Shown here in pieces: positions 1 to 64,000 of a DNA stretch of 64,000 bases. The position numbers were made by a program, and so were the translations under genes. This stretch comes from Candidatus Anstonellales archaeon (lineage in GTDB: Archaea; Micrarchaeota; Micrarchaeia; Anstonellales; CG1-02-47-40), in assembly GCA_038869735.1 (NCBI GenBank), contig JAWCQO010000002.1, positions 62,001 through 126,000 of the forward strand. Reading direction: 5' to 3'. A model generated the notes under the pieces. The model did not search any database and had not been told where the DNA came from. It worked only from the letters and a program-made list of their open reading frames with translations. How positions within the stretch are numbered: the stretch's first letter is position 1; each line of letters opens with the position of its first letter.

Positions 1-383
1 AATACTTTTTGCTTTATAAGGCAATATGTTCGGGGTCGGTCCTATCATCACACGACTGCTCAGATGGAGGGCTTGGAGTTACTCTATCAGAAAGTGCTTT
101 TTCAGGAAAGATAGGCGCGGAAGTTGATTTGAGAAGGATAAATTACAAGGGACAGATGAGAGACGACTATATCCTTTTTTCAGAGAGCGCAGGGAGGATA
201 CTGATTGAAGTAAAAAAAGGTAAAGAGAAAGAATTTGAGAGGATAATGGGAAAAAGCGTCTCGTGTATAGGAACGACAACATCTCAACCGCAACTCAAAA
301 TCAGAGGTCTCAACGGAAAGGTAATCCTAGACGCAAGCTTAGAGGATCTAAAGAGCGCGTGGAAACGAACCCTCAATTGGTGA
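1..383 (+). CDS. purL: Phosphoribosylformylglycinamidine synthase subunit PurL, C-terminal fragment
   Basis: The gene runs in from the left edge, reading frame starting at base 3, and ends with TGA at 381-383. PurL is the catalytic subunit of FGAM synthase, which converts FGAR to FGAM with ATP and ammonia delivered by PurQ (step 4 of purine synthesis). What is visible is the C-terminal AIR-synthase-like half: the hallmark HDCSDGGLG segment (the family's SAHDxSDGGL phosphate-binding motif), then a region rich in acidic residues typical of the PurL tail. purQ starts 6 nt after the stop, so the two are co-transcribed. Only about 125 residues lie in the window, so the N-terminal part cannot be judged. 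Confidence 0.9.
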   Translation, partial: YFLLYKAICSGSVLSSHDCSDGGLGVTLSESAFSGKIGAEVDLRRINYKGQMRDDYILFSESAGRILIEVKKGKEKEFERIMGKSVSCIGTTTSQPQLKIRGLNGKVILDASLEDLKSAWKRTLNW

Positions 384-389
384 AATACA

Positions 390-1181
390 ATGGAGAAGAA
401 ACCAAAAGTTGCAATCCTCTCTGGCTTTGGAATAAACTGCCAGATTGAAACAAGCCATGCATTTTCATTGGCAGGGGCAGAGGCAAAAATCATCCATCTA
501 AACGACTTTCTTTGTGGCGAGGAACATTTCTCTAATTACCATTGCATTGCATTTCCCGGTGGATTTTCATTTGGAGATGACATTTCATCCGGAAAAGTTT
601 ATGGAAACAAGATAAGAACAAGGCTTTGGGACCAACTCCTTGAATTCATAGATGAAGAAAAGCTCATTATTGGAATATGCAATGGCTTTCAGACACTTGT
701 AAAAATAGGTCTCCTTCCAAATATTTCAGGTACCTTTACCCAAGAAGCAACACTCTTCTCAAATGCCTCCGGAAGATTCGAAGACAGATGGGTCTATCTA
801 ACCGCAAATCCAAAAAGCAGGTGTATTTTTACTAAGGGGATAACCCGCCTTTATCTTCCAGTAAGACATGGAGAAGGCCAGTTCATAGTAGAAAAAAAAG
901 AGATAAAGACTAAGCTGAAAGATGACGGATATATCTGTCTTCAATATACTGATTCAAAAGGCAATCTGGCACCTTATCCGTCCAACCCCAACGGTTCGGA
1001 GGAAAATATAGCAGGAATATGTGACAAAACAGGGAGAATCTTCGGCCTTATGCCTCATCCGGAATGTCATATCTTTTTTCATCACCATCCAAGATGGACT
1101 CGTGGAGAGGGAGGAAGAGAAATTATGGGAATCAACATATTTGAAAATGCAGTAAGATACATGAAAGGTGAGCTATTGTGA
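390..1181 (+). CDS. purQ: Phosphoribosylformylglycinamidine synthase subunit PurQ (glutamine amidotransferase)
   Basis: 263 aa class I glutamine amidotransferase that hydrolyses glutamine and passes ammonia to PurL. The nucleophile is Cys97 in GICNGFQ, and the catalytic His223/Glu225 sit in MPHPE. The N-terminus (VAILSGFGINC) and the FPGGFSFGDD oxyanion-region motif are typical of PurQ. Length is slightly above the usual 220-260 aa of stand-alone PurQ. ATG at 390 follows the purL stop by 6 nt. The end overlaps purF by 4 nt (GTGA), which suggests translational coupling. PurS, the third subunit of the bacterial/archaeal complex, is not in the window and may lie upstream. Confidence 0.95.
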   Translation: MEKKPKVAILSGFGINCQIETSHAFSLAGAEAKIIHLNDFLCGEEHFSNYHCIAFPGGFSFGDDISSGKVYGNKIRTRLWDQLLEFIDEEKLIIGICNGFQTLVKIGLLPNISGTFTQEATLFSNASGRFEDRWVYLTANPKSRCIFTKGITRLYLPVRHGEGQFIVEKKEIKTKLKDDGYICLQYTDSKGNLAPYPSNPNGSEENIAGICDKTGRIFGLMPHPECHIFFHHHPRWTRGEGGREIMGINIFENAVRYMKGELL

Positions 1182-2689
1182 ATCCTAAAAGCCAATTACA
1201 AAGAGTCCCACTAAAAGAGCTCAACGAAGAGCTAGACCCATATTCACGTAGAGAAGGAAAACGCGAAGCATGCGGTATCTTTGGTATATATTCAAAGATA
1301 GGTCACCCAGTTTCGTTTAGAATATACAATGGCCTCTCAATGCTCCAACACCGAGGTCAGGATTCAGCAGGAATTGCCACAAGCAATGGAAGCAAGATAT
1401 TTGTAAAGACAGGCCTTGGGTTAGTAGCCGATATATTTGACAGAAAAGCCATAGAAAGCTTGATTGGACATGTCGGAATAGGTCACACCCGATATCCAAC
1501 AATCGGGGGGTGTACAAAAGAAGATGCACAACCCCAAATAATATCAAGCCCAAAAAGAGGCATGGCGCTTGCCCATAACGGCAATATTGCAAATTATTCT
1601 GAAATTTCTAGCGAGCTTGCCAAGAGCGGTAGAATGATATCCTCGGGGTGCGACGCAGAGATAATACTACATCTCTTTGCACTTGAATATGAAAAAACCC
1701 ACAACTTTTTCTCTGCTGCGCGAAAATGCATGGAAAAGCTTGATGGTTCCTATTCTGCAGTTTTAGTAAGCGGTGAAGGAGACCTTGTAGTTTTCAGAGA
1801 CCCCTACGGAATAAAGCCTCTTTGCTATGGAGAAGACAACGAGAAGATGATTTTTGCCTCAGAATCCGTTGCTCTGGACATTAATGAAGTAGAGCTATCT
1901 GGCTACGTCCAGCCTGGCGAAGTTGTCGTTGTAAATGAACACGGAATTAGCAGAAAAGTAGTTATGCCAAACAAGAAGCCGGCTCACTGCATGTTCGAAT
2001 ACGTTTATTTTGCAAGACCGGATTCAATTCTTGAATCCAGGCTAGTTTATGAGGTGCGGGTTGAGCTTGGCAGGCGGCTTGCAGAAGTGATGCCAGTAGA
2101 TGCAGATGCAATTGTGCCTGTTCCAGATACGGCACGACCAGCCGCAATAGGATACTCCGAGCGTTCGGGAATACCTGTAGTTGAAGGACTACTAAAAAAT
2201 CGTTATATTGGTCGAACATTCATCATGCCTTCGCAGGAAAAGAGAAATGAAGCTGTGAGGTTAAAACTAAATCCAGTGCGACATCTGATCAAGGACAAGG
2301 AGATAATAATGATTGATGATTCGATAGTCCGCGGAACAACTTGCGGGCCGATAGTAGCCCTCCTAAAAAAAGGCGGAGCAAAGAAAGTCCATGTTAGAAT
2401 AACTTCTCCTCCAATCATAGCTCCATGTTTTTATGGAATTGACCTCCCGACTTACTCAGAATTGATAGCAGCAAATTACAATGTTGCCAAAATAGCAAAA
2501 AAGATAGGCGCAGATTCACTGGCCTATCTGCCAATAGACGACTTAGTTTCTGCAATCGGACTCGGAGACCGCCTATGCCTTGGTTGCATAACAGACAAAT
2601 ATCCTACAAAAACCGCCGAAAAGCTTTCAAAAAAGCTAAAAGCTCATGGCGGGAAACTAAAGGGTTGCAGAATATGGGAGGGAGAGTAG
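1178..2689 (+). CDS. purF: Amidophosphoribosyltransferase (glutamine PRPP amidotransferase)
   Basis: 503 aa enzyme of the first committed purine step, PRPP + glutamine to phosphoribosylamine. The N-terminal Ntn glutaminase has its nucleophile at Cys32 in EACGIFGI, so a 31-residue propeptide would have to be removed, longer than the 11 residues of the Bacillus enzyme. LQHRGQDSAGIA and AHNGNI follow. The C-terminal phosphoribosyltransferase domain has the PRPP loop MIDDSIVRGTT (about 378-388). Cys271, Cys417, Cys467 and Cys470 match the four 4Fe-4S ligands of the Bacillus-type enzyme, so an oxygen-sensitive cluster is expected. The GTG start overlaps the purQ stop as GTGA. Confidence 0.95.
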   Translation: MNPKSQLQRVPLKELNEELDPYSRREGKREACGIFGIYSKIGHPVSFRIYNGLSMLQHRGQDSAGIATSNGSKIFVKTGLGLVADIFDRKAIESLIGHVGIGHTRYPTIGGCTKEDAQPQIISSPKRGMALAHNGNIANYSEISSELAKSGRMISSGCDAEIILHLFALEYEKTHNFFSAARKCMEKLDGSYSAVLVSGEGDLVVFRDPYGIKPLCYGEDNEKMIFASESVALDINEVELSGYVQPGEVVVVNEHGISRKVVMPNKKPAHCMFEYVYFARPDSILESRLVYEVRVELGRRLAEVMPVDADAIVPVPDTARPAAIGYSERSGIPVVEGLLKNRYIGRTFIMPSQEKRNEAVRLKLNPVRHLIKDKEIIMIDDSIVRGTTCGPIVALLKKGGAKKVHVRITSPPIIAPCFYGIDLPTYSELIAANYNVAKIAKKIGADSLAYLPIDDLVSAIGLGDRLCLGCITDKYPTKTAEKLSKKLKAHGGKLKGCRIWEGE

Positions 2690-2713
2690 AATTGTTCCTT
2701 GGCTGGCGGTTTG

Positions 2714-4078
2714 ATGGTTAGGCAAAATTTTCTTTTGGTCGGTAACGGTGCAAGAGAACATGCAATAGCAGCAACCGTCTGCAAAAATAAAAACGTGAGG
2801 TTTTTTGCGTATATGGACGCGAAAAATCCAGGCATAGCTGCGCTTTGCGAACTATCTGGTGGGGAATACGCAATTGGAAACATCTGTAATGCAGCAGAAA
2901 TAGCAGAATATGCAAAGTCCAGAGACATTTCATTGGCATTTTCATCGCCCGATGCCACACTTGAAGCAGGGGTATCAGATGCTTTAATCCAACGCGGCGT
3001 TACTTGTGCATCTCCAACAAGAGCAGCTTCGCAAATAGAGTGGGATAAATCATTTGCACGAGACCTTATGCAGAGATACTCTATCCCTGGAAATCCTAAA
3101 TTTAAAGTATGTACGACCACCGAGGAAGCATTCTCTTTTATTGATTCTCTCGGAGGCAATGTTGCGGTAAAGCCATCAGGCTTAACCGGTGGAAAAGGCG
3201 TAAAGGTTGTTGGCGTACAACTAAATGGTCCAGAAGACGCAAAAGCATATGTTCAAGAAATATTTGATAAGGAGATAGGAGGCATCAAATCAGTAATTAT
3301 TGAACAGAAGCTTAGTGGAGAAGAATTTACGCTCCAGGCGTTCTCTGACGGTATAACTCTTTATCCTATGCCCCTTGTTCAAGACCATAAGCTAGCATTT
3401 GAAGGAGACACCGGCCCAAACACTGGCGGCATGGGTTCATATTCGGACTCAAATCATCTCCTTCCATTCATCTCCAAGGAAGAATACGAATACGCTGTTT
3501 CTATCATGCAAAAAACAATCCAGGCCCTCAGAAGTGAAAAAAACAGCTTTGTTGGGGTTTTGTATGGACAGTTTATGGCAACTCCAACAACCATAAATTT
3601 AGTAGAATTTAACGCAAGATTTGGAGACCCAGAAGCCCTAAATGTACTTGCCGTATTGAACGGCGATCTCTACTCAATATTTGAGTCAATGGCACACGGC
3701 AAGCTTCAAAACACAGCATTCTCATTTGAAAAAAAAGCAACCGTTTGCAAATATCTTGTACCGAAAGGCTATCCTGAAAAATCAGAATCCGACCAGCCAA
3801 TACGCATAGATTGGAACTGCGTATACAATACAGGGGCAAAATTGTATTTTGCTTCTGTTTACGAAAAGGACAATATCATCTACACCAGAAAATCAAGGTC
3901 GATAGGTGTCCTTGCAGTTGCAGATTCGATTGCAAAAGCAGAGAAGTCAGCAGAATGGGCTTGTTCCTGTGTTTCAGGTCCTCTTCGTCACAGAGCAGAT
4001 ATCGGAACACAAGAGCTTATAAATAAAAAAATAGCTAGGATGAACCGCTTGAGAAGCCTCAAGGAAGAATCTATATAA
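2714..4078 (+). CDS. purD: Phosphoribosylamine-glycine ligase (GAR synthetase)
   Basis: 454 aa ATP-grasp enzyme that joins glycine to the phosphoribosylamine made by PurF. The N-terminus reads VRQNFLLVGNGAREHAIA, the family's G-x-G-x-REHA start, which supports ATG at 2714 over in-frame TTG codons at 2699 and 2711. The ATP-grasp core includes KPSGLTGGKGVKV, the PNTGGMGSYS signature near residue 235 and EFNARFGDPE, which carries the metal-binding residues. It is the last gene of the purL-Q-F-D run and lies 24 nt after purF. The usual archaeal length is about 430 aa, so this one is slightly long. Confidence 0.95.
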   Translation: MVRQNFLLVGNGAREHAIAATVCKNKNVRFFAYMDAKNPGIAALCELSGGEYAIGNICNAAEIAEYAKSRDISLAFSSPDATLEAGVSDALIQRGVTCASPTRAASQIEWDKSFARDLMQRYSIPGNPKFKVCTTTEEAFSFIDSLGGNVAVKPSGLTGGKGVKVVGVQLNGPEDAKAYVQEIFDKEIGGIKSVIIEQKLSGEEFTLQAFSDGITLYPMPLVQDHKLAFEGDTGPNTGGMGSYSDSNHLLPFISKEEYEYAVSIMQKTIQALRSEKNSFVGVLYGQFMATPTTINLVEFNARFGDPEALNVLAVLNGDLYSIFESMAHGKLQNTAFSFEKKATVCKYLVPKGYPEKSESDQPIRIDWNCVYNTGAKLYFASVYEKDNIIYTRKSRSIGVLAVADSIAKAEKSAEWACSCVSGPLRHRADIGTQELINKKIARMNRLRSLKEESI

Positions 4079-4244
4079 ACATCCAGATCAGGGCGAGGAA
4101 AAAGCTCATATAATTATCAGCTGCAAACACGTCCATGTATTAAAACAGCATAACCAAAGAGAAGAGCTGAAGTAGCAGCAATCAACCAACCACTAAAAAG
4201 ATTCAAAAAGAAAAACAAAAAAGAAACATGTAAGTGCATATACA

Positions 4245-4362
4245 CTATCCTATGTAAAAAGCCTATGTAAAAAGCGCGATGCGTTGGGTGATATCAGCAC
4301 ATGACAGATTACGAGAGTGAAAAGAAAAACGCAGCATTGCGTGCGCTATCCTATGTAAAAAG
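4245..4362 (+). repeat. Three copies of a 13-bp direct repeat around the rpiA start
   Basis: The 13-mer CCTATGTAAAAAG occurs at 4249-4261, immediately again at 4262-4274, and a third time inside rpiA at 4350-4362, where it encodes Ser-Tyr-Val-Lys-Ser. The match of the outer copies extends to 17 bp (4245-4261 and 4346-4362). Copying of part of the rpiA coding sequence into its leader is the simplest explanation. A regulatory role is possible but unsupported. The rest of the 4079-4300 gap is A-rich and holds nothing else recognisable. Confidence 0.6.
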
Positions 4363-5032
4363 TGGAATGATCGTGGGTTTGGGAACAGGTACAACTGCAA
4401 AATATTTTATAGAAGCTCTTGGGGAGAAGATAAGGCTTGGAAAGCTGCGAAATATTTATGGAATATGCACGTCATTTGAGACACAAGAGATTGCACTTGA
4501 CAACAGGATACCACTCGGTTCACTTGACAAAGTAAACAAAATAGATCTTGCAGTAGACGGTGCAGATGCAGTTGACTCAAACTTAAACTCAATTAAGGGT
4601 GGGGGAGGTGCGCTTGCAAGAGAAAAAATAATAGCTTACAACTCAAAAAAGTTTATCCTAATAATAGACGAATCCAAACTTAGAAAGACACTGACAAATG
4701 TCCGAGTTCCAATAGAAGTTATGCAATTTGCATATACCTTCCTTCTCAACAGATTTCGAGCTCTTGGATTTAGGGCTGAGGCACGAAAAGGAACAGGAAA
4801 GGCAGGTCCAGTGGTAACTGATAACGGAAACCTTCTAATTGACCTTCATATGAATATTGTAAATCCAAAAAAGACAGAACTCCAATTAAAAAATATACCG
4901 GGTGTGGTAGAAGTTGGAGTCTTTACACGCTGTGATCTTCTTATAGTAGGTAAGAAAGATGGCTACGTTGAGATTTTTCCAAAACATAAGCAGCCCTACA
5001 TAAACAAACCACATAAGCAAGCTCTAAAATAA
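4301..5032 (+). CDS. rpiA: Ribose-5-phosphate isomerase A
   Basis: 243 aa enzyme interconverting ribulose-5-phosphate and ribose-5-phosphate, the precursor of PRPP used by the purF step. Motifs in order: GLGTGTTAKYF (phosphate loop, residues 27-37), VDGADAVD (the active-site DGAD), KGGGGALAREKI (with the catalytic glutamate/lysine region) and GNLLIDLH. These are the standard RpiA blocks. The ATG at 4301 is preceded by GGGTGATATC at short distance, a GGTGAT-type Shine-Dalgarno. A separate transcript from the purine operon is likely because 222 nt separate it from purD. Confidence 0.95.
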   Translation: MTDYESEKKNAALRALSYVKSGMIVGLGTGTTAKYFIEALGEKIRLGKLRNIYGICTSFETQEIALDNRIPLGSLDKVNKIDLAVDGADAVDSNLNSIKGGGGALAREKIIAYNSKKFILIIDESKLRKTLTNVRVPIEVMQFAYTFLLNRFRALGFRAEARKGTGKAGPVVTDNGNLLIDLHMNIVNPKKTELQLKNIPGVVEVGVFTRCDLLIVGKKDGYVEIFPKHKQPYINKPHKQALK

Positions 5033-5061
5033 TAACTCAAAATAATAAGATTATTAACTAA

Positions 5062-5086
5062 TTTTGGATTTTTTCGGATTTTTTTT
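5062..5086 (+). terminator. Oligo-T terminator after rpiA
   Basis: Two T-runs, six T at 5069-5074 and eight T at 5079-5086, lie 37-54 nt after the rpiA stop without a strong hairpin. Archaeal RNA polymerase terminates on such oligo-T tracts, so these probably end the rpiA transcript. Further T-runs follow near 5120-5170. Confidence 0.5.
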
Positions 5087-5230
5087 AATATAACTCTTAT
5101 AAATTATAACTATAACTTTTTTTTGTTTGTTTTTAATACATTTTTTGTCTAATCTTTATGATTTTTTAAAAAAATATACTCCTAAATATATATAGCTATC
5201 AAGCCCCTAGCTATTCCTCGGTGTGTGAGA

Positions 5231-5341
5231 GTGAAAAAGTATTCGGATAAGTTGGAAAATATAGCAAGGCACATTATGAATAAAAACTTAAAAGAACTCA
5301 TCCCTGAGACTTCCCCTCCAAGCCTGATAAGGAGATACTAA
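5231..5341 (+). CDS. Possible 36-residue small protein
   Basis: A GTG-started ORF of 36 codons in an otherwise empty 520-nt A+T-rich gap. The peptide is basic and helix-like (start MKKYSDKLENIARHI, end SLIRRY). A TATA-like AAATATATATAG lies at about 5184-5195, roughly 40 nt upstream. No family is recognised, and the Shine-Dalgarno is weak. It could equally be chance. The rest of 5342-5466 shows only a second TATA-like TTATATAA near 5444. Confidence 0.25.
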   Translation: MKKYSDKLENIARHIMNKNLKELIPETSPPSLIRRY

Positions 5342-5466
5342 CCAATTACATAAATATCCTTAAATGTCCTTATTCTTACACTAGGGATTACCATCTCTCT
5401 TTTCATTATTCCCATATACTCTAATACTCTAACATATAGTTATATAAGCTCCAACTACTTATAATT

Positions 5467-5562
5467 ATGAACAGCTTAATTATAACACTCACCAACAAGA
5501 AAATTATGGGAGATAAACAAACGGACCAACCCAATCATAGACAGAGGTGCTTTGGAAAGTGA
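5467..5562 (+). CDS. Possible 31-residue leader peptide before the membrane protein
   Basis: ATG at 5467 lies about 23-27 nt downstream of a TTATATAA box at 5440-5447, the distance expected for a leaderless mRNA. The 31-codon frame ends in TGA at 5560-5562, overlapping the GTG at 5559 as GTGA. The same four-base junction joins purQ/purF, orc1/lipoprotein and ino1/CDP-alcohol transferase in this window. The peptide itself (MNSLIITLTNKKIMG at the start) matches nothing known. It may only be the leader of the next gene. Confidence 0.25.
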   Translation: MNSLIITLTNKKIMGDKQTDQPNHRQRCFGK

Positions 5563-6611
5563 AACTAAGACCACATCCTCATAAAACACCACTAATCTTA
5601 TATCACAGGTGTCCGATTAATACTTTCTATAACCGTTTTCTAAAGTGTCCTCAAAACGAAATTCAGTCCCACATATTGCATATCCCTAAGAATATAACAA
5701 GTAAGGATAATTTGGATCTCTCACAAAATCTAAAAACCGATCTTAAAGATGATGCCCACGTAGAAAATAGCACCAACATTCTTCCACTTTTTATAAAAAG
5801 TTGCAAAGAAGAGATAGTGGCTTTTCCTCAAAACGCAAAAAATAACCTTGAGAAATTTTGGCCCGTACTCATCCCAACACTCATAAGCTTTGCGACATCA
5901 ATTATGCTCATAAACCACTTGATACCCAACATAAAAATCAAGTTATTCAAAGCTCAATCTTTAGAATGGCTTGACATCTCGATAAGAGCGCTCATGACAG
6001 GTACCGTCACGCACTTATTCAGTCAATGGTATTCGCAAACTGCTCTTCCTGCCTATATGCGTGCAGAGAAAGCATTTCGTAAAACGTTCACCCGCTCAGT
6101 GCTTCTGTGTTTTGCAATAGGCACTGCAGTTTCAGGTTTTGGAACTTACAACGCTATAAACCTCTTTCGTCTTCTTGCTGATGGTCCATCAAACTCCCCT
6201 CTAATTGCAGGGACAGCAATTTTTCTTGGCATCCAATTTGTCTGGATGCCCCTCTACTCATGGATTTATGGAAAACTAAGAGATTGGATTGTTGAGAAAA
6301 GAGTCACTCCTAATACAGATTCCGAAGAACGCAAGCGCCAACTAATAAATGCCCGCGTCAGCATGCTCAAAATATGGGCTTTCAGCGCACCTTTAGTTGC
6401 AGCTGCCTGTTATTCAATGGTTTTGCTTCCACACTACCTCAGCTATCCTCTTATAATGGCTGCAAGCTTTCTCAACGTTGTTTTACTAACAATAACTACT
6501 GAACAAAGGTGGTCGGTCTTACCTTCGCCACTCCAGAGCCTTGCAGACTCCATAATAAAACAATGGCCTTCTACACAACAGAAAAGTGAATTCGAAGAGC
6601 ATAGGGACTAA
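5559..6611 (+). CDS. Predicted polytopic membrane protein of unknown function
   Basis: Not recognised. The GTG at 5559 is preferred over in-frame GTG 5547 because GAGGTG at 5544-5549 is a Shine-Dalgarno at 9 nt, giving 350 aa. The first 110 residues are hydrophilic with several Asn/Lys and three Cys/His-containing stretches. About five hydrophobic segments follow (near 110-130, 145-165, 180-200, 210-235, 265-285 and 290-310). Charged loops separate them, one containing a run of Glu/Arg/Lys near 250. The C-terminus is cytosolic-looking and acidic. It lies 76 nt before the next unknown gene on the same strand, so the two may work together. Function cannot be assigned. Confidence 0.7.
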   Translation: MKLRPHPHKTPLILYHRCPINTFYNRFLKCPQNEIQSHILHIPKNITSKDNLDLSQNLKTDLKDDAHVENSTNILPLFIKSCKEEIVAFPQNAKNNLEKFWPVLIPTLISFATSIMLINHLIPNIKIKLFKAQSLEWLDISIRALMTGTVTHLFSQWYSQTALPAYMRAEKAFRKTFTRSVLLCFAIGTAVSGFGTYNAINLFRLLADGPSNSPLIAGTAIFLGIQFVWMPLYSWIYGKLRDWIVEKRVTPNTDSEERKRQLINARVSMLKIWAFSAPLVAAACYSMVLLPHYLSYPLIMAASFLNVVLLTITTEQRWSVLPSPLQSLADSIIKQWPSTQQKSEFEEHRD

Positions 6612-6687
6612 CCTCTACGTTTATATACTCCTTCTTCTTATCTATACATTCCGTATTCTTAAAACAAGCTATAAAGGTTGAGTTATA

Positions 6688-8976
6688 ATGGTTAACCTAT
6701 CTATAATAGCACAACAAAAAACAGCACAAGACTTAACTTGCACAAAACGCCGTTCACGCATTCCACACTCCGAACGTTCTCTAATCCCCCCGTTGAAAAA
6801 AATCCAGAGCTCATGTAACTCAGTTTTGAGTTTGGGACAAGACGTATTTCGCAAGGACCCTACTTCTGTTGATTTTCTTTTAGGTAGGGGTAAGGCATCA
6901 GCCAAAGCTATAGTTAATGCGCTATGTAGTCAAAATTTTTCATCACCGGGCTCAATTGCTGCACTAATCAAAATAGGCTCAATGCTCGCTGAGAGGGATC
7001 CCTTAGCATTTAACGTATTCGCAAACCACCTCACAGATACAAAAACAAAAGCACCTATCGGAGCCATTGTAGAGATAGTGTCGCGTTCCAAACAAAAAAA
7101 AGCACTAGAGCTCTTACTAGCAAAAATAAAAGAAGAAGGGCTAGCCATGCGGCAGAAAGCCCGAGAATTGTTGATGGAACTTCTTTTTGACGGCTTTCCT
7201 CCTCCAAAAAGTGAGTTAGATGCATACGTTTCCAATGCAAAGGCAGCAATATCTTACATCATAAATTTAAAGGACAAGAAAACACAGAATCTGGCACTCC
7301 TTCACTTTAGATTTCTTATAAAAAAACAACTCTCAGATAGAGAACTCTTAGATAGGTTAGTTGAAATATCCACGCTTGAGGCGAAAGGAACAATCTACTT
7401 AAAACACTTCTTTTATGGAGCGTCACAAATCAATAGCATTAGACATGCCCTCGACGCTATCCCTTTGCTTAGCCATGAATCAAGAGAAATTCGTGAAGGG
7501 GCAGCAGTATTTTTGGAGAATTTTCTGAATAGATTAGTCAACAAAAACAAGCCAATTACCCAACACAAACAAAGAATTCTAAATGAATTTCTATGCCGCC
7601 TTCTCCGAGAACTCCAGCCTCCTGATTCGTGCTACAAGACGATAACTCAAGTAATCATAAATTCTCCCTTCAAGGATTCCTTCCAAACAGTTTTCAACAC
7701 CCGAAAAGACATCCTAAATACTAAAAACTTCAATCCTGCTGCTTTAAGATATCTTGTAGGCGTGCTATTTACTTACCTTCCGGAAACAAGAAATCGATTT
7801 TTGGATTATTTGGTCTCTTCACCAAACAAAACAACACTCTCAACCCTTATTGATATATTCTACCACGGATTAAAGCTAATGAAACCTGGAACATTATCTC
7901 TGACAGAATACTCAAAAATAGTTGAAAACATTCACAAATATCTTGAAGACCCAAATCTTCCTGCTGATATCAGAAGCAGGATGCATAAAACCTTAGAATA
8001 CGCCTTTAGGGCGTACAAAAACGGTAATCTACCATCATCTTCGTCTGCTAGTTCAAAAATCATCTTAATAAGCGATGACGTTTACTTTAGAGAAAAAATA
8101 TCAAAATACATCTCTGAAGTCATAAACAGCAAAAATCTAACTAATGTCGTTTCACTTGTGATTAGTAATGGTGTTAATGTAGGAGAATTATTAGATGAAC
8201 TCGATCATGCCACATGCTGTATCTTACATACAAAAAATGCAACCAATGCCCCCAACAACGACCTCAGGTTACGCGTTATCCGCCTCTTACAACAAAAGAA
8301 TTTTCTTCCAAGCATTTTCATAATAAGTGAACCGGGAGAGAAAATAGCTAAGCGGATAGAACAATTTGATATTAGGAGCGGGGCGGAATTCGGACTTAAT
8401 GTAAATGTCTATGATAAAAGCTATTTTCTTATAAAAGAAAATCTTATCTCACTACTTGACAAGATAGGCACGTTTCAGACTCGGATCCAGAGCCAAATCT
8501 ATGACCTAAATGCATATCTCAATCATCCATTTATTGAGCAAAAAATTGCACAAACCTTTGAAGACTCAGGATTTAAAGAAGTTCAGATTCAAGGTGCCCT
8601 ACTCCTATATCCAAAACAACCCATCATTTCAGAAAATACAACCACCTCTAAAATAACCAAATCGCTCCTGCTTATTGGTCCGGCAGCACAAGTATCAGAT
8701 ATCAAAATAGAGGGAGTTATGAGTCTGACAATAACCAATTTTGGAAATTTCTCTCTTGATTTAGACATGTTACCCAAAAGAAGACACAACCTTCGAATAT
8801 CTTATTGGAAAGACAACGAATCTTTTCATAGGTTGGCGCCTATTTCCGGTTCAGACGAGGGCGAAACTGTTCATCTGGATTTTTATGGGAAACCATATAA
8901 TCTATGCATAAGCAACAGAATCTCGGAAGGAGTAACCGTTTTGAAGATAGAAGAAATCTATATACCTAAACAGTAA
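6688..8976 (+). CDS. Large helical-repeat protein with a degenerate receiver-like domain
   Basis: 762 aa, not assigned to a known family. Residues 1-430 are almost all alpha-helical with regular 35-45 residue spacing of Leu/Ala-rich helices, resembling HEAT/ARM-type repeats. Residues about 452-580 look like a response-regulator receiver fold. They begin KIILISDDVYFREKI (strand 1 with the acidic pair). The strand that should carry the phospho-acceptor Asp reads CCILHTKNAT, with no Asp. Strand 4 is SIFIIS. It would therefore be a pseudo-receiver that cannot be phosphorylated in the usual way. The C-terminal 170 residues are beta-rich. No signal peptide or membrane segment is seen. The domain reading is inference from pattern only. 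Confidence 0.65.
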   Translation: MVNLSIIAQQKTAQDLTCTKRRSRIPHSERSLIPPLKKIQSSCNSVLSLGQDVFRKDPTSVDFLLGRGKASAKAIVNALCSQNFSSPGSIAALIKIGSMLAERDPLAFNVFANHLTDTKTKAPIGAIVEIVSRSKQKKALELLLAKIKEEGLAMRQKARELLMELLFDGFPPPKSELDAYVSNAKAAISYIINLKDKKTQNLALLHFRFLIKKQLSDRELLDRLVEISTLEAKGTIYLKHFFYGASQINSIRHALDAIPLLSHESREIREGAAVFLENFLNRLVNKNKPITQHKQRILNEFLCRLLRELQPPDSCYKTITQVIINSPFKDSFQTVFNTRKDILNTKNFNPAALRYLVGVLFTYLPETRNRFLDYLVSSPNKTTLSTLIDIFYHGLKLMKPGTLSLTEYSKIVENIHKYLEDPNLPADIRSRMHKTLEYAFRAYKNGNLPSSSSASSKIILISDDVYFREKISKYISEVINSKNLTNVVSLVISNGVNVGELLDELDHATCCILHTKNATNAPNNDLRLRVIRLLQQKNFLPSIFIISEPGEKIAKRIEQFDIRSGAEFGLNVNVYDKSYFLIKENLISLLDKIGTFQTRIQSQIYDLNAYLNHPFIEQKIAQTFEDSGFKEVQIQGALLLYPKQPIISENTTTSKITKSLLLIGPAAQVSDIKIEGVMSLTITNFGNFSLDLDMLPKRRHNLRISYWKDNESFHRLAPISGSDEGETVHLDFYGKPYNLCISNRISEGVTVLKIEEIYIPKQ

Positions 8977-10003
8977 AGTGTGGATTAAAGACGTAGGTTG
9001 GAAAATAAGCAAACTTGTAAATCATCGTTATATTACTCGGCTCAAATCTCATAGTGCTGTTTTTGTAGTGTTCCCTTAAACTTGAAGGTATTATCCGCAA
9101 CCTCTCCGTGTTGTCCATAACCAAATCCATAGCAAACTCATATGCCCCAAAAAGATATATCAGTCTAAATATATTTTGGAACCGCTTCAAATAGTCCGCC
9201 AACTCTAATTCTTCTTCTTCAGTCATCCTATCTGCCTTAACATAAGCTCTATAAAATGTATACTTGTAGTTCTCCGGCATCATCAAAATGGAGTAGTAAC
9301 TTATCACTTTCTCCTTTTCAAGCTCCCTAATCCGATAAGCAATCGTTTCTGCGTTTGACTTCAGCCGCTTCGCGATCTCTATAGTGGGCATTCTAGCATT
9401 TGAAGACAAGACTCCGAGTATCTTTATATCCAGTTCATCATAGTCAACCACATTAGTACTTGACCCCGTTACATGATACATGTCCTTGTTGGCATCGCTA
9501 CCAAAGCTTATTTTGTTGTCCAGATAGCTATCTTCTATGAGATATCTTCTCCCGTAATGATACGTCCCAATATGCATCACAATGGCCTTCTCCTCGATCT
9601 TTCCCTTAAATGGTTCAAGAAATCTTCTGAACGTTTCCTTTGCTTCGAATATATCCTTTGCCACGGTACCAATCATGATGTCCCAGCGTCCTTCACACTT
9701 GAAAAGAAGAGTGCATTTTGGATCAAGAGCCAGCTTTTTTAAAATTGCATCCTCTTCAGCAACACCCATCCCAAACGTCCTTAAATTGCACACATAATAG
9801 TTGTAGCTTCCAAGCTTTCTGTAGTTGATAATAGTTATGTACTGAATGATTATCTTCTTCTTTTCAAGAATCTTTAGACGATAATCCAGTCTCTGAGGGG
9901 ACATCCGAAGTTTTTTTGCAAGGCGAGATAGAGGCTGACGTGAATTTAAATCAAGTTCATAAATTATTTTTCTATCAAAAGAGTCCAAAATATCACTAGG
10001 CAT
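8966..10003 (-). CDS. Tandem AsnC/Lrp-type transcription regulator
   Basis: 345 aa from ATG at 10003, and the frame stays open to 10096. The protein contains two successive units. Each starts with an AsnC-type winged helix (DRKIIYELDLNSRQPLSRLAK near residue 9, and DELDIKILGVLSSNARMPTIEIAK near 190). A RAM-like alpha/beta domain follows each one. Lrp/AsnC proteins are normally 150-170 aa dimers, so this looks like an internal duplication giving a one-chain pseudo-dimer. It probably binds DNA in response to a small molecule. A TATA-like AATATATATTTTAA (minus strand, 10020-10033) lies about 25 nt upstream of the ATG, consistent with a leaderless mRNA. The 3' end overlaps the preceding convergent gene by 11 nt. 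Confidence 0.8.
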   Translation of the reverse strand: MPSDILDSFDRKIIYELDLNSRQPLSRLAKKLRMSPQRLDYRLKILEKKKIIIQYITIINYRKLGSYNYYVCNLRTFGMGVAEEDAILKKLALDPKCTLLFKCEGRWDIMIGTVAKDIFEAKETFRRFLEPFKGKIEEKAIVMHIGTYHYGRRYLIEDSYLDNKISFGSDANKDMYHVTGSSTNVVDYDELDIKILGVLSSNARMPTIEIAKRLKSNAETIAYRIRELEKEKVISYYSILMMPENYKYTFYRAYVKADRMTEEEELELADYLKRFQNIFRLIYLFGAYEFAMDLVMDNTERLRIIPSSLREHYKNSTMRFEPSNITMIYKFAYFPTYVFNPHFTV

Positions 10004-10019
10004 ATTTTGAAATTTCTCA

Positions 10020-10105
10020 CTTAAAATATATATTCTTTTTGTTTTTTCAAAATTAACTATCCAGCGTACAAATGTGGGCAAGAATACTGCCACCAAATAC
10101 TTTTA
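10020..10105. promoter_or_regulatory. Divergent promoter region between the AsnC-like gene and dephospho-CoA kinase
   Basis: For the minus-strand regulator the box TTAAAATATATATT (plus-strand reading, 10020-10033) is centred about 24 nt from its ATG. For the plus-strand gene AATACTTTTAATC at 10094-10106 is centred about 29 nt before ATG 10129. Both spacings fit archaeal TATA boxes driving leaderless transcripts. The regulator may control this shared region. Confidence 0.45.
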
Positions 10106-10128
10106 ATCTACCCTGCAAAATTGAAAAT

Positions 10129-10638
10129 ATGCTTTACCTAACTCCACGCGCACGCTCAATACTAAAAAAACCTCTGGGACGCCTTGTTGGATCTCAACAA
10201 GCTCTCCAAATTGCTAAGGAATCTCAGTCCTTTGTGGTTGTCGGAGACTCGACTTTATACCTCTTCTTAAAAAATAATCTCAAGCCACGATTAGCAATAT
10301 TCGACTTACTTTCAGAAAGAAGGAAAAATCCCAAAAGGATAACTGATCTCATAAAACGACACTGCAAACCCTTAAAAAAAATAAGGAATAAAGCTGGCAC
10401 CATCTCAAAACAAGCCATCTGCGAAATCTTAAAATTCTTCAAAACGAAATCCAGCCCTAATCGATTTATTCTTGTGGATGGAGAAGAAGATCTTCTTGCA
10501 CTGCCAGCTATCAAATATGCCCCGCTCGGCACCCATGTATTCTATGGTCAACCAAAAAAAGGAATCGTAGCAGTTCCTGCAGATAAAACCTCTAAGAAGC
10601 GTGCAGAACAGATCCTCCGTATGCTAAAGCGGAGATAG
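10129..10638 (+). CDS. GTP-dependent dephospho-CoA kinase (DUF359 family)
   Basis: 169 aa. Phosphorylates dephospho-CoA to CoA, the last step of archaeal CoA synthesis, using GTP. It shows the family blocks in order: VVVGDSTLYLFL near residue 35, AIFDLLSERRK (usually IVDxxTxR), IRNKAGTIS (the NPAG-type block), the very characteristic VDGEEDLLALPAIKYAPLG and the end block FYGQPKKGIVAV. The start at 10129 is preferred because the family begins LTPRARSILKKPLG, and a TATA-like box sits about 28 nt before it. A longer reading from 10072 would add 19 residues with no family support. Confidence 0.85.
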   Translation: MLYLTPRARSILKKPLGRLVGSQQALQIAKESQSFVVVGDSTLYLFLKNNLKPRLAIFDLLSERRKNPKRITDLIKRHCKPLKKIRNKAGTISKQAICEILKFFKTKSSPNRFILVDGEEDLLALPAIKYAPLGTHVFYGQPKKGIVAVPADKTSKKRAEQILRMLKRR

Positions 10639-10663
10639 AAGTAAAAAATGCAAAAAAGTAGAC

Positions 10664-10858
10664 CTAATCTGCTCCGGCGCTTCCAGAAAGCTTAGTGAGA
10701 AGAAAAAAAATAATCATTGTAGATACTATGCCACACACAACAGAAATCTCTGGGGACCAGCCGGTCTGATCAAGCATATACCCTATAATGCCCCCACCTA
10801 AAAGCGATACTGATGCCCTCCCTATCGAAGCAAGTGCCTTCATTGTTGTGCTTGCCAT
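10664..10858 (-). CDS. Small two-helix membrane protein (AtpZ-like pattern)
   Basis: 64 aa. Two predicted membrane helices: residues 13-29, rich in glycine (LLGGGIIGYML), and 36-54. The pattern GGGxxGYxLDxxxGxSPE followed by a second hydrophobic helix resembles AtpZ/AtpI-type small membrane proteins that accompany ATP synthases. No ATP synthase genes are in the window, so a shared fold is all that can be claimed. It lies downstream of the CDP-alcohol transferase on the same strand and may be co-transcribed. The C-terminus (GSAGAD) is soluble. Confidence 0.6.
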   Translation of the reverse strand: MASTTMKALASIGRASVSLLGGGIIGYMLDQTGWSPEISVVCGIVSTMIIFFLLTKLSGSAGAD

Positions 10859-10896
10859 GAACCCAATATTGTAAATTCTATTTTATAAAATTTACC

Positions 10897-11523
10897 TCAA
10901 CGATTTTTGCTGTTCTTTGCACGGCCAACAACCGTTCTGAATATCCTCCCAACGGTCAGGAAAGATAAGACAGCTGTTAAAACAAGAAGATAACCCGAAA
11001 AATTCCTATCAAGTTCAAGAGCCAGGACGGACAATAACAAAACACTCACTCTTTCGGCTCGTCCAAACAGACTACTGGTCTTTTCAATCTCATTTTTTGA
11101 AAGCACCTTCCTATGATCTGCATACGCCTTGGCATATGACGTCATGCAAGTGCCAAAGAAAAGGACCAGAAATATCCACACGCAAGACGGAAAAATCATG
11201 GTTGGAATAGGATAAAACAAAAGCCCAAAGAGAAGAAGAAATTCACTAACTCTATCACTCATGCCATCAAAGTAAGCCCCTAGTGGGTTAACCTCTCCTT
11301 TTTTCCTTGCTACTGCCCCATCAACAAAATCACAGAAAAACGAAACTCCAAACATAACACCTCCAGTCAGAGCTTTTCCACCAAAAAGCTCAAGTGCCCC
11401 TAAGGCGGCAAATACAAGTGAAAGTGCCGTCCATTGATTCGGAGAAATCGGAATTAGTGAAAATATCTCGCCTGCTCTATCTGATATGCGCCGCGCAAAA
11501 TTTGTCTCTTTTAGCATCTTCAC
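10897..11523 (-). CDS. CDP-alcohol phosphatidyltransferase, probably archaetidylinositol phosphate synthase
   Basis: 208 aa integral membrane enzyme with five to six hydrophobic segments. The full catalytic signature D-x2-D-G-x2-A-R-x8-G-x3-D-x3-D is present as FCDFVDGAVARKKG...GAYFDGMSD near residues 65-95. The gene overlaps the inositol-1-phosphate synthase stop by 4 nt (GTGA), so the two are translationally coupled. In archaea an enzyme of this family joins CDP-archaeol with inositol-1-phosphate, and the gene pair strongly supports that substrate. Alternative: archaetidylglycerol or archaetidylserine synthase. GTG 11523 and ATG 11517 are both possible starts. Confidence 0.85.
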   Translation of the reverse strand: MKMLKETNFARRISDRAGEIFSLIPISPNQWTALSLVFAALGALELFGGKALTGGVMFGVSFFCDFVDGAVARKKGEVNPLGAYFDGMSDRVSEFLLLFGLLFYPIPTMIFPSCVWIFLVLFFGTCMTSYAKAYADHRKVLSKNEIEKTSSLFGRAERVSVLLLSVLALELDRNFSGYLLVLTAVLSFLTVGRIFRTVVGRAKNSKNR

Positions 11524-12608
11524 TCATCGCATGAAATAAATTCTTCCAACATTTTTCTTGCAACATCATCACTATATTGCTTTGGGGGGTGTTTCATAAG
11601 ATAAGCTGACGCTGCCTCAATGGGTCCGCCAAGTCCCCTATCCATTGCGATTTTAGCTGCTCTAATTGCATCAATAGCAATTCCTGCAGAATTTGCTTTA
11701 TCATCAGCCTCCAATCTCACGTCTATACTATAAGGCATACCCGCCCACATAGCACCTTCTATTCTCATAAACATAATCTTTGTGTTTCCTAAAAAAGGAA
11801 TGAAATCACTTGGACCAACGTATATATTAGCATCAGGCAACCTCTCCTTAAGCTGACTCTGAACACTTTCAGTTTTTGAAATTTTCTTACTCTCAAGTCT
11901 CTTTTGTTCCTTCATGTTTATGAAATCAGTATTTCCCCCTACGTTTATCTGATACGTCCTCAAAATTTTAGCCCCTCTTTCGTCGCAGAGCCTCACAAGA
12001 GTTCTATGCAATATTGTAGCTCCAACTAGCCCCTTTATATCGTCACCTACTACAGGAATCCCGGCCCTTTCAAATCTCCTTCCCCATCTGCCATCGCTTG
12101 CAATAAATACAGGAATGCAATTTACAAAAGCACATCCAGCCTCTAGTGCAACTCTGGCCCAAAATTCAGTAGCTTTCTGACTTCCCACAGGAAGGTAATT
12201 GATGATTACTTCCGTTTCCGTCTTCCTTAACTTGTTTAAAATTTCCTTTTTTAGTTGACTCGGGCTTTTTTTGTTTTTGATCGGATTTATCCTGTTCTCA
12301 ACCCATATCCCTACTCCGTCTAGAACCGGACTCTCAGATACAATGCACTCGCTCTTAGGCATCCGTTCTACCCACCGAACCAAATTTGGTTCGCAGTATA
12401 CAGCTTCGTGCAGATGCTTGCCTATCTTATTTTTTCCAACATCAAAGGCCGATACAAATTCTATATCGTCCCACGAATACTCCCCAACCTTCTCGTGCAT
12501 TATCCCGATTACTTTCTTTTCTGGGTTTTGATGATAATATTCAATTCCCTGATATAGGCCAGCAAAACAGTTTCCGACACCTACGACTCCGACACGTATC
12601 TTTGACAT
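11520..12608 (-). CDS. ino1: myo-Inositol-1-phosphate synthase
   Basis: 362 aa from ATG 12608 (a TTG 12 nt upstream is less likely). NAD-dependent cyclisation of glucose-6-phosphate to L-myo-inositol-1-phosphate. The N-terminal Rossmann motif is VGVVGVGNCFAGLYQGI. Further family blocks are DVGKNKIGK, INYLPVGSQ, VGDDIKGLVGATILHR, the NVGGNTDF block and SDFIPFLGNTK, which holds catalytic Lys and substrate contacts. The C-terminal KANSAGIAIDAIRAAK block is also standard. The length matches archaeal/actinobacterial forms, not the about 530 aa eukaryotic ones. It makes the head group for the downstream transferase. The PIN gene lies upstream on the same strand, 136 nt away. Confidence 0.93.
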   Translation of the reverse strand: MSKIRVGVVGVGNCFAGLYQGIEYYHQNPEKKVIGIMHEKVGEYSWDDIEFVSAFDVGKNKIGKHLHEAVYCEPNLVRWVERMPKSECIVSESPVLDGVGIWVENRINPIKNKKSPSQLKKEILNKLRKTETEVIINYLPVGSQKATEFWARVALEAGCAFVNCIPVFIASDGRWGRRFERAGIPVVGDDIKGLVGATILHRTLVRLCDERGAKILRTYQINVGGNTDFINMKEQKRLESKKISKTESVQSQLKERLPDANIYVGPSDFIPFLGNTKIMFMRIEGAMWAGMPYSIDVRLEADDKANSAGIAIDAIRAAKIAMDRGLGGPIEAASAYLMKHPPKQYSDDVARKMLEEFISCDE

Positions 12609-12632
12609 GCAATCACGCAAAATATTTTAGTT

Positions 12633-12665
12633 CCATATAAATATATACCTCCATATAAATATATA
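12633..12665 (-). promoter_or_regulatory. Duplicated TATA element upstream of ino1
   Basis: The 15-mer CCATATAAATATATA occurs twice, at 12633-12647 and 12651-12665 (plus-strand reading), an 18-bp period. The nearer copy is centred about 30 nt from the ino1 ATG at 12608, which fits an archaeal TATA box. The second copy would start RNA about 18 nt further upstream. Two alternative start sites, or a slippage duplication, are both possible. Confidence 0.5.
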
Positions 12666-12744
12666 AAATATATACATATATTTGCCTTTCCTTCGAATTT
12701 TCTCTTTGACTGCAACAAACGCACTTGGACAGTCATCCGCAGCA

Positions 12745-13134
12745 TCAATACAAAGCTAAATAAGACCTTTCTCGTAATCCAATTATCCTTATCCCTTCGC
12801 CAAGCAACTTCCTTTTGAGAAGGATATCGTTTGTGCAAACGATTGCGGATTCCTTTTTTGCAAAATCAAATATCCACTTATCTACTTCTCCGTGACTTTC
12901 GACTATCTTTATTCTGCCCTCATCATTTAATTTATGCAACATTGTAATAGCAAGATTTGCCGCACGCCCAACCCTTCCTTTGTTACGCCGCAAATGCATA
13001 AGCTCCCCAACTACTCCGGAAGGCACTATTATTCTATAAGGACATTCAACTATTCTTCCTATCTCTGAAAAAATATCAACTCTAAACTGATAGGAAACAA
13101 GCAAAAAATTTGTGTCAAAGATAATAACTTGCAT
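12745..13134 (-). CDS. PIN-domain ribonuclease (Fcf1/VapC9-like)
   Basis: 129 aa, one PIN domain filling the protein. Acidic metal-binding residues are visible: Asp7 in IIFDTNFLL, Glu44 in VVGELMHL and Asp102 in CTNDILLKRKL. A basic stretch (LRRNKGRVGRAANLA) lies near the middle. Archaeal single-PIN proteins of this type are annotated as rRNA-processing Fcf1-like nucleases and often sit near transcription or ribosome genes. There is no antitoxin-like small ORF next to it, so a VapBC toxin is less likely. It is upstream of ino1 on the same strand but has a 136-nt gap with its own promoter elements. Confidence 0.8.
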   Translation of the reverse strand: MQVIIFDTNFLLVSYQFRVDIFSEIGRIVECPYRIIVPSGVVGELMHLRRNKGRVGRAANLAITMLHKLNDEGRIKIVESHGEVDKWIFDFAKKESAIVCTNDILLKRKLLGEGIRIIGLRERSYLALY

Positions 13135-13237
13135 ATAAACAAATCTTGCTTAACAAAAACTTTAAAGCAACTTGTCTTGACTTAACTATGCCAGCAATGT
13201 CTACTTAGACGCCTCCCTCACTTCTCAGTTCAAAAAG

Positions 13238-13302
13238 CAATATTTTTAATCTTTTATATTAAAACTAAACCATCTGCATCTACTCATCTCATTTTTGGAG
13301 GT
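13238..13302 (+). promoter_or_regulatory. TATA boxes and Shine-Dalgarno for the pyrophosphatase gene
   Basis: ATATTTTTAATC (about 13240) and TTTTATATTAAAAC (about 13252) are TATA-like. A strong GGAGGTG at 13296-13302 lies 9 nt before ATG 13312 and fixes the start. A leader of about 30-45 nt is implied, unlike the leaderless first genes elsewhere. Confidence 0.5.
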
Positions 13303-13311
13303 GGCGTTGCA

Positions 13312-15426
13312 ATGGAGAATTCTACTCAAATTCTCGTTTCGCTTTTCTGTGGTCTGCTGTCAATAGGCATTTCACTCTTTCTTTATCTCAAAATCCGGAA
13401 AGCTGAAAAAGGAGATCAAAAGATGAATGAAATTGCAGACGCGATACGCATAGGAGCAATTGCTTATCTAAAAAGACAAACAAGATACGTAGGTTTTTTT
13501 GCAGCCGTTGTGGCAGCAATTTTTTTAGTTATAGGCGCACTTTTTGATAGACTTTGGTTTGGAATTGCAATCGCTTTTCTGGTGGGAGCGGCTTCTTCAT
13601 CACTAGCAGGTTATATAGGAATGGATATAACTACACAAGCAAACGTACGCACCGCACAAGCTGCAAAGAAAGGATTGGGTGAAGCGCTCAACGTTTCATT
13701 CCATGCCGGAGTTGTTATGGGTCTGGCCGTTGTAGGGCTCGGCTTGACTGGAATCTCAATTCTTCTACTCTTTTTTGACTGGACAATCTCAAACTCTATC
13801 TTAGTATCAGTTGAAAACCAGAGCGCAGCCCTAATGCAAATGATAGCTGGAATGGCCTTTGGTGCCTCCCTCGTTGCAATGTTTGCGCGGGTAGGAGGGG
13901 GGATATTCACCAAAGGAGCAGACGTAGGAGCAGACCTAGTTGGAAAAATTGAGAAGGGAATTCCAGAAGACGACCCTAGAAATCCAGCAGTTATAGCTGA
14001 TAATGTAGGCGACAATGTTGGCGATTGCGCAGGTATGGGCGCAGACATATTTGAGTCATACGTAGTAACTCTCATAGCTTCTATGATTCTCGGAAACATC
14101 GTGCTTGGACCTAGCGGCATGTTTTTTCCTTTACTAATTGCTGTGGGGGGTATACTTGCAACGTTTATAGGCGCTTCTGTTGTAAGGATTAAAGATAATG
14201 CCGACCCTATGACAGCGCTATCAAAAGGCATTCTTGTAACAGCAATCGTATGCGCAACTTTATTCTATTTTTTGTCATCCTTCTCACTACCACAGGAAAG
14301 CTCGTTTGGCGTTTTTCTCTCAGCACTGGTTGGGCTTTGTGTAGGTCTTGCAATAGTGTATATCACTGATTACTTCACTTCCACAACCAAACCTCCAGTC
14401 AGAGATATAGCAACATCTTCACAGACTGGAGCAGGCACGAACCTGATTACAGGAATAGCCGTAGGTCTTAAATCGACTGCACCCTATGCTCTGACAATTT
14501 CTCTTGGTATTTTACTCTCCTTCAAGTTTGGTGGTGTTTATGGGGTTGCAATAGCAACAATGGCTATGCTTTCACTTGCAGGAATTGTTGTAGCTGTAGA
14601 TACTTTTGGTCCAGTTGCTGACAACGCAGGCGGAATCGTTGAGATGTCTGGCCTTCCTGCCTCTGTTAGGGCAGTTACAGAAAGGCTTGATGCAGTCGGA
14701 AACACAACAAAAGCAACAACCAAAGGGTTTGCCATCGCGTCAGCAGGTTTGGCTGCGCTTGCTCTTCTTCTTGCCTTTGCTCACGAAGTGAACCTAACAG
14801 CCAATAAGCTTGGAATAACTGGCTTCCCTCTCTCTGCTTCCGGTGTACCAATAATAAATATAATGGACGCATCGGTTATAATCGGTCTTGTAGTAGGCGG
14901 AGCCCTTCCTTTCATCTTTTCTTCATATGCTTTGATGGCAGTAGGCAAAGCTGCCCAAAAGATTATTCTTGAAGTGAGACGTCAGTTTAGATCAATAGAT
15001 GGCTTGATGGAGGGGAAAGCAAAGCCAGACTACGCTTCCTGTGTAGATATTTCAACTGATGCTGCTATTCGCGAGCTTCTTGTTCCAGGGCTTCTGGCAG
15101 TGGGAACTCCACTTGCAGTAGGCTTTATGCTGGATTCTGCTGCAGTTGCAGGATTCTTAGTAGGTGCCCTCATATCCGGCCAGCTTCTGGCTGTATTTAT
15201 GAGCAACGCCGGTGCAGCGTGGGACAACGGAAAGAAATACATCGAACAGGGCAATCTTGGAGGAAAAGGTTCTGAAGCTCACAAAGCAGCAGTAGTTGGC
15301 GATACTGTTGGGGATCCCTTTAAGGATACAGCAGGCCCATCGCTCAACCCAATGATTAAAATTTTAAATACGATTTCCATCCTGTTCGTTTCATTCTTTT
15401 TGCAGTATGCACTGCATTTTATATGA
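13312..15426 (+). CDS. hppA: Membrane-bound proton-translocating pyrophosphatase, K+-independent type
   Basis: 704 aa, about 16 membrane helices. Hydrolyses pyrophosphate and pumps H+ across the membrane. The catalytic blocks are complete: DVGADLVGKIEKGIPEDDPRNPAVIADNVGDN (split: DVGADL, GIPEDDPRN, DNVGDNVGD), then ESY, then TFGPVADNAGGI, and near the C-terminus VVGDTVGDPFKDTAGPSLN. The diagnostic position reads GNTTKATTKG. Lys there marks the K+-independent H+-PPases, while K+-dependent and Na+-pumping enzymes have Ala. The gene stands alone. In an organism making nucleotides and isoprenoids it would recycle the pyrophosphate those pathways release. Confidence 0.95.
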   Translation: MENSTQILVSLFCGLLSIGISLFLYLKIRKAEKGDQKMNEIADAIRIGAIAYLKRQTRYVGFFAAVVAAIFLVIGALFDRLWFGIAIAFLVGAASSSLAGYIGMDITTQANVRTAQAAKKGLGEALNVSFHAGVVMGLAVVGLGLTGISILLLFFDWTISNSILVSVENQSAALMQMIAGMAFGASLVAMFARVGGGIFTKGADVGADLVGKIEKGIPEDDPRNPAVIADNVGDNVGDCAGMGADIFESYVVTLIASMILGNIVLGPSGMFFPLLIAVGGILATFIGASVVRIKDNADPMTALSKGILVTAIVCATLFYFLSSFSLPQESSFGVFLSALVGLCVGLAIVYITDYFTSTTKPPVRDIATSSQTGAGTNLITGIAVGLKSTAPYALTISLGILLSFKFGGVYGVAIATMAMLSLAGIVVAVDTFGPVADNAGGIVEMSGLPASVRAVTERLDAVGNTTKATTKGFAIASAGLAALALLLAFAHEVNLTANKLGITGFPLSASGVPIINIMDASVIIGLVVGGALPFIFSSYALMAVGKAAQKIILEVRRQFRSIDGLMEGKAKPDYASCVDISTDAAIRELLVPGLLAVGTPLAVGFMLDSAAVAGFLVGALISGQLLAVFMSNAGAAWDNGKKYIEQGNLGGKGSEAHKAAVVGDTVGDPFKDTAGPSLNPMIKILNTISILFVSFFLQYALHFI

Positions 15427-15636
15427 AACCCATTCCCACTAACTCCAGATTAGGAACCCAGATCAGAGCAGTGGCCAATAATTTGCCAAGAGCTTAATCT
15501 GAATGCTTAAAACAGCTCCTGAACCCTTGTAAATTTGAGCTATCTACATCCCCTCTACACCCCCTCCAATACACCAAAAACGAATCACCTTGCAAACTCT
15601 CATCTTTTTAATTTTGTTGGCGCAAAACTATTCATT

Positions 15637-16125
15637 GTGTTGAATATCTTAGTTGTCGAAGACAACGAAACACTACTAAAGCTATATATTGAGGCATTTC
15701 GTGTAGCCTCCCACTCTATAGGCTCAGAAATCCAAATTACGACAGCGGAAAACGGACGAGTTGGACTAAAAAGATTCCTAGAGCGCTGGAACGATGGCCA
15801 TCCATTTGATGCGGTCTTTACAGATGAAGATATGCCGGAAATGACCGGCAGAGAAATGAGCGCTGAGATCAGAAAGTTATGTGGAATCCCAATCATAAGA
15901 ATAAGCGGAAGTTTGCAAAAAGAAGAAGGCTATTTTACGTTCAACCTTCAAAAGCCATTTAAGCTTTCAAATCTGATTGACATAGTCAGGAACATTAGAG
16001 ATTCATTGGAGCTTTCACAATTACCAAAAAGCGAATCAAGAAAAGCATTTGCTAAGCCAACCAAAACCATCCCATTAACTAATGAAATCTCAAAAAACAA
16101 AAGACGCATTCAAACTGCCCAATAA
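15637..16125 (+). CDS. Stand-alone response regulator (receiver domain protein)
   Basis: 162 aa. GTG 15637 or TTG 15640 start the domain as LNILVVEDNETLLKLY. Upstream in-frame codons are not receiver-like, and CTTTTTAATTTT about 27 nt upstream is TATA-like. All receiver residues are present: Glu8/Asp9, phospho-acceptor Asp63 in FTDEDMPEMTG, Ser in RISGS and Lys in LQKPF. After the domain comes a 35-residue basic Ser/Lys-rich tail with no output domain. No histidine kinase lies in the window, so it is an orphan, perhaps of the CheY/single-domain class. The 211-nt gap before it (15427-15636) shows no other feature. Confidence 0.8.
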   Translation: MLNILVVEDNETLLKLYIEAFRVASHSIGSEIQITTAENGRVGLKRFLERWNDGHPFDAVFTDEDMPEMTGREMSAEIRKLCGIPIIRISGSLQKEEGYFTFNLQKPFKLSNLIDIVRNIRDSLELSQLPKSESRKAFAKPTKTIPLTNEISKNKRRIQTAQ

Positions 16126-16154
16126 ACTAAACACCAACAATCCAAGCTACGTCT

Positions 16155-16337
16155 GGCACAAATTAATTCATTGGTGAATTCTTTTCGAATGAAAGAGCCG
16201 AGAGCGAAAGAAAATTAACTCCAAAAAAGGCACAAATTAATTCATTGGTGAATTCTTTTCGAATGAAAGAGCCGAGAGCGAAAGAAAATTAACTCCAAAA
16301 AAGGCACAAATTAATTCATTGGTGAATTCTTTTCGAA
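16155..16337 (+). repeat. Perfect 74-bp tandem repeat, 2.5 copies
   Basis: Two identical 74-bp units (16155-16228 and 16229-16302) are followed by the first 35 bp of a third (16303-16337). Each unit starts GGCACAAATTAATTCATTGG. It contains the dyad AATTCA-TTGG-TGAATT (6-bp arms, 4-nt loop) and a further imperfect dyad formed by TTCTTTTCG and CGAAAGAA. Units are contiguous without spacers, so this is not CRISPR. It lies between the response-regulator gene and rpo7, both on the plus strand. Perfect identity means recent duplication, homogenisation or an assembly artefact. Confidence 0.9.
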
Positions 16338-16485
16338 CAGTCCCTGCGATTCTTTAACTCCGCAACTCTAAGCTAATAAATCATCAAAAGCGAAAGCTAT
16401 TTATACGTATTAAGAGAATACTCTTCTTGACGTCTGCTGTTTGCGATTGTGCCTCGAACACAAAATCAAAAATCAAGGTGAACTT

Positions 16486-17067
16486 GTGTATTGGAAGATA
16501 GAATTGGAAGATAGAGTGCGCGTTCCTCCACAGTACTTTTCCATGAATCTAAACGATGCGATAACGCAGATTCTGCGCGAGAAATACGAGCGCATATGTG
16601 ACAAAGACCTTGGCGTTATCATTTCAATATGGGACGCAAAGACTCATGGGGATGGAACGGTGATTCATGGAGACGGAGCAGCCTACTATGATGTATCTTT
16701 TTTGGCTCTCACATACCTCCCAGAGGTAAACGAAATTTACGAGGCAGAAGTTTCAGAACTCGTTGAATTCGGAGCATTTTTAGATCTCGGCCCAGTCGAA
16801 GGTCTAGTACATCTATCGCAGATAGCAAATGACTTTCTTACATTCAACAAAAAAATTCCCGCATTTGTTGGTAAAGAATCAAAAAAATCACTCAAAAAAG
16901 GAGACCATGTTTTTGCAAAGGTATCAACAGTAAGTATGAAGAGCTCACTAAATGATGTAAAAATAGGGCTTACCATGAGACCGGAAGGTTTGGGAAAGGA
17001 CGAATGGATTGTGTTAGCAGAGAAGAAAAAAACGGAAGAGAGTAAAAAGACTCAGGAGAAAAAATAA
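16486..17067 (+). CDS. rpoE1: RNA polymerase subunit Rpo7 (RpoE')
   Basis: 193 aa. Rpo7 forms the stalk of archaeal RNA polymerase with Rpo4 and helps initiation and RNA binding. GTG 16486 is chosen because AAGGTG at 16474-16479 is a Shine-Dalgarno, and the product then starts VYWKIELEDRVRVPP, as the family does. The N-terminal tip domain includes REKYERICDKDLGVIISI and HGDGAAYYDVSF. The C-terminal S1/OB domain begins GAFLDLGPVEGLVHLSQ. The C-terminal 20 residues are Lys/Glu-rich. spt4 follows after 116 nt, the usual archaeal rpoE1-spt4 order. Confidence 0.93.
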   Translation: MYWKIELEDRVRVPPQYFSMNLNDAITQILREKYERICDKDLGVIISIWDAKTHGDGTVIHGDGAAYYDVSFLALTYLPEVNEIYEAEVSELVEFGAFLDLGPVEGLVHLSQIANDFLTFNKKIPAFVGKESKKSLKKGDHVFAKVSTVSMKSSLNDVKIGLTMRPEGLGKDEWIVLAEKKKTEESKKTQEKK

Positions 17068-17183
17068 CAGGTTCGTTAGGGCAGGATAAAGAATAAAGAA
17101 TAGGTCTGAAAAAGAATTAAATCTGAACAGAATTAAAGAAAAAAAAGCATCAAAAACATAAAGTTGTGGGTGAAATCTGAAAA

Positions 17184-17375
17184 ATGGAAAAGTTTAAAGC
17201 ATGTAAAAATTGCAGGACTCTTTTCATAACAGGTTCAACATGTCCACTATGTAACTCAAGTGATATTACTGATAAATATTCAAGTCAAATAATCTTTTTT
17301 GATATAGAAAAGTCCCAAATAGCAAAAAAATTTGGTGCAACGGTTCCCGGAAGATACGCGGTGCGTGTTAGATAG
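17184..17375 (+). CDS. spt4: Transcription elongation factor Spt4 (RpoE'')
   Basis: 63 aa zinc protein. Four cysteines in CKNC...CPLC bind zinc (Cys7, Cys10, Cys20, Cys23). The tail EKSQIAKKFGATVPGRYAVRVR is highly typical of archaeal Spt4. It partners Spt5 to make RNA polymerase processive. It follows rpo7, and eS26 follows 22 nt later, so the three are probably one transcript. GGGTGA at about 17167 is a plausible ribosome site. Spt5 is not in the window. Confidence 0.93.
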   Translation: MEKFKACKNCRTLFITGSTCPLCNSSDITDKYSSQIIFFDIEKSQIAKKFGATVPGRYAVRVR

Positions 17376-17397
17376 TAAACACCAGAGGAGTGTATGC

Positions 17398-17739
17398 ATG
17401 GGAAATAAGAAAAAGAGGGGAAGGGAGCGTTTGCTGAACTGTAGCTCATGCGGTAGGAGAGTACCACGCGATAAGGCAGTTCAGTTTGACCGCACATTAA
17501 TCTTTTCCACAGATATGAAAACAAAAGATGATGTTAAGGTCCTCTCTCGCGTTTCGAACAATTATTGTCCCTCATGTGCAAAAGCAATGAGAATATACGA
17601 AAAGAAAAAGGAGATACTCAGAAAGCGAAGGCAGCTGAGGGAATCAAGGCGGCATTTCAGGCAATCCTTCGGTCAGCAATCTACCTATCCTAAAAATCAG
17701 GAAAGTGGCCAGCCGCATTTTTCAAAAATTTCACAATAG
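17398..17739 (+). CDS. rps26e: Ribosomal protein eS26
   Basis: 113 aa. The ATG 17398 follows GAGGAG (17384-17389) at a proper distance. It starts MGNKKKRGRERLLNCSSCG and has the zinc-binding Cys pairs CSSC and CPSC that characterise S26e, plus the RRVPRDKAV block after the first pair. The C-terminal 40 residues are Arg/Gln-rich. eS26 is part of the small-subunit mRNA exit region in eukaryotes and occurs in only some archaeal groups, so its presence is a useful taxonomic clue. Clustered with rpo7 and spt4. Confidence 0.88.
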   Translation: MGNKKKRGRERLLNCSSCGRRVPRDKAVQFDRTLIFSTDMKTKDDVKVLSRVSNNYCPSCAKAMRIYEKKKEILRKRRQLRESRRHFRQSFGQQSTYPKNQESGQPHFSKISQ

Positions 17740-17784
17740 TTAATTTAATAACAAGATATCACACTATAACATATTAACATATAA

Positions 17785-17802
17785 CGCCATCAAAAAGTGG
17801 CG
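17785..17802 (+). other. Short hairpin in the leader of the DUF1805 gene
   Basis: CGCCAT and GTGGCG can pair (6 bp, last pair T-G) across a 6-nt A-rich loop, 17 nt before the start at 17819. It could be a transcription or translation control hairpin or chance. Confidence 0.3.
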
Positions 17803-17818
17803 TACGTGGGGTGGCGTG

Positions 17819-18118
17819 ATGGAGGAGACGATAAGTTTTGAAGGAAAAAAATATGTAGGCATCCGTCTCCAACTTGGAAACGTCCCTCTTATTATCATCA
17901 AAGCAAAACACGGCTACGTGGCATGCAGCTACATAGACAAAGAGACCGCAGAAAAACTTGGCGACATTGCTTGCTTTGTTTCTGGTGTAAAATCTTACGA
18001 AGATATCCTAAGGGCAAAAATTCGCTCTGCAACGCAATGGGCGGAAGACATAGGAATACGGGAAGGAATGAGCGTTAAAAAAGCACTGGAACTCATAGAC
18101 TCCTATGATGGAAAATAG
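17819..18118 (+). CDS. DUF1805 domain protein
   Basis: 99 aa from ATG 17819 (GTG at 17816 also in frame), after GGGGTGG. The family pattern is clear: GNVPLIIIKAKHGYVACSYID near residue 20, KLGDIACFVSGVKSYEDILRAKI and a C-terminal IREGMSVKKALELID. DUF1805 proteins are small cytosolic archaeal and bacterial proteins of unknown biochemical role. One family residue normally Gly after Cys is Ser here. The gene ends 47 nt before a convergent lipoprotein gene. Confidence 0.85.
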   Translation: MEETISFEGKKYVGIRLQLGNVPLIIIKAKHGYVACSYIDKETAEKLGDIACFVSGVKSYEDILRAKIRSATQWAEDIGIREGMSVKKALELIDSYDGK

Positions 18119-18165
18119 TCTTGTGGTAGATAGACATAAGAACTAGACGCTCTAAGACATTAACA

Positions 18166-18558
18166 TTAAGTAACATAACTTAGGCAATTCAGCACTATTT
18201 GTTGTCGGGCATTCTCATCATCAAAATATCCGGGCTCTAATTCATCGCAGAATCTTCTGTTTCGAGTTGCCTGGGCTAATCTTAAAAGGCAGAGTATGGC
18301 CCCCCTCTTTGCCTCGCCCTCATCATTAATCCTATATTGATTACGAAATTGGAAGATTCCCTTACACGTATCAATTCCTTCTTGTACGTTACCCCTCATC
18401 ATCACGGCATAAGCTGCTAAATTAGAAAAACAGTTTATCCTATTATCCACACCAACAACTTCCATACAGTCTCGCTGCTCATAATTTGTGCATCCTGACA
18501 AAATCACAAAAACAGACAAAGGTAAAAGTAAAATCAAAACCCCGTAACGTGATTTCAC
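18166..18558 (-). CDS. Cysteine-rich putative lipoprotein
   Basis: 130 aa, not recognised. Residues 1-22 form a signal peptide with a lipobox ending LSGC, so Cys23 would be lipidated and the protein anchored outside the cell. Six further Cys (31, 43, 65, 90, 104, 125) could make three disulfides. The mature part is mostly helical. The GTG start overlaps the orc1/cdc6 stop as GTGA, so translation is coupled to a replication initiator, an unexpected pairing for a surface protein. It may simply be hitchhiking. Confidence 0.65.
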   Translation of the reverse strand: MKSRYGVLILLLPLSVFVILSGCTNYEQRDCMEVVGVDNRINCFSNLAAYAVMMRGNVQEGIDTCKGIFQFRNQYRINDEGEAKRGAILCLLRLAQATRNRRFCDELEPGYFDDENARQQIVLNCLSYVT

Positions 18559-19832
18559 AGTGAACCATTCTCCATACTTGTTGTCTTTTCACTATCTCTG
18601 ACAGTATTTTCACTTGCTCCTGATTGCTTTGAGAACGCTTCCTCTACAATTCTTTTCATATCTTCTACTGGATATCCACTTTTTATTAACCTTGTGTGTC
18701 CTCTTATTCCTCTCCCACTCTGCACAGTAGTAATTAAACCCAACATCTCAAGTTCATTTAAATACTCGCGATACCATCGTGCAGATTTTCGTTTTTTACC
18801 AAGCACGGTACATATCTTGCTATACTCCTCGTAAACTTCGCCTGACAGCAAAAAGTTTTCTTCGTTTTCAGACTCTCCAACCCCTATTGTCCCAAGCCGG
18901 GAGTATCTCCCCCCCCGAAGAGATAAATTGGCAACCGCATAGAGCACAAGCCTTTGATTTTCTGGAAGAGTAATTATGGTTTCTTTTACTAAGTCTTCTT
19001 CAACTTTCATACGAGCCTCTTCAACATGTTTATCACTTACCTTATCCGCTCCTTCGCTGTCCGCTATCTCTCCGGCTCGAAGCATAAGTTTTAGGGCATA
19101 CCGCGCATCTCCTGTTTCATTGGCTGCAACTGCTGCTGCAAGGTTTAGAGCAGATTCGTCAAGTGCGCCTTCACGCAACCCAATGCTAGCTCTCTGTTCA
19201 AGTATAGTCCTCATCATTCTTACATCATAGGGAGCAAACGTCATCTCAATCTCACAAAGCGAGCTTCTACTGCGCGGATCTAACAGTTCCTTGAACGATA
19301 GGCGATTTGATATCCCAATAATTGAGATTCCTCCCTGTTTCAATTCGTCGTTTGCGCGCGTTAGCGCGTAAATAAGCTCATTTAAATCCTTAACCATATC
19401 TATCTCGTCCAAAACTACTATGAGTTGTATTTTGTTTTGTGATATCCACTCCAGGAGCTTCTCATATATAAGCGAAATGCCAAAACCTGCTTTCTCGAGT
19501 TCTGGCACAAACGTCTTGGTGATTTTGTGCATCACCTTGTATTTTGAGTTGTAAATGCGACAGTTCAAGTAAAACATTTTTGCATAATAGCTGTTAACTT
19601 CATTTAACTTCCCCATAACATGTTTAACAGAACAAGTCTTACCCGTCCCCGTTTTTCCATATATAAAGAGATTTTGGGCTCTTTTACCCTCAATTGAAGG
19701 CGAGACTGCAACCATTATACCCTCAATTTCTTTCTCTCTAAATGGAAGTATTGCTGGGATATAGTGGGGAGAAAGAACGTCCTTGTTCTTAAATACGCTT
19801 TTCCTCTCAAGCAATTGAGAAAAAGATGGCAT
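18555..19832 (-). CDS. cdc6: Orc1/Cdc6 replication initiator
   Basis: 425 aa AAA+ ATPase that binds origins and helps load MCM. The N-terminal block SPHYIPAILPFREKEI is typical. Walker A is YGKTGTGKT (59-66), Walker B VVLDEID near 140, sensor 1 GISNRLSF and sensor 2 GDARYALKLM. The C-terminal winged helix (about 290-395) binds DNA and includes the ARWYREYLNELEMLGLI block. The start is supported by GGAGAGGG 8 nt upstream. Archaeal origins usually lie next to cdc6, but no clear ORB repeats were found in the 114-nt divergent gap to sepF. The tail after residue 400 is low-complexity. Confidence 0.94.
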   Translation of the reverse strand: MPSFSQLLERKSVFKNKDVLSPHYIPAILPFREKEIEGIMVAVSPSIEGKRAQNLFIYGKTGTGKTCSVKHVMGKLNEVNSYYAKMFYLNCRIYNSKYKVMHKITKTFVPELEKAGFGISLIYEKLLEWISQNKIQLIVVLDEIDMVKDLNELIYALTRANDELKQGGISIIGISNRLSFKELLDPRSRSSLCEIEMTFAPYDVRMMRTILEQRASIGLREGALDESALNLAAAVAANETGDARYALKLMLRAGEIADSEGADKVSDKHVEEARMKVEEDLVKETIITLPENQRLVLYAVANLSLRGGRYSRLGTIGVGESENEENFLLSGEVYEEYSKICTVLGKKRKSARWYREYLNELEMLGLITTVQSGRGIRGHTRLIKSGYPVEDMKRIVEEAFSKQSGASENTVRDSEKTTSMENGSL

Positions 19833-19946
19833 ATCCTACCCTCTCCATTTCTATCTCTCCCACGCAAGCAAACATTTATTAAGAAAAGCCTTATTAATCC
19901 TTTCCGTTTAATCATCATGGCTTATATTTGCTTTGAGGTGACCAAT

Positions 19947-20312
19947 ATGGGGATTTTTGAGAAAATCTCAAGGGGTTTGGGGCTTGGACGTGATATGAAT
20001 ATAGAAGAGTATATGGACACAGTTGAGATGGAAAATGTAGACGTCCTTCACGAAGCAGCCGACTTCTATGTAAAGCCGATAGCCTTGGAATCAGAGGAGG
20101 ACATCTCAGTTATTCAGGACGAGCTTAAGAAAAAAAACATAATACTCCTCAACGTAACCCCTATCTCTAAACAGCCAAATCGCCTAAAGCGGATAATAGA
20201 TGAGCTTAAGACTTACATTACAAAGACAAATGGCGATATTGCGCGGATTGACAACGATAAAATTCTGCTAACTCCTTCAAAAGTAAAAATAGTAAAAAGC
20301 AGGCGTAAGTAA
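19947..20312 (+). CDS. sepF: Cell division protein SepF
   Basis: 121 aa from ATG 19947, set by GAGGTGACC just upstream. In archaea SepF anchors FtsZ to the membrane. The first 16 residues (MGIFEKISRGLGLGR) form an amphipathic helix for membrane binding. The C-terminal domain contains YVKPIALESEEDISVIQDEL and ILLNVTPIS, the beta-strand core, and ends in a basic KIVKSRRK. No FtsZ gene is in the window. It diverges from cdc6, which pairs a division gene with a replication initiator. Confidence 0.85.
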   Translation: MGIFEKISRGLGLGRDMNIEEYMDTVEMENVDVLHEAADFYVKPIALESEEDISVIQDELKKKNIILLNVTPISKQPNRLKRIIDELKTYITKTNGDIARIDNDKILLTPSKVKIVKSRRK

Positions 20313-20453
20313 TTCTTCTTCCTTTTCTTTTTGTTTATCTACCACTTCATTTAAGCAACCTATGCTATTATCATAAAATTGCATTCTATCACGTCTTCTC
20401 GCCTTATGACCTTACTTTTTCCCAGCAAATACCTAATATTTCCTGCTTTTGTC

Positions 20454-21122
20454 CTACTCTTCCTTAAAACCAAATTTTCCAATCATCTTAACAAAAATAA
20501 CAGGCAAAATACTCGTAGATTGCCCACCTTCCCCCTTCTTTTCATACAAAACCAAGTCTTGGTATACATCACCAACAGGGATTACCATCTTTCCATTTTC
20601 CTTTAGCTGAGAGATAAGTGGCGGAGGTATCTCTGGAGCCGCTGCACCTGCAATTATCCTATCATAAGGCGAATTTTTCCCATAACCGAGTGTACCATCA
20701 CCAAGAACAAATTTAATGTTCTTTGCATATGAAAATGCAGACAAGCATTTTTTTGCCATACTAAGCAGTTCTTTCTTTCTCTCTATTGTTGTTACCCTAC
20801 CATCTTTTCCAACGAGGAAAGAGAGGATAGCAGCAACATATCCACTCCCCGTGCCAATGTCAAGTACATTCATTCCTTCCCTAACATCAAGCCTTTCAAG
20901 TGAAAACGCAACTACACTTGGAGCCGATATGGTTTGTCCGTAGCCAATTGGTAGTGGCATATCCTCATAAGCCTGTGCCGAGTATTCGGGACGAACAAAC
21001 TTTTCTCGCGGTACTTCAAGAAGCGCCCTTGCAACCCTTTCTTTACAATATCCCTTCAATATAAGAGATTCAACAAGTTCTTTATTTTTATTTATCTTAT
21101 CTATCAACAAGCACCACCGCAT
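20454..21122 (-). CDS. pcm: Protein-L-isoaspartate O-methyltransferase
   Basis: 222 aa SAM-dependent repair methyltransferase for isoaspartyl residues in aged proteins. Blocks in order: VPREKFVRPEYSAQAYEDMPLPIG, then the substrate-binding GYGQTISAPSVVA, motif I VLDIGTGSGYVAAIL and motif II YDRIIAGAAAPEIPPPL. ATG 21122 overlaps the end of trmJ by 19 nt. TTG codons at 21110 and 21107 are alternatives. It belongs to the minus-strand run tsaC-trmJ-pcm. The product releases SAH, which the deaminase/hydrolase cluster at 52-56 kb would clear. Confidence 0.93.
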   Translation of the reverse strand: MRWCLLIDKINKNKELVESLILKGYCKERVARALLEVPREKFVRPEYSAQAYEDMPLPIGYGQTISAPSVVAFSLERLDVREGMNVLDIGTGSGYVAAILSFLVGKDGRVTTIERKKELLSMAKKCLSAFSYAKNIKFVLGDGTLGYGKNSPYDRIIAGAAAPEIPPPLISQLKENGKMVIPVGDVYQDLVLYEKKGEGGQSTSILPVIFVKMIGKFGFKEE

Positions 21123-21799
21123 TTATTTATAACCCTTCTAAAAACTCCAAGGATGCACGCATTCTCAATTTTTGTTGGTTGCGCCCTACCTAAAACCCTT
21201 CTAAATGCACAAGCCGTTTTTTGAGGATTGTTAAGTCCACCTTCAATCGCCATCTTCTCAAAAAACTTAACTGCCTGTTCCCTTTCCTTATATGTTGCAA
21301 GTTCAGCTCTCTTCTCTAAACGCAACTTAGACAGCTCATACAACACAATAGCAACAGCGTGAGAGACATTCATAACAGGATATATGTGATGAGTTGGGAC
21401 GTGTATCATCATTTCACAAAGTTCAATTTCACTTTCTTTTAGTCCTATGCTCTCCCGTCCAAAGAGGACGGCCATTTTTCCCTGTCTTTTCATTTTTGAA
21501 AATTCTTTTAGTGAAATAGGTTGTCTAATGATGTGCTTGTGCCGTCTAAGTATTCCTGTAGTACCAACTACACTATCACAACCTGCTACAGCTTCCTCTA
21601 ATTTAGCAACGATTCTTGCGTTTTCCAACACATCCAAGGCGTGCTTTGCATACTTCCTGGCTTCCAAGCCTATCTCACAGCGTGGCCTTACTAAATAAAG
21701 TTCATAAAATCCAAAGTTTTTCATTGCCCTCGCACAGTGGCCAATGTTAATCTGATGTTCTGGTTCAACAAGCACAACCCTAAGAAGCTTTTTAAGCAT
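21104..21799 (-). CDS. trmJ: tRNA 2'-O-methyltransferase of the TrmJ/SpoU family
   Basis: 231 aa from ATG 21799, where the product begins MLKKLLRVVLVEPEHQINIG. A longer reading to 21814 adds five residues. SPOUT methyltransferase with the trefoil knot blocks: NIGHCARAMKNFGF (motif 1), VLFGRESIGLKESEIELC (motif 2) and HIYPVMNVSHAVAIVLYEL (motif 3). These match TrmJ, which methylates position 32 of tRNA. A C-terminal helical extension of about 70 residues follows. The gene overlaps pcm, so the two are co-expressed. Confidence 0.88.
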   Translation of the reverse strand: MLKKLLRVVLVEPEHQINIGHCARAMKNFGFYELYLVRPRCEIGLEARKYAKHALDVLENARIVAKLEEAVAGCDSVVGTTGILRRHKHIIRQPISLKEFSKMKRQGKMAVLFGRESIGLKESEIELCEMMIHVPTHHIYPVMNVSHAVAIVLYELSKLRLEKRAELATYKEREQAVKFFEKMAIEGGLNNPQKTACAFRRVLGRAQPTKIENACILGVFRRVINKCGGAC

Positions 21800-21856
21800 A
21801 TGAAAACACACCAAACTATCTGACTCTGTCTCTATTTATCTGATGAGATATTTTTA

Positions 21857-22426
21857 TTATCTAATAACACGCCCCTCTACAAGATCGATTATCGTGGACG
21901 GCTTTCCATATTCACATGGTCCTGAGTCAATTGCTACTGAAACGGATTCAATTATGCTTTTTTCAATGTCATTAAAAGAGGCAGGAGGATTTCTTTTGCT
22001 GATATTTGCGCTTGTAGTTACAACAGGCACTCTACAATGCTTTAGAAGTAATTCACAGAAGGCATGTTTTGGGATTCGAACGCCAAGCTTCCTGTTGGCT
22101 GATGCAGGAATTTCTCTTCCAGTCCTACATTTAAGTATAAGAGTATATGGGCCCGGCAGGTACTTTCTCAAATATTGCATCTGTTTATCGTCTACTATGC
22201 AATAGTCCTCAATCATCTTGATGTCTGCCATCATAACTGACAATGGCGCCTGTCTGTCCCTCCTCTTGACCTCATAAACCCGTCTCACTGCTTCAGTATT
22301 CGTTGCGTCACATCCTATCCCATAAAGAGTGTCTGTCGGATAAACGATAAGCTTCCCCGTCAACACCGCACGCGCGGCCTGAAGCACCGCTCTCCGAGGT
22401 TCCTTAAGAAAAGATACCACGACCAT
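21857..22426 (-). CDS. tsaC: Threonylcarbamoyl-AMP synthase (TsaC/Sua5, YrdC domain)
   Basis: 189 aa single YrdC domain. Makes threonylcarbamoyl-AMP from threonine, bicarbonate and ATP for the t6A37 modification of ANN-decoding tRNAs. Visible blocks: VYPTDTLYGIGCDATN, KRRDRQAPLSVMM (the K-R-x4-P-L core), LPGPYTLIL and GVRIPKH, then TTSANISKRNPPAS. Its length is that of TsaC without the Sua5 C-terminal domain. A TATA-like GCATTTATAAGG (minus strand, near 22450-22461) is about 27 nt upstream. KEOPS genes are not in the window. Confidence 0.93.
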   Translation of the reverse strand: MVVVSFLKEPRRAVLQAARAVLTGKLIVYPTDTLYGIGCDATNTEAVRRVYEVKRRDRQAPLSVMMADIKMIEDYCIVDDKQMQYLRKYLPGPYTLILKCRTGREIPASANRKLGVRIPKHAFCELLLKHCRVPVVTTSANISKRNPPASFNDIEKSIIESVSVAIDSGPCEYGKPSTIIDLVEGRVIR

Positions 22427-22586
22427 ATCTCTCTATCCAACTAAAAGACTCCTTATAAATGCAAGAACTTGACATAACAAACGACTGTCACTCTCCATTC
22501 GTACGCTTCCATTTCCTCTCCTAACACTTAACCAAAAACATACCCATGCCGTTTTTGTCCGTTTTTAATGTAAGCCACATTTTGCT

Positions 22587-24170
22587 TTACCTCTCCCTGA
22601 CGTCAATTTTTGCTCCAATGACTTTCTCAAGCTCCTTTATTGCCCCTCCCTTCTTGCCTATAATTTTTGGTATATCCTTCCGTCTTAGACCAATTATCAC
22701 CCGGTTTCCACGAAATTCAATCTCAAAACCTCCCTTTACCCTTCCACTTAATAGCTTCTCAAGCTTTCGAGCCACTTCATCTTCATCTATAATTCGACGA
22801 GATAGACTTCTCCTTTCCATCTCTTCAGAAATAGGAAGAACAACTGTCTCTTCTCCAAATTTGTATATCTCATACTTCAACTTTTCAGTTTCAAAATCTT
22901 TTACCTCAATTACTGGTCTTGCTAAATCCTCCTCTGTCATTCCGGTAGGAACCTTAACTTTTAGCTCCATTGAATAGACTTCAGCTACCTCCCCTCCCCG
23001 TATCATTATTATGGTATCTATCACTTGTGGAATCATCCCAAGTTCAATCCTATTGATAAATCTCTGGACAGCATCTATTGTCCTGTTTGCATGCAATACC
23101 CCAACAAGTCCAATTCCAGCCATCCGCATATCTGCATAAATGTTGAAATCATCACTCTTTCTCATTTCATCATATACGGAGTAGTCTGGTCTCACAAGTA
23201 GCACTATGTCATTTGTAAGCTCAAACTTGCCCTCAAGCGGTGCGTATTGAGTAACCTCGTCACCAACTTGAAGGTCTCTTGGAGACTCCATGGTTTTTAC
23301 AATTTTTCCACACGAAGAATAATAGTTAGCAAGAGCAGCGGCAAACGTGCTTTTACCGCTTCCGGGTGGTCCACATACGATTATTCCTTCTGCAGTTCCA
23401 TCCAACCTTTCGCGGAGCTTTTTGCTCATATCATAATCCTCAAGTTTTCTGCTTAGTATGGGTCGAACAGCAGTAATCTCAAACCCATCTGAGAATGGAG
23501 GTTTAGTGATTACAATCCTGTACTTACCCATCTGAATTACCGTTGCCCCTTCTCGGTCTATTTCTAAGTAATATTCCTTGTTTCTTTCGGTTGCTTCAAC
23601 AATTTCAGTTGCCATTCTGCGAATATCATTTGTTGTTAACTTTTGATCCCCCACTTTAGCAAGACGAAAATTTCCCGGCTTTCCGATCTTCGCCATCGGA
23701 CATGCTCCGGCTCTCAAGTGAACAGACATTGTCTCATTTGAAAAATATTTTTCAAAAGCCAGCTCACTGACCTGCTCTCGAGCTTTGAGATAAATGACTT
23801 CAATGTCCTCTACCCTCGCAATCTCTGCCTGAACCGTATCCCCTGTAATCAAAACTGCCCCAAGCTGTTTTGCAAGTCCTCTTATGAGCGCATCAATTTC
23901 TCCCTTTTTTGCAAATTCAATACTTCGTGGGTCTGGTCTCTCTCCTCGAATTTCAACTACAATGCCCGTTTCCTCTCCAATCTCCCTTAACCTCTTTAAA
24001 ACCGCAAGACCAGCGAATCCAACCTCTCTCTTACAATTAGCCTGATGTTCTATCTCAGCTATCGAAGCTGCAGGTATAACCAACGTTCCTGAAAGTCCAG
24101 CTGAGCGCACAAGCTCTATTATTCTTCCGTTTACTATAACTGATGTGTCGCATACAAAAACTTCAGGCAT
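22587..24170 (-). CDS. PINA-type ATPase (PIN, PilT-like ATPase and KH domains)
   Basis: 527 aa. An N-terminal PIN domain has acidic residues Asp8, Glu39, Asp93 and Asp111. A hexameric PilT/VirB11-like ATPase follows with Walker A GPPGSGKST (267-275), the Asp box VRPDYSVYDEMR and Walker B-like region ADMRMAGIGLVGVLHA. A KH domain lies near residue 480-525 with the GKKGG loop. This domain order defines archaeal PINA, which in Sulfolobus interacts with the Holliday-junction resolvase Hjc and promotes branch migration. It is divergent from uvrB with a 107-nt gap, so both neighbours act on DNA. Confidence 0.9.
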   Translation of the reverse strand: MPEVFVCDTSVIVNGRIIELVRSAGLSGTLVIPAASIAEIEHQANCKREVGFAGLAVLKRLREIGEETGIVVEIRGERPDPRSIEFAKKGEIDALIRGLAKQLGAVLITGDTVQAEIARVEDIEVIYLKAREQVSELAFEKYFSNETMSVHLRAGACPMAKIGKPGNFRLAKVGDQKLTTNDIRRMATEIVEATERNKEYYLEIDREGATVIQMGKYRIVITKPPFSDGFEITAVRPILSRKLEDYDMSKKLRERLDGTAEGIIVCGPPGSGKSTFAAALANYYSSCGKIVKTMESPRDLQVGDEVTQYAPLEGKFELTNDIVLLVRPDYSVYDEMRKSDDFNIYADMRMAGIGLVGVLHANRTIDAVQRFINRIELGMIPQVIDTIIMIRGGEVAEVYSMELKVKVPTGMTEEDLARPVIEVKDFETEKLKYEIYKFGEETVVLPISEEMERRSLSRRIIDEDEVARKLEKLLSGRVKGGFEIEFRGNRVIIGLRRKDIPKIIGKKGGAIKELEKVIGAKIDVRER

Positions 24171-24239
24171 CTAAAAGCACCCATTCACTTTAAATCTCAT
24201 ATACCTTAAAAACCCCCTACCTGCGGACCGCACCCTAGC

Positions 24240-24255
24240 TAAAATTTATTATCTC
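24240..24255 (+). promoter_or_regulatory. TATA-like box of uvrB
   Basis: TAAAATTTATTATCTC is centred about 30 nt before ATG 24278, which is consistent with a leaderless or nearly leaderless mRNA for uvrB. No Shine-Dalgarno precedes the ATG. Confidence 0.4.
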
Positions 24256-24277
24256 AAAAATCAAAATTAAAACCCCT

Positions 24278-26221
24278 ATGGTGCATTATTCCCTTCGCTC
24301 TGACTTCAAACCAACCGGAGACCAGCCAAAGGCAATAGAAGAGTTGGTTAGGGGACTTGATGGAAGAAGTAAACAAACTCTCCTTGGAGTAACTGGCTCT
24401 GGAAAAACGTTTACAATTGCAAACGTAGCCTATCGAACAAATCGTAGCATGCTTGTCATCTCACACAATAAAACTCTCGCTGCCCAACTCTATTCTGAAT
24501 TTAAAGGGTTCTTTCCAAAAAATAAGGTAGGTTATTTTGTCTCCTACTATGATTACTATCAACCGGAGAGCTATATCCCGCAAACGGATACTTACATCGA
24601 AAAGGACGCAAAGATAAATGAAAAAATAGAAAGAATGAGGCTAAATGCAACGGCTCATCTCATGACTGAAGGGCCGAGCATCATAGTTGCTACGGTTTCC
24701 TGTATTTATGGCATCGGCTCTCCGGATGAGTGGAGAAAAATGAGTTTAGCTCTAAAAGTGGGACAGGACACACCAAGAAGTTCACTTATTGCTCGACTTA
24801 TTGCGATGCAATACGAGCGAAATGATATCGCTCTTGCTCCTGGTAAATTTAGGGTCCAGGGAGAAACAATTGATATCATTCCAGGCTACTCTGACGAAAT
24901 CGTGCGGTTATCACTTAACGACGGAACAATTGAAAGAATTTCCATCCTCGACCCTCTCAATATGAATGTTATTCAAAGACAATCGGACATTCTTCTTTTT
25001 CCAGCCAAACATTACCTGGTGCCAGAATCTGCAAAAGAGCGAGCACTTCGTGAAATTGAACTTGAGCTGGAGCAGCGCCTTCCAGAACTTGATGAACTTT
25101 GCGCTCATCGATTGCGCACCCGCACAAAATATGATATTGAACTAATACGGGAGATGGGGTACTGTAACGGAATTGAGAACTATTCACGCCATTTTGACGG
25201 AAGAAGCCCCGGTCAACCTCCATATACTCTGCTTGACTTCCTCCCTAAGGACGCAATAATAGTTATAGATGAATCCCACGTCACTATACCTCAACTTCAT
25301 GGAATGTTCAGAGGAGACAAAACGAGAAAGAAAAACCTAGTGGATTACGGATTTAGGCTCCCTTCAGCATATGATAATCGGCCGCTCAAGTTTGAGGAGT
25401 TTGAAGAAAAGGTTTCTAATCACGACTTAATCTTCGTTTCCGCAACCCCGGGTGAGTATGAGAAGAGCCACTCCTCCCAGATAGTTGAGCAACTTGTTCG
25501 ACCAACCGGCCTCCTAGACCCTTATGTTGAGGTGAGAGGCACCCACAACCAAATAGAAGACCTCATCCACGAAATTAAATTAAGGAGAGATAGAGACGAG
25601 CGCGTATTGGTAACGACACTTACAAAAAGGATGGCTGAAGATTTATCAGAGAGACTTATCCAAGCCGGAATTCGCGCAAGATACATGCATTCAGAAATAG
25701 AAACATTAAAGAGAAATCAACTTATAAGACAGCTGAGATTAGGCGAATTCGACTGTATTGTAGGAATAAACCTCCTGCGTGAGGGATTGGATATTCCTGA
25801 GGTGAGCCTCGTTGCTATTCTCGATGCTGACAAAGAGGGATTCCTCAGAAACGAGACAAGTCTTATCCAGACCATTGGAAGAGCTGCGAGGAATGTAAAT
25901 GGAACTGCCATAATGTATGCAGAGAAAAAAACGCCAGCCATCTTGGCAGCAGTTCTTGAAACTAATCGGAGAAGGCGAGTGCAAGAAGAATACAACAAAA
26001 AGAATAATATTGTTCCAAGGAGCATTGTAAAAGATATCCCTGTACAGATAACGATTGAGTTTGAAGAGAAAGAAAGAAGAGTAAGCAGAGCTGAGATAAA
26101 ACGTCAGATAATCATCCTAGAAGAAAAGATGAACGAAGCGGCAGAAAGGCTTGATTTTGAAGAAGCAATAGACCTCCGAGATAAGATAACAGAACTCAAA
26201 AGAAAAATGGCAAGGATGTAA
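24278..26221 (+). CDS. uvrB: Excinuclease ABC subunit B
   Basis: 647 aa helicase-like damage-verification subunit. N-terminal GDQPKAIEELVRGL and Walker A GVTGSGKTFTIAN, the beta-hairpin FVSYYDYYQPESYIPQTDTYIEKDA (split: YYDYYQPE, YIPQTDTYIEKDA) that inserts into damaged DNA, DESH box VIDESHVTIPQL, motif VI QTIGRAARN. The C-terminal UVR helix pair (about 605-647) that binds UvrC is intact. UvrABC is a bacterial system found in some archaea after transfer, so this cluster is a likely horizontal acquisition. uvrA starts 59 nt after it. Confidence 0.97.
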   Translation: MVHYSLRSDFKPTGDQPKAIEELVRGLDGRSKQTLLGVTGSGKTFTIANVAYRTNRSMLVISHNKTLAAQLYSEFKGFFPKNKVGYFVSYYDYYQPESYIPQTDTYIEKDAKINEKIERMRLNATAHLMTEGPSIIVATVSCIYGIGSPDEWRKMSLALKVGQDTPRSSLIARLIAMQYERNDIALAPGKFRVQGETIDIIPGYSDEIVRLSLNDGTIERISILDPLNMNVIQRQSDILLFPAKHYLVPESAKERALREIELELEQRLPELDELCAHRLRTRTKYDIELIREMGYCNGIENYSRHFDGRSPGQPPYTLLDFLPKDAIIVIDESHVTIPQLHGMFRGDKTRKKNLVDYGFRLPSAYDNRPLKFEEFEEKVSNHDLIFVSATPGEYEKSHSSQIVEQLVRPTGLLDPYVEVRGTHNQIEDLIHEIKLRRDRDERVLVTTLTKRMAEDLSERLIQAGIRARYMHSEIETLKRNQLIRQLRLGEFDCIVGINLLREGLDIPEVSLVAILDADKEGFLRNETSLIQTIGRAARNVNGTAIMYAEKKTPAILAAVLETNRRRRVQEEYNKKNNIVPRSIVKDIPVQITIEFEEKERRVSRAEIKRQIIILEEKMNEAAERLDFEEAIDLRDKITELKRKMARM

Positions 26222-26280
26222 AAGCAACCAACAAATAATTACGTTTATGTAATCTTTAGTAAGTTTAAAGGCGAGTTTAG

Positions 26281-29100
26281 ATGCAGCAAGACAAGATAAT
26301 CATAAAAGGTGCAAGAGAGCACAATCTCAAAAATATAAACCTCGAAATCCCACGCAATTCCTTAACTGTCATTACAGGAATTTCTGGGAGTGGAAAAAGC
26401 ACACTGGCATTTGATACTATTTATGCAGAGGGTCAAAGAAGATACGTTGAATCTCTATCCTCTTATGCTCGTCAATTTCTTGGTATAATGTCAAAGCCTG
26501 ATGTGGATTCTATAGAGGGTCTCTCCCCAGCAATTTCAATAGAGCAAAAGTCTCCCCCCTCCAATCCTCGTTCAACGGTTGGGACGATTACTGAGATTTA
26601 CGATTATCTACGTCTTTTGTATGCAAGAATTGGAGAGCCTTACTGCTCCAAGTGTGAAAAGAAAATCACAATACAAACAACAGATGCCATCACAGACGTT
26701 ATCCTTTTTTCCTATTCTGGAAAGAAGGTCGAAATCCTCGCTCCAGTTGTAAGAGGGAAGAAAGGAGTCCACGAGAAAATCTTTGAAAGAATCTCACAGA
26801 TTGGTTTTGAGAAAGTAAGAGTTGACGGCGTAATTATTGATGTAGGGACAATCCTCCCCAACTTAGACAAAAACAAAAAGCACAACATAGAAATAGTTGT
26901 AGACAAGGTTGCATCGAACCCTGAAGAGAGAGGGCGACTATTTGAAGCTGTTCAAAAAGCACTTCTATATGGAAGCGGACTGGTAATAGTAAAAGCAGGA
27001 GATGAGGAGAAGCTTTTTTCCCAAAAAAATTCTTGTCCGGATTGCGGGGTATCCATCGGTGAGTTAGAACCGCGTACTTTTTCATTCAATTCGCCATACG
27101 GCGCATGCGAGGAGTGCCATGGCCTTGGAGTAAAAATGGAATTTGACCCAGAACTTGTTTTGGATTTTGATAAATCTATTGCGGACGGTGGAATAGTGGC
27201 TTGGAAATCAAACATAGCAAGTATTAGAAGCGGGATGCTTGAAACAGTTGGAAAGAAATACGGATTTGACCTCTTTACACCTCTTGGACAGATGTCAAAG
27301 CAACAGATAGACATTATATTATGGGGCAGCGATGAGATTTTCCACTACAAATTGCGCTCGCGCACTGGTAGCACCGTACACGAGTTTGACGGTTCATTCG
27401 AAGGTGTTATCCCCAATCTTGAGCGTCTATATCGAGAGACAAAGTCAGAGTGGAGAAGAGAGGAAATCAGAAAGTTTATGCGAGAAAGAACATGTCCTGC
27501 TTGCCAAGGAAAAAGACTCAAAAAAGAAGCTTTATATGTAAAAATTCAAGGAAAATCAATAATTGACCTTTGCGAACTTCCAATAAGCGACTGCTACAAG
27601 TTTATCTCTTCTCTCACTCTTTATGGAAGCCAAAAGATAATTGCTGAACCAGTCCTCAAAGAGATAAAAAGCCGCCTTGAGTTTCTTATAAACGTTGGAG
27701 TTTCATACCTCACTCTCTCAAGGACGTCCGACACACTTTCTGGAGGAGAGATGCAAAGAATACGCCTTGCTACGCAGATAGGTTCAAACCTAACCGGCGT
27801 AATCTATGTTCTGGATGAACCAACAGTCGGTCTCCATCAGCGCGACAACGAAAGACTCATATCTACTCTCAAATCCATCAGAGAGATGGGAAACACGTTG
27901 ATAGTAGTTGAGCACGATGAAGAATGCATAAAAAATGCCGATTACATAATTGACCTTGGTCCCGGCGCAGGAGAAAATGGCGGGAGAGTGATGTTTGCAG
28001 GCTCACCCGAGGGAATTGGAGAACGCTCAGAATCGATAACAGGGCAGTATCTTTCAAAGCGCCTCTTCATTCCAATACCAAAAAAGAGAAGAAAAAGCAC
28101 GAAGTTCCTAAAAATTAAAGGATGTCTTGAGAATAATCTAAAAAATATTGACGTGTCTTTTCCTCTTGGAACGTTTATCTGCATTACTGGCGTTTCCGGA
28201 AGCGGAAAATCAACTCTAATCATTGAAACACTATACAAAGGTTTGGCTCAGAAAATATACGGCAAGAAGGAGAGACCAGGAAAGTTCTCCGGTTTTGAGG
28301 GCCTTGACTACATAGACAAAGTTGTAATCATCGACCAAACACCAATCGGCAGAACACCAAGAAGCAACCCCGCGACTTATACTGGCGTATTCACTCCGAT
28401 AAGAGAGCTGTTTGCAATGACTCCAAGTGCAAGGATGAAAGGTTATTTAGCAGGAAAATTTTCATTCAATGTGCAAGGAGGAAGATGTGAGAAGTGTGAA
28501 GGTGGAGGAGTGGTTAGAATAGAGATGAACTTTCTTCCAGATATTTATGTTCCTTGCGAGGAATGCGGTGGCAAAAGATACAACCAAGAGGCTCTTTCGG
28601 TTACATATAAGGAAAAAAATATAGCAGATGTTCTTGAAATGAGTGTAGATGAAGCATATCAGTTTTTTCAAAACATCCCCAGAATACAAAATAAATTATC
28701 ATCCCTTAGAGATGTCGGTCTTGGATATATAAAGCTTGGACAACCAGCTACAACCCTTTCAGGAGGTGAAGCTCAAAGGGTCAAGCTCTCTTACGAACTA
28801 TCAAAAAGACCTACGGGAAGAACCGTTTACATCCTTGATGAACCAACAATTGGGCTTCACTTTGATGATGTAGCAAAGCTTCTGGATGTCCTCGTGCGCC
28901 TTGTAGAAAAGGAAAACACCGTAATTGTCATAGAACACAATTTAGATGTGATAAAGACAGCAGATTACATAATAGACCTTGGTCCGGAAGGAGGAGAGGC
29001 AGGGGGAGAGATTGTTGCAACAGGAACTCCCGAGGAGATTGCCAAAAACAATAAAAGCTATACTGGCCAGTATCTAAAAAGAATTTTGCAGGAAAATTAA
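26281..29100 (+). CDS. uvrA: Excinuclease ABC subunit A
   Basis: 939 aa, standard length. Two ABC ATPase modules: Walker A GISGSGKST near residue 33 and GVSGSGKST near 640, with signature LSGGEMQRIRLA near 487 and LSGGEAQRVKLS near 830. The zinc modules carry CxxC pairs: CSKCEKK, CPDCG, CEECHG, CPACQGKR, CEKCEGGG and CEECGGKRY. The zinc finger after the second Walker A contacts DNA damage. UvrA scans DNA and loads UvrB. The gene lies between uvrB and a VIT transporter. No clear Shine-Dalgarno; AAAGGCGAG lies 7 nt before the ATG. Confidence 0.97.
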   Translation: MQQDKIIIKGAREHNLKNINLEIPRNSLTVITGISGSGKSTLAFDTIYAEGQRRYVESLSSYARQFLGIMSKPDVDSIEGLSPAISIEQKSPPSNPRSTVGTITEIYDYLRLLYARIGEPYCSKCEKKITIQTTDAITDVILFSYSGKKVEILAPVVRGKKGVHEKIFERISQIGFEKVRVDGVIIDVGTILPNLDKNKKHNIEIVVDKVASNPEERGRLFEAVQKALLYGSGLVIVKAGDEEKLFSQKNSCPDCGVSIGELEPRTFSFNSPYGACEECHGLGVKMEFDPELVLDFDKSIADGGIVAWKSNIASIRSGMLETVGKKYGFDLFTPLGQMSKQQIDIILWGSDEIFHYKLRSRTGSTVHEFDGSFEGVIPNLERLYRETKSEWRREEIRKFMRERTCPACQGKRLKKEALYVKIQGKSIIDLCELPISDCYKFISSLTLYGSQKIIAEPVLKEIKSRLEFLINVGVSYLTLSRTSDTLSGGEMQRIRLATQIGSNLTGVIYVLDEPTVGLHQRDNERLISTLKSIREMGNTLIVVEHDEECIKNADYIIDLGPGAGENGGRVMFAGSPEGIGERSESITGQYLSKRLFIPIPKKRRKSTKFLKIKGCLENNLKNIDVSFPLGTFICITGVSGSGKSTLIIETLYKGLAQKIYGKKERPGKFSGFEGLDYIDKVVIIDQTPIGRTPRSNPATYTGVFTPIRELFAMTPSARMKGYLAGKFSFNVQGGRCEKCEGGGVVRIEMNFLPDIYVPCEECGGKRYNQEALSVTYKEKNIADVLEMSVDEAYQFFQNIPRIQNKLSSLRDVGLGYIKLGQPATTLSGGEAQRVKLSYELSKRPTGRTVYILDEPTIGLHFDDVAKLLDVLVRLVEKENTVIVIEHNLDVIKTADYIIDLGPEGGEAGGEIVATGTPEEIAKNNKSYTGQYLKRILQEN

Positions 29101-29115
29101 TCTTGCCCTGAAGCC

Positions 29116-29130
29116 TGCCAAAAAATGGCA
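29116..29130 (+). other. Short inverted repeat after uvrA
   Basis: TGCCA and TGGCA flank a five-A loop 16 nt after the uvrA stop. This is a small hairpin without a T-run and could be an mRNA 3' end structure. A TATA-like GGTATAAAAAG follows at 29174-29184. Confidence 0.3.
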
Positions 29131-29187
29131 CGAAGGGCCGGTTAAAAGGTTAACTGCCTAAAAAGTTTTGCGGGGTATAAAAAGTAT

Positions 29188-29925
29188 ATGGGTAGTCTTA
29201 CAGCAATCACAAAGAAACACATGGAAGAGGAGGACGAATCAAACAAAGGGGGACTACTGCGTCAAATAATACTAGGAGGTCAGGACGGCCTCGTTAACGT
29301 TTTTGGTATAGTCCTCGGAGTCGCTACGGCAACCGAAAATCCACAGCTTGTTATAATAGCAGGATTAGCTGCGACTCTTGCTGAGTCCCTTTCGATGGCC
29401 GCTGTTGCATACACTTCCTCACGAGCTGAGGAAGACCACTACAAAAAGATGCTTGAAGTTGAAAAATGGGAGATCGAGAATCTCCCCGACATAGAAAAAG
29501 AGGAGATTAGGATAATCTACCGCAAAAAGGGCTTTAAGGGGAAAGATTTGGAGAAGATAGCTGACATTATCACCTCTGACAAAAATCTTTGGTTACAGGT
29601 AATGATGCAAGAAGAGCTGGGTTTCTCTGATATTCAGAAAATAAATCCTCCGCGTGAAGGAGTTGTTGTTGGATTGTCAGCGTTTTTTGGCTCCCTTATT
29701 CCTCTCTTCCCATTTTTATTATCGCCATCGTATTTCACACCAAGCATAGCATTCTGGGTATCTATTTTGTTTTCCTTGTTTGTCTTATTTGTAGCAGGAG
29801 TAATAAAAGGCAAGCTAACAACAGGCAGGCTACTCCATGATGGACTTGAAATGATGCTTATAGGCGGTATTGCAGGAATAGCGGGGTATAGTGTGGGTGC
29901 CGTTTTGGGAGTAGCTGGGTTTTGA
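29188..29925 (+). CDS. VIT1/CCC1 family iron or manganese transporter
   Basis: 245 aa. It begins with a soluble stretch, then GGQDGLVNVFGIVLGVATA (family signature of TM1) and LAATLAESLSMAAVAYTSS. A central metal-binding helical hairpin rich in Glu follows (EEIRIIYRKKGF, MMQEELGF). Three C-terminal helices end the protein. VIT/CCC1 proteins export Fe2+ or Mn2+ from the cytosol by H+ exchange. TATA-like GTATAAAAAG is only 5-14 nt before ATG 29188, so translation may start at ATG 29221 instead, 11 codons in. It sits inside the uvr island, where iron or manganese handling could relate to oxidative damage. Confidence 0.9.
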   Translation: MGSLTAITKKHMEEEDESNKGGLLRQIILGGQDGLVNVFGIVLGVATATENPQLVIIAGLAATLAESLSMAAVAYTSSRAEEDHYKKMLEVEKWEIENLPDIEKEEIRIIYRKKGFKGKDLEKIADIITSDKNLWLQVMMQEELGFSDIQKINPPREGVVVGLSAFFGSLIPLFPFLLSPSYFTPSIAFWVSILFSLFVLFVAGVIKGKLTTGRLLHDGLEMMLIGGIAGIAGYSVGAVLGVAGF

Positions 29926-30003
29926 ATCTTTACTCTTTTATACGCCTACGCAAAAATATTATTGGATGCTGTTAATTTTTTCTTTAGGCCTTGGTGATAC
30001 TCA

Positions 30004-31611
30004 ATGTTAGATATATCCAAGATAACTCTTCCTTCCCTGCCAGGCTGCTATCTATTCAAAGATAAAAAAGGAACCGTTCTTTACGTAGGAAAGGCAAGAA
30101 ATCTAAAAAAGCGAGTCAAGAGCTATTTTTCACGCAAGTGCGACAATAAAACCGCAACTCTTTTGGAAGAAAGCGCAAGCGTTGACTTCATCATCACAGA
30201 CAATGAGGTTGAGGCTCTGCTTCTTGAAAACAGCCTTATCAAACGCTACTTCCCCAAATTTAATACCGAGTTGAAGAGTTCTGAAAAGTTTACATATATC
30301 GTTATAACAAAAGAAAAGTTTCCACGGCTTCTCCTCAGCAGAAGGATTAGAAGCCGGTTTGCACCCAATGGGAGATGGTATGGCCCCTTCGCGCGAGGTT
30401 CTGCGCGCATTTTAGTTGCGGATACGCTCAGAAAAGCGTTCGGAGTCAGAATCTGCAAAAGATTGCCAAAAAAAGCTTGCCTTCAGTACTATCTTGGAAA
30501 CTGTACAGCTCCATGCGAGGAAAAGATAAGCGAAGAGGACTACCTCAAGCGTATATCAATATTGGAATCTGTGCTTACAGGGGAAGGCGAATCCTTTAAC
30601 AAGATACTTGAAACTATGCGAAGCGAGATGAAGAAAGAATCAGACAAGAAAAACTTTGAAAGGGCAATGACTCTAAGGGATAGCATACGACTACTTGAAG
30701 GCCTTTCCCAGAAACAGAAGATTGAACGCAAAAAGGCAGGAAGCGAAGACTACATCTCATATATTTCAGTGAACGGAAAAGTAACTCTCCAAATATTTAA
30801 AGTGATAGAAGGGGTAATCCGCGACAGAGAACGATTTTTCTTTGAGGCAAGAGAAGGAGAGGAACTGGAAGAATTCCTAAGCAACTATTACGAAAGAGAC
30901 AACACTCCAGACGCAATCTATTTAGAAAACAAATTTGAGGGTATTGACGCAATGGAAAAGTATCTGACAAAAAAGGCCGGAAGGCAAGTTAGACTATTAG
31001 TACCAAAAAAAGGAGAGAAACTAGATATACTAAATCTCCTTAAAAAAAATGTGGAAGCCGAAGTAACAGGAAAAACCAATCCTGCGCTTCTTACACTCCA
31101 AAAGGCACTAAAGCTCCGCGAAATTCCACGGGTTATCGATTGCTTTGATATATCTACTCTCTTTGGTAAGGATTCCGTAGGGAGCGTTGTTCGTTTTGTT
31201 AATGGAAAACCAGAGAAATCATCATATAGACGCTTTAAAATACGCTTTGCAGGTGAAGGGGGAACCAAACAAGACGACCCAAATATGATAGGTGAAATAA
31301 TCTTTAGACGGTATAAGCGGTTAATGGAGGAAAATGCTCAAATGCCAAACCTTGTCCTGATAGATGGCGGCACATCGCAACTTAAAAGAGCAATGGAAGC
31401 TCTCTCTCGTCTTCGCACGGATATAGACTGCATCTCGCTTGCAAAAGGAGAGGAAGCTATATACTCTCCTAACTTTCCTCAAACAATAAAGCTTGGTAAG
31501 AACAACGAAGGCTTAAAAATCCTCATCTACGCTCGGGATGAGGCTCACAGATTTGGTTTATCCTACCACCGCGCTTTGAGACGAAAAGCCGTTAAACCAC
31601 ATATTTATTGA
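30004..31611 (+). CDS. uvrC: Excinuclease ABC subunit C, lacking the C-terminal HhH domain
   Basis: 535 aa dual-incision nuclease. The N-terminal GIY-YIG nuclease runs LPGCYLFKDKKGTVLYVGKARNLKKRV, a Cys block PKKACLQYYLGNCTAPC follows, and the UVR helix (about 200-235) binds UvrB. The RNase H-like C-terminal nuclease has DCFDISTLFGKDSVGS and ends with RDEAHRFGLSYHRALRRK. Bacterial UvrC continues with a tandem helix-hairpin-helix domain of about 60-70 residues, but here a stop follows within 8 residues of that motif. The 5' incision in bacteria depends on that DNA-binding domain, so another factor may replace it. GGTGATACTC precedes the ATG. Confidence 0.95.
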   Translation: MLDISKITLPSLPGCYLFKDKKGTVLYVGKARNLKKRVKSYFSRKCDNKTATLLEESASVDFIITDNEVEALLLENSLIKRYFPKFNTELKSSEKFTYIVITKEKFPRLLLSRRIRSRFAPNGRWYGPFARGSARILVADTLRKAFGVRICKRLPKKACLQYYLGNCTAPCEEKISEEDYLKRISILESVLTGEGESFNKILETMRSEMKKESDKKNFERAMTLRDSIRLLEGLSQKQKIERKKAGSEDYISYISVNGKVTLQIFKVIEGVIRDRERFFFEAREGEELEEFLSNYYERDNTPDAIYLENKFEGIDAMEKYLTKKAGRQVRLLVPKKGEKLDILNLLKKNVEAEVTGKTNPALLTLQKALKLREIPRVIDCFDISTLFGKDSVGSVVRFVNGKPEKSSYRRFKIRFAGEGGTKQDDPNMIGEIIFRRYKRLMEENAQMPNLVLIDGGTSQLKRAMEALSRLRTDIDCISLAKGEEAIYSPNFPQTIKLGKNNEGLKILIYARDEAHRFGLSYHRALRRKAVKPHIY

Positions 31612-31626
31612 TTTATTCAAATTAAT

Positions 31627-32118
31627 TTATTCAATCTTTGCAAAGACTATTGTCTTGAGATTTGAATCTGTCCCAGAGCATTTTTTGCAACTTACATACC
31701 AAAAAAAGAACTCGGTAGGTGTTTTTGAAAACTTCTTTTTGCACAGTTCTGAAAGCTCAGACAGCGCAGAAGAGAGCCCAGAATACGCTCCAACATAAGA
31801 CTTAGACAGAAAAGTTCCGCTGAGAAAAACATTCTGTTTATCGTCTGGATGAGGTTTTTGCACTTCAAAAAGCACCTTTCCCCAGAAAAGCCCCTCCATT
31901 CCGTAAAGCATCATTTGCGGAGATGAAGCTCCAAGCGAGTGTTTTTCAATCTGTTCGCTTGCGTATTTTATAGTTGCTTTTAAGTTTATTGGTACGTGAA
32001 ACAGCTGTAATACGTTAACTGCCAAAAAAGGTTTTTGTTTGAATTGCCATACTCGCTGATCATATTTTTTTACGTCCAAGTCAGGATAGCACATGTCGTC
32101 TTTTGTTTGACCTACCAT
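31627..32118 (-). CDS. Unassigned soluble protein, possibly GyrI-like fold
   Basis: 163 aa from ATG 32118. TTTTATAA at about 32142-32149 is 27 nt upstream, so this start fits a leaderless mRNA better than codon 32139. Not firmly recognised. The C-terminal half (FLSKSYVGAYSGLSSALSELSELC) followed by PTEFFFWYVSCKKC resembles the alpha/beta GyrI-like effector-binding pattern, in which a Gly-x-Tyr turn precedes a helix. This is weak evidence. Two Cys (CKKC) near the end might bind metal. It is convergent with uvrC and downstream of the PfpI-like gene. Confidence 0.6.
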   Translation of the reverse strand: MVGQTKDDMCYPDLDVKKYDQRVWQFKQKPFLAVNVLQLFHVPINLKATIKYASEQIEKHSLGASSPQMMLYGMEGLFWGKVLFEVQKPHPDDKQNVFLSGTFLSKSYVGAYSGLSSALSELSELCKKKFSKTPTEFFFWYVSCKKCSGTDSNLKTIVFAKIE

Positions 32119-32153
32119 AAAACTAATAAGGCAATTCAACTTATAAAAGTTTA

Positions 32154-32675
32154 TTACGATAGCGCTTGGGCAATCTTTTCCCCAAAGATGGTTGCAGAAT
32201 TTGGTCCGTCTGCAGTTATTATTTTGCCATCTCGCTCAACAGAAGCTCCTGTGTAATACGAGCCAGCATTCTTCAAAAGCTCCTTTGTTTTGCTGTCAGG
32301 AAACGAAGTAACCTTTTTCCCATTAACTATTCCGGCAGATGCAAGTATGCGAGGAGCAATACAAATTGCTCCAACAACCTTTCCGGAGGCGTAAGCCTCT
32401 CTTGCAAGCTTTAAAACATCAGGATTTTCTGCAAGTCTGTGTGACTCTACTCCCTTGCCACCAACAAAAACAACTGCGGAATAATTTGCCAGCTTTACTT
32501 GTGAAACAAGCAAATCAACATTTGTCCTTCTACCAAGCATCCCCACAGCTTCTCCCTTTTTTGTGCTTGCCAATTCAGAATCTACGACGCCTACCTTTTC
32601 CAGAGCCTTTTTAGTCTCAAACAGTTCTTCGTCTCTAAAATCAGAAGGAGCAATTACAAAAAGGACTTTTTTCAT
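32154..32675 (-). CDS. DJ-1/PfpI family protein
   Basis: 173 aa from ATG 32675, fixed by GGAGGGTG 7-8 nt upstream. An alternative reading to 32699 has no such site. One DJ-1/PfpI domain: KVLFVIAPSDFRDEELFETKKAL, with the first acidic residue of the active site in FRDEE, then the nucleophile elbow GAICIAPRILASAGIV carrying Cys near residue 102, and ADGPNSATIFGEKIA at the end. Such proteins act as proteases, glyoxalases or chaperones, and the sequence does not decide which. It is downstream of ABCE1, 20 nt away, and probably co-transcribed. Confidence 0.85.
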   Translation of the reverse strand: MKKVLFVIAPSDFRDEELFETKKALEKVGVVDSELASTKKGEAVGMLGRRTNVDLLVSQVKLANYSAVVFVGGKGVESHRLAENPDVLKLAREAYASGKVVGAICIAPRILASAGIVNGKKVTSFPDSKTKELLKNAGSYYTGASVERDGKIITADGPNSATIFGEKIAQALS

Positions 32676-32695
32676 ATCAAACACCCTCCTTTTAC

Positions 32696-34468
32696 TCATT
32701 TTTTGCTTTTGTAATAAAAATATTGCCCTGCTTCTTTTTGTTTTCTATCCATAATCGAATCAGGTTTGTTTATTCTCGGCCTAAGAGTGTCTACATCCCT
32801 TCGCATAGTTATCCCCATACTCTTGAGAAAAGAGTTCATTCCATTTATCTTTGACTGCGGCGAACTTGCATGTCCATAAACAGATGACCTCCCATCAAAA
32901 ACTATAATACGAGAAGCAAGCGAATCAATCAAAACGACGTCATGGTCTATAACCAAAGCCGATGAACTAGAATTCACAATCAAGCTTCTAATAAGCTCTG
33001 AAAATTGAAGCCTCTGCTCAATGTCAAGAAATGCAGAAGGCTCATCTAATAAATAAAGCTCAGCTTCTTTTGAAAGACACGAAGTTATTGCAACTCTCTG
33101 GAGTTCTCCGCCAGACAACTGAGTTAGCTTTCTTAGCATAAGGCGTTCAATACCCAATCTCCTTTTACATTCCTCAAAGAATTGCGCATTAAGCTTTTGG
33201 GATGAGAAAAATTCGCTAACCGTCATCTTTGCATCTGCGCTTAAATACTGCGGTTTGTACGAAAGAGAGACTCTGGGTAAATCCCCATATTTTTCATCTG
33301 GTTTCTCAATTCCACAGATAAGCTTTGCAAATAGTGTTTTTCCAAGCGCGTTCTTACCTACCACTCCCACGATTTCGCCTTCCATTATCTCCCCAGCTTC
33401 CGAGGAGAAAACAAATCCAGGATATTTTTTTTGGAATTGTGGATAGGCCAGTTTAACGCTTGCTTTTCTTTCAGATTCACTTCCAAAAGAAAAGCGTATC
33501 TCGTTTTCTCTGAAGCGGACATTCTCATCCCTAAGAACTCCACTTAGGTATTCATTTATCCCTCTTCTCGCACTCTTAAGGCTCGAGACTACGCCGTAGC
33601 CGTTCTCATGCCCCCAAAAGATGTACACATAATCACACAGGTAGTCAAGCACCGCTAAATCATGCTCAACAACCATCACATTTTTTGTTTCACCAACCTC
33701 TCTTATAGCAACTGAAATAGCTATCCTTTGTTCGATGTCTAAATAAGAAGAAGGTTCATCAAAGTAATAGATATCAGCGTCTTTCAGTAACGATGCAGCT
33801 AGAGCAAGGCGCTGAAGCTCGCCTCCAGAAAGGTTTTTGATCTCTCGTTCCAATATATCCTGCAATGAAAATCTCCTGACCACATCCTCAAAATTTCCTC
33901 TTTCGTCAATTCTTTTTAGAATCTCATTTACCTTCCCAGAAACCACATCCGGAATTTTATCTATATTTTGCGGCTTGTAAGATACTACAAGTTGCTTTGC
34001 TCTTTTATCCAAAAAATAATTTTTTATCGCAAGTGGAAGATCAGGAGGAAGACCTTTCTCTTCATCATTTTGACTAAGGTTCCCAAAATTCGGTGAGAGC
34101 TTCCCTGACATAATTTTTATAGCTGTACTCTTTCCAATACCATTTTTTCCAATTATGCCACAAACGCCTGCTTGGGGTATGGGGAGGTTGTATAGCCTAA
34201 AGGAATTAACACCATATTGGTGAATGAGAGTCCCAGTTTCAGATGGTAGATTGATTATATCTATGCAATCTACAGGGCACTTTTTAGGGCATATACCACA
34301 ACCGGTGCATAACACCTCGGATATTACAGGAAAACCTTCGTTGTCTATCCATACTGTCTTATCCCCCATCTTTACTCCAGGGCATACTTTCATGCAAACA
34401 TAGCCGCATCTTGCTCCAAGGCAAAGAGAACGGTCTATTATAGCTATTCTTTTATGACTCTTTTTCAT
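32696..34468 (-). CDS. Ribosome recycling ATPase ABCE1 (Rli1)
   Basis: 590 aa. The N-terminus holds two 4Fe-4S clusters, with eight Cys in CLGARCGYVCMKVC and CTGCGICPKKC. Two ABC modules follow: Walker A GKNGIGKST near 113 and GKNALGKTL near 378, signatures LSGGELQRLALA and LSGGELQRVAIT, and Walker B YFDEPSSYLD and LLDEPSAFLD. A hinge region links them. ABCE1 splits ribosomes after termination or rescue together with aRF1 or Pelota. Pelota is the next gene upstream (11 nt gap), and the two products act as a complex. All residues needed for activity seem present. Confidence 0.97.
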   Translation of the reverse strand: MKKSHKRIAIIDRSLCLGARCGYVCMKVCPGVKMGDKTVWIDNEGFPVISEVLCTGCGICPKKCPVDCIDIINLPSETGTLIHQYGVNSFRLYNLPIPQAGVCGIIGKNGIGKSTAIKIMSGKLSPNFGNLSQNDEEKGLPPDLPLAIKNYFLDKRAKQLVVSYKPQNIDKIPDVVSGKVNEILKRIDERGNFEDVVRRFSLQDILEREIKNLSGGELQRLALAASLLKDADIYYFDEPSSYLDIEQRIAISVAIREVGETKNVMVVEHDLAVLDYLCDYVYIFWGHENGYGVVSSLKSARRGINEYLSGVLRDENVRFRENEIRFSFGSESERKASVKLAYPQFQKKYPGFVFSSEAGEIMEGEIVGVVGKNALGKTLFAKLICGIEKPDEKYGDLPRVSLSYKPQYLSADAKMTVSEFFSSQKLNAQFFEECKRRLGIERLMLRKLTQLSGGELQRVAITSCLSKEAELYLLDEPSAFLDIEQRLQFSELIRSLIVNSSSSALVIDHDVVLIDSLASRIIVFDGRSSVYGHASSPQSKINGMNSFLKSMGITMRRDVDTLRPRINKPDSIMDRKQKEAGQYFYYKSKK

Positions 34469-34479
34469 GAAAATCAGCT

Positions 34480-35517
34480 TTATTCTATCCTAAACCTAAG
34501 AATTGCAGCCAGTCCACCAAAACCATCCAACTTTTCTGCAGGGCTGCAGCCTGATGAAAATACATGCAAGTTAACTTTCATCAAAACAGCCTTTTCAACA
34601 AGCTCCGAGACGTCTTTTCTTTTTCTCAAGAGAGAGTCAAGTACAAGGAGCTCCGAAACAGCTCCATACTCCATTGCCCTTTTCACTTCATCAAGTCCCC
34701 AAGCACAAAGGCCGTCTTCCCGGCCAACATGCTCCATAAACTTATTCATAATTGCGGCGTTGCGTTCAATCTCATGCTCTACTATCGCTTTTGATATTGC
34801 TCCTCGCGAAAGAAGCTCCTCAACACCACTTCTTTCTGCATAAGAGACAGAATCAAACACTATTTTTTTGAGAAGTTGAGGGTCTTTGTGCATTATGAAT
34901 TTCTTTAAATTATCTTTTGTAAATCCAGGTCCAGCTATAACTATTCGCTCCTCCTTTCTTTCTTGGACTTTTTTTAATATCTCGTCAAAATACTCTCTCT
35001 CCTTTTCTGCAAAGCGCTCATCCCGTTTTGATGCTTTACTCTCAATCTCAAAATCATAATGTACCCCTCTTCCGGTGAGAGTTGCAAAGAGCGCTTTTTC
35101 ATTGTCTAATACCACTATAATGACTTTCGGTTTCTTCGAGTCCATCACTGCTTTTTTGAGTCTCTGAAGTTCATGTTCCTTCCAATCTTTCTGTATAACA
35201 ATCGGAAAGCCAGTTTCAACATCTACCGTGTGATATTGCCCACGGGGCGCGTATTCCTCAGGCTCTCCGGAAATTATTTTTCCAGTAACCCTCAGCCTAT
35301 TTAGCTCTTCAGAAAACTCTACTTTTTCAGCCTCTAATTCTATATTAACAGGCATTTTTTCTCCTGCGTCATCCTCTGTTGGCTTGAATCTCCTCCAAGT
35401 TTTTGAAAATACACGGTCTCCGATATTAAGAATACTTCCAATATGCCACAGGTCCTCTGCATTTTCCGGAATTATTCTTATCTTTCCTTCTTTTATATGA
35501 GAATAGTTAACCCTCAT
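34480..35517 (-). CDS. pelA: Protein Pelota homolog (Dom34)
   Basis: 345 aa ribosome rescue factor, related to aRF1 but without the GGQ motif. An N-terminal Sm-like domain (residues 1-130) starts RVNYSHIKEGKIRIIPENAEDLWHI. The middle domain includes VIAGPGFTKDNLKKFI, and the C-terminal domain GREDGLCAWGLDEVKRAMEYGAVSELLVLDS is highly typical. It binds stalled ribosomes with aEF1A and recruits ABCE1, which is encoded just downstream. Transcription probably starts before this gene and covers pelA-ABCE1-pfpI. The C-terminus ends in IE without an acidic extension. Confidence 0.96.
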   Translation of the reverse strand: MRVNYSHIKEGKIRIIPENAEDLWHIGSILNIGDRVFSKTWRRFKPTEDDAGEKMPVNIELEAEKVEFSEELNRLRVTGKIISGEPEEYAPRGQYHTVDVETGFPIVIQKDWKEHELQRLKKAVMDSKKPKVIIVVLDNEKALFATLTGRGVHYDFEIESKASKRDERFAEKEREYFDEILKKVQERKEERIVIAGPGFTKDNLKKFIMHKDPQLLKKIVFDSVSYAERSGVEELLSRGAISKAIVEHEIERNAAIMNKFMEHVGREDGLCAWGLDEVKRAMEYGAVSELLVLDSLLRKRKDVSELVEKAVLMKVNLHVFSSGCSPAEKLDGFGGLAAILRFRIE

Positions 35518-35605
35518 CCTTTAGATTGTAATTTTTAGGATTTAAAAAGTAAGAAGGAACAAAAAGAAAGAAAATGAAGAGCGCTTAAAAAATAAGCTCA
35601 AAAAG

Positions 35606-35821
35606 TTAGGCGTTCTTCATTTTAGCTTCACAAACATACCCGGCGCTGTCAACATAGTACATGTATCCAGACTTTCGTGTAATCTTTTCGTTGCCGACTT
35701 TCTTCTTGCGCCCACCTTTGTTGTGTTTCATAGGCGAAGCCCAGACATAGCCATCTTTCCCTACATAATAAAGATAGCCGTCTTCTCTATTTATCTTCTC
35801 AGAACCAATTCTTTTTCCCAT
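35606..35821 (-). CDS. Small basic protein with two YYV-type repeats
   Basis: 71 aa, unknown function. It consists of two imperfect copies of a 31-residue unit: RIGSEKINREDGYLYYVGKDGYVWASPMKHN and KVGNEKITRKSGYMYYVDSAGYVCEAKMKN in outline, with shared core (I/V)G(S/N)EKI-GY-YYV-GYV. A Lys/Arg linker GGRKKK joins them. The start is certain: GGAGGTG lies 6 nt upstream. Similar two-repeat proteins seem familiar from DPANN archaea, from memory only. The small size, basic charge and aromatic repeats suggest a nucleic-acid or ribosome-associated role, which is inference. Its neighbours are pelota and rfcS. Confidence 0.75.
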   Translation of the reverse strand: MGKRIGSEKINREDGYLYYVGKDGYVWASPMKHNKGGRKKKVGNEKITRKSGYMYYVDSAGYVCEAKMKNA

Positions 35822-35915
35822 TTCTTACACCTCCAAAGAGATACCAAAACAAAATACCATAGAGAATATTTAAAATCCTTTCTCTCGATAAGCGAACAAT
35901 CCTACCTCCATAAAA

Positions 35916-36878
35916 TCAAGGATTCTTTCCAATCAGCATAACCTGAGCTAATAGCGCTTCCAACTGTATTCTCTCATTGGCACCCTCAACCATTCTAAAA
36001 TTATACTCTCCTATCCGATCTACAAGATGAACTTTTTTTTCTTCTGCAATTGGCAACGAAGGTACCTCTCGATAGATTTGCAAGATTACATCCTCTCCAG
36101 ACATTCCATATTTTATCATAAGCTCATCTAACATGTTTCTAGCTTCACTAAACCGTCCGCGAAGAGCCGCTTCAATCATTTTTCTTATTTCAGAAGGCTG
36201 TGCATGCGAGCCCATCTTATAAACTGCCTCTGGTGTTATCTTTTTTGATTGGAAAGAAACGCCCTGCAAGACGTTTATTGCCTTTCGCATATCCCCTCCA
36301 CTTACATATAGAAGCGTTGATATGGCCTCTTCTGATATCGTTAAACCTTCATTTTTAGATATTCTCTCAACCATGCGGCGCATGCTATCATCTGAGAGAG
36401 GCAAGAACCTAAACACCGAACATCTACTCTGCAGTGGCTCTATTATTTTTGAGGAGTAGTTGCACGAGAGGATAAAGCGCGTTGCTGAAAGGTATCTCTC
36501 CATCGTTCTTCTAAGTGCATGCTGCGCATCCGGAGTAAGCGCATCAGCTTCATCTAAGAATATAATTTTAAACGGGACGGACTGTATAGCGACGCTGCGC
36601 GCAAAATCCTTTATTTTTCCCCTTACTACATCTATGCCCCTCTCGTCACTTGCGTTGAGCTCTAAAAGGTTTCCTGAAATGTCCTCTCCATACAAATCAT
36701 GTGCAAGTGCTATGGTTGCCGTTGTCTTTCCAATTCCAGGTGGCCCAGCAAAAAGGAGGTTTGGTAAATTACGGCTTTTCACAAAAGCCTTTAATGCCTC
36801 AACAACGTAATCCTGCCCAATCATATCAGAAAGCGTTTTTGGGCGATACTTCTCGGTCCAAGGTAATATCTCTTCCAT
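35916..36878 (-). CDS. rfcS: Replication factor C small subunit
   Basis: 320 aa AAA+ clamp loader subunit that opens PCNA. ATG 36878 gives the family start MEEILPWTEKYRPKTLSDMIGQ. Walker A is GPPGIGKTT, Walker B FLDEADALT, sensor 1 LSCNYSSKI, the arginine finger box SRCSVFRF, and sensor 2 GDMRKAINVLQ. Length and domains are canonical. TATA-like ACTTATATAAGG (minus strand, about 36909-36920) lies 31-42 nt upstream. The large subunit RfcL and PCNA are outside the window. NreA at 62-63 kb carries a possible PCNA-binding motif. Confidence 0.96.
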   Translation of the reverse strand: MEEILPWTEKYRPKTLSDMIGQDYVVEALKAFVKSRNLPNLLFAGPPGIGKTTATIALAHDLYGEDISGNLLELNASDERGIDVVRGKIKDFARSVAIQSVPFKIIFLDEADALTPDAQHALRRTMERYLSATRFILSCNYSSKIIEPLQSRCSVFRFLPLSDDSMRRMVERISKNEGLTISEEAISTLLYVSGGDMRKAINVLQGVSFQSKKITPEAVYKMGSHAQPSEIRKMIEAALRGRFSEARNMLDELMIKYGMSGEDVILQIYREVPSLPIAEEKKVHLVDRIGEYNFRMVEGANERIQLEALLAQVMLIGKNP

Positions 36879-36991
36879 AAAATCGCGCAATAGTTTTTTT
36901 GGGACAAACCTTATATAAGTTGTTTTGACCAAATAAACATAGCTCTCTACCTCAACACGAATAGCAGGTTGTTGCTCCAGCGGTGCCTAAT

Positions 36992-37342
36992 ATGGACGAG
37001 AAAAAAAAGGATCTTGCATTTATTTTACTTACTTCAGCAATCCTGTTGTTGCTTATCTATACAACTGGAGCTGGTGGTTTTAATCAAGCAGGAATAGCGT
37101 TAATCGCACTGGCTTTTTGTGGTGTGGTCAGTGGCTATATTATGTTTGACATTTTTAGAAAAAACTTGACTGCAAAACAATCAGGGTTAGTTATGGCTGC
37201 ATCATCCATCCTCGCAATTGTAGCCTCCTCAATCCTCATTCTTGGAAAATTATCCTTTTCCAGCCTCGGTTTCATATTTATATTATTCTTCCTCCTCCCA
37301 CCAATAAGCGTGATTAGCAGAACACGCCTTGTCGAATCTTGA
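36992..37342 (+). CDS. Small membrane protein of unknown function
   Basis: 116 aa from ATG 36992, preceded by GGTG; GTG 36983 is an in-frame alternative. Four hydrophobic segments: about 9-26, 33-51, 64-84 and 90-107. The N-terminus (DEKKKDL) is charged and cytosolic. No family was recognised. It ends 8 nt before the ileS start and may be the first gene of that transcript. It diverges from rfcS. Confidence 0.6.
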   Translation: MDEKKKDLAFILLTSAILLLLIYTTGAGGFNQAGIALIALAFCGVVSGYIMFDIFRKNLTAKQSGLVMAASSILAIVASSILILGKLSFSSLGFIFILFFLLPPISVISRTRLVES

Positions 37343-37350
37343 ATAGGGGC

Positions 37351-40300
37351 ATGATTGAAATGCACAATCAAATTTCTCTTGAACAAGAAATATTGGATTT
37401 TTGGAAAAAGGAGAAAATATACCAAAAGTCAAACAATAAAAACAAAAATAACGAATTGTTTTTTTTCTGTGACGGCCCCCCTTACGCCACAGGACAGATA
37501 CACCCCGGAACAGCATGGAATAAGTGTCTCAAAGATTCAGTATGCAGATACAAGCGCATGTGTGGAAAATCTGTTCGCGCACAGCCAGGCTACGATACCC
37601 ACGGCCTTCCCATAGAAGTAAAGGTGGAACAGGAGCTACAAATAACTTCCAAGAAGGAGATAGAAGAGCGGGTAGGTGTTGAAAAATTCATAAACAAATG
37701 TAGGGACTTTGCAACTCGCCATATCTCACTAATGAGTAGTCAGTTTGAGCGATGCGGAGTATGGATGGACTTTGATTCTCCTTATATAACTTACAAAGAC
37801 AATTACATCGAATCTTCATGGGCAACTATAAAGAGGGCTTACGAGCGAGGGCTTCTGTCGCGCGGTCTATACGTGCTTCCATACTGCGCAAGATGTGAAA
37901 CTACTCTCGCAAACTATGAATTAGAATATGAGGAGGATACCGACCCAAGCATCTACGTAAAATTTAAGCTTCAAAACTCAGACGAATATTTGGTCATATG
38001 GACAACTACTCCATGGACACTCATATCCAATATGGCAGTGATGGTTCATCCTACATTAACATATGTTAAAGCAAAAGTAAACGGAGAAATTTGGATAATA
38101 GCAAAGGAGAGATTAGATGCAGTGATGGCTTTTGCCAATTCTTCAGCAATCATCATTGGGGAATTCTCTGGAAAAAAACTTGAGGGACTAAAATATGAAC
38201 ATCCACTACAAAAGAAGATAGGGAAGGAATATGAGCGAAAAGTCGTTTTGTCTGACGAATTTGTTAGTGTTGAAGACGGAAGCGGACTTGTTCACTGCGC
38301 ACCAGGTCATGGCCCACAGGACTTCATAATAGGAAAGAGATTTGATATAGAAATATTCTCTCCGCTTGATTCTGCAGGAAAATTTACCTCTCAAGCAGGG
38401 GCTTATGCCGGCAAGAAGACAAATGAAGTTGAAGAGGAAATACTCTCTGACTTGGAGAATTCCGGTTGCCTTATCTATGCAGGAAAAATGAGGCATCGCT
38501 ATCCTCATTGTTGGAGGTGCAAAACAAAGCTTATCTACTTAGCTACTGAACAGTGGTTCATAACAATAAACAAGCTCAAGGATAGGATGCTGGAAGAGAT
38601 AGAAGAATGCAAATGGCAGCCTCCATTTGCAAAGCTTAGGTTTATCGATTTTGTTCGGGCTGCCCCAGATTGGTGTATTTCACGTCAAAGATACTGGGGA
38701 ATTCCGCTTCCTATTTGGGTTTGTAAAGATTGCAGCGCTTTTAAGGTTATAGGTTCGCTGGCAGAGCTTGGAGTGAACATCAATGATCTTCATAAGCCTA
38801 AGCTGGACAAAATAGAGCTTGACTGCGAGAAGTGCTCAGGCAAGATGAAAAGAACACCAGATATTCTAGATGTCTGGTTTGATTCGGGCAACGCAGTTTG
38901 GGCTCAGTTTGAGGGAAGCGAATACCCTTATCCTGCCCACCTCATCATAGAAGGAAAAGACCAAATTCGAGGCTGGTTCTACTCTCTTCTTGGAAGTGGC
39001 ATTGTCCTCAAAGATAAAATACCATACGCTTCAGTTCTCATGCACGGATTTTTTGTAGATGAGAAAGGAGAAAAAATGTCAAAATCTCTTGGAAATTTTG
39101 TTCAACTTGAAGAAATCATAGGAAAGTATGGAGCAGACCCATTTAGGCTATGGTGTCTCTCATCAACAATATGGGAAGATTTGAGATTCTCTTGGGATGA
39201 AATACGCGAAGCTTCGCGAGATGTTGGAATCCTCTATAACCTCGGCATCTATCTTCAGCGTTTTTATCCTGAAAGCAAGATACCTTTCAAAAAGCCTACC
39301 AAACCAGAAGACATCTATATTCTCTCACGGCTTGAAAGCACTGCAAAAGAATGTACTGAAGCCTTTGAAGAATACAGAATCCACGACGCAGTAAAAGCTA
39401 TCAGGAGATTTATAGTTGAGGACATCAGCCATTTCTACCTCAAACTTATCAAAAAAAGAGATGACGAGGAGGCATTGTCATACCTCTATGGGTCGGTGCT
39501 TGGTGCCATAACGTTGGCTTCCCCAATAATACCGTTCACCTGCGAAGCAGTATATCAAAATTTTTTCAGAAGGTACGAAAAAGAAGAATCAGTGCATCTG
39601 CGGCCATGGTATACGGCAGATGATATGGGTATAAATAGACTTATAGAGCGGAGAGTCAGCATTGTATTAGAAATAATAGCGGCTGCCACACACGCGCGAC
39701 AAAAAGCAGGAATAAAACTTAGGTGGCCGCTTGAGGAGATGCTTATCTGGAGTGAAAACAGTGAGGTAAAGGACACTACAGTAGAACTTTCCCAGATATT
39801 ATCCGAAATGGCTAATGTAAAGAAGGTTTCGTTTGCAAAGCCACATTCACTAACGTTTTCATTGACAATAAATTACGAAAAGATAAATGAAGAATTCAAA
39901 CAAAATGCACAATGGATAATTGATAAGCTTAAAAAAGCGGACCCTGAAGTAATAGAAAGCGAACTTTTAAAAAATGGAATGTTCGTTCTTGAGAAATACA
40001 AGATTACTAAAGAAATGGTCTCAGTTGCACAGCAGGCAGCAGAGGGCTACGCCATATCTTCTTTTGATGACGGAATTGTTTATATAAAAACAAAAATGTC
40101 CAGACAACTTATGTGTGAAGCAATGATTCGTGAAGTTGCAAGGAGGGTACAGATCGAGCGCAAGAAACTAGGTCTCGTCGAAAAGAACAAGATATCGCTT
40201 GAAATCTCGTGTAGCAACGAACTCAGGTCCATGCTTGAAGAGGGCAGAGAACATCTTGCTACTCAGGTTAATGCTTCCTCTTTGGAGTTTTCCAAAGACC

Positions 40301-40365
40301 TAAAAAACGCCTCTCGTTTTGAAATAGACGGAGAAATAGTCCTCATCAGAATTACAAGATTATGA
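37351..40365 (+). CDS. ileS: Isoleucyl-tRNA synthetase
   Basis: 1004 aa class I synthetase. ATG 37351 (or 37360) gives the usual start EQEILDFWKKEKIYQKS. The HIGH motif is HPGT in GQIHPGTAWNKCLKD, close to the archaeal/eukaryotic HLGT form. The editing domain (about 200-400) contains TTTPWTL, and KMSKSLGNF is the KMSKS loop near 575. A zinc-type C-terminal region and the anticodon domain follow, with HARQKAGIKLRWPL. DTHGLPIEVKVEQEL is the signature that separates IleRS from LeuRS and ValRS. Sequence type is archaeal/eukaryotic, not the bacterial mupirocin-sensitive form. No truncation. Confidence 0.97.
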   Translation: MIEMHNQISLEQEILDFWKKEKIYQKSNNKNKNNELFFFCDGPPYATGQIHPGTAWNKCLKDSVCRYKRMCGKSVRAQPGYDTHGLPIEVKVEQELQITSKKEIEERVGVEKFINKCRDFATRHISLMSSQFERCGVWMDFDSPYITYKDNYIESSWATIKRAYERGLLSRGLYVLPYCARCETTLANYELEYEEDTDPSIYVKFKLQNSDEYLVIWTTTPWTLISNMAVMVHPTLTYVKAKVNGEIWIIAKERLDAVMAFANSSAIIIGEFSGKKLEGLKYEHPLQKKIGKEYERKVVLSDEFVSVEDGSGLVHCAPGHGPQDFIIGKRFDIEIFSPLDSAGKFTSQAGAYAGKKTNEVEEEILSDLENSGCLIYAGKMRHRYPHCWRCKTKLIYLATEQWFITINKLKDRMLEEIEECKWQPPFAKLRFIDFVRAAPDWCISRQRYWGIPLPIWVCKDCSAFKVIGSLAELGVNINDLHKPKLDKIELDCEKCSGKMKRTPDILDVWFDSGNAVWAQFEGSEYPYPAHLIIEGKDQIRGWFYSLLGSGIVLKDKIPYASVLMHGFFVDEKGEKMSKSLGNFVQLEEIIGKYGADPFRLWCLSSTIWEDLRFSWDEIREASRDVGILYNLGIYLQRFYPESKIPFKKPTKPEDIYILSRLESTAKECTEAFEEYRIHDAVKAIRRFIVEDISHFYLKLIKKRDDEEALSYLYGSVLGAITLASPIIPFTCEAVYQNFFRRYEKEESVHLRPWYTADDMGINRLIERRVSIVLEIIAAATHARQKAGIKLRWPLEEMLIWSENSEVKDTTVELSQILSEMANVKKVSFAKPHSLTFSLTINYEKINEEFKQNAQWIIDKLKKADPEVIESELLKNGMFVLEKYKITKEMVSVAQQAAEGYAISSFDDGIVYIKTKMSRQLMCEAMIREVARRVQIERKKLGLVEKNKISLEISCSNELRSMLEEGREHLATQVNASSLEFSKDLKNASRFEIDGEIVLIRITRL

Positions 40366-40380
40366 TGGCAACCAACTTAC

Positions 40381-41361
40381 TTACACCATCCAGAAATTTA
40401 CCCCAAAAATCTCGCCTCCGAATGCCCTCGAGAGCTGAATAACCGCAAACGCTGAAATTAAAAAGCCAAAGAATGGCATAATAATGTTCTGCATAGTAAG
40501 AAGAGAAAGCAATGCTGAGTATTTTGCAAAAATCTCAGCAACCCTATCAACAAACTTTTCGCTTCTTAATCTGTCTATTTGATGTCTTATGTTTGCGCCA
40601 TCAGATAAATCAACTGATGCTATAGCCCCAAAATCCGCATGAAAGTCTGAAAGTGTACTTGAGAGCCCCTCGTACGCTATCCATCCATCAGATTCTAATG
40701 ACAATGAAAGATAGATTGAAAGAGGAAAAAATATGTAGGCTCCAATCGCAAGTCCAATGAACGCTCCCCCTATTTTTCTTGTTGCAAAGAATGAACGAAA
40801 GAATATCCCAATAGGAAAAAGAAGAGAGAGTGCGTATTTAGATAAAAAATCAACAATCAAATATTGAATATTCGTAGCCACCATAATGATCAGAAGATAA
40901 AACTGTATAAGCCACAGATTGGTTGCCGAAGATTCAAGGGAAAAAAACGGCTGCGCTGAAACAGAACCAAAAGTAAACGAGAGTTTAGAAACAAATCCTA
41001 TTATGTTGGTTGTAACTGCACTCGACTGCATAAGCGCTGAGAGCTGGCTATAAACTTTGTTAAGGCTACAAAGAGACGTTGCAAGTATAGACGCATCTCC
41101 AAGACAACCATCAAAAAGAAGCCCTGGAGGTACACTCTCCTTTCCTAGCGAATCTATTATGGTGGTAATCGTAAATGCCCCTCCAACAAGAGCTCCATTT
41201 ATTATCGACTGAAAGAGCTCCTCAAAACCAAAAGCGCTTAGGCGCTTTGACGAAAACGCCTTCCCTAAGCCTATCAAAATACCGGAAATTATTATCGATA
41301 TCAGAACTAGCGTTGAAGCAATAGCATAGCTTGCTCTTGCAAAGCTTTCATCCACTATCAT
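40381..41361 (-). CDS. Polytopic membrane protein, candidate VirB6/CedA-like channel subunit
   Basis: 326 aa. About six membrane helices: near 13-33, 52-70, 153-173, 176-198, 203-230 and 297-320. A large outside-type loop from about 72 to 150 holds two Cys (CLGDASILATSLC) that could form a disulfide, and a second charged loop runs 235-295. It is the last gene of a three-gene run behind a pilin-like 81 aa protein. In type IV secretion and in the Ced DNA-import system of Sulfolobales a polytopic VirB6/CedA protein is encoded beside the pilin-like VirB2/CedA1. That makes a channel role plausible. No direct sequence match can be claimed. Confidence 0.6.
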   Translation of the reverse strand: MIVDESFARASYAIASTLVLISIIISGILIGLGKAFSSKRLSAFGFEELFQSIINGALVGGAFTITTIIDSLGKESVPPGLLFDGCLGDASILATSLCSLNKVYSQLSALMQSSAVTTNIIGFVSKLSFTFGSVSAQPFFSLESSATNLWLIQFYLLIIMVATNIQYLIVDFLSKYALSLLFPIGIFFRSFFATRKIGGAFIGLAIGAYIFFPLSIYLSLSLESDGWIAYEGLSSTLSDFHADFGAIASVDLSDGANIRHQIDRLRSEKFVDRVAEIFAKYSALLSLLTMQNIIMPFFGFLISAFAVIQLSRAFGGEIFGVNFWMV

Positions 41362-41381
41362 AAGCCTCGAGTCGGTTTGAG

Positions 41382-41627
41382 CTATTGAAGTAGTTTAAGC
41401 GAAGTGTCCCGTATAATAACCGCAGCCCCAAGTATAGCTGCAACAATAATGCCGCCGACAATCATCCCAATTGCAACGCTCTGCCACCTTCCTTTGACTT
41501 CGGACGGTTGAGTTTGTGCAACGCCGTATACTATACCTCCAAGCACAATAAGTATAAGCGATATTACAGGTCCGATGTTAGTAAGAGTGGCCTGTATTCC
41601 AGCAAGAAGCGTTTCTATATATGCCAT
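41382..41627 (-). CDS. TrbC/VirB2/CedA1-like pilin candidate
   Basis: 81 aa. Two hydrophobic helices (about 17-36 and 50-72) are joined by a short polar loop QPSEVKGRWQ with Lys/Arg. The second helix is Gly/Ala/Ile-rich (AIGMIVGGIIVAAILGAAVII). This is the architecture of VirB2/TrbC conjugation pilins and of archaeal CedA1, without a cleavable class III signal peptide. AGGAGGT lies 6 nt before the ATG, the strongest ribosome site of the three-gene run, as expected for a protein made in high copy number. The gene starts 5 nt after the 180 aa membrane protein. The assignment rests on size and topology, not on alignment. Confidence 0.6.
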   Translation of the reverse strand: MAYIETLLAGIQATLTNIGPVISLILIVLGGIVYGVAQTQPSEVKGRWQSVAIGMIVGGIIVAAILGAAVIIRDTSLKLLQ

Positions 41628-41632
41628 TTTTC

Positions 41633-42175
41633 TTACCTCCTAACCAAAAATACAAACATCAGTGCTCCAGCCGCAGCAAAGATAGCAGAACCTATTGACA
41701 ACAAACCACCCAACATTATACTTGAAATTACTGCGATTACCAAGACATCAGTGGTTGCATTTATATTATTGTAAACATCAATCGCTATTGTAATAAAGAT
41801 ACCAATTGCAGAACCAAAAAGGCCACATATAGCACCCGTAAAGGCATTTACGCCTCTCTCCATTACTCGTCCCTCCAAATTTCTAAGTACAAAAGCAGAG
41901 ATCATACCCCCAAGAAAAGATGCTACGCAGATTGCAGGAAACAAAATCCACGAGTAGACTCTTAATTCTGAAACTCTTATAAGTGAAACGGTCAGCTTCA
42001 CAATATGAAATGCCACTATTATTGAGCTGCCCATTCCGGCAGCAAGTAAAATATTTGTTATTGGCCACATTTTTGCAGAAGGAGTATCCATTGCAACCTG
42101 ACTGATACCATAATCGGGTGACCCTTCTTCTTTTCTTTTTTGCGAAGGAGGCATAATTCCTTTACTCTCTGACAT
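41633..42175 (-). CDS. Four-helix membrane protein, first gene of the pilin-like cassette
   Basis: 180 aa, not recognised. A 35-residue soluble N-terminus rich in Ser/Lys/Pro is followed by four hydrophobic segments: about 42-64, 76-97, 110-132 and 142-175. Two Gly-rich helices contain GAICGLFGSAIGIF and IMLGGLLSIGSAIF. The stop is 5 nt from the pilin-like gene, so these are one operon. Accessory membrane proteins of this size occur beside CedA/CedA1 in Sulfolobales, but the similarity here is only in context. A dyad TTGAG-T-CTCAA lies 22-32 nt upstream (42197-42207). Confidence 0.6.
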   Translation of the reverse strand: MSESKGIMPPSQKRKEEGSPDYGISQVAMDTPSAKMWPITNILLAAGMGSSIIVAFHIVKLTVSLIRVSELRVYSWILFPAICVASFLGGMISAFVLRNLEGRVMERGVNAFTGAICGLFGSAIGIFITIAIDVYNNINATTDVLVIAVISSIMLGGLLSIGSAIFAAAGALMFVFLVRR

Positions 42176-42250
42176 TTTTTAAATGTAATGTAGGTCTTGA
42201 GTCTCAAAAACAATACAGCTTTTAAGCAATCTCAAATTAGTTATATTACA

Positions 42251-43096
42251 ATGGCAAAGGATGAGAAAACGATTGTTGAGCTAGATGCATCAAAAAGCGC
42301 TCAAGAAAATGCTTCAACTTATTTTGAGATGGCAAAAAAGGCAAAAGTAAAACTTTCTAGAGTAAAGGCCGCCCTTGCTCAGAGTATCCTTGAACTTGAG
42401 AAACTAAAATCAGAAAAGCAAAAAGATAGGGGGTCCAATAGCTTAAGGGATTCTTCATCCCAACTTCTAAGTCTCTTTAGTATAAAAAGAAAGAAAGAAT
42501 GGTTTGAGCAATTTCACTTCTTTGTCACTCCTCAAAAAAAACTCGTAATTGCCGGAAGAAGCAGTAAGCAAAACGACCTAATCTATTCGAAATATATAGA
42601 AGACAACGACCTTTTTTTTCACGCAGATATCCAAGGAGCTCCCGCAACGGTACTAAAAAATGGGCTGCATGCCGATAATCCAGAAAAGCTCCTTAGTGCT
42701 CAGTTTGCGGCTTCTTATTCTTCTGCTTGGAAGGTAGGAGCAGCAAGTGTAGATGTCTATGCAGTAAGAAAAAATCAACTTTCAAAGCACTCACATGGAG
42801 GATTTATTCCCAAGGGTGGCTTTGCAATCACCGGAGAACGGGAGTGGTTTAGAAAAATCCCTCTGGGTTTAAAACTGTATGTTGATGAAAAAGGAATTCC
42901 ACGAGTAGTTCCTGAAAAAATGAATTTAATGCACAACTCAGTTCTAATCTATCCTAGGGGAAAAGATGACAAGCAGGAAGCTGCAAAAAAGATTGCTAAA
43001 GCACTCTCTTGCGATAAGGAAGAAATACTTTTACTTCTGCCTTCTGGAAAGTTTAGGGTAATTTCAGAATTTACCGATAAAGGAGCGAGGGGCTAA
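42251..43096 (+). CDS. Stand-alone NFACT-R (DUF814) domain protein
   Basis: 281 aa from ATG 42251, with TTTTAA about 26 nt upstream. A coiled-coil helix region (residues 1-70, ending AQSILELEKLKSE) is followed by the NFACT-R RNA-binding domain: KKEWFEQFHFFVT, KLVIAGRSSKQNDLIYSKY, NDLFFHADIQGAPATVLKN and the GGFIPKGGFAITGEREWF block. Full archaeal RqcH/NEMF proteins are about 650 aa with NFACT-N, HhH and CC-M domains before this. Those are absent. In bacteria and archaea RqcH marks stalled nascent chains on split 50S subunits, and Pelota and ABCE1 are encoded 7 kb away. No frameshifted remnant of the missing half is seen upstream. Confidence 0.85.
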   Translation: MAKDEKTIVELDASKSAQENASTYFEMAKKAKVKLSRVKAALAQSILELEKLKSEKQKDRGSNSLRDSSSQLLSLFSIKRKKEWFEQFHFFVTPQKKLVIAGRSSKQNDLIYSKYIEDNDLFFHADIQGAPATVLKNGLHADNPEKLLSAQFAASYSSAWKVGAASVDVYAVRKNQLSKHSHGGFIPKGGFAITGEREWFRKIPLGLKLYVDEKGIPRVVPEKMNLMHNSVLIYPRGKDDKQEAAKKIAKALSCDKEEILLLLPSGKFRVISEFTDKGARG

Positions 43097-43097
43097 C

Positions 43098-43658
43098 ATG
43101 AAACAAAAAAAAGTGCAAATCGCAGATGGCGTCTTTATGGTTACAAGTCAAGAAGGCCTCTGTTCTAATGTCTACGTTCTGATAGGCCGCAATGGAAAAA
43201 CTCTCCTTATTGATTCCGGAAGCGGGATTCTAGAATTTGATTTTGACCCTGACATCTGCCTCTTAACACACGGACACCTAGACCATACCTTAGGAGTCAA
43301 AAGTAGCTGGAATGAAGTTTATCTTCATCCTCAAGAATTTTCCTTTAAAGGTCCATATATCAAAATTCCTGACAACGCAAAAGCCTTTTCAAAATTCAAC
43401 GTTTTATTCCCACCATTTTTTCTTGAAATAATTCACACGCCAGGGCACACTCCCGGTAGCGTTTGCATTTTTGAACGAAAAAAAGGAATCCTTTTTTCTG
43501 GAGATACAAAGTTTGCTAAAGGAGGGCGGGGACGAACCGATCTTGGCGGCGACGAAAATAAAATAATAAATTCACTAAATCTAATAGAATCCCTACCATA
43601 CAAGCTTCTCTGTCCAGGACACGGAGACATTGAAAGAAGAAAACAAAGAACTCTTTAG
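43098..43658 (+). CDS. Metallo-beta-lactamase fold hydrolase
   Basis: 186 aa. The metal-binding set is complete: THGHLDH (the HxHxDH motif), HTPGHTPGS with the third His, SGDTKF with the bridging Asp and PGHGD with the last His. This is the glyoxalase II-like class that binds two metals. Short length and lack of a C-terminal domain do not show the substrate. It starts 1 nt after the NFACT-R stop and is followed 14 nt later by the glycosylase gene, so it belongs to the same transcript. GAGGGGC precedes the ATG. Confidence 0.88.
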   Translation: MKQKKVQIADGVFMVTSQEGLCSNVYVLIGRNGKTLLIDSGSGILEFDFDPDICLLTHGHLDHTLGVKSSWNEVYLHPQEFSFKGPYIKIPDNAKAFSKFNVLFPPFFLEIIHTPGHTPGSVCIFERKKGILFSGDTKFAKGGRGRTDLGGDENKIINSLNLIESLPYKLLCPGHGDIERRKQRTL

Positions 43659-43672
43659 CGAGATGCTTAAGA

Positions 43673-44314
43673 ATGAGGAAAAAAGGCCCAATATTAAAAG
43701 AAGAATACAGAAGGTTAAAAACAGCCATTCAGGCAAGGATATCCGAATTCGAATCTTTAGGGCGCACAGGCAACAAGAGCCTAATTTTTGCAGAACTCTG
43801 TTTTTGCTTACTAACTCCACAATCGTCAGCCATACGAGCAAACAAAGCAATTCAGGATCTTAAAGAGGCCGGCCTTCTTGCAGTTGGAAGAGCAGAAGAA
43901 ATAGCTCCGGTCATAAAAAAACACGGAGTGCGCTTTTTTAATACGAAAGCAAAGTACATTGCTAGCGCAAGAAACTTCGACTTGACCAAAGTGTTGGAAA
44001 TTGCTAAAAGGGATGAACGGGAAGCCCGCGAATTTTTGGTCAGAAGCGTAAAGGGAATGGGTTATAAGGAGGCATCACACTTTTTGCGCAATATAGGATT
44101 TGGAAAAACACTTGCAATTCTTGATAGGCACATTTTGAAGAATATTGCTCGGGAAGGAATAATGAAAAAGGGAGCTATCCCAAAGTCACTTAAAAAGACA
44201 GATTATCTCCATATAGAAGAAAAACTTTTGGACTTTTCAAAAGAGAAAAAAATACCCCTTCCTCATCTTGATTTGCTTTTATGGGCAAGAGAAACGGGTT
44301 TTATCTTTAAGTAG
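43673..44314 (+). CDS. ogg: 8-oxoguanine DNA glycosylase/AP lyase (Ogg2 family)
   Basis: 213 aa HhH-GPD superfamily enzyme that removes 8-oxoguanine and cuts the AP site. Family signatures: FAELCFCLLTPQSSAIRANKAI near residue 38, VRFFNTKAKYI, and KGMGYKEASHFLRNIGFG, which holds the catalytic Lys, followed by ILDRHILKNI with the catalytic Asp. This matches the Methanocaldococcus Ogg (Ogg2) type without an N-terminal TATA-like domain. It provides base excision repair alongside UvrABC. Start ATG 43673 lies 14 nt after the previous stop. Confidence 0.92.
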   Translation: MRKKGPILKEEYRRLKTAIQARISEFESLGRTGNKSLIFAELCFCLLTPQSSAIRANKAIQDLKEAGLLAVGRAEEIAPVIKKHGVRFFNTKAKYIASARNFDLTKVLEIAKRDEREAREFLVRSVKGMGYKEASHFLRNIGFGKTLAILDRHILKNIAREGIMKKGAIPKSLKKTDYLHIEEKLLDFSKEKKIPLPHLDLLLWARETGFIFK

Positions 44315-44336
44315 ACAACTATTAGAGGTGTAGACT

Positions 44337-45323
44337 TTGAGTAATTCTCATACGATTTTGGTTACGGGCGCATCAGGCAGAATCGGACGTGTAGTAATCA
44401 AAAACCTAATAAAAAAGAAAGAGCAAGTGCGTGCTCTCGTGAGGAAAAAAGAAAGCATAAACAGTTTAAGCATAAACAGTTTAGGCGAAGAAGTTGAGAT
44501 AGTTTATGGCGACATCACCAACAAGAGAAGCTTAATTGATGCGGTCAGTAACGTTGAAAAAATAATCCACCTTGCAGGAAGTGTTGATTTTTCAAATCAA
44601 CAAAAGATGATGAAAATCAACGCAGATGGCACAAAAAATCTATTGGAAATTTGTCCAAACAGCATAAAGAGATTTATCCACTGCTCCTCAATTGCGGTTT
44701 ATGGAAAGAAATTAGACAAAGAAGAAGTAGATGAAAAAAGAAAACCTAACCCAGATTCAATCTACGCTAAAAGCAAGATGAAGGCAGAGGAATATTGTAT
44801 TGAACATAGCAAGCGACTGCCGATTACAATCTTGCGTCTTGGGGTGGTCTACGGACCAGGATTTGATGCCGGTTATAGGGAGGTTTTTGAGTTACTAAGG
44901 TGTGGAAGAATGCGAATCATCGGTGATGGAAACAACGTCATTCCCTTTGTTCACGTGGAGGACGTGGCAAATGCTATCCTCCTCGCTCTCACCTCAAACG
45001 TACCTTCAGGTTCATTTTACAACATAGTAGGAGAAAAAAAGACTCAAGCAGAAGTTTTGTCTTTGGCATCCAAATATCTTGACGTCAAGCCTCCGCAAAA
45101 AAGAATCCATCCCCTCCTAGCAAAGGCCGCCTGTCTCTTCTCACCTACCAAATCAGAATACATAGACATCCTCTCTTCAAATCGCTCATTCTCGTCTACA
45201 AAAGCATGGCAGGAGCTTGGATGGAGGCCAAGAATAAGCCTAGAGGATGGTATAAAAAATATATCTGAGCAGTATAAAAGCAGACAAGTGAAAGGTGAGC
45301 TTAATGAAAGTTGGGAGAACTGA
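44337..45323 (+). CDS. NAD-dependent epimerase/dehydratase (extended SDR)
   Basis: 328 aa. TTG start at 44337 is supported by AGAGGTG 6 nt upstream. The N-terminal Rossmann motif is TGASGRIGRVV. Catalytic Ser-Ser in HCSSIAVYG and Tyr-x3-Lys in YAKSKMKAE are present, as is VYGPG. The C-terminal substrate domain (FNxxG-type) is less conserved. Substrate unknown: nucleotide-sugar epimerase, or a dihydroflavonol reductase-like/hydroxysteroid-type dehydrogenase. A 15-bp tandem duplication (AGCATAAACAGTTTA at 44454-44468 and 44469-44483) encodes a repeated Ser-Ile-Asn-Ser-Leu. It overlaps the GGGP synthase start by 20 nt. Confidence 0.88.
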   Translation: MSNSHTILVTGASGRIGRVVIKNLIKKKEQVRALVRKKESINSLSINSLGEEVEIVYGDITNKRSLIDAVSNVEKIIHLAGSVDFSNQQKMMKINADGTKNLLEICPNSIKRFIHCSSIAVYGKKLDKEEVDEKRKPNPDSIYAKSKMKAEEYCIEHSKRLPITILRLGVVYGPGFDAGYREVFELLRCGRMRIIGDGNNVIPFVHVEDVANAILLALTSNVPSGSFYNIVGEKKTQAEVLSLASKYLDVKPPQKRIHPLLAKAACLFSPTKSEYIDILSSNRSFSSTKAWQELGWRPRISLEDGIKNISEQYKSRQVKGELNESWEN

Positions 45324-46080
45324 AAAATACCTTTTAGAAGAAATAGAGAAAAAGAAAGGCCTTCTTCTTGCTCTTATTGATCCTGCAGACTACCAACACA
45401 AAGAAGATGCAATAAAAGCAGGAAGAGAAGCTTGCGAAGGAGGAGCAGACGCTATACTTGTTGGCGGCAGCATAGGGGCAGAAGGAGAACTTCTTGATAC
45501 CGTAACCAAAGAAATCAAAAGCTCAGTGTCCGTACCTGTCATTCTCTTTCCAGGCAACATAAGCACCATATCAAAATATGCTGATGCAGTATATTTTATG
45601 TCCCTCCTTAACAGCAGACACCCTTATTGGATAACAGGAGCGCAGATGTTGGCTGCAAATTCAATTCGACTTCTTGGAATTGAGCCACTGCCAGTAGGCT
45701 ATATTGTTATTGAGCCGGGTGGAACAGTCGGTTATGTTGGGGATGCAAATCTCATAAGTCGCAATAAACCGCAAATTGCAGCAGCACACGCTCTTTCCGC
45801 TCAATATATGGGTTTTAGATTCGTTTTAACGGATGCAGGAAGCAATCCCTCACTTGGTCCGATCCCACTTGATATGGTAAAAGCAGTTTCTAGCACTATA
45901 AATATCCCTTACATTGTTGCTGGCGGTATAAAATCTCCAACTCAAGCTGCCGGTATAATAAAGGCAGGAGCAGATGCAATTCAGGTAGGAACAGCGCTTG
46001 AACATGGAAAAAATCTAAAAAAATTGGTAGGGGAAATGGTAAGAGCCATAAGGAATAGTGGTTTGCAAAAAACGAAGTAA
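45304..46080 (+). CDS. Geranylgeranylglyceryl phosphate synthase
   Basis: 258 aa TIM-barrel prenyltransferase. It forms the first ether bond of archaeal lipids between sn-glycerol-1-phosphate and geranylgeranyl diphosphate. Blocks: ALIDPADYQ near residue 23, GGSIGAEGE, LFPGNISTISKYADAVYFMSLLNS, GYIVIEPGGTVGYVGDA, VLTDAGSNPS, and the phosphate site IVAGGIKSP. ATG 45304 has GGTGAGC just upstream, a better site than GTG 45295. This is direct evidence that the organism makes archaeal membrane lipids. It overlaps the SDR gene by 20 nt. Confidence 0.95.
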   Translation: MKVGRTEKYLLEEIEKKKGLLLALIDPADYQHKEDAIKAGREACEGGADAILVGGSIGAEGELLDTVTKEIKSSVSVPVILFPGNISTISKYADAVYFMSLLNSRHPYWITGAQMLAANSIRLLGIEPLPVGYIVIEPGGTVGYVGDANLISRNKPQIAAAHALSAQYMGFRFVLTDAGSNPSLGPIPLDMVKAVSSTINIPYIVAGGIKSPTQAAGIIKAGADAIQVGTALEHGKNLKKLVGEMVRAIRNSGLQKTK

Positions 46081-46157
46081 ACAAGCAAAATTTTTCTCAG
46101 CCTTACTTATTTTATCTTTTATTAGAATAGAAAAAGAGAAAAATAGTGTCTGTCTAA

Positions 46158-46733
46158 TCATCCTTGTTCTTCTTCTACCTTCAGAATACGGTTTTCAGGT
46201 TTTGAGATATAAACTTTTAAAATACTATTTGCTTTTGGTGATTTCCAAATAACAAGCCAAACTTCTTCTTTTCCTTCGAATTCATCTAAAAATCTCCAAG
46301 AAGCCTTTGCATCAGGATAGTCTTCAAGATACTTCCGCGCTCTCTCACCTCCAGAATATGTGTGAGAAGCTGCTACTGCTTCTTCCTCAAAAGCAACTAT
46401 ACATTTTGGAAGTCCTTCACATACTTTGCAATTTTTCGTTATGTTTTCTGTCCAAGTCACAAAATGCGATGCAGGATAATCATAATAGAGGTGAAGTCTT
46501 TGAGGACATTTGGATGTTATCTCAAATGAAACTCTCCCCTTTATCTTGTATGACCCGTATTCCTCCCTTGTGGATAACACTTCTATAATATCAGCATTCG
46601 GGTATTTTGTCCTCATGTCCTCCATCACGTATTTTGTTGCGTCTTCAGCGCTCACTGCCGCTTCCCATGGCTTTATGAGGATAAGAATAACCACAACTAT
46701 AATCAATATCCCTACCACAACTTCCTTTTTCAT
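46158..46733 (-). CDS. Membrane-anchored extracellular protein of unknown function
   Basis: 191 aa from ATG 46733. The N-terminus MKKEVVVGILIIVVVILILIK is one hydrophobic helix, likely an uncleaved anchor. The rest lies outside: about 170 residues with a Cys cluster (CPQRL, then CKVCEGLPKC near residue 92-104) that could bind metal or make disulfides. The C-terminal half has the alternating pattern of a PepSY or cystatin-like fold (SWRFLDEF, VWLVIW, LKVYISK), which is weak inference. Convergent with GGGP synthase and divergent from the HD gene. Confidence 0.6.
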   Translation of the reverse strand: MKKEVVVGILIIVVVILILIKPWEAAVSAEDATKYVMEDMRTKYPNADIIEVLSTREEYGSYKIKGRVSFEITSKCPQRLHLYYDYPASHFVTWTENITKNCKVCEGLPKCIVAFEEEAVAASHTYSGGERARKYLEDYPDAKASWRFLDEFEGKEEVWLVIWKSPKANSILKVYISKPENRILKVEEEQG

Positions 46734-46829
46734 GCTTATCCTATCCCTATACTCCCAAAAATGATTTAACCCTTTTCTCTCATCCAAATTCTTAAATAAT
46801 CAAAAAATCAAATTAATTATCGAATTCTT

Positions 46830-48206
46830 ATGCTAACTATCCACCAAAAGCAACACAAACTACATCCTCATAATTCTTCCTCACCAACAAGAGTCTTTAG
46901 ACGTCTGCACAGCCAAATAAGAAGCAACCACTCCGAATCAGGAGAGTCCCATCCCCTACCAGCAAATGGACCTGCAATCACTCACCTCTTTTCTATCCTT
47001 TCAGAAACCCTTCCACAGGAAGACAAAATACCACTTTTACCAAGTTCGCGAGAAAAGCTTCTCTATCTTTTGCTTCATCAGCCTCCTTATCCGTCAATCA
47101 GTATCTTGGAAAAACAGATATTTACCGCGTTCATGACTCATTTTGGACATACACCTTCTTACAGAAACGAGGCCAAATTGCTTGAAGAAGCAATAACCCA
47201 TCTAAAAGGCGTTTATGGATCTACACTTCGAAAGGACAATAGAAGCCCCGCAATAGCGCACCCTCTCTCAGTAGCCCGAGACGTTGCCGTACTTGGTGGG
47301 GACGTTAAAGCCATAATCCTGAGCCTATTTCACGATATAGGAGAGGATTATGGAAACCGTACCGTAAAGAGCATATCAGAAAAGTTTAATCTTCACATAA
47401 ATGGCTGGTCCCTTTCAGCTCTAATTAGCAAGATGACATATGACCATGTAACAACATACGAATCCTATCTAAACGAGCTTTATTCCGACTGGGGCAGGGA
47501 AATAGGTGTATTCATGACCACCATAAAGAGCTTAGATGGATTAGAGAACGCAAAAACCATCTTTGAGGGCATGGAGAAATCCCATTTAAATCGGCAGATA
47601 GAAAAAGCCATACTCCACACGCGGAACTGGAAAAAACTCAATAGAGAAGTGTACGAATATATGCTAGAGCTTCTTCGCTCAAAGGGTGTAGAAACAAACA
47701 AAATTTTTCATCCAACATTCGCTCAGGCTGAAGCTACGCAAAGTGGAGTTCGGGTGGTGAGAGCAATCAACGCTTTAAGTGGAAATCTCCTCCAATTGCT
47801 TCCTGATAAAGGCTCAAATTCCATCATAATATATGAGCCATACCCTCCAGATCTCTATATGCATTCATCTGAATCGTCAACAATCAGCGTAGAATACTCA
47901 AACGCATTTCTCCCAAAAAAACTTTTCCATGCGCTACTCAAAAAACATTTTGGAAAAGGAACGGAGATACGGGAGATTAGAGACCCGCTATCCATTCATC
48001 TTCCATTACTCTCAGACCCAAATGAATATGTCTTTGATATAACAAAACCAGACGGCTTTGACTCAGAAATAGATACTGCTTTTTTCAGGCATATCCACAA
48101 ACTTTCCAATTTTTATCCAAAGTGGTTTTTTTCTTCTCACAAATTGTTTGACCTAAGTCTTAGATTATACGATTTCTTGTGGAAGCAGATATTCTATAAA
48201 GATTAG
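46830..48206 (+). CDS. HD-domain protein resembling the RelA/SpoT hydrolase domain
   Basis: 458 aa. Residues 1-60 are low-complexity Ser/His/Arg-rich. Residues about 113-245 are an HD domain with the RSH-like order: IAHPLSVARDVAVLGGD, then LSLFHDIGEDYG (His-Asp and Glu-Asp as in HDxxED), and later TTIKSLDGLENAKT (K-x-x-D-x-x-x-N). In RelA/SpoT/MESH1 these residues bind Mn2+ and hydrolyse (p)ppGpp or NADPH. No synthetase, TGS or ACT domain is present, and the remaining 210 residues are not recognised. Substrate cannot be decided. It stands alone between a divergent gene and the C/D sRNA. Start could be later than 46830. Confidence 0.7.
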   Translation: MLTIHQKQHKLHPHNSSSPTRVFRRLHSQIRSNHSESGESHPLPANGPAITHLFSILSETLPQEDKIPLLPSSREKLLYLLLHQPPYPSISILEKQIFTAFMTHFGHTPSYRNEAKLLEEAITHLKGVYGSTLRKDNRSPAIAHPLSVARDVAVLGGDVKAIILSLFHDIGEDYGNRTVKSISEKFNLHINGWSLSALISKMTYDHVTTYESYLNELYSDWGREIGVFMTTIKSLDGLENAKTIFEGMEKSHLNRQIEKAILHTRNWKKLNREVYEYMLELLRSKGVETNKIFHPTFAQAEATQSGVRVVRAINALSGNLLQLLPDKGSNSIIIYEPYPPDLYMHSSESSTISVEYSNAFLPKKLFHALLKKHFGKGTEIREIRDPLSIHLPLLSDPNEYVFDITKPDGFDSEIDTAFFRHIHKLSNFYPKWFFSSHKLFDLSLRLYDFLWKQIFYKD

Positions 48207-48240
48207 AATTCTAGATTAGAATTCTTTTCAACCTCTCATG

Positions 48241-48308
48241 GTGTCGGATGATGAGCAATACGACGCTGAGGCAAAATCCAATGATGTCGTGACTTGACTC
48301 TGACGCAC
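48241..48308 (+). ncRNA. C/D box sRNA (2'-O-methylation guide)
   Basis: Box C ATGATGA at 48248-48254, box D' CTGA at 48266-48269, box C' ATGATGT at 48281-48287 and box D CTGA at 48300-48303. The two spacers between C and D' (GCAATACGACG, 11 nt) and between C' and D (CGTGACTTGACT, 12 nt) have the 11-12 nt size of archaeal guides. Flanking GTG...CAC (48241-48243 and 48306-48308) could close a short terminal stem with the adjacent G/C. It sits in the only sizeable gene-free interval here (48207-48418), which is what an independent sRNA gene needs. Targets would pair 5 nt upstream of D or D'; they cannot be identified without rRNA or tRNA sequence. Confidence 0.7.
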
Positions 48309-48418
48309 TCAATTGCATCCTTTATTCCCTTTCGTCATTTGCCAATTAAAAATATTTATTAATGTCTTTGATAAAGAGTAAACTCCACAAATAAATAAGA
48401 CTTCAAAAGGCGACCCAG

Positions 48419-50233
48419 ATGAACAAAGACGAAAAAAGCCGCATAACCACGCCCCTTAATGACGTAACCATCAAGATAGGTGGAGAAGCCGGAAGCGGCG
48501 TTGCTACGATTGGACTTACTCTTGCCCGATGTCTTAAAGATCTTGGGTTTTATATATTCTCCGAAAATGATTATCCCTCACTTATACGCGGGGGGCACAA
48601 CACACAAACAGTAAGGGCATGCACACGAAGAGTCCATTCTTTGCTAGGACCAGTCCATCTTCTTTTATGTCTAAATAAAAACTCTGCGATTTTCCACAGG
48701 GATGAAGTTGTTGAAGGAGGTGCTATAATATACGATGGAGAATCATTTGAACTTAACAGCGAAGAAAAGAGAGACGACGTTTCTTATATCTCTGTGCCAC
48801 TTTCAAGAATTGCAAAGGAACAGGGAGATCCAGTTTATGAGAATTCGGCTGCAATAGGTGCTGGAATGTGCTTACTTGGTGGAAGCATTGATATTGTTGA
48901 AGCTCAACTAAATAAGATGTTTGAAACAAAAAAGAGCGAAGAAATAGCCCTAAAGAACATCACCGCAGCTAAAGAAGGGTTCCAGTATGTAAGCAATCTT
49001 GGCAAATCTGGCTCTCTTCAAATAGAAATAAGAGAAAAAATTAGAGGCCAACTTCTCTTAAATGGAAACGAAGCAATCTGTCTTGGGGCATTGCGCGGAG
49101 GATGCAAGTTTGTTGCAGAATATCCTATGAGCCCCTCCTCCTCCATCCTGCACTTGATGGCAAAATACGAACGGGAGTTTGGACTAGTAGTAAAGCATAC
49201 TGAAGATGAGATTGCGGCAATAAACATGATTTGCGGTTCAGCGTTTGCAGGAGCAAGGGCATTGACGGCAACATCCGGAGGTGGATTTTCACTCATGGTT
49301 GAAGCACTTGGAATGGCAGGAATATCAGAGCAACCCATCGTAATTGTTGAGGTGCAAAGATGTGGGCCCTCCACAGGTCTTCCAACTTATACTGAGCAGG
49401 CTGATCTCCAATTCGTTCTTCATGCATCTCAGGGAGAATTTCCTCGCCTTGTCTTTTGTCCTGGGGACGTAGAAGAGTGTTTCTATGGTACGGTGGACGT
49501 TATGAACTTGGCTGAAAAGCTTCAGGTCCCAGCTATAATCCTTTCTGATAAGTACTTGGCAGAACAGTATGCAACCGTCAACCGATTTGATGTAAATAGA
49601 GCTTGCGTAGATAGAGGAAAAATAATGACTGACGAGCAAATGAAAAATTTCAGACACTGGATGGATGAGCGCTTCGAAAGCAAAAGCGATGCATCTTATC
49701 CTGTTTTCAAAAGACATGTATTTACAGAAGATGGAATCTCCCCCCGATGTTTTCCTGGTCAAGAGAACGGAATGCACGTTGCCTCTTCCTATGAACACGA
49801 TGAAACCGGCTTTACATCGGAAGATCCCCAAATGAGAGTTGCAATGATAGACAAAAGAGCAAGAAAACTTGCTTCAGTGCCGCAGAGTTTGATCCGACCA
49901 AAAATATACGGTGACCCAAATGCGGAATTCCTCCTTATAGCATGGGGCTCTACCAAGGGCCCCTGCCTGGAAGCTCTAAAGCTTCTTCAAGACCAGGGTT
50001 TCAAGATTAAATTTATGCACATAAGTTGGGCATGCCCCTTTGATTCGCTCTCAGTTTTAAACGAGTTGCAAAGAAGCAGAAAGCAACTTATATGTGAAGG
50101 GAATTCAGAAGCCCAGATGCGCTCACTTATCAGAGAAAAAACAGGTTTTTTCATAAAGAATGTGTTTCTGAAATACGATGGCAGACCATTTGACCCGATT
50201 GCAATAGCGGATGAGATAAAGCGTCTTTACTAA
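48419..50233 (+). CDS. korA: 2-Oxoacid:ferredoxin oxidoreductase, fused gamma-alpha subunit
   Basis: 604 aa. Residues about 13-190 are the gamma domain (TIKIGGEAGSGVATIG, then the RGGHNTQTVRA block). Residues 205-600 are the alpha domain that holds the pyrimidine part of TPP, with YPMSPSSSILHLMAK, VKHTEDEIAAINMICGSAFAGARALTATSGGGFSLM and GPSTGLPTYTEQADL. This gamma-alpha fusion is the KorA class of 2-oxoglutarate or broad 2-oxoacid ferredoxin oxidoreductases. Together with the adjacent beta subunit it decarboxylates a 2-oxoacid to acyl-CoA and reduces ferredoxin. No separate ferredoxin (delta) subunit is encoded. Upstream 48310-48418 is A+T-rich with a possible TATA element (TTAATG region). 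Confidence 0.94.
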   Translation: MNKDEKSRITTPLNDVTIKIGGEAGSGVATIGLTLARCLKDLGFYIFSENDYPSLIRGGHNTQTVRACTRRVHSLLGPVHLLLCLNKNSAIFHRDEVVEGGAIIYDGESFELNSEEKRDDVSYISVPLSRIAKEQGDPVYENSAAIGAGMCLLGGSIDIVEAQLNKMFETKKSEEIALKNITAAKEGFQYVSNLGKSGSLQIEIREKIRGQLLLNGNEAICLGALRGGCKFVAEYPMSPSSSILHLMAKYEREFGLVVKHTEDEIAAINMICGSAFAGARALTATSGGGFSLMVEALGMAGISEQPIVIVEVQRCGPSTGLPTYTEQADLQFVLHASQGEFPRLVFCPGDVEECFYGTVDVMNLAEKLQVPAIILSDKYLAEQYATVNRFDVNRACVDRGKIMTDEQMKNFRHWMDERFESKSDASYPVFKRHVFTEDGISPRCFPGQENGMHVASSYEHDETGFTSEDPQMRVAMIDKRARKLASVPQSLIRPKIYGDPNAEFLLIAWGSTKGPCLEALKLLQDQGFKIKFMHISWACPFDSLSVLNELQRSRKQLICEGNSEAQMRSLIREKTGFFIKNVFLKYDGRPFDPIAIADEIKRLY

Positions 50234-50250
50234 CACCCTAAGTGATGATA

Positions 50251-51108
50251 ATGAATACAGCAGAATTTAACTCCCCAAACAAACCAACATGGTGTCCTGG
50301 CTGTGGAAATTATGCAATACTCCTAGCCTTAAAAAACGCTCTTGCAGAAAGAGATTGCAATCCAAAGGATACAGTAATTGTCTCTGGAATAGGCTGTTCA
50401 GGAAAGCTTCCTCACTTTGCAAAAACATATGCATATGAGTCGTTGCACGGACGTGCGCTGCCTGTAGCAACAGGAATAAAACTTACAAACCATACCCTAA
50501 AGGTTATTGCTGTTGGTGGAGACGGAGATGGATACGGAATTGGCATGGGTCACTTCATACATTGCATGCGAAGAAATATAGACATCACTTACATTGTCCA
50601 CAACAACCAGATATATGGCCTTACTACTGGACAGGCTTCACCCACTAGCGAAAAGGGAGCAAAGACAAAGAGTACCCCTCATGGTGTAATAGAAATCCCC
50701 ATAAATCCAATTTCGCTTGCAATAGCAACAGGTGCAACATTTGTTGCTCGCGGGTTCTCAGGAGACCTAAAGCATCTAACCTCACTATTTTCTCAGGCAA
50801 TAGCTCACAAAGGTTTTTCTCTTGTTGATGTTCTCCAGCCATGCGTCATATTCAATAAAATAAATACCTACTCATTTTTCCAGAAAAACTGCTATAAATT
50901 AGAAGAACAAAATCACAATCCGGAAGATAAGATTGCCGCATTCCAAAAATCGCTTGAGTGGGGAGAGGGGAAGATTCCAATAGGTATTTTTTACCGCGAA
51001 TCTCGCCCAACCTATGAAGATGAGCTTCCAACAATTCAAAAAACTCCATTACACCGCCATGATATATCCAATGTAAACATAGAAAGGCTTCTCGACGAAT
51101 TTGAATAA
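50251..51108 (+). CDS. korB: 2-Oxoacid:ferredoxin oxidoreductase, beta subunit
   Basis: 285 aa. ATG 50251 has AGTGAT 4-6 nt upstream. ATG 50245 and GTG 50242 are alternatives. WCPGCGNYAILLAL begins the protein with two Cys of the 4Fe-4S cluster, GIGCSGKLPHF and DVLQPCVIFN carry the others. The thiamine-binding motif is GGDGDGYGIG followed by NNQIYGLTTGQASPTS. The C-terminal part ends with a helical segment. It follows korA by 17 nt and completes the alpha2beta2 enzyme. Substrate (2-oxoglutarate, pyruvate or broad) cannot be fixed from sequence. Confidence 0.94.
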   Translation: MNTAEFNSPNKPTWCPGCGNYAILLALKNALAERDCNPKDTVIVSGIGCSGKLPHFAKTYAYESLHGRALPVATGIKLTNHTLKVIAVGGDGDGYGIGMGHFIHCMRRNIDITYIVHNNQIYGLTTGQASPTSEKGAKTKSTPHGVIEIPINPISLAIATGATFVARGFSGDLKHLTSLFSQAIAHKGFSLVDVLQPCVIFNKINTYSFFQKNCYKLEEQNHNPEDKIAAFQKSLEWGEGKIPIGIFYRESRPTYEDELPTIQKTPLHRHDISNVNIERLLDEFE

Positions 51109-51139
51109 GCTCTGCTCAACTCACTAAAATGTTCTACTA

Positions 51140-52315
51140 TCACATGTAATACAAAATTGTTGGTATTATCAAGCACGCCATAAGTGCAAGCCTGCTTGTC
51201 TTTAAGATGTTTGGGAGACTTCCGACTAGTGTAGAGGCAAGCAAGATTATCAATCCATCAACTCCCGAGACCAACAAAACAGCTAAAATTAAATATCCTA
51301 GAATCACAGGATATGTTCGTTTGATGTTTCCGGTCTCTAATCTCCTTATAATTTTTGAAAGACCAAGCAGAGCAATTGAAGCGACCGCAAACGAAAAGCA
51401 AAAGATTCCCACCATCCACAGAATATTACTCTCAGAAATCTCGCTTGCGATTGCAAGAGCCCCCACTCTTGCCTTTCCAATTGCCTCAAGCGAAGCAAAA
51501 GCAAACACTCCTTGAGAAACACTAATTGCAGAAATAAGTGCCAAATATTTTCGCGCATCTTCTTTTTCACCCTCTCTCCAAAATATAAGACCACCTAAAA
51601 GTGCCATTTGGGCAGGCGAAGAGATTCCGGGAATTAGATCTGCCAACCACCCAAGAATTACTCCAAAAATAATCTCTGGAGCAAAATCAAAATTTATTGT
51701 GCTCATATCCCTTTGTTGTGAAAATCTTTTTTCATTTCCCATAGTTGCAAACACAATCCCACTAACGGCGAACAACCCGCAAAAAAGAGGGAAAAGAGGA
51801 TCAGGATTTCCACTGTTGAGAACCACAAACCCAAGTAGCCCAGCTGTTAATGTAACTACTAAACACAAAAAACGAGAAACCATGTCCTTTTCTTTTGCGA
51901 TGAGCAAAAAGAGAACGGACCCTAAAAGCAGGGGAATAAAGCGCTCAGAAATAGAATAAACAAGAGGATAGGACCAAATAGCAATAGGTAGTGACAACAA
52001 AGACACAATGCAAGCAAGGACACCAGCAAGTAAGCATATCAAAAGAGCCTCGTACCCTCTTCCACGGGTTGCCATCCTATGGCCAGGGAGGACGGAAACA
52101 ACTGACTTTTCATCAGGAATTCCAAAAAAAATTGCAGGTACGAATGAAAATACAACTTGCGAACCAAAAATAGCAATTATAAGAAGAGAAATATCAGAGC
52201 CATCAAAATTCCACCCCAATATCGAAGCAAGGGTATTAGTGTGCAATCCAGGAATAATACCGCTTATCCCACCAACAATTATACCAAAAAAAATTATCAG
52301 CAAGTACCCACACAT
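51140..52315 (-). CDS. TctA-like membrane protein
   Basis: 391 aa with about 10-12 membrane helices. The opening IIVGGISGIIPGLHTNTLAS and a second copy-like GWLADLIPGISSPAQMALLGG are the paired G-x-x-P-G signatures of the TctA/DUF112 family. That family includes the large permease subunit of tripartite tricarboxylate transporters. Archaeal members lack the other two subunits (TctB, TctC), and none is seen here either. It may transport organic acids or other solutes, unproven. It lies 11 nt downstream of the OB-fold gene on the same strand. Confidence 0.8.
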   Translation of the reverse strand: MCGYLLIIFFGIIVGGISGIIPGLHTNTLASILGWNFDGSDISLLIIAIFGSQVVFSFVPAIFFGIPDEKSVVSVLPGHRMATRGRGYEALLICLLAGVLACIVSLLSLPIAIWSYPLVYSISERFIPLLLGSVLFLLIAKEKDMVSRFLCLVVTLTAGLLGFVVLNSGNPDPLFPLFCGLFAVSGIVFATMGNEKRFSQQRDMSTINFDFAPEIIFGVILGWLADLIPGISSPAQMALLGGLIFWREGEKEDARKYLALISAISVSQGVFAFASLEAIGKARVGALAIASEISESNILWMVGIFCFSFAVASIALLGLSKIIRRLETGNIKRTYPVILGYLILAVLLVSGVDGLIILLASTLVGSLPNILKTSRLALMACLIIPTILYYM

Positions 52316-52326
52316 ATCTACTCATA

Positions 52327-52680
52327 CTAGCTCCATATTCTTTCTGCTTCAACTCGTTTTCTTCCCATATACTCTAAAACCCTCCCTTCTACTTTCACAA
52401 CCTCGCCTTTAGAAATAAATGTCGGATTGTAAATGTCGGCTCTAAAATACACGTTTATACAATTTACTGCTGCGTCGCAAAGAACTACTTTCGTTCTTTC
52501 TGCAATTACAATTTCTTTAACAAAGCCAGCAAAATAAACTCTCCTCCCCTCAGGCAAGCTCTGAATTGTTCCGATCTCAACTTTTTCATAGCCATAATCA
52601 AAATACAAATAGGCCACTGCAACTCCTAAAACTGCAAGAACGATTGACAATATCATGAGCTTTCTCTGCGAAATCTCCAT
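52327..52680 (-). CDS. Membrane-anchored OB-fold protein
   Basis: 117 aa. Residues 8-26 are a membrane helix (LMILSIVLAVLGVAVAYLY). The remaining 85 residues show the beta-strand pattern of an OB fold of the tRNA-anticodon/RPA type: VYFAGFVKEIVIAERTKVVLCD, INVYFRADIYN, FISKGEVVKVEGRVLEYMGRKRVEAERI. OB folds of this kind may bind nucleic acid or metabolites, and the membrane anchor suggests action at the membrane, perhaps outside. It diverges from the deaminase gene and seems to share a TATA box with it. Function unknown. Confidence 0.7.
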   Translation of the reverse strand: MEISQRKLMILSIVLAVLGVAVAYLYFDYGYEKVEIGTIQSLPEGRRVYFAGFVKEIVIAERTKVVLCDAAVNCINVYFRADIYNPTFISKGEVVKVEGRVLEYMGRKRVEAERIWS

Positions 52681-52702
52681 ACAAATATTTTTCTCGGAAG
52701 AC

Positions 52703-52708
52703 TTATAA
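52703..52708. promoter_or_regulatory. Shared palindromic TATA box for two divergent leaderless genes
   Basis: In the 51-nt gap between OB-fold and deaminase genes the only TATA-like element is the self-complementary TTATAA at 52703-52708. Its centre is about 27 nt before ATG 52732 on the plus strand and about 25 nt before ATG 52680 on the minus strand. Both distances suit archaeal leaderless starts. One TBP site could therefore fire in both directions. Confidence 0.5.
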
Positions 52709-52731
52709 CAACAGCACCTCCAATTTTATTT

Positions 52732-54015
52732 ATGTCAATTCTCATCAAGGAAGCATCAGTCCTCTCACAAGGTAGCAGGGTACAAAAACAAGATGTATTC
52801 ATTGAAGGAAACATCATTGAAGAAATATCCTCCTCAATAAACAAAACTTCAGAGTTTAAGATAAATGCAAATGGTAGTCTTCTGATACCAGGTTTCATTA
52901 ACACCCACACCCATGTAGCAATGTCTCTCTTGAGGGGTTACTCTGATGACTTAGCTCTAAAAGAATGGCTAAGCGAAAAAATATGGCCAGCTGAGAAGAA
53001 GATGGACCCTAAGGCAGTGTATGCAGGTTCAATGCTCTCGATTGCAGAGATGCTTCGTTCTGGAACAACTTGTTTTTCAGATATGTATTTCCATATGGAT
53101 TCGGTTGCAAGAGCCGTTGATAAAAGCGGCATACGAGCAACGCTTGGCTACGGAATGATAGACCACCAAGAAGAAGATAAAATGAAAAAAGAACTCATAG
53201 AGGCTGAACGCTTTGCTCGCAAATGGAATAAAAAAGCAGAAGGCAGGATTACAGCGTCCATATGCCCTCATGCTCCAAATACATGCAGCGAAAAATTACT
53301 CAAGGAAGCAAGTCGCATATCAAAGGCTCTTGGTTGTAAACTCCATATCCACCTCTCAGAAACGCGAAATGAGCTAATTGACATTCTCAAAAAAACCAAC
53401 AAGAGACCCGTACAATATCTTGAGTCCCTCGGCTTTCTTTCAGGAAACCTAATTGCTGCGCATTGCGTTTGGCTTTCAAAACAGGAAATACTCATTCTTG
53501 CAAAACACAACGTTTCTGTAGCTCTTTGCCCGGTTTCAAACATGAAACTTGCTGGAGGTGGTGCTCCCCCCGTTCCGGAATTTATCTCATCAGGTCTAAC
53601 CATTTCTCTTGGCACCGATGGCCCAGCAAGCAACAATTCCCTATCCATGTTTGAAACCATGAAAACTCTTGTGCTTTCGCAAAAGCATGCACGGTGGGAT
53701 GCAAAAGCCGTAACGTGTAATCAAGCTTTTGATTTTGCAACTGTTGGAGGAGCAAAAGCTTTAGGAATAGATGCCGGAGAAATAGCACGAGGAAAACTTG
53801 CAGACTTGATTCTTGTTGATACAAAAGCTCCAAACACCACTCCAAACTTCAATCCAATATCAAATATAGTCTATTCGGCACATCCCGGAAACGTCACCCA
53901 TACTATAGTAAACGGAAAGCTTCTTATGGAAGATAGAAAGATAATTGCGTTTGACGAAAATAAGGTGATAGAAGAAGCTCAAAGGCAATCAGAAAAATTA
54001 ATCACTCAATCCTGA
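52732..54015 (+). CDS. mtaD: 5-Methylthioadenosine/S-adenosylhomocysteine deaminase (amidohydrolase)
   Basis: 427 aa metal-dependent amidohydrolase. HTHVAMSLLRG gives the first two metal His; HIHLSETRNE the third; AAHCVWL the fourth; the metal Asp is in GTDGPASNNSLSMFETM. These are the specific sequences of MtaD/DadD. The enzyme deaminates SAH, MTA or 5'-deoxyadenosine. With the SAH hydrolase gene 1 kb away this points to the methylation cycle. It starts at ATG 52732 without a leader. Its last 18 nt overlap the convergent PfkB gene. Confidence 0.92.
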   Translation: MSILIKEASVLSQGSRVQKQDVFIEGNIIEEISSSINKTSEFKINANGSLLIPGFINTHTHVAMSLLRGYSDDLALKEWLSEKIWPAEKKMDPKAVYAGSMLSIAEMLRSGTTCFSDMYFHMDSVARAVDKSGIRATLGYGMIDHQEEDKMKKELIEAERFARKWNKKAEGRITASICPHAPNTCSEKLLKEASRISKALGCKLHIHLSETRNELIDILKKTNKRPVQYLESLGFLSGNLIAAHCVWLSKQEILILAKHNVSVALCPVSNMKLAGGGAPPVPEFISSGLTISLGTDGPASNNSLSMFETMKTLVLSQKHARWDAKAVTCNQAFDFATVGGAKALGIDAGEIARGKLADLILVDTKAPNTTPNFNPISNIVYSAHPGNVTHTIVNGKLLMEDRKIIAFDENKVIEEAQRQSEKLITQS

Positions 54016-54930
54016 CCCAACCTTTCCAATTACTCGTGAAGCCAATTCAGTTGCAATCTGACCGCATTTCTTCAAATCAGCCCCTCTTGATAAGCCAAAC
54101 AAAAAACCTGCTGCGTAAGCATCTCCGGCGCCAGTAGTGTCAACGACGTTCGTCACACTTTTGGCGCTTATCCTAATAACGCTGTTATTATGATAGATAG
54201 CCGAGCCATCTGCTCCAATTTTAAGACAAACAAGAGGAACCGTTTCAGAAAACTCCTTAGCATCAATTGCCAGTGCTTTTAGCTCCTCCATGTTGGCAAA
54301 GAGAATATACGCTCCTTCTTCAATAGTTTTGAGTATTCTCTCCCTATTTTTTTGGACCAATTGTGGACTTTCAAGCGAGTAGGCAATCCTAATCCCATAA
54401 TCCATTGCGCATTTTAAACATTTTAAGGCCGTTTCAGCTGTTTTTGATTCTCTGCAAAGAGTGATTGACGTTACATAAAAGAAAGATGAATTACTTATCT
54501 TTTTTTCATCCACCTTCTCATACCACTCGCCAGCACCTAAATCAGCAGCAAAAGTCCTATCTCCACCTTCATCAACAAGAACAACGACTTTTCCAGTCTT
54601 CCTCTTAAATAATTCTTCAATGCTTGCTTCTATTTTATTTTTTTCCAAGCTATCTGTAAATAGTCTTCCGTCCTCGTCTTTGCCTACGGCCCCCCCATAA
54701 GCAGCACTCCCTCCCAAATAGCAAACCCCTTCACAAACGTTTCGTGCATTGTCTCCTGGAGATTTCTTTATTATCTTAACCCTATTTCCTATTTTATCCA
54801 ATTCCCCTCTGTTAGAAAAATAATTAGTAGACCCCTTTACAAGTCCAAATTTATCAACATCCTCATTCTTAACATATGCATAATAATCGATAACTGGCGT
54901 ACCAACTCCAAAAACATCAAATCGTGCCAT
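53998..54930 (-). CDS. PfkB-family nucleoside/sugar kinase
   Basis: 310 aa ribokinase-fold kinase. The N-terminus FDVFGVGTPVIDYYAYV, the GGSAAYGGAVGKDEDG region and the C-terminal VVDTTGAGDAYAAGF (anion hole and catalytic Asp) are complete. Between an SAH/MTA deaminase and SAH hydrolase, the most reasonable substrate is adenosine or inosine released from SAH or S-inosylhomocysteine. Methanocaldococcus has such an archaeal nucleoside kinase for inosine, guanosine and cytidine. A sugar kinase remains possible. It converges with and overlaps the deaminase gene and diverges from ahcY by 39 nt. Confidence 0.85.
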   Translation of the reverse strand: MARFDVFGVGTPVIDYYAYVKNEDVDKFGLVKGSTNYFSNRGELDKIGNRVKIIKKSPGDNARNVCEGVCYLGGSAAYGGAVGKDEDGRLFTDSLEKNKIEASIEELFKRKTGKVVVLVDEGGDRTFAADLGAGEWYEKVDEKKISNSSFFYVTSITLCRESKTAETALKCLKCAMDYGIRIAYSLESPQLVQKNRERILKTIEEGAYILFANMEELKALAIDAKEFSETVPLVCLKIGADGSAIYHNNSVIRISAKSVTNVVDTTGAGDAYAAGFLFGLSRGADLKKCGQIATELASRVIGKVGSGLSD

Positions 54931-54969
54931 ATCGTCAACCTTTAAACTCTTGCATATCTAATCTCAATC

Positions 54970-56247
54970 ATGAGTAAAATAAAAAATCCTTCCTTGGCAG
55001 CGGAAGGCAAAAAAGAAATCTCCTGGGCCCGAGAGAACATGCCAATACTCAGAAAAATAAAGAACGAGTTTGAGGAAGATAAACCGCTGGAAGGCCTGAC
55101 TATATCCGTTGCTCTCCACCTGGAAAAGAAAACTGCAGTCCTTCTTGAAACACTCCTTGCAGGTGGAGCAGAGATTTATGCCGCATCTTGTAATCCGCTC
55201 TCTACAGATGATGCTGTGGCTGCGGCACTCTCATCCAAGATGGGTATTTACGGATGGGCTGGTCAAACAAAAAAAGAGTATTATGCGTGTTTGCACTCGA
55301 TTCTTGATGCAAAACCAGATATAGTTATTGACGACGGTTCTGACCTAATTACTCTTATACACTCAAAGCGCAAGGAACTTATCCCAAAAATAATTGGAGG
55401 TTGTGAAGAGACAACTACCGGCGTAAATAGACTATTTGCGTTGCAGAGGGCAGGTAAATTAAAGTTTCCGGTGATAGCTGTGAATAACGCCTATTCAAAG
55501 TTCCTTTTTGACAATAGATATGGGACCGGCCAGAGCACTCTTGATGCATTGATGAGAATAACAAACAAGCTCATCGCAGGAAAGACTTGCGTTGTTGTCG
55601 GCTATGGGTGGTGTGGAAAAGGCATAGCAAGTAGGCTGCGTGGGATGGGTGCAAACGTCATAGTCTGTGAAGTCGGAGGCACGATGGGACCTCATGAATC
55701 AGGATTCCATAGAGCGTTGGAGGCACTCTATGACGGCTTTCGCGTAATGAGCATAGATAAGGCAGCCCCGATTGGAGACATCTTTATAACCGCAACGGGC
55801 GTTAAAAATGCAATCTCTGCTTCCCATATAAAAAGAATGAAAAACGGAGCAATTCTTGCAAATGCTGGGCATTTTGACAACGAGATAGAAATTGGCTGGG
55901 CAAAAAAACAATGCATCTGCAAAAAAATTTTAAACAATCTCGAACGCTTCAAGCTAAAATCGGGAAAAGTCTTTTACCTGCTCTCAGAAGGCAGGCTTGT
56001 TAACCTTGCCCGCCCGTCAGCCCAAGGACACCCAATAGAAATAATGGATGGTTCATTTGCAATTCAAGCACTATGCATCCGCTACCTGATTTGCAACAAA
56101 GGCAAACTGGAGAGAGCTGTGCTACCCGTACCATTTGAGATAGACAATACAGTTGCAAGGCTTGCGCTTGAATCTCACGAAATATTTCTTCCCCCGCCCA
56201 CGGTCCAACAACTAAATTATTCTCGAACCTGGAGAATAGGAACATAA
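54970..56247 (+). CDS. ahcY: Adenosylhomocysteinase (SAH hydrolase), archaeal type
   Basis: 425 aa NAD-dependent enzyme splitting S-adenosylhomocysteine, or possibly S-inosylhomocysteine, into homocysteine and nucleoside. Blocks: WARENMPILRKI at the start, GCEETTTGVNRLFAL, VNNAYSKFLFDNRYGTGQS and the NAD motif VVGYGWCGKGIASRLRGMGANVIVCEV (GxGxxG). The tail ends TVQQLNYSRTWRIGT, the archaeal/Thermotoga form without the C-terminal KPxHYRY extension of bacterial and eukaryotic enzymes. In Methanocaldococcus the homolog prefers SIH made by a DadD-like deaminase. A deaminase next to it here makes the same route possible. Confidence 0.95.
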   Translation: MSKIKNPSLAAEGKKEISWARENMPILRKIKNEFEEDKPLEGLTISVALHLEKKTAVLLETLLAGGAEIYAASCNPLSTDDAVAAALSSKMGIYGWAGQTKKEYYACLHSILDAKPDIVIDDGSDLITLIHSKRKELIPKIIGGCEETTTGVNRLFALQRAGKLKFPVIAVNNAYSKFLFDNRYGTGQSTLDALMRITNKLIAGKTCVVVGYGWCGKGIASRLRGMGANVIVCEVGGTMGPHESGFHRALEALYDGFRVMSIDKAAPIGDIFITATGVKNAISASHIKRMKNGAILANAGHFDNEIEIGWAKKQCICKKILNNLERFKLKSGKVFYLLSEGRLVNLARPSAQGHPIEIMDGSFAIQALCIRYLICNKGKLERAVLPVPFEIDNTVARLALESHEIFLPPPTVQQLNYSRTWRIGT

Positions 56248-56352
56248 TGAACATAAGCGGAGGCTTGCTTAACAAGAAAAATTATCTCAACCAGGAGCTG
56301 ATAAAAATACCTTCACTCATTAAAAAACAAACGATGTCGCTCAAGATTTCCC

Positions 56353-57123
56353 CTAGCGATTTCTAGCTTCTATTATTGTGCATTTTTTCTCCTCTCTCCC
56401 CAATATCAAGTTTTCTATCCCCTTTAAATTATCTGCTCCTACAATATAAGCAGGCTTACCTATTTTCATAATCTCCTCTAATTTTTTTCTTATCCCACCA
56501 GTTACATCGTAACCTCCTGCATCCCAAAAAAAACCCTTTACTTTTTTTAAGTCTGCTGACACTATTCTCCTTATTGTTTTTCCTTCATTATCTAGCACTC
56601 CATCCACGTCTATTATAAAAATTATCTTCTCTGCGTCCTTTCCAAGATACGAGACTATTGCATCACCGGAACAAACACTCCCTCCCAATTTCAAATCAAA
56701 AACCATGTCCCCATGAAGAAGAGGCGTAAAACCTCTCTTATGCGCAAGAGCAATAGTGCTTTTATCAAACCTCAAAATTTTCTTGTTTTTCTGAATAATA
56801 AAATAAAACGGCGAAATCACCGCCATCTTCATTCCATTCTTCTCAAACTCCTTTGAAAGAAGAAATGAGAGTGAAAGCACGCTTTCCCTTGTTTTAGAGA
56901 AACCTTTCCACTGCGTTCTTGTATGAACTCCGCTGTCTATCCCATATCTTATGACATATGGATGACCAAACGATCCTCCTCCATGAACCACTATCAGCTT
57001 GCTTGGTATCTTTCTGGCAGCTTCTGCAATGACCCTTGCAATATTCCTAATCCTATCTAATCTTGGTTTTGCCACTTTTGTTTTGTCACTAATAGCACTT
57101 CCCCCAATCTTTATTATTATCAA
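56353..57123 (-). CDS. Isopentenyl phosphate kinase
   Basis: 256 aa amino acid kinase family enzyme. Phosphorylates isopentenyl phosphate to IPP in the archaeal mevalonate pathway that feeds GGGP synthase. Motifs: KIGGSAISDK (phosphate loop), VVHGGGSFGH with the family's conserved His, PLLHGDMVFD, IIDVDGVLDN and DVTGGIRKKLEEI. These agree with IPK and not with glutamate or aspartate kinases. Length is typical. It is convergent with ahcY and divergent from the gene at 57.3 kb, with no operon partner. The gap 57124-57281 holds TATA elements and a possible small ORF from 57176. Confidence 0.92.
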   Translation of the reverse strand: MIIIKIGGSAISDKTKVAKPRLDRIRNIARVIAEAARKIPSKLIVVHGGGSFGHPYVIRYGIDSGVHTRTQWKGFSKTRESVLSLSFLLSKEFEKNGMKMAVISPFYFIIQKNKKILRFDKSTIALAHKRGFTPLLHGDMVFDLKLGGSVCSGDAIVSYLGKDAEKIIFIIDVDGVLDNEGKTIRRIVSADLKKVKGFFWDAGGYDVTGGIRKKLEEIMKIGKPAYIVGADNLKGIENLILGREEKKCTIIEARNR

Positions 57124-57302
57124 GCAAACCCCCCAACTCTAATCATTTTATTTTTTTTCATCCACTCTTGTTGTGATGCAAAACATATTAATACTCAGTC
57201 TTTCTTCGCTTTTGCTCCTCATAATAGTTTACAAAATGTATAAGCGGGCATGTAGCAAAACATATATATTAGAGTGTTTAAATGTTCAAGAGGAGGAGAA
57301 AA

Positions 57303-57986
57303 GTGAAAAAGACAAAAAGCGCACAGCCACCTAACCGTCCAAAAGATCACACAAGGGAGCAGGTAAACGACTTTCTCTTCTTTGCAGGAGCTTTCACAGT
57401 CTTTTTTTTGTTGGTCTTCATTTATTTTTCATTTGTATCCCCTCCAAAAATAACAAGTAATTTTGAATCAGTCCCGCTATCAGAAGTTACATCACTTCAG
57501 CTTACAGGAGGAGAGTCATACTCTTATTTACAGCGAAGTGCTGGCAAGACTATTGTTTTCAATTACACAGTTAAGGGAAGTTTTGGCTGTTTACTTGTAG
57601 ACCTTCACATCCAAAATCTTTCATTTAACGTTGGATGCTTCGACAAAAAAGGTCGCAATCTGGCACAAAATCAGACGTTCCTGGACTATGTCATGTTTGA
57701 TAGATGGATGCTCTCAGTTAAACCAGGATGGTCATGGTCAAGAAATCTAACGTCGCGCATTGAACCGCTCGGACTTCGCTCTCTGACACACTATACCTAC
57801 AACTACGTAAACGAAGAAAAAAAATTCGGTAGAAACGCCTATAAAGTAAAAGTGAGCGTGAATCCCGGCGATAACGATTATCTTCTCTGGATAGATTCGC
57901 AAAAGAGAGTCTTACTTGCCATGGAGGGTAAAAATCTCAGCGTTGAGATTCTCTCATCGGACTTTATAAAACGTATTCCAGAATAA
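57303..57986 (+). CDS. Single-span membrane protein with extracellular domain
   Basis: 227 aa from GTG 57303, favoured by GAGGAGGAG 5 nt upstream. ATG 57282 is an alternative that would give 234 aa from a box (ACATATATATTAG) only about 15-20 nt upstream. N-terminus is Lys/Arg-rich, followed by one membrane helix (about 25-46, FLFFAGAFTVFFLLVFIYFSF). The outside domain is about 180 residues of beta-strand-like sequence with many Ser/Asn (possible N-glycosylation sites NYT, NLS, NQT, NLT, NLS) and two Cys. Not recognised. It is followed by a PRC-barrel gene after a 176-nt gap. Confidence 0.6.
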   Translation: MKKTKSAQPPNRPKDHTREQVNDFLFFAGAFTVFFLLVFIYFSFVSPPKITSNFESVPLSEVTSLQLTGGESYSYLQRSAGKTIVFNYTVKGSFGCLLVDLHIQNLSFNVGCFDKKGRNLAQNQTFLDYVMFDRWMLSVKPGWSWSRNLTSRIEPLGLRSLTHYTYNYVNEEKKFGRNAYKVKVSVNPGDNDYLLWIDSQKRVLLAMEGKNLSVEILSSDFIKRIPE

Positions 57987-58162
57987 AATTCCCTTCCTCA
58001 TAAAAGACTTCCTAAAAAAGCAGATATTCATCATACTTGAAAATAACCTTAAAAGCAACATCCACGAAGAAAAAGGTGCCAATACTTTATAAACAAGATT
58101 CTGCGAAAGATATTTAAAGTTGAATAAATAAGCTTTACTTACCAATATTAAAGGTGATGCTA

Positions 58163-58420
58163 ATGGCAAAGTTTATTATTGCAAAGCAGTTAGCAGGGAA
58201 GAGAATAATAACAAACGACGGAGAGGATCTTGGAAGGCTCGTTGATATAACTATCAGCGAGACGTCTGGCAAGCTTGAGTCCATACTATTTGAACCAAAT
58301 CTCGATAATATGACAGCTCGCAAGATGAAGCGAGAGGGAGGTCTTGCTTCCATTCCATACGAAGCAGTCTTAGCCGCCTCTGACCATATGATAGTCGACA
58401 AAAAAAGCATAGGCTATTAA
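58163..58420 (+). CDS. PRC-barrel domain protein
   Basis: 85 aa from ATG 58163, preceded by AGGTGAT at 5 nt, so the longer GTG 58154 reading is unlikely. The single PRC-barrel shows KFIIAKQLAGKRIITNDGEDLGRLVDITISETSGKLESIL in outline (GKRI, GEDLGRLVD, GKLESI) and IPYEAVLAASDHMIV at the end. PRC-barrel proteins in archaea include photosystem-unrelated RNA and cell-division factors; CdpB-type proteins bind SepF-FtsZ. A link to SepF at 20 kb is speculative. TATA-like ACTTTATAAAC at about 58085 or GATATTTAAAG at about 58110. Confidence 0.85.
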   Translation: MAKFIIAKQLAGKRIITNDGEDLGRLVDITISETSGKLESILFEPNLDNMTARKMKREGGLASIPYEAVLAASDHMIVDKKSIGY

Positions 58421-58660
58421 AAAATCCTCTAATCCTCCAAATTTTTTCTTGCTTAAAAAAAGGCAACCAAAACAAGGCTTTTAGAGTTGCGACTCACTAA
58501 AAATCGGGTTAATAGATTTAAAGCGTACGAAAGATATCCCTTATCCTCTTTCCTGCTGCTTCAAGAAAAAATAAGAACCTCTTGCCTATTGAGATATACT
58601 GGCCAAGCTTTCACTCTTTACCCCTCTATTTTTAATTTCTATTTTCCTACTCTTTTCTGT

Positions 58661-59299
58661 ATGATAGGTGGCATCGACGAGGCTGGAAGAGGATGCGTTT
58701 TAGGCCCTATGGTTATCTGTTTGACTGTAATAGATCCTCTCAATGAGTTCAAACTAAAAGAAATCGGGGTTCGAGACTCAAAAAAACTCTCGCCAAGACG
58801 AAGAGAGGCGCTGTTTTATGTCGTCAGGAAACTTTGCAAGACTTCATGGGTCATAATCTCTGCATCTGAACTAAACAGGCTAATGGAGAACTACAACTTA
58901 AATGAGATAGAAGCTCAGAAAGTTGCCTACCTTTTGCAGAAGGCATCAATTCTTCCACCCGTAGTTTATATAGACGCGCCGGACAACCCTCCAGCAAATT
59001 TTGCAAGAAGAATCAAAAAATACTTAAAAAAGCAGATCAACCTGTTTTGCGAAAACAAGGCAGAGGAGGCCCACCCAATAGTGGGTGCAGCCTCGATAGT
59101 TGCAAAGGTGGTCAGAGATAGAGAAATAGAGAATATAAAAGAGCAAACACATTTGGACTTTGGTTCAGGATATACCTCTGACCCAATCACAATCAATTTC
59201 CTTTCCAAAAACATAAAAAATCCAGCCATTATTCCATATATAAGAACAAAATGGAAAACGGTTTCTGATATCTCACAAAAAAAGCTTTTTGATTTCTGA
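58661..59299 (+). CDS. rnhB: Ribonuclease HII
   Basis: 212 aa. Cleaves RNA in RNA-DNA hybrids and removes misincorporated ribonucleotides. ATG 58661 puts the family opening IGGIDEAGRGCVLGPMV at the N-terminus, and TTTTTAATTT is centred about 28 nt upstream, so the longer frame from 58487 is not the gene. Catalytic residues: Asp/Glu in DEAGRG, VYIDAPD with the third acid, and DREIENI with the last acid. HPIVGAASIVAKVVRD is typical. The C-terminus ends KLFDF, which resembles a PCNA-interacting QxxLxxFF tail (QKKLFDF). Archaeal RNase HII is known to bind PCNA this way. Confidence 0.93.
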   Translation: MIGGIDEAGRGCVLGPMVICLTVIDPLNEFKLKEIGVRDSKKLSPRRREALFYVVRKLCKTSWVIISASELNRLMENYNLNEIEAQKVAYLLQKASILPPVVYIDAPDNPPANFARRIKKYLKKQINLFCENKAEEAHPIVGAASIVAKVVRDREIENIKEQTHLDFGSGYTSDPITINFLSKNIKNPAIIPYIRTKWKTVSDISQKKLFDF

Positions 59300-59366
59300 T
59301 TAACCCTGCCAATAGCAATATTTAAATTGTTATTCGTTTTATCCTTTTTGTGGTGGTGATTGGATA

Positions 59367-59966
59367 ATGGCTGACCTCCTTGTTGGCTTGCTCTTTGGAT
59401 TTATAAAATTTGTTTCAAGCATAGTTCTTGCAATAGCATCTGTTTATATCGGAATAAAAGCGTTTGACCGCCTTACTGAAAGAGTAGAAGAAATAGAAGA
59501 ACTAAAAAAAGGAAATACTGCCGTCGGCATTTTAATAGCCTCCATAATACTATCAATAGCTACTGTCGTATCATCAGGAGTTGCTGGATTTACAGAAGGC
59601 ATATCTCCCAACTATGACATTAGCTTAATACTGCTTCTTTCTTTCATAAATCTAGTTAAACTTGTGTTTGCACTTCTTGTAGCAATCGTGACTATATACT
59701 TTGCCTTTAATTTTCTTGACTACATCACAAAAGATATCTCAGAAATAGAAGAGCTAAAAGAAAACAACGTAGCTATGGCAGTGTTTATAGGCAGTGTCAT
59801 TTTATCCGTCTCATTTGTTGTAAACGCTGGGATGTCAACTCTCATTACAACAGAATCGCTGAACTCTTGCTCCATTGCGATATCCTTTGCAGAGGCCGGA
59901 CTTCCCGTAGATGCAACCGGATGCTACCTTACTCTTGGTGCCAAAATTCCTGTAGCAAGAGGTTAG
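59367..59966 (+). CDS. DUF350 membrane protein
   Basis: 199 aa with four to five membrane helices arranged as a tandem repeat. Each half ends in an acidic stretch then Asn-Ala (EEIEELKKGNTAVGILIASII and SEIEELKENNVAMAVFIGSVI). This repeat identifies the DUF350 (YjfL) family of inner membrane proteins, whose role is unknown. GGTGGTGATTGG before ATG 59367 is a good Shine-Dalgarno. The last 40 residues contain two Cys (NSC, GC). The stop is followed by a repeat-rich gap. Confidence 0.8.
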   Translation: MADLLVGLLFGFIKFVSSIVLAIASVYIGIKAFDRLTERVEEIEELKKGNTAVGILIASIILSIATVVSSGVAGFTEGISPNYDISLILLLSFINLVKLVFALLVAIVTIYFAFNFLDYITKDISEIEELKENNVAMAVFIGSVILSVSFVVNAGMSTLITTESLNSCSIAISFAEAGLPVDATGCYLTLGAKIPVARG

Positions 59967-59992
59967 AGAGGTTAGATGCAACCGGACGCCAC

Positions 59993-60157
59993 ATTTACTA
60001 GTATATTAACTGGATTAACTGGAAGATTCGTTGACGATTTACTAGTTAATAACTGGAAGAAAGCACTAACACCACTTCAACGGCGTATTCTAACGGCGTC
60101 TTACTGGCACTTTTCGTTGACGATTTACTAGTTAATAACTGGAAGAAAGCACTAACA
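59993..60157 (+). repeat. Direct repeats in the convergent gap between the DUF350 gene and pyrG
   Basis: A 45-bp sequence (starting TTCGTTGACGATTTACTAGT) occurs at 60027-60071 and again at 60113-60157, an 86-bp period. A third, shorter relative of its core (ATTTACTAGTATATTAACTGG, one insertion/change) is at 59993-60013. The gap 59967-60308 also holds AACGGCGT twice near 60080-60098 and a diverged pair (GGCTACTTATTTTAGTCTC at 60194 and GGATACTTATCTTAGTCCT at 60267). No ORF fits the region. It lies 3' of both flanking genes, so it is unlikely to be a promoter. Confidence 0.75.
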
Positions 60158-60308
60158 ATCGGCCAGAAAGAATTAGCAGCTGGGTAGATCCCCCGGCTAC
60201 TTATTTTAGTCTCGGGTTAGCCTTGGAAAAAACGAGGCAGAAGCAAAAAAGAGTTTGAGTAGATGTTGCTGGATACTTATCTTAGTCCTGGGTTAGTGCG
60301 TTTCCCCT

Positions 60309-61925
60309 CTAAACTCCCTTCTTAGCACGATTCGCCTTTAAGCACGCATCAATAAAAGCTACAAAAATCGGCGAAGGAGATAAAAACCTGCTTTTCAACT
60401 CAGGATGTGCCTGCGTTCCGACACCCCATCCATCTCTCCACTCGACCATTTCAACAATATTTCCGTCAGGAGATTTTCCGCACACCACTAAACCACGATT
60501 TTTTAGCTCTTCTAGATATTTGTTGTTTATCTCGTATCTGTGTCGATGCCGTTCAAAGATTCGCGCTTTTCCATAAGCCATATATGCATTTGAGTTAGGT
60601 TCAAGTATGCATTCATATGAACCCAATCTCATAGTAGCTCCCTTTAAAGTTACTCCTCTCTGTTCCGGAAGTAGATCAACAATAGGATAAGGCGTCTTTT
60701 CGTCAAGTTCAGTCGAATTTGCTCCCTTTAATTTACAAACATTTCTTGCGTATTCTATACACTGAAGCTGCATTCCAAAACAAAGGCCAAGGTACGGCAT
60801 CCGCCTTTCCCTCGCAACTCTTATGCACTCAATTTTTCCTTCTGCACCGCGCCTTCCAAATCCCCCCGGCACTATAAGTCCATCACAACCATCAAGCGCT
60901 TCCTCAGCACGTTTTCCCTTTTCAATCTCTACAGTATCAATCCATTTTATTTTGGCCTTCGCTCCTAATTTTGCTCCGCTATGGACTAAAGCCTCTGAAA
61001 TTGATATATACGCATCTTTTACAGCAGTGTATTTACCAGCTATTGCAACAACAATCTTCTTTTCAGGTTTCTTTATCCTCTCGACAAGCTTTTTCCATTC
61101 CCCAAGCTCAACTTTTCTTACCTCTAATCCAAGTTCCCTGCTCAAAACCTTACTCATACCCTGGGTCTCTAAAACAAGCGGAAGCTCATATATGTTTTCC
61201 AAGTCAGGATTGTCGAATATTGCGTCTGTTTTGACGTTGCAATAAAGTGCAATTTTCTCTCTTGTCTCCATCGTTAATCTCTCATCTTCCCTGCATATTA
61301 TTATTGTGGGCCGAATTCCTAAACTCAGCAGAAGCTTGGTTGCATGTTGTGTTGGCTTTGTTTTCTGCTCGCCAGGCGCTACGCTCATAACATAAGTAAG
61401 CTGAACAAAAAGCACATGCTCTTCTGATGCTAGCTGGCGCATTGCTTCAAGAAAATATCCATTCTCAAGGTCTCCAACAGTGCCTCCAACTTCAATTAGA
61501 ACAACGTCAGCGTCCCATTTATCTCCAACCATCTTTACGTGTGATTTGATTTCATCTGTAAGGTGGGGCACTATCTGCACATCTCGGCCTAAGAATTCTC
61601 CAGCTCTCTCCTTCTCTATTACTCTTTTGAAAATCTTCCCGCCAGTGAGACTGTTGTCCTTGTCCAGGTTTATATTTAGGAACCTCTCATAAGTTCCAAA
61701 ATCCAAATCGCACTCGGTTCCGTCATCAAGTACAAATACCTCCCCATGGCGGAATGGATTCATTGTACCGCAATCCACGTTAAGATAGCCATCAAACTTT
61801 ATCGGCACAACACTATAACCCATGCTCTGCAAAATTTTTCCCAAAGAGGCGCAAAGAACACCTTTTCCAAGACCGCTCATAAGCGAGCCAACAACAACTA
61901 AAAACTTCCTCTTTTTTGCTTGCAT
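60309..61925 (-). CDS. pyrG: CTP synthase, divergent at the ATP/P-loop region
   Basis: 538 aa, full length: an N-terminal amidoligase and a C-terminal class I glutaminase. Usual PyrG motifs are recognisable: GTMNPFRHGEVFVLDDGTECDLDFGTYERF, EVGGTVGD, and the glutaminase GLCFGMQLQ with Cys and HPE with His/Glu. In the P-loop the common GGVVSSLGKG is replaced by GSLMSGLGKG, and KxDPYxNVDPGTM by KFDGYLNVDCGTM. These are changes at otherwise highly conserved sites. The lysines and acidic residues needed for catalysis seem to remain. It makes CTP from UTP. Stands alone and faces the DUF350 gene. Confidence 0.92.
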   Translation of the reverse strand: MQAKKRKFLVVVGSLMSGLGKGVLCASLGKILQSMGYSVVPIKFDGYLNVDCGTMNPFRHGEVFVLDDGTECDLDFGTYERFLNINLDKDNSLTGGKIFKRVIEKERAGEFLGRDVQIVPHLTDEIKSHVKMVGDKWDADVVLIEVGGTVGDLENGYFLEAMRQLASEEHVLFVQLTYVMSVAPGEQKTKPTQHATKLLLSLGIRPTIIICREDERLTMETREKIALYCNVKTDAIFDNPDLENIYELPLVLETQGMSKVLSRELGLEVRKVELGEWKKLVERIKKPEKKIVVAIAGKYTAVKDAYISISEALVHSGAKLGAKAKIKWIDTVEIEKGKRAEEALDGCDGLIVPGGFGRRGAEGKIECIRVARERRMPYLGLCFGMQLQCIEYARNVCKLKGANSTELDEKTPYPIVDLLPEQRGVTLKGATMRLGSYECILEPNSNAYMAYGKARIFERHRHRYEINNKYLEELKNRGLVVCGKSPDGNIVEMVEWRDGWGVGTQAHPELKSRFLSPSPIFVAFIDACLKANRAKKGV

Positions 61926-62138
61926 GCATTATTATGGGCATTCCATTTTAAATTATATTACTATTTTTCCCATTCACTCCTTGCCTCTTATCTACTTATC
62001 CCCTTTTAATGCAATATTCATCTTTCATCTTACATCCCTATCCTGACCTGCAACAGGTAGCCGTCATTTCAATAACCCAGAAATTTTCAAGGACGCATTG
62101 GTCTTAGCATTTAACTATTCAACCGGACTACCCCTCTC

Positions 62139-62153
62139 AAATTATTTTTAAAT
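62139..62153 (+). promoter_or_regulatory. TATA-like box of the nreA gene
   Basis: AAATTATTTTTAAAT is centred about 26 nt before ATG 62174, so the transcript is probably leaderless. The gap 61926-62138 has no recognised gene. Confidence 0.45.
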
Positions 62154-62173
62154 CACCTGAGTGGAACTTTTAC

Positions 62174-63409
62174 ATGCTCCCGCGGTTTTCTCCCCTTCGG
62201 GCAAACCCGCTGATACACCACAAACTCCTCCTTCAAAAAAAGGCAGAATCTTTTTTAAAGGAACATATGTTTGGACCCACGCCTCCATCCTTTTTTGTGG
62301 GTTGGCATGGGTACCCAAACGTAAACTGGGGGCCTATGGTCTCATGGGAGAAAGTAAACGACAACCCAAAGGACTGGTGGGGGCTACCCTATGAGAAAGT
62401 TTTAGAAAACTGCTCCATGCTTGTGCGTGGAAAGAGAAATTGCGAGGTATTCTCCCGTGACAGACATCTTTTGGAGGCCCAAGAAGCAATAATGAGTACA
62501 GTTCCAGTTGACGTCGAAGTCAAATTTGTTAAAAAACCGCATTTTCAGCTTGAAGTATCTACTACTACTCCCCCCATGGGGCCAAGCGCCCCTCTAAAAG
62601 AGATGCGGGTTGCTCAAAATCCAAAAATCCCAAAGCGTGTTGATGAAGCAATAGAAGAAGGCTTACCAGCTAGGGAAGCAATAAACGAACTTTATGATTG
62701 GGGATTTGAAAATTATTACTTGGTCAAGCTACTGAGCGCAGGAATCTTAGGTAAAAAAGAAACAAAAAAATTGGTTCCAACCCGCTGGGCAATAACTGCC
62801 ATCGATGACATTATAGGAAAAGCTATGATAGAAAAGGTAAAGCTCCTTCCTCAACTATGCGAAATCCAAGTATATTCAACCGAATACCTGCATAACCACT
62901 TTGAGATTCTTCTTCTTCCAGGTAGCTGGGAGTTTGAGCAATTCGAGGCATGGGCTCAAAACACACTCTGGAACATGAAAAAACTACAAGAGATGGGCTT
63001 TGACATATCAGTACCTCGAAAGAAGCTTGAGTCCACCATCTCTATGTCCTCTTCTACCCCAACGTCAATTGCTCACGAATACGAACCATACGGCGGCAGA
63101 AGCGATTATGCTCAGTCGGAAGCAGGCGGGTACTACGCTGGCAGATATGGGGTCCTGTGGGGACTTTTACACAAAGTAAAACGCCAAGCTAGAGCAGTAG
63201 TTTTCAGAGAAATCTATGAAGATTACCAAATTCCTGTTGGAGTTTGGGAAGTCCGTGAGAATGCCATACATTGCTTTGATAACAAGCCACTCTGCTTTGA
63301 AGATATAAAAGCCGCTCTTCGCTATCTTTCAACAAAACTCACCGTACCTATTTCCGATTACTTAAAAAAATCTATGATAATACCTCAAAGCCGCCTAACC
63401 GATTTCTAA
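62174..63409 (+). CDS. nreA: NreA-like DNA repair protein (DUF650/DUF651)
   Basis: 411 aa. Archaeal Nre proteins act in mitomycin C-type damage repair with PCNA. The DUF650 part has PPSFFVGWHGYPNVNWGPMV and DWWGLPYEKVLENCSMLVRG; the DUF651 part has KKLVPTRWAITAIDDIIGKAM and AGRYGVLWGL. The chain ends PQSRLTDF, a Q-x-x-L-x-x-F PIP-like motif, though the usual second aromatic residue is absent because the chain stops. NreA proteins commonly start with a Cys-rich zinc motif. Here the N-terminus lacks Cys (PLRANPLIHHK instead). ATG 62174 follows the TATA box at leaderless distance. Confidence 0.9.
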   Translation: MLPRFSPLRANPLIHHKLLLQKKAESFLKEHMFGPTPPSFFVGWHGYPNVNWGPMVSWEKVNDNPKDWWGLPYEKVLENCSMLVRGKRNCEVFSRDRHLLEAQEAIMSTVPVDVEVKFVKKPHFQLEVSTTTPPMGPSAPLKEMRVAQNPKIPKRVDEAIEEGLPAREAINELYDWGFENYYLVKLLSAGILGKKETKKLVPTRWAITAIDDIIGKAMIEKVKLLPQLCEIQVYSTEYLHNHFEILLLPGSWEFEQFEAWAQNTLWNMKKLQEMGFDISVPRKKLESTISMSSSTPTSIAHEYEPYGGRSDYAQSEAGGYYAGRYGVLWGLLHKVKRQARAVVFREIYEDYQIPVGVWEVRENAIHCFDNKPLCFEDIKAALRYLSTKLTVPISDYLKKSMIIPQSRLTDF

Positions 63410-63411
63410 CC

Positions 63412-63445
63412 AAACGGAGAAGTCTACTTTGCGTCTCCGTTTTCT
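63412..63445 (+). terminator. Hairpin terminator after nreA
   Basis: AAACGGAGA (63412-63420) and TCTCCGTTT (63434-63442) pair over 9 bp with a 13-nt loop, starting 3 nt after the nreA stop and followed by a T-rich TTTCTTT. This has the shape of an intrinsic terminator, unusual for archaea, which mainly use T-runs alone. Confidence 0.55.
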
Positions 63446-63574
63446 TTGTACTGCACCCTACAGCCTTAATAGAGAACCTTACAAGCTACCAGAAAGCAAA
63501 TGCGAACGAAGCTTACGCTACTTAACAAAAAACTTATAAAGAAATAAAGAGTTTAAATAGTTGGTGATATTACG

Positions 63575-64000
63575 ATGTTAGAGTTATCTATCCTAATAGC
63601 CGGTATCCTATTATTGGTGCTTCTTTATGCGGTTCTCACCTTTAATCACTTAATAACTCTCAAAAACCGCATTGAGAATGCTTGGGCACAGATAGACGTG
63701 CAGCTAAAGAAAAGAGCAGATCTTGTTCCAAACCTTGTAGAAACAGTAAAAGGATATGCAAAGCATGAAAAGACCGTTTTTACAGAAGTCACAAAAGCCC
63801 GCACAGCCATACTCAACGCCAAATCTGTTAAGGAAAAGGCAAAAGCAGACAATTTTCTTACTCAAACACTAAAATCCCTTTTTGCAGTTGCTGAGAACTA
63901 TCCTAAGCTCGAGGCATCTAAAAACTTTCAGATGCTTCAAGAAGAACTCTCAGGAATTGAAAATAAAATTGCTTATGCCCGCCAGTTTTACAATGACTCC
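63575..64000 (+). CDS. lemA: LemA family protein, partial at the right edge
   Basis: First 142 residues are visible. ATG 63575 has GGTGAT at 63563-63568. One N-terminal membrane helix (about 4-22, [18 protein letters not shown]) is followed by the LemA helical bundle: [71 protein letters not shown] (split: [33 protein letters not shown]). LemA proteins are membrane-anchored with a cytosolic or outside helical bundle and unknown function; neighbours often include TPM-domain or HtpX-like proteases. The gene continues beyond the window. Confidence 0.93.

Follow-up and report, generated by a model that had tools for sequence, protein, structure and literature searches.

A probable Ced/Ted-type minimal T4SS operon in the chromosomes of Micrarchaeota

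We analyzed a 64-kb stretch of DNA from a Candidatus Anstonellales archaeon (the window) and found that three of its genes, A, B, and C, likely encode the membrane components of a domesticated T4SS that is carried in the chromosome and belongs to the minimal Ced/Ted type, with DNA cargo as a working assumption. Taken alone and whatever its cargo, the T4SS-like machine is very likely. DNA import or exchange seems, on balance, its likeliest use. The original prediction of a Ced-type pilus core stands as far as the machine is concerned, given the pilin profile matches of B, the weak matches between C paralogues and CedA, and the presence of a motor in the operon. By analogy with Ced, the cargo would be DNA in single-stranded form, acquired from other cells or traded with them. 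It is probable that these symbiont-like archaea assemble a machine for moving DNA, or some other cargo, from cell to cell.

Gene content and conservation of the operon

The three genes are tightly linked on the minus strand, with open reading frames exactly where they had been predicted (Table 1) and intergenic gaps of 5 bases (A to B) and 20 bases (B to C). The genes around the cassette are housekeeping genes, and we take the two flanking genes, named by eye, to be ileS and a divergent DUF814/NFACT-like gene. As the original prediction had noted, the strongest Shine-Dalgarno sequence of the set precedes B, and neither A nor C has an equal. It had also read this strength as the sign of a polymerizing subunit. 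Most B relatives do not have a strong Shine-Dalgarno sequence, and we rejected it as a pilin mark because it is not conserved among them. The source genome comprises 884 kb in 15 contigs. No tRNA genes were found in the window (positions 1-64000). Elsewhere in the window (24278-31611), UvrA-, UvrB-, and UvrC-like genes, also named by eye, lie close together.

Table 1. Coordinates of the cassette and adjoining features in the window
Feature	Position	Strand	Evidence
A, 180-aa membrane accessory protein, 4-5 TM	41633..42175	-	ORF; relatives by iterative profile
B, 81-aa two-helix protein, VirB2/CedA1-like pilin candidate	41382..41627	-	ORF, AlphaFold2, profiles
C, 326-aa polytopic membrane protein, VirB6/CedA-like channel candidate	40381..41361	-	ORF, linkage, paralogue CedA matches
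Shine-Dalgarno sequence of B, AGGAGGT	41635..41641	-	7 bases before B ATG
Divergent neighbor gene of the cassette	42197..43096	+	Same gene beside B in 13/34 B loci

Across 84 genomes of the order, strong B matches occur in 65 and tabulated C matches in 67. In many relatives and genera, B and C belong to an operon, B-C-D-E-F, with fixed gene order and strand and with genes that often touch or overlap. In 29 genomes B is the gene immediately 5' of C, in 36 genomes C is found 5' of E at a distance of up to 6.5 kb, and in 15 all three are so arranged; no B-C or C-E pair was found in another order or orientation. The chance expectation is <0.3 genomes. The linkage count includes a small selection effect, in that some second E matches were listed because they are near C. 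The original prediction had proposed looking in relatives for an ATPase of the VirB4/HerA kind next to these genes, and E is such an ATPase. Neither of the two observations that it had named as evidence against itself turned up, namely a confident structural match of B to another small membrane family or conservation of A-B-C in genomes that have no VirB4/HerA-like ATPase.

In the source genome, B-C is unlinked from D-E-F, which is found on another contig (C5:49679-52662), with D 5' of E and F 3' of E. The detached D-E-F site, with the same neighbors, is common to the source genome and a family mate, indicating that the two parts separated long ago and that no assembly break is involved. In families f1, f3, f6, and f7, the divergent neighbor listed in Table 1 is kept beside B, so that the cassette in the window occupies the ancestral site. 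When we searched the source genome with the PF03432 relaxase profile, there was no match, and the genome has no true VirD4, the sole match being a 42-position fragment in a 3,271-aa giant protein. No DNA-processing genes are linked to the operon in the maps examined, and the operon holds no effector-like genes.

B as a candidate pilin

The predicted two-helix architecture of B was confirmed by AlphaFold2, for which B and C were modeled on alignments of their relatives: B forms a hairpin of helices 2-37 and 42-80 joined by a short loop (pLDDT 90). The second helix is Gly/Ala/Ile-rich as predicted, with a G/A/I content of 55%. Across 31 relatives, B is 46 to 81% identical, with a mean column identity of 62% and a well-conserved QPxExRGKWQ in the loop region; this conservation is far beyond chance. 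No signal peptide is evident. A contig scan with the B profile yielded 37 loci, assigned to Candidatus Micrarchaeota, Candidatus ainarchaeum, or uncultured archaeon, the closest of which (81% identity) belongs to Candidatus Micrarchaeota archaeon CG1_02_47_40. Proteins related to B were detected in 248 of 301 genomes of the phylum; outside the order they occur mostly in frames longer than B.

Profile searches with the B family point tentatively to pilins. PF18895 (T4SS_pilin) was matched by 27 of 32 members (best E value 1.2e-5), NF045849 (pilin-like conjugal protein) by 9/32 (4.2e-6), and the TrbC/VirB2 profile by 6/32 (1e-6). The next Pfam family by member number was well behind the pilin profiles (7/32, best 0.012). 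Alone, the window B scored 16.0 bits in the VirB2/TrbC/T4SS_pilin comparison, below the cutoff of 26.6, and when A, B, and C were each searched as single sequences against Pfam and NCBIfam, nothing exceeded the cutoff. In hhalign comparisons, B aligned in register with TrwL of R388, if weakly, and gave negative results with single Sulfolobus plasmid sequences. Foldseek was uninformative for the plain hairpin fold, and a PDB sequence search with the B profile gave no relevant match. Two other candidates were rejected: a match to amyloid-beta in the PDB, which is a GxxxG-type transmembrane chance match, and matches to T7SS EssA, which involve at most 10/32 members with E values of 0.002 or higher and cover one helix only. 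B is a candidate pilin of the VirB2/CedA1 kind that would polymerize into a filament.

The motor genes D and E and the adjoining F

The original prediction had placed the motor ATPase outside the window, and a DUF87 search located a VirB4/CedB-type ATPase, E, on the D-E-F contig. E has 499 aa, D has 258 aa with two TM helices, and F has 238 aa with a coiled coil and a possible winged helix. The best NCBIfam matches of E are CedB (8.8e-25), VirB4 CD1110 (4e-21), CedD (1.5e-19), and TraC (2.5e-18), all of them sub-equivalog, with CedB at 87.4 bits against a cutoff of 700; E also matches TIGR00929 (1.3e-14). In a profile-profile comparison, hhalign further aligned E with ATPases from a set of Sulfolobus plasmids that includes several conjugative ones (98.9%, 1.2e-17).

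D matches no Pfam family, and its commonest match is CedB (12/32 members, best 2.5e-5). Because D covers CedB positions 9-219 and E covers positions 251-536, D and E together correspond to one CedB/VirB4 protein split in two genes. This split bears on the two-part build of VirB4, as proposed for CedB plus CedD. Comparison of D with Sulfolobus plasmid ATPases by hhalign was negative, and a PDB sequence search with the D profile gave no relevant match; its two sub-0.001 matches were rejected because they are designed repeat proteins. At two places in other genomes (L104:2055-5132 in G047, and G064:C76), the E frame is approximately 1,000 aa long and has a putative intein-like insertion near Walker A.

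C as a candidate channel and A as an accessory protein

C had been described as a six-helix protein; we counted five to six hydrophobic stretches in C and its nearest relatives. The AlphaFold2 model is an all-helical membrane protein (pLDDT 91, pTM 0.85), and residues C86, C98, R189, T194, R195, and G198 are invariant. C had no significant match in Pfam or in the PDB, where a match to WRB/CAMLG was weak. One C-family member matches CedA at 0.005, and the best CedA profile match in the source genome is a C paralogue (E = 5e-5). Across the order, the CedA profile matched in 43 of 84 genomes at E ≤ 1, mainly C paralogues and none over the cutoff; at this threshold the profile also rings in B. subtilis, so single weak matches count little. 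Foldseek returned no significant match for C. The second hit by E value, which is also the best biologically related one, is a chain of the R388 T4SS (8rtd, probability 0.80); this entry contains TrwI/VirB6, and the matched chain is only putatively TrwI. Comparisons of C with single VirB6, R388, and Sulfolobus plasmid sequences by hhalign were negative. C is a candidate VirB6/CedA-like channel, with linkage to the ATPase gene in 36 genomes and weak homology by sequence and by fold.

For A, described as a four-helix protein, we found four to five hydrophobic stretches. It is limited to families f1 and f2, where an iterative profile search gave 12 distinct homologues located just upstream of B or C. 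A is a lineage-specific accessory without a known counterpart.

Assembled from these assignments, the machine would work as follows. As a two-helix hairpin, B would first insert into the membrane, to be extracted from there into a thin helical pilus, with C at the pilus base as the VirB6/CedA-like channel. The motor would be a split VirB4/CedB, in which D supplies the membrane hairpin and N-terminal domain and E the ATPase domain, and F may be a cytosolic partner of this D-E motor.

Comparison with known systems

A pilin, a channel, and a VirB4-type motor form the minimal set common to Ced and Ted (PMC9905601, PMC11868833). This composition, together with the lack of a PF03432 relaxase and VirD4 and of an evident signal peptide in B, leads to the reading of a domesticated T4SS. 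The Ced system of Sulfolobales (CedA, CedA1, CedA2, and CedB, with CedD and CedE), which imports DNA and is induced by DNA damage, resembles the set proposed here in that it has a pilin without a long signal peptide, a VirB6-like channel, and a CedB/VirB4-type ATPase with which D plus E is collinear, and it is chromosomal with no relaxase reported. CedA1 and B are also alike in having no evident signal peptide. In contrast to Ced, the Micrarchaeota operon has an ATPase split in two genes, an extra gene F, and the lineage-specific A, and its similarity is at profile level only, below all equivalog cutoffs. The Ted system of Thermoproteales (TedA, TedC, and TedB) is also chromosomal, and its three components, a pilin, a VirB6-like protein, and a VirB4-like protein, make up a minimal set like the one proposed here (PMC9905601). 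However, the TedC signal sequence is cleaved, whereas B has no evident one, and no ParA, Rad50, or HerA gene lies beside the Micrarchaeota operon in the maps examined.

The T4SS of Patescibacteria, also a small-genome and mostly epibiotic lineage, mostly has no relaxase and includes VirB4, VirB3, VirB6, VirB2-like pilins, and pilin arrays (PMC12102498). It differs in being bacterial, with an MPF-FATA-related VirB4, TrsD, and other components, whereas the Micrarchaeota ATPase is archaeal and CedB-like. Conjugative plasmids of Sulfolobus (pNOB8, pKEF9, and pING1) encode an ATPase domain homologous to E; unlike the operon, they are plasmid-borne, and C and B are matched neither by their membrane proteins of approximately 600 aa nor by their small ones.

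A location outside Sulfolobales, to which the original prediction had drawn attention, has precedents in Ted of Thermoproteales and in the pilus of A. pernix (PMC9905601). In our judgment, Ced, Ted, Sulfolobus conjugation, and the Patescibacteria T4SS constitute what is already known, and the variant operon in Micrarchaeota is new. DPANN archaea are unmentioned in a 2025 T4SS review (PMC12857230), and our search of openly available papers turned up no description of the operon in Micrarchaeota or DPANN. With this operon, domesticated T4SSs of the Ced/Ted type would reach into DPANN, and the pili or filamentous connections that microscopy has shown would gain concrete candidate genes. It bears on the means by which DPANN archaea pass material to and from other cells, DNA import included. 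Kept through most of a Micrarchaeota order without a recognized relaxase, it also makes the parallel with the essential Patescibacteria T4SS testable.

Alternative explanations

The same machine could carry another cargo, serving host or partner contact and the exchange of proteins, metabolites, or signals, as in the T4SS of Saccharibacteria. Micrarchaeota have small genomes, and those DPANN that are known depend on life on a host (PMC11329633); in Patescibacteria, one strain cannot grow epibiotically unless it has the comparable, mostly relaxase-less T4SS with VirB2-like pilins (PMC12102498). The missing PF03432 relaxase fits such a role, and the presence of another, paralogous set that contains arrays of pilins and VirB6-like proteins (see below) argues for surface roles. 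On the other hand, the best named profile for the E ATPase is that of the DNA-import motor CedB, the composition is the minimal Ced/Ted set, and effector-like genes are absent from the operon. We consider this alternative possible but somewhat improbable.

Two further explanations leave less room. The homology of E to ATPases of Sulfolobus conjugative plasmids would fit a mobile conjugative element or its remnant, which we disfavor as highly unlikely: the operon occurs in most of the order with housekeeping genes as neighbors, the same divergent neighbor recurs in four families, the ATPase tree groups largely by family (with long-branch exceptions), and neither 72,556 plasmids, searched for relatives of B and C, nor viral contigs, searched for B, encode any. 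The operon is a chromosomal one and probably domesticated. It is just as improbable that B and C are unrelated membrane proteins, such as a transporter, whose link to the ATPase is coincidental. C alone has no significant match and B folds as a plain hairpin, as such a coincidence would allow, but a fixed five-gene order in many genera far exceeds the chance expectation, pilin profiles match B, and the CedA profile matches C paralogues. The Ced/Ted-type reading remains the one that we prefer.

A second, paralogous set and giant proteins

Contig C1 of the source genome (L183:5015-11239) carries a paralogous ATPase pair, D2-E2, with other partner genes. D2-E2 pairs were present in 10 of the 10 relatives checked, and the E2 sequences form one clade (100/100), whereas the surrounding E sequences do not form a single clade. 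There are also several TrbC-like pilins with signal peptides, one of them as a tandem pair (C2:247-450, C2:58647-58829, and C11:4306-4491). Two tandem arrays, each of six paralogues of gene C, lie at L178:8139-14771 and L179:4223-18699 (contigs C4 and C5 of the source genome), and one array in this genome ends in a 1,431-aa lipoprotein-like gene. VirB6-like arrays of C paralogues, which are approximately 280 to 834 aa long, also occur at L181 and L182, and three of the four arrays (L178, L179, L181, and L182) end in a giant lipoprotein-like gene of 1,281 to 1,640 aa.

It is possible, though somewhat less likely than not, that the chromosomes of Micrarchaeota encode two conjugation-type machines that arose by an ancient duplication. 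The minimal one, the operon with the split motor, would serve to take up or exchange DNA; the elaborated one, which has giant lipoproteins and arrays of pilins and VirB6-like proteins, would serve contact with other cells. If true, the two machines would be the archaeal counterpart of the essential Patescibacteria T4SS.

A HerA/VirB4-like ATPase domain is also found within the 3,271-aa frame of the source genome (C6:8782-9192, L002). This frame is reminiscent of the giant SPEARE-type proteins of nanohaloarchaea, in which VirB4-like ATPases occur in and next to giant proteins (PMC10266531).
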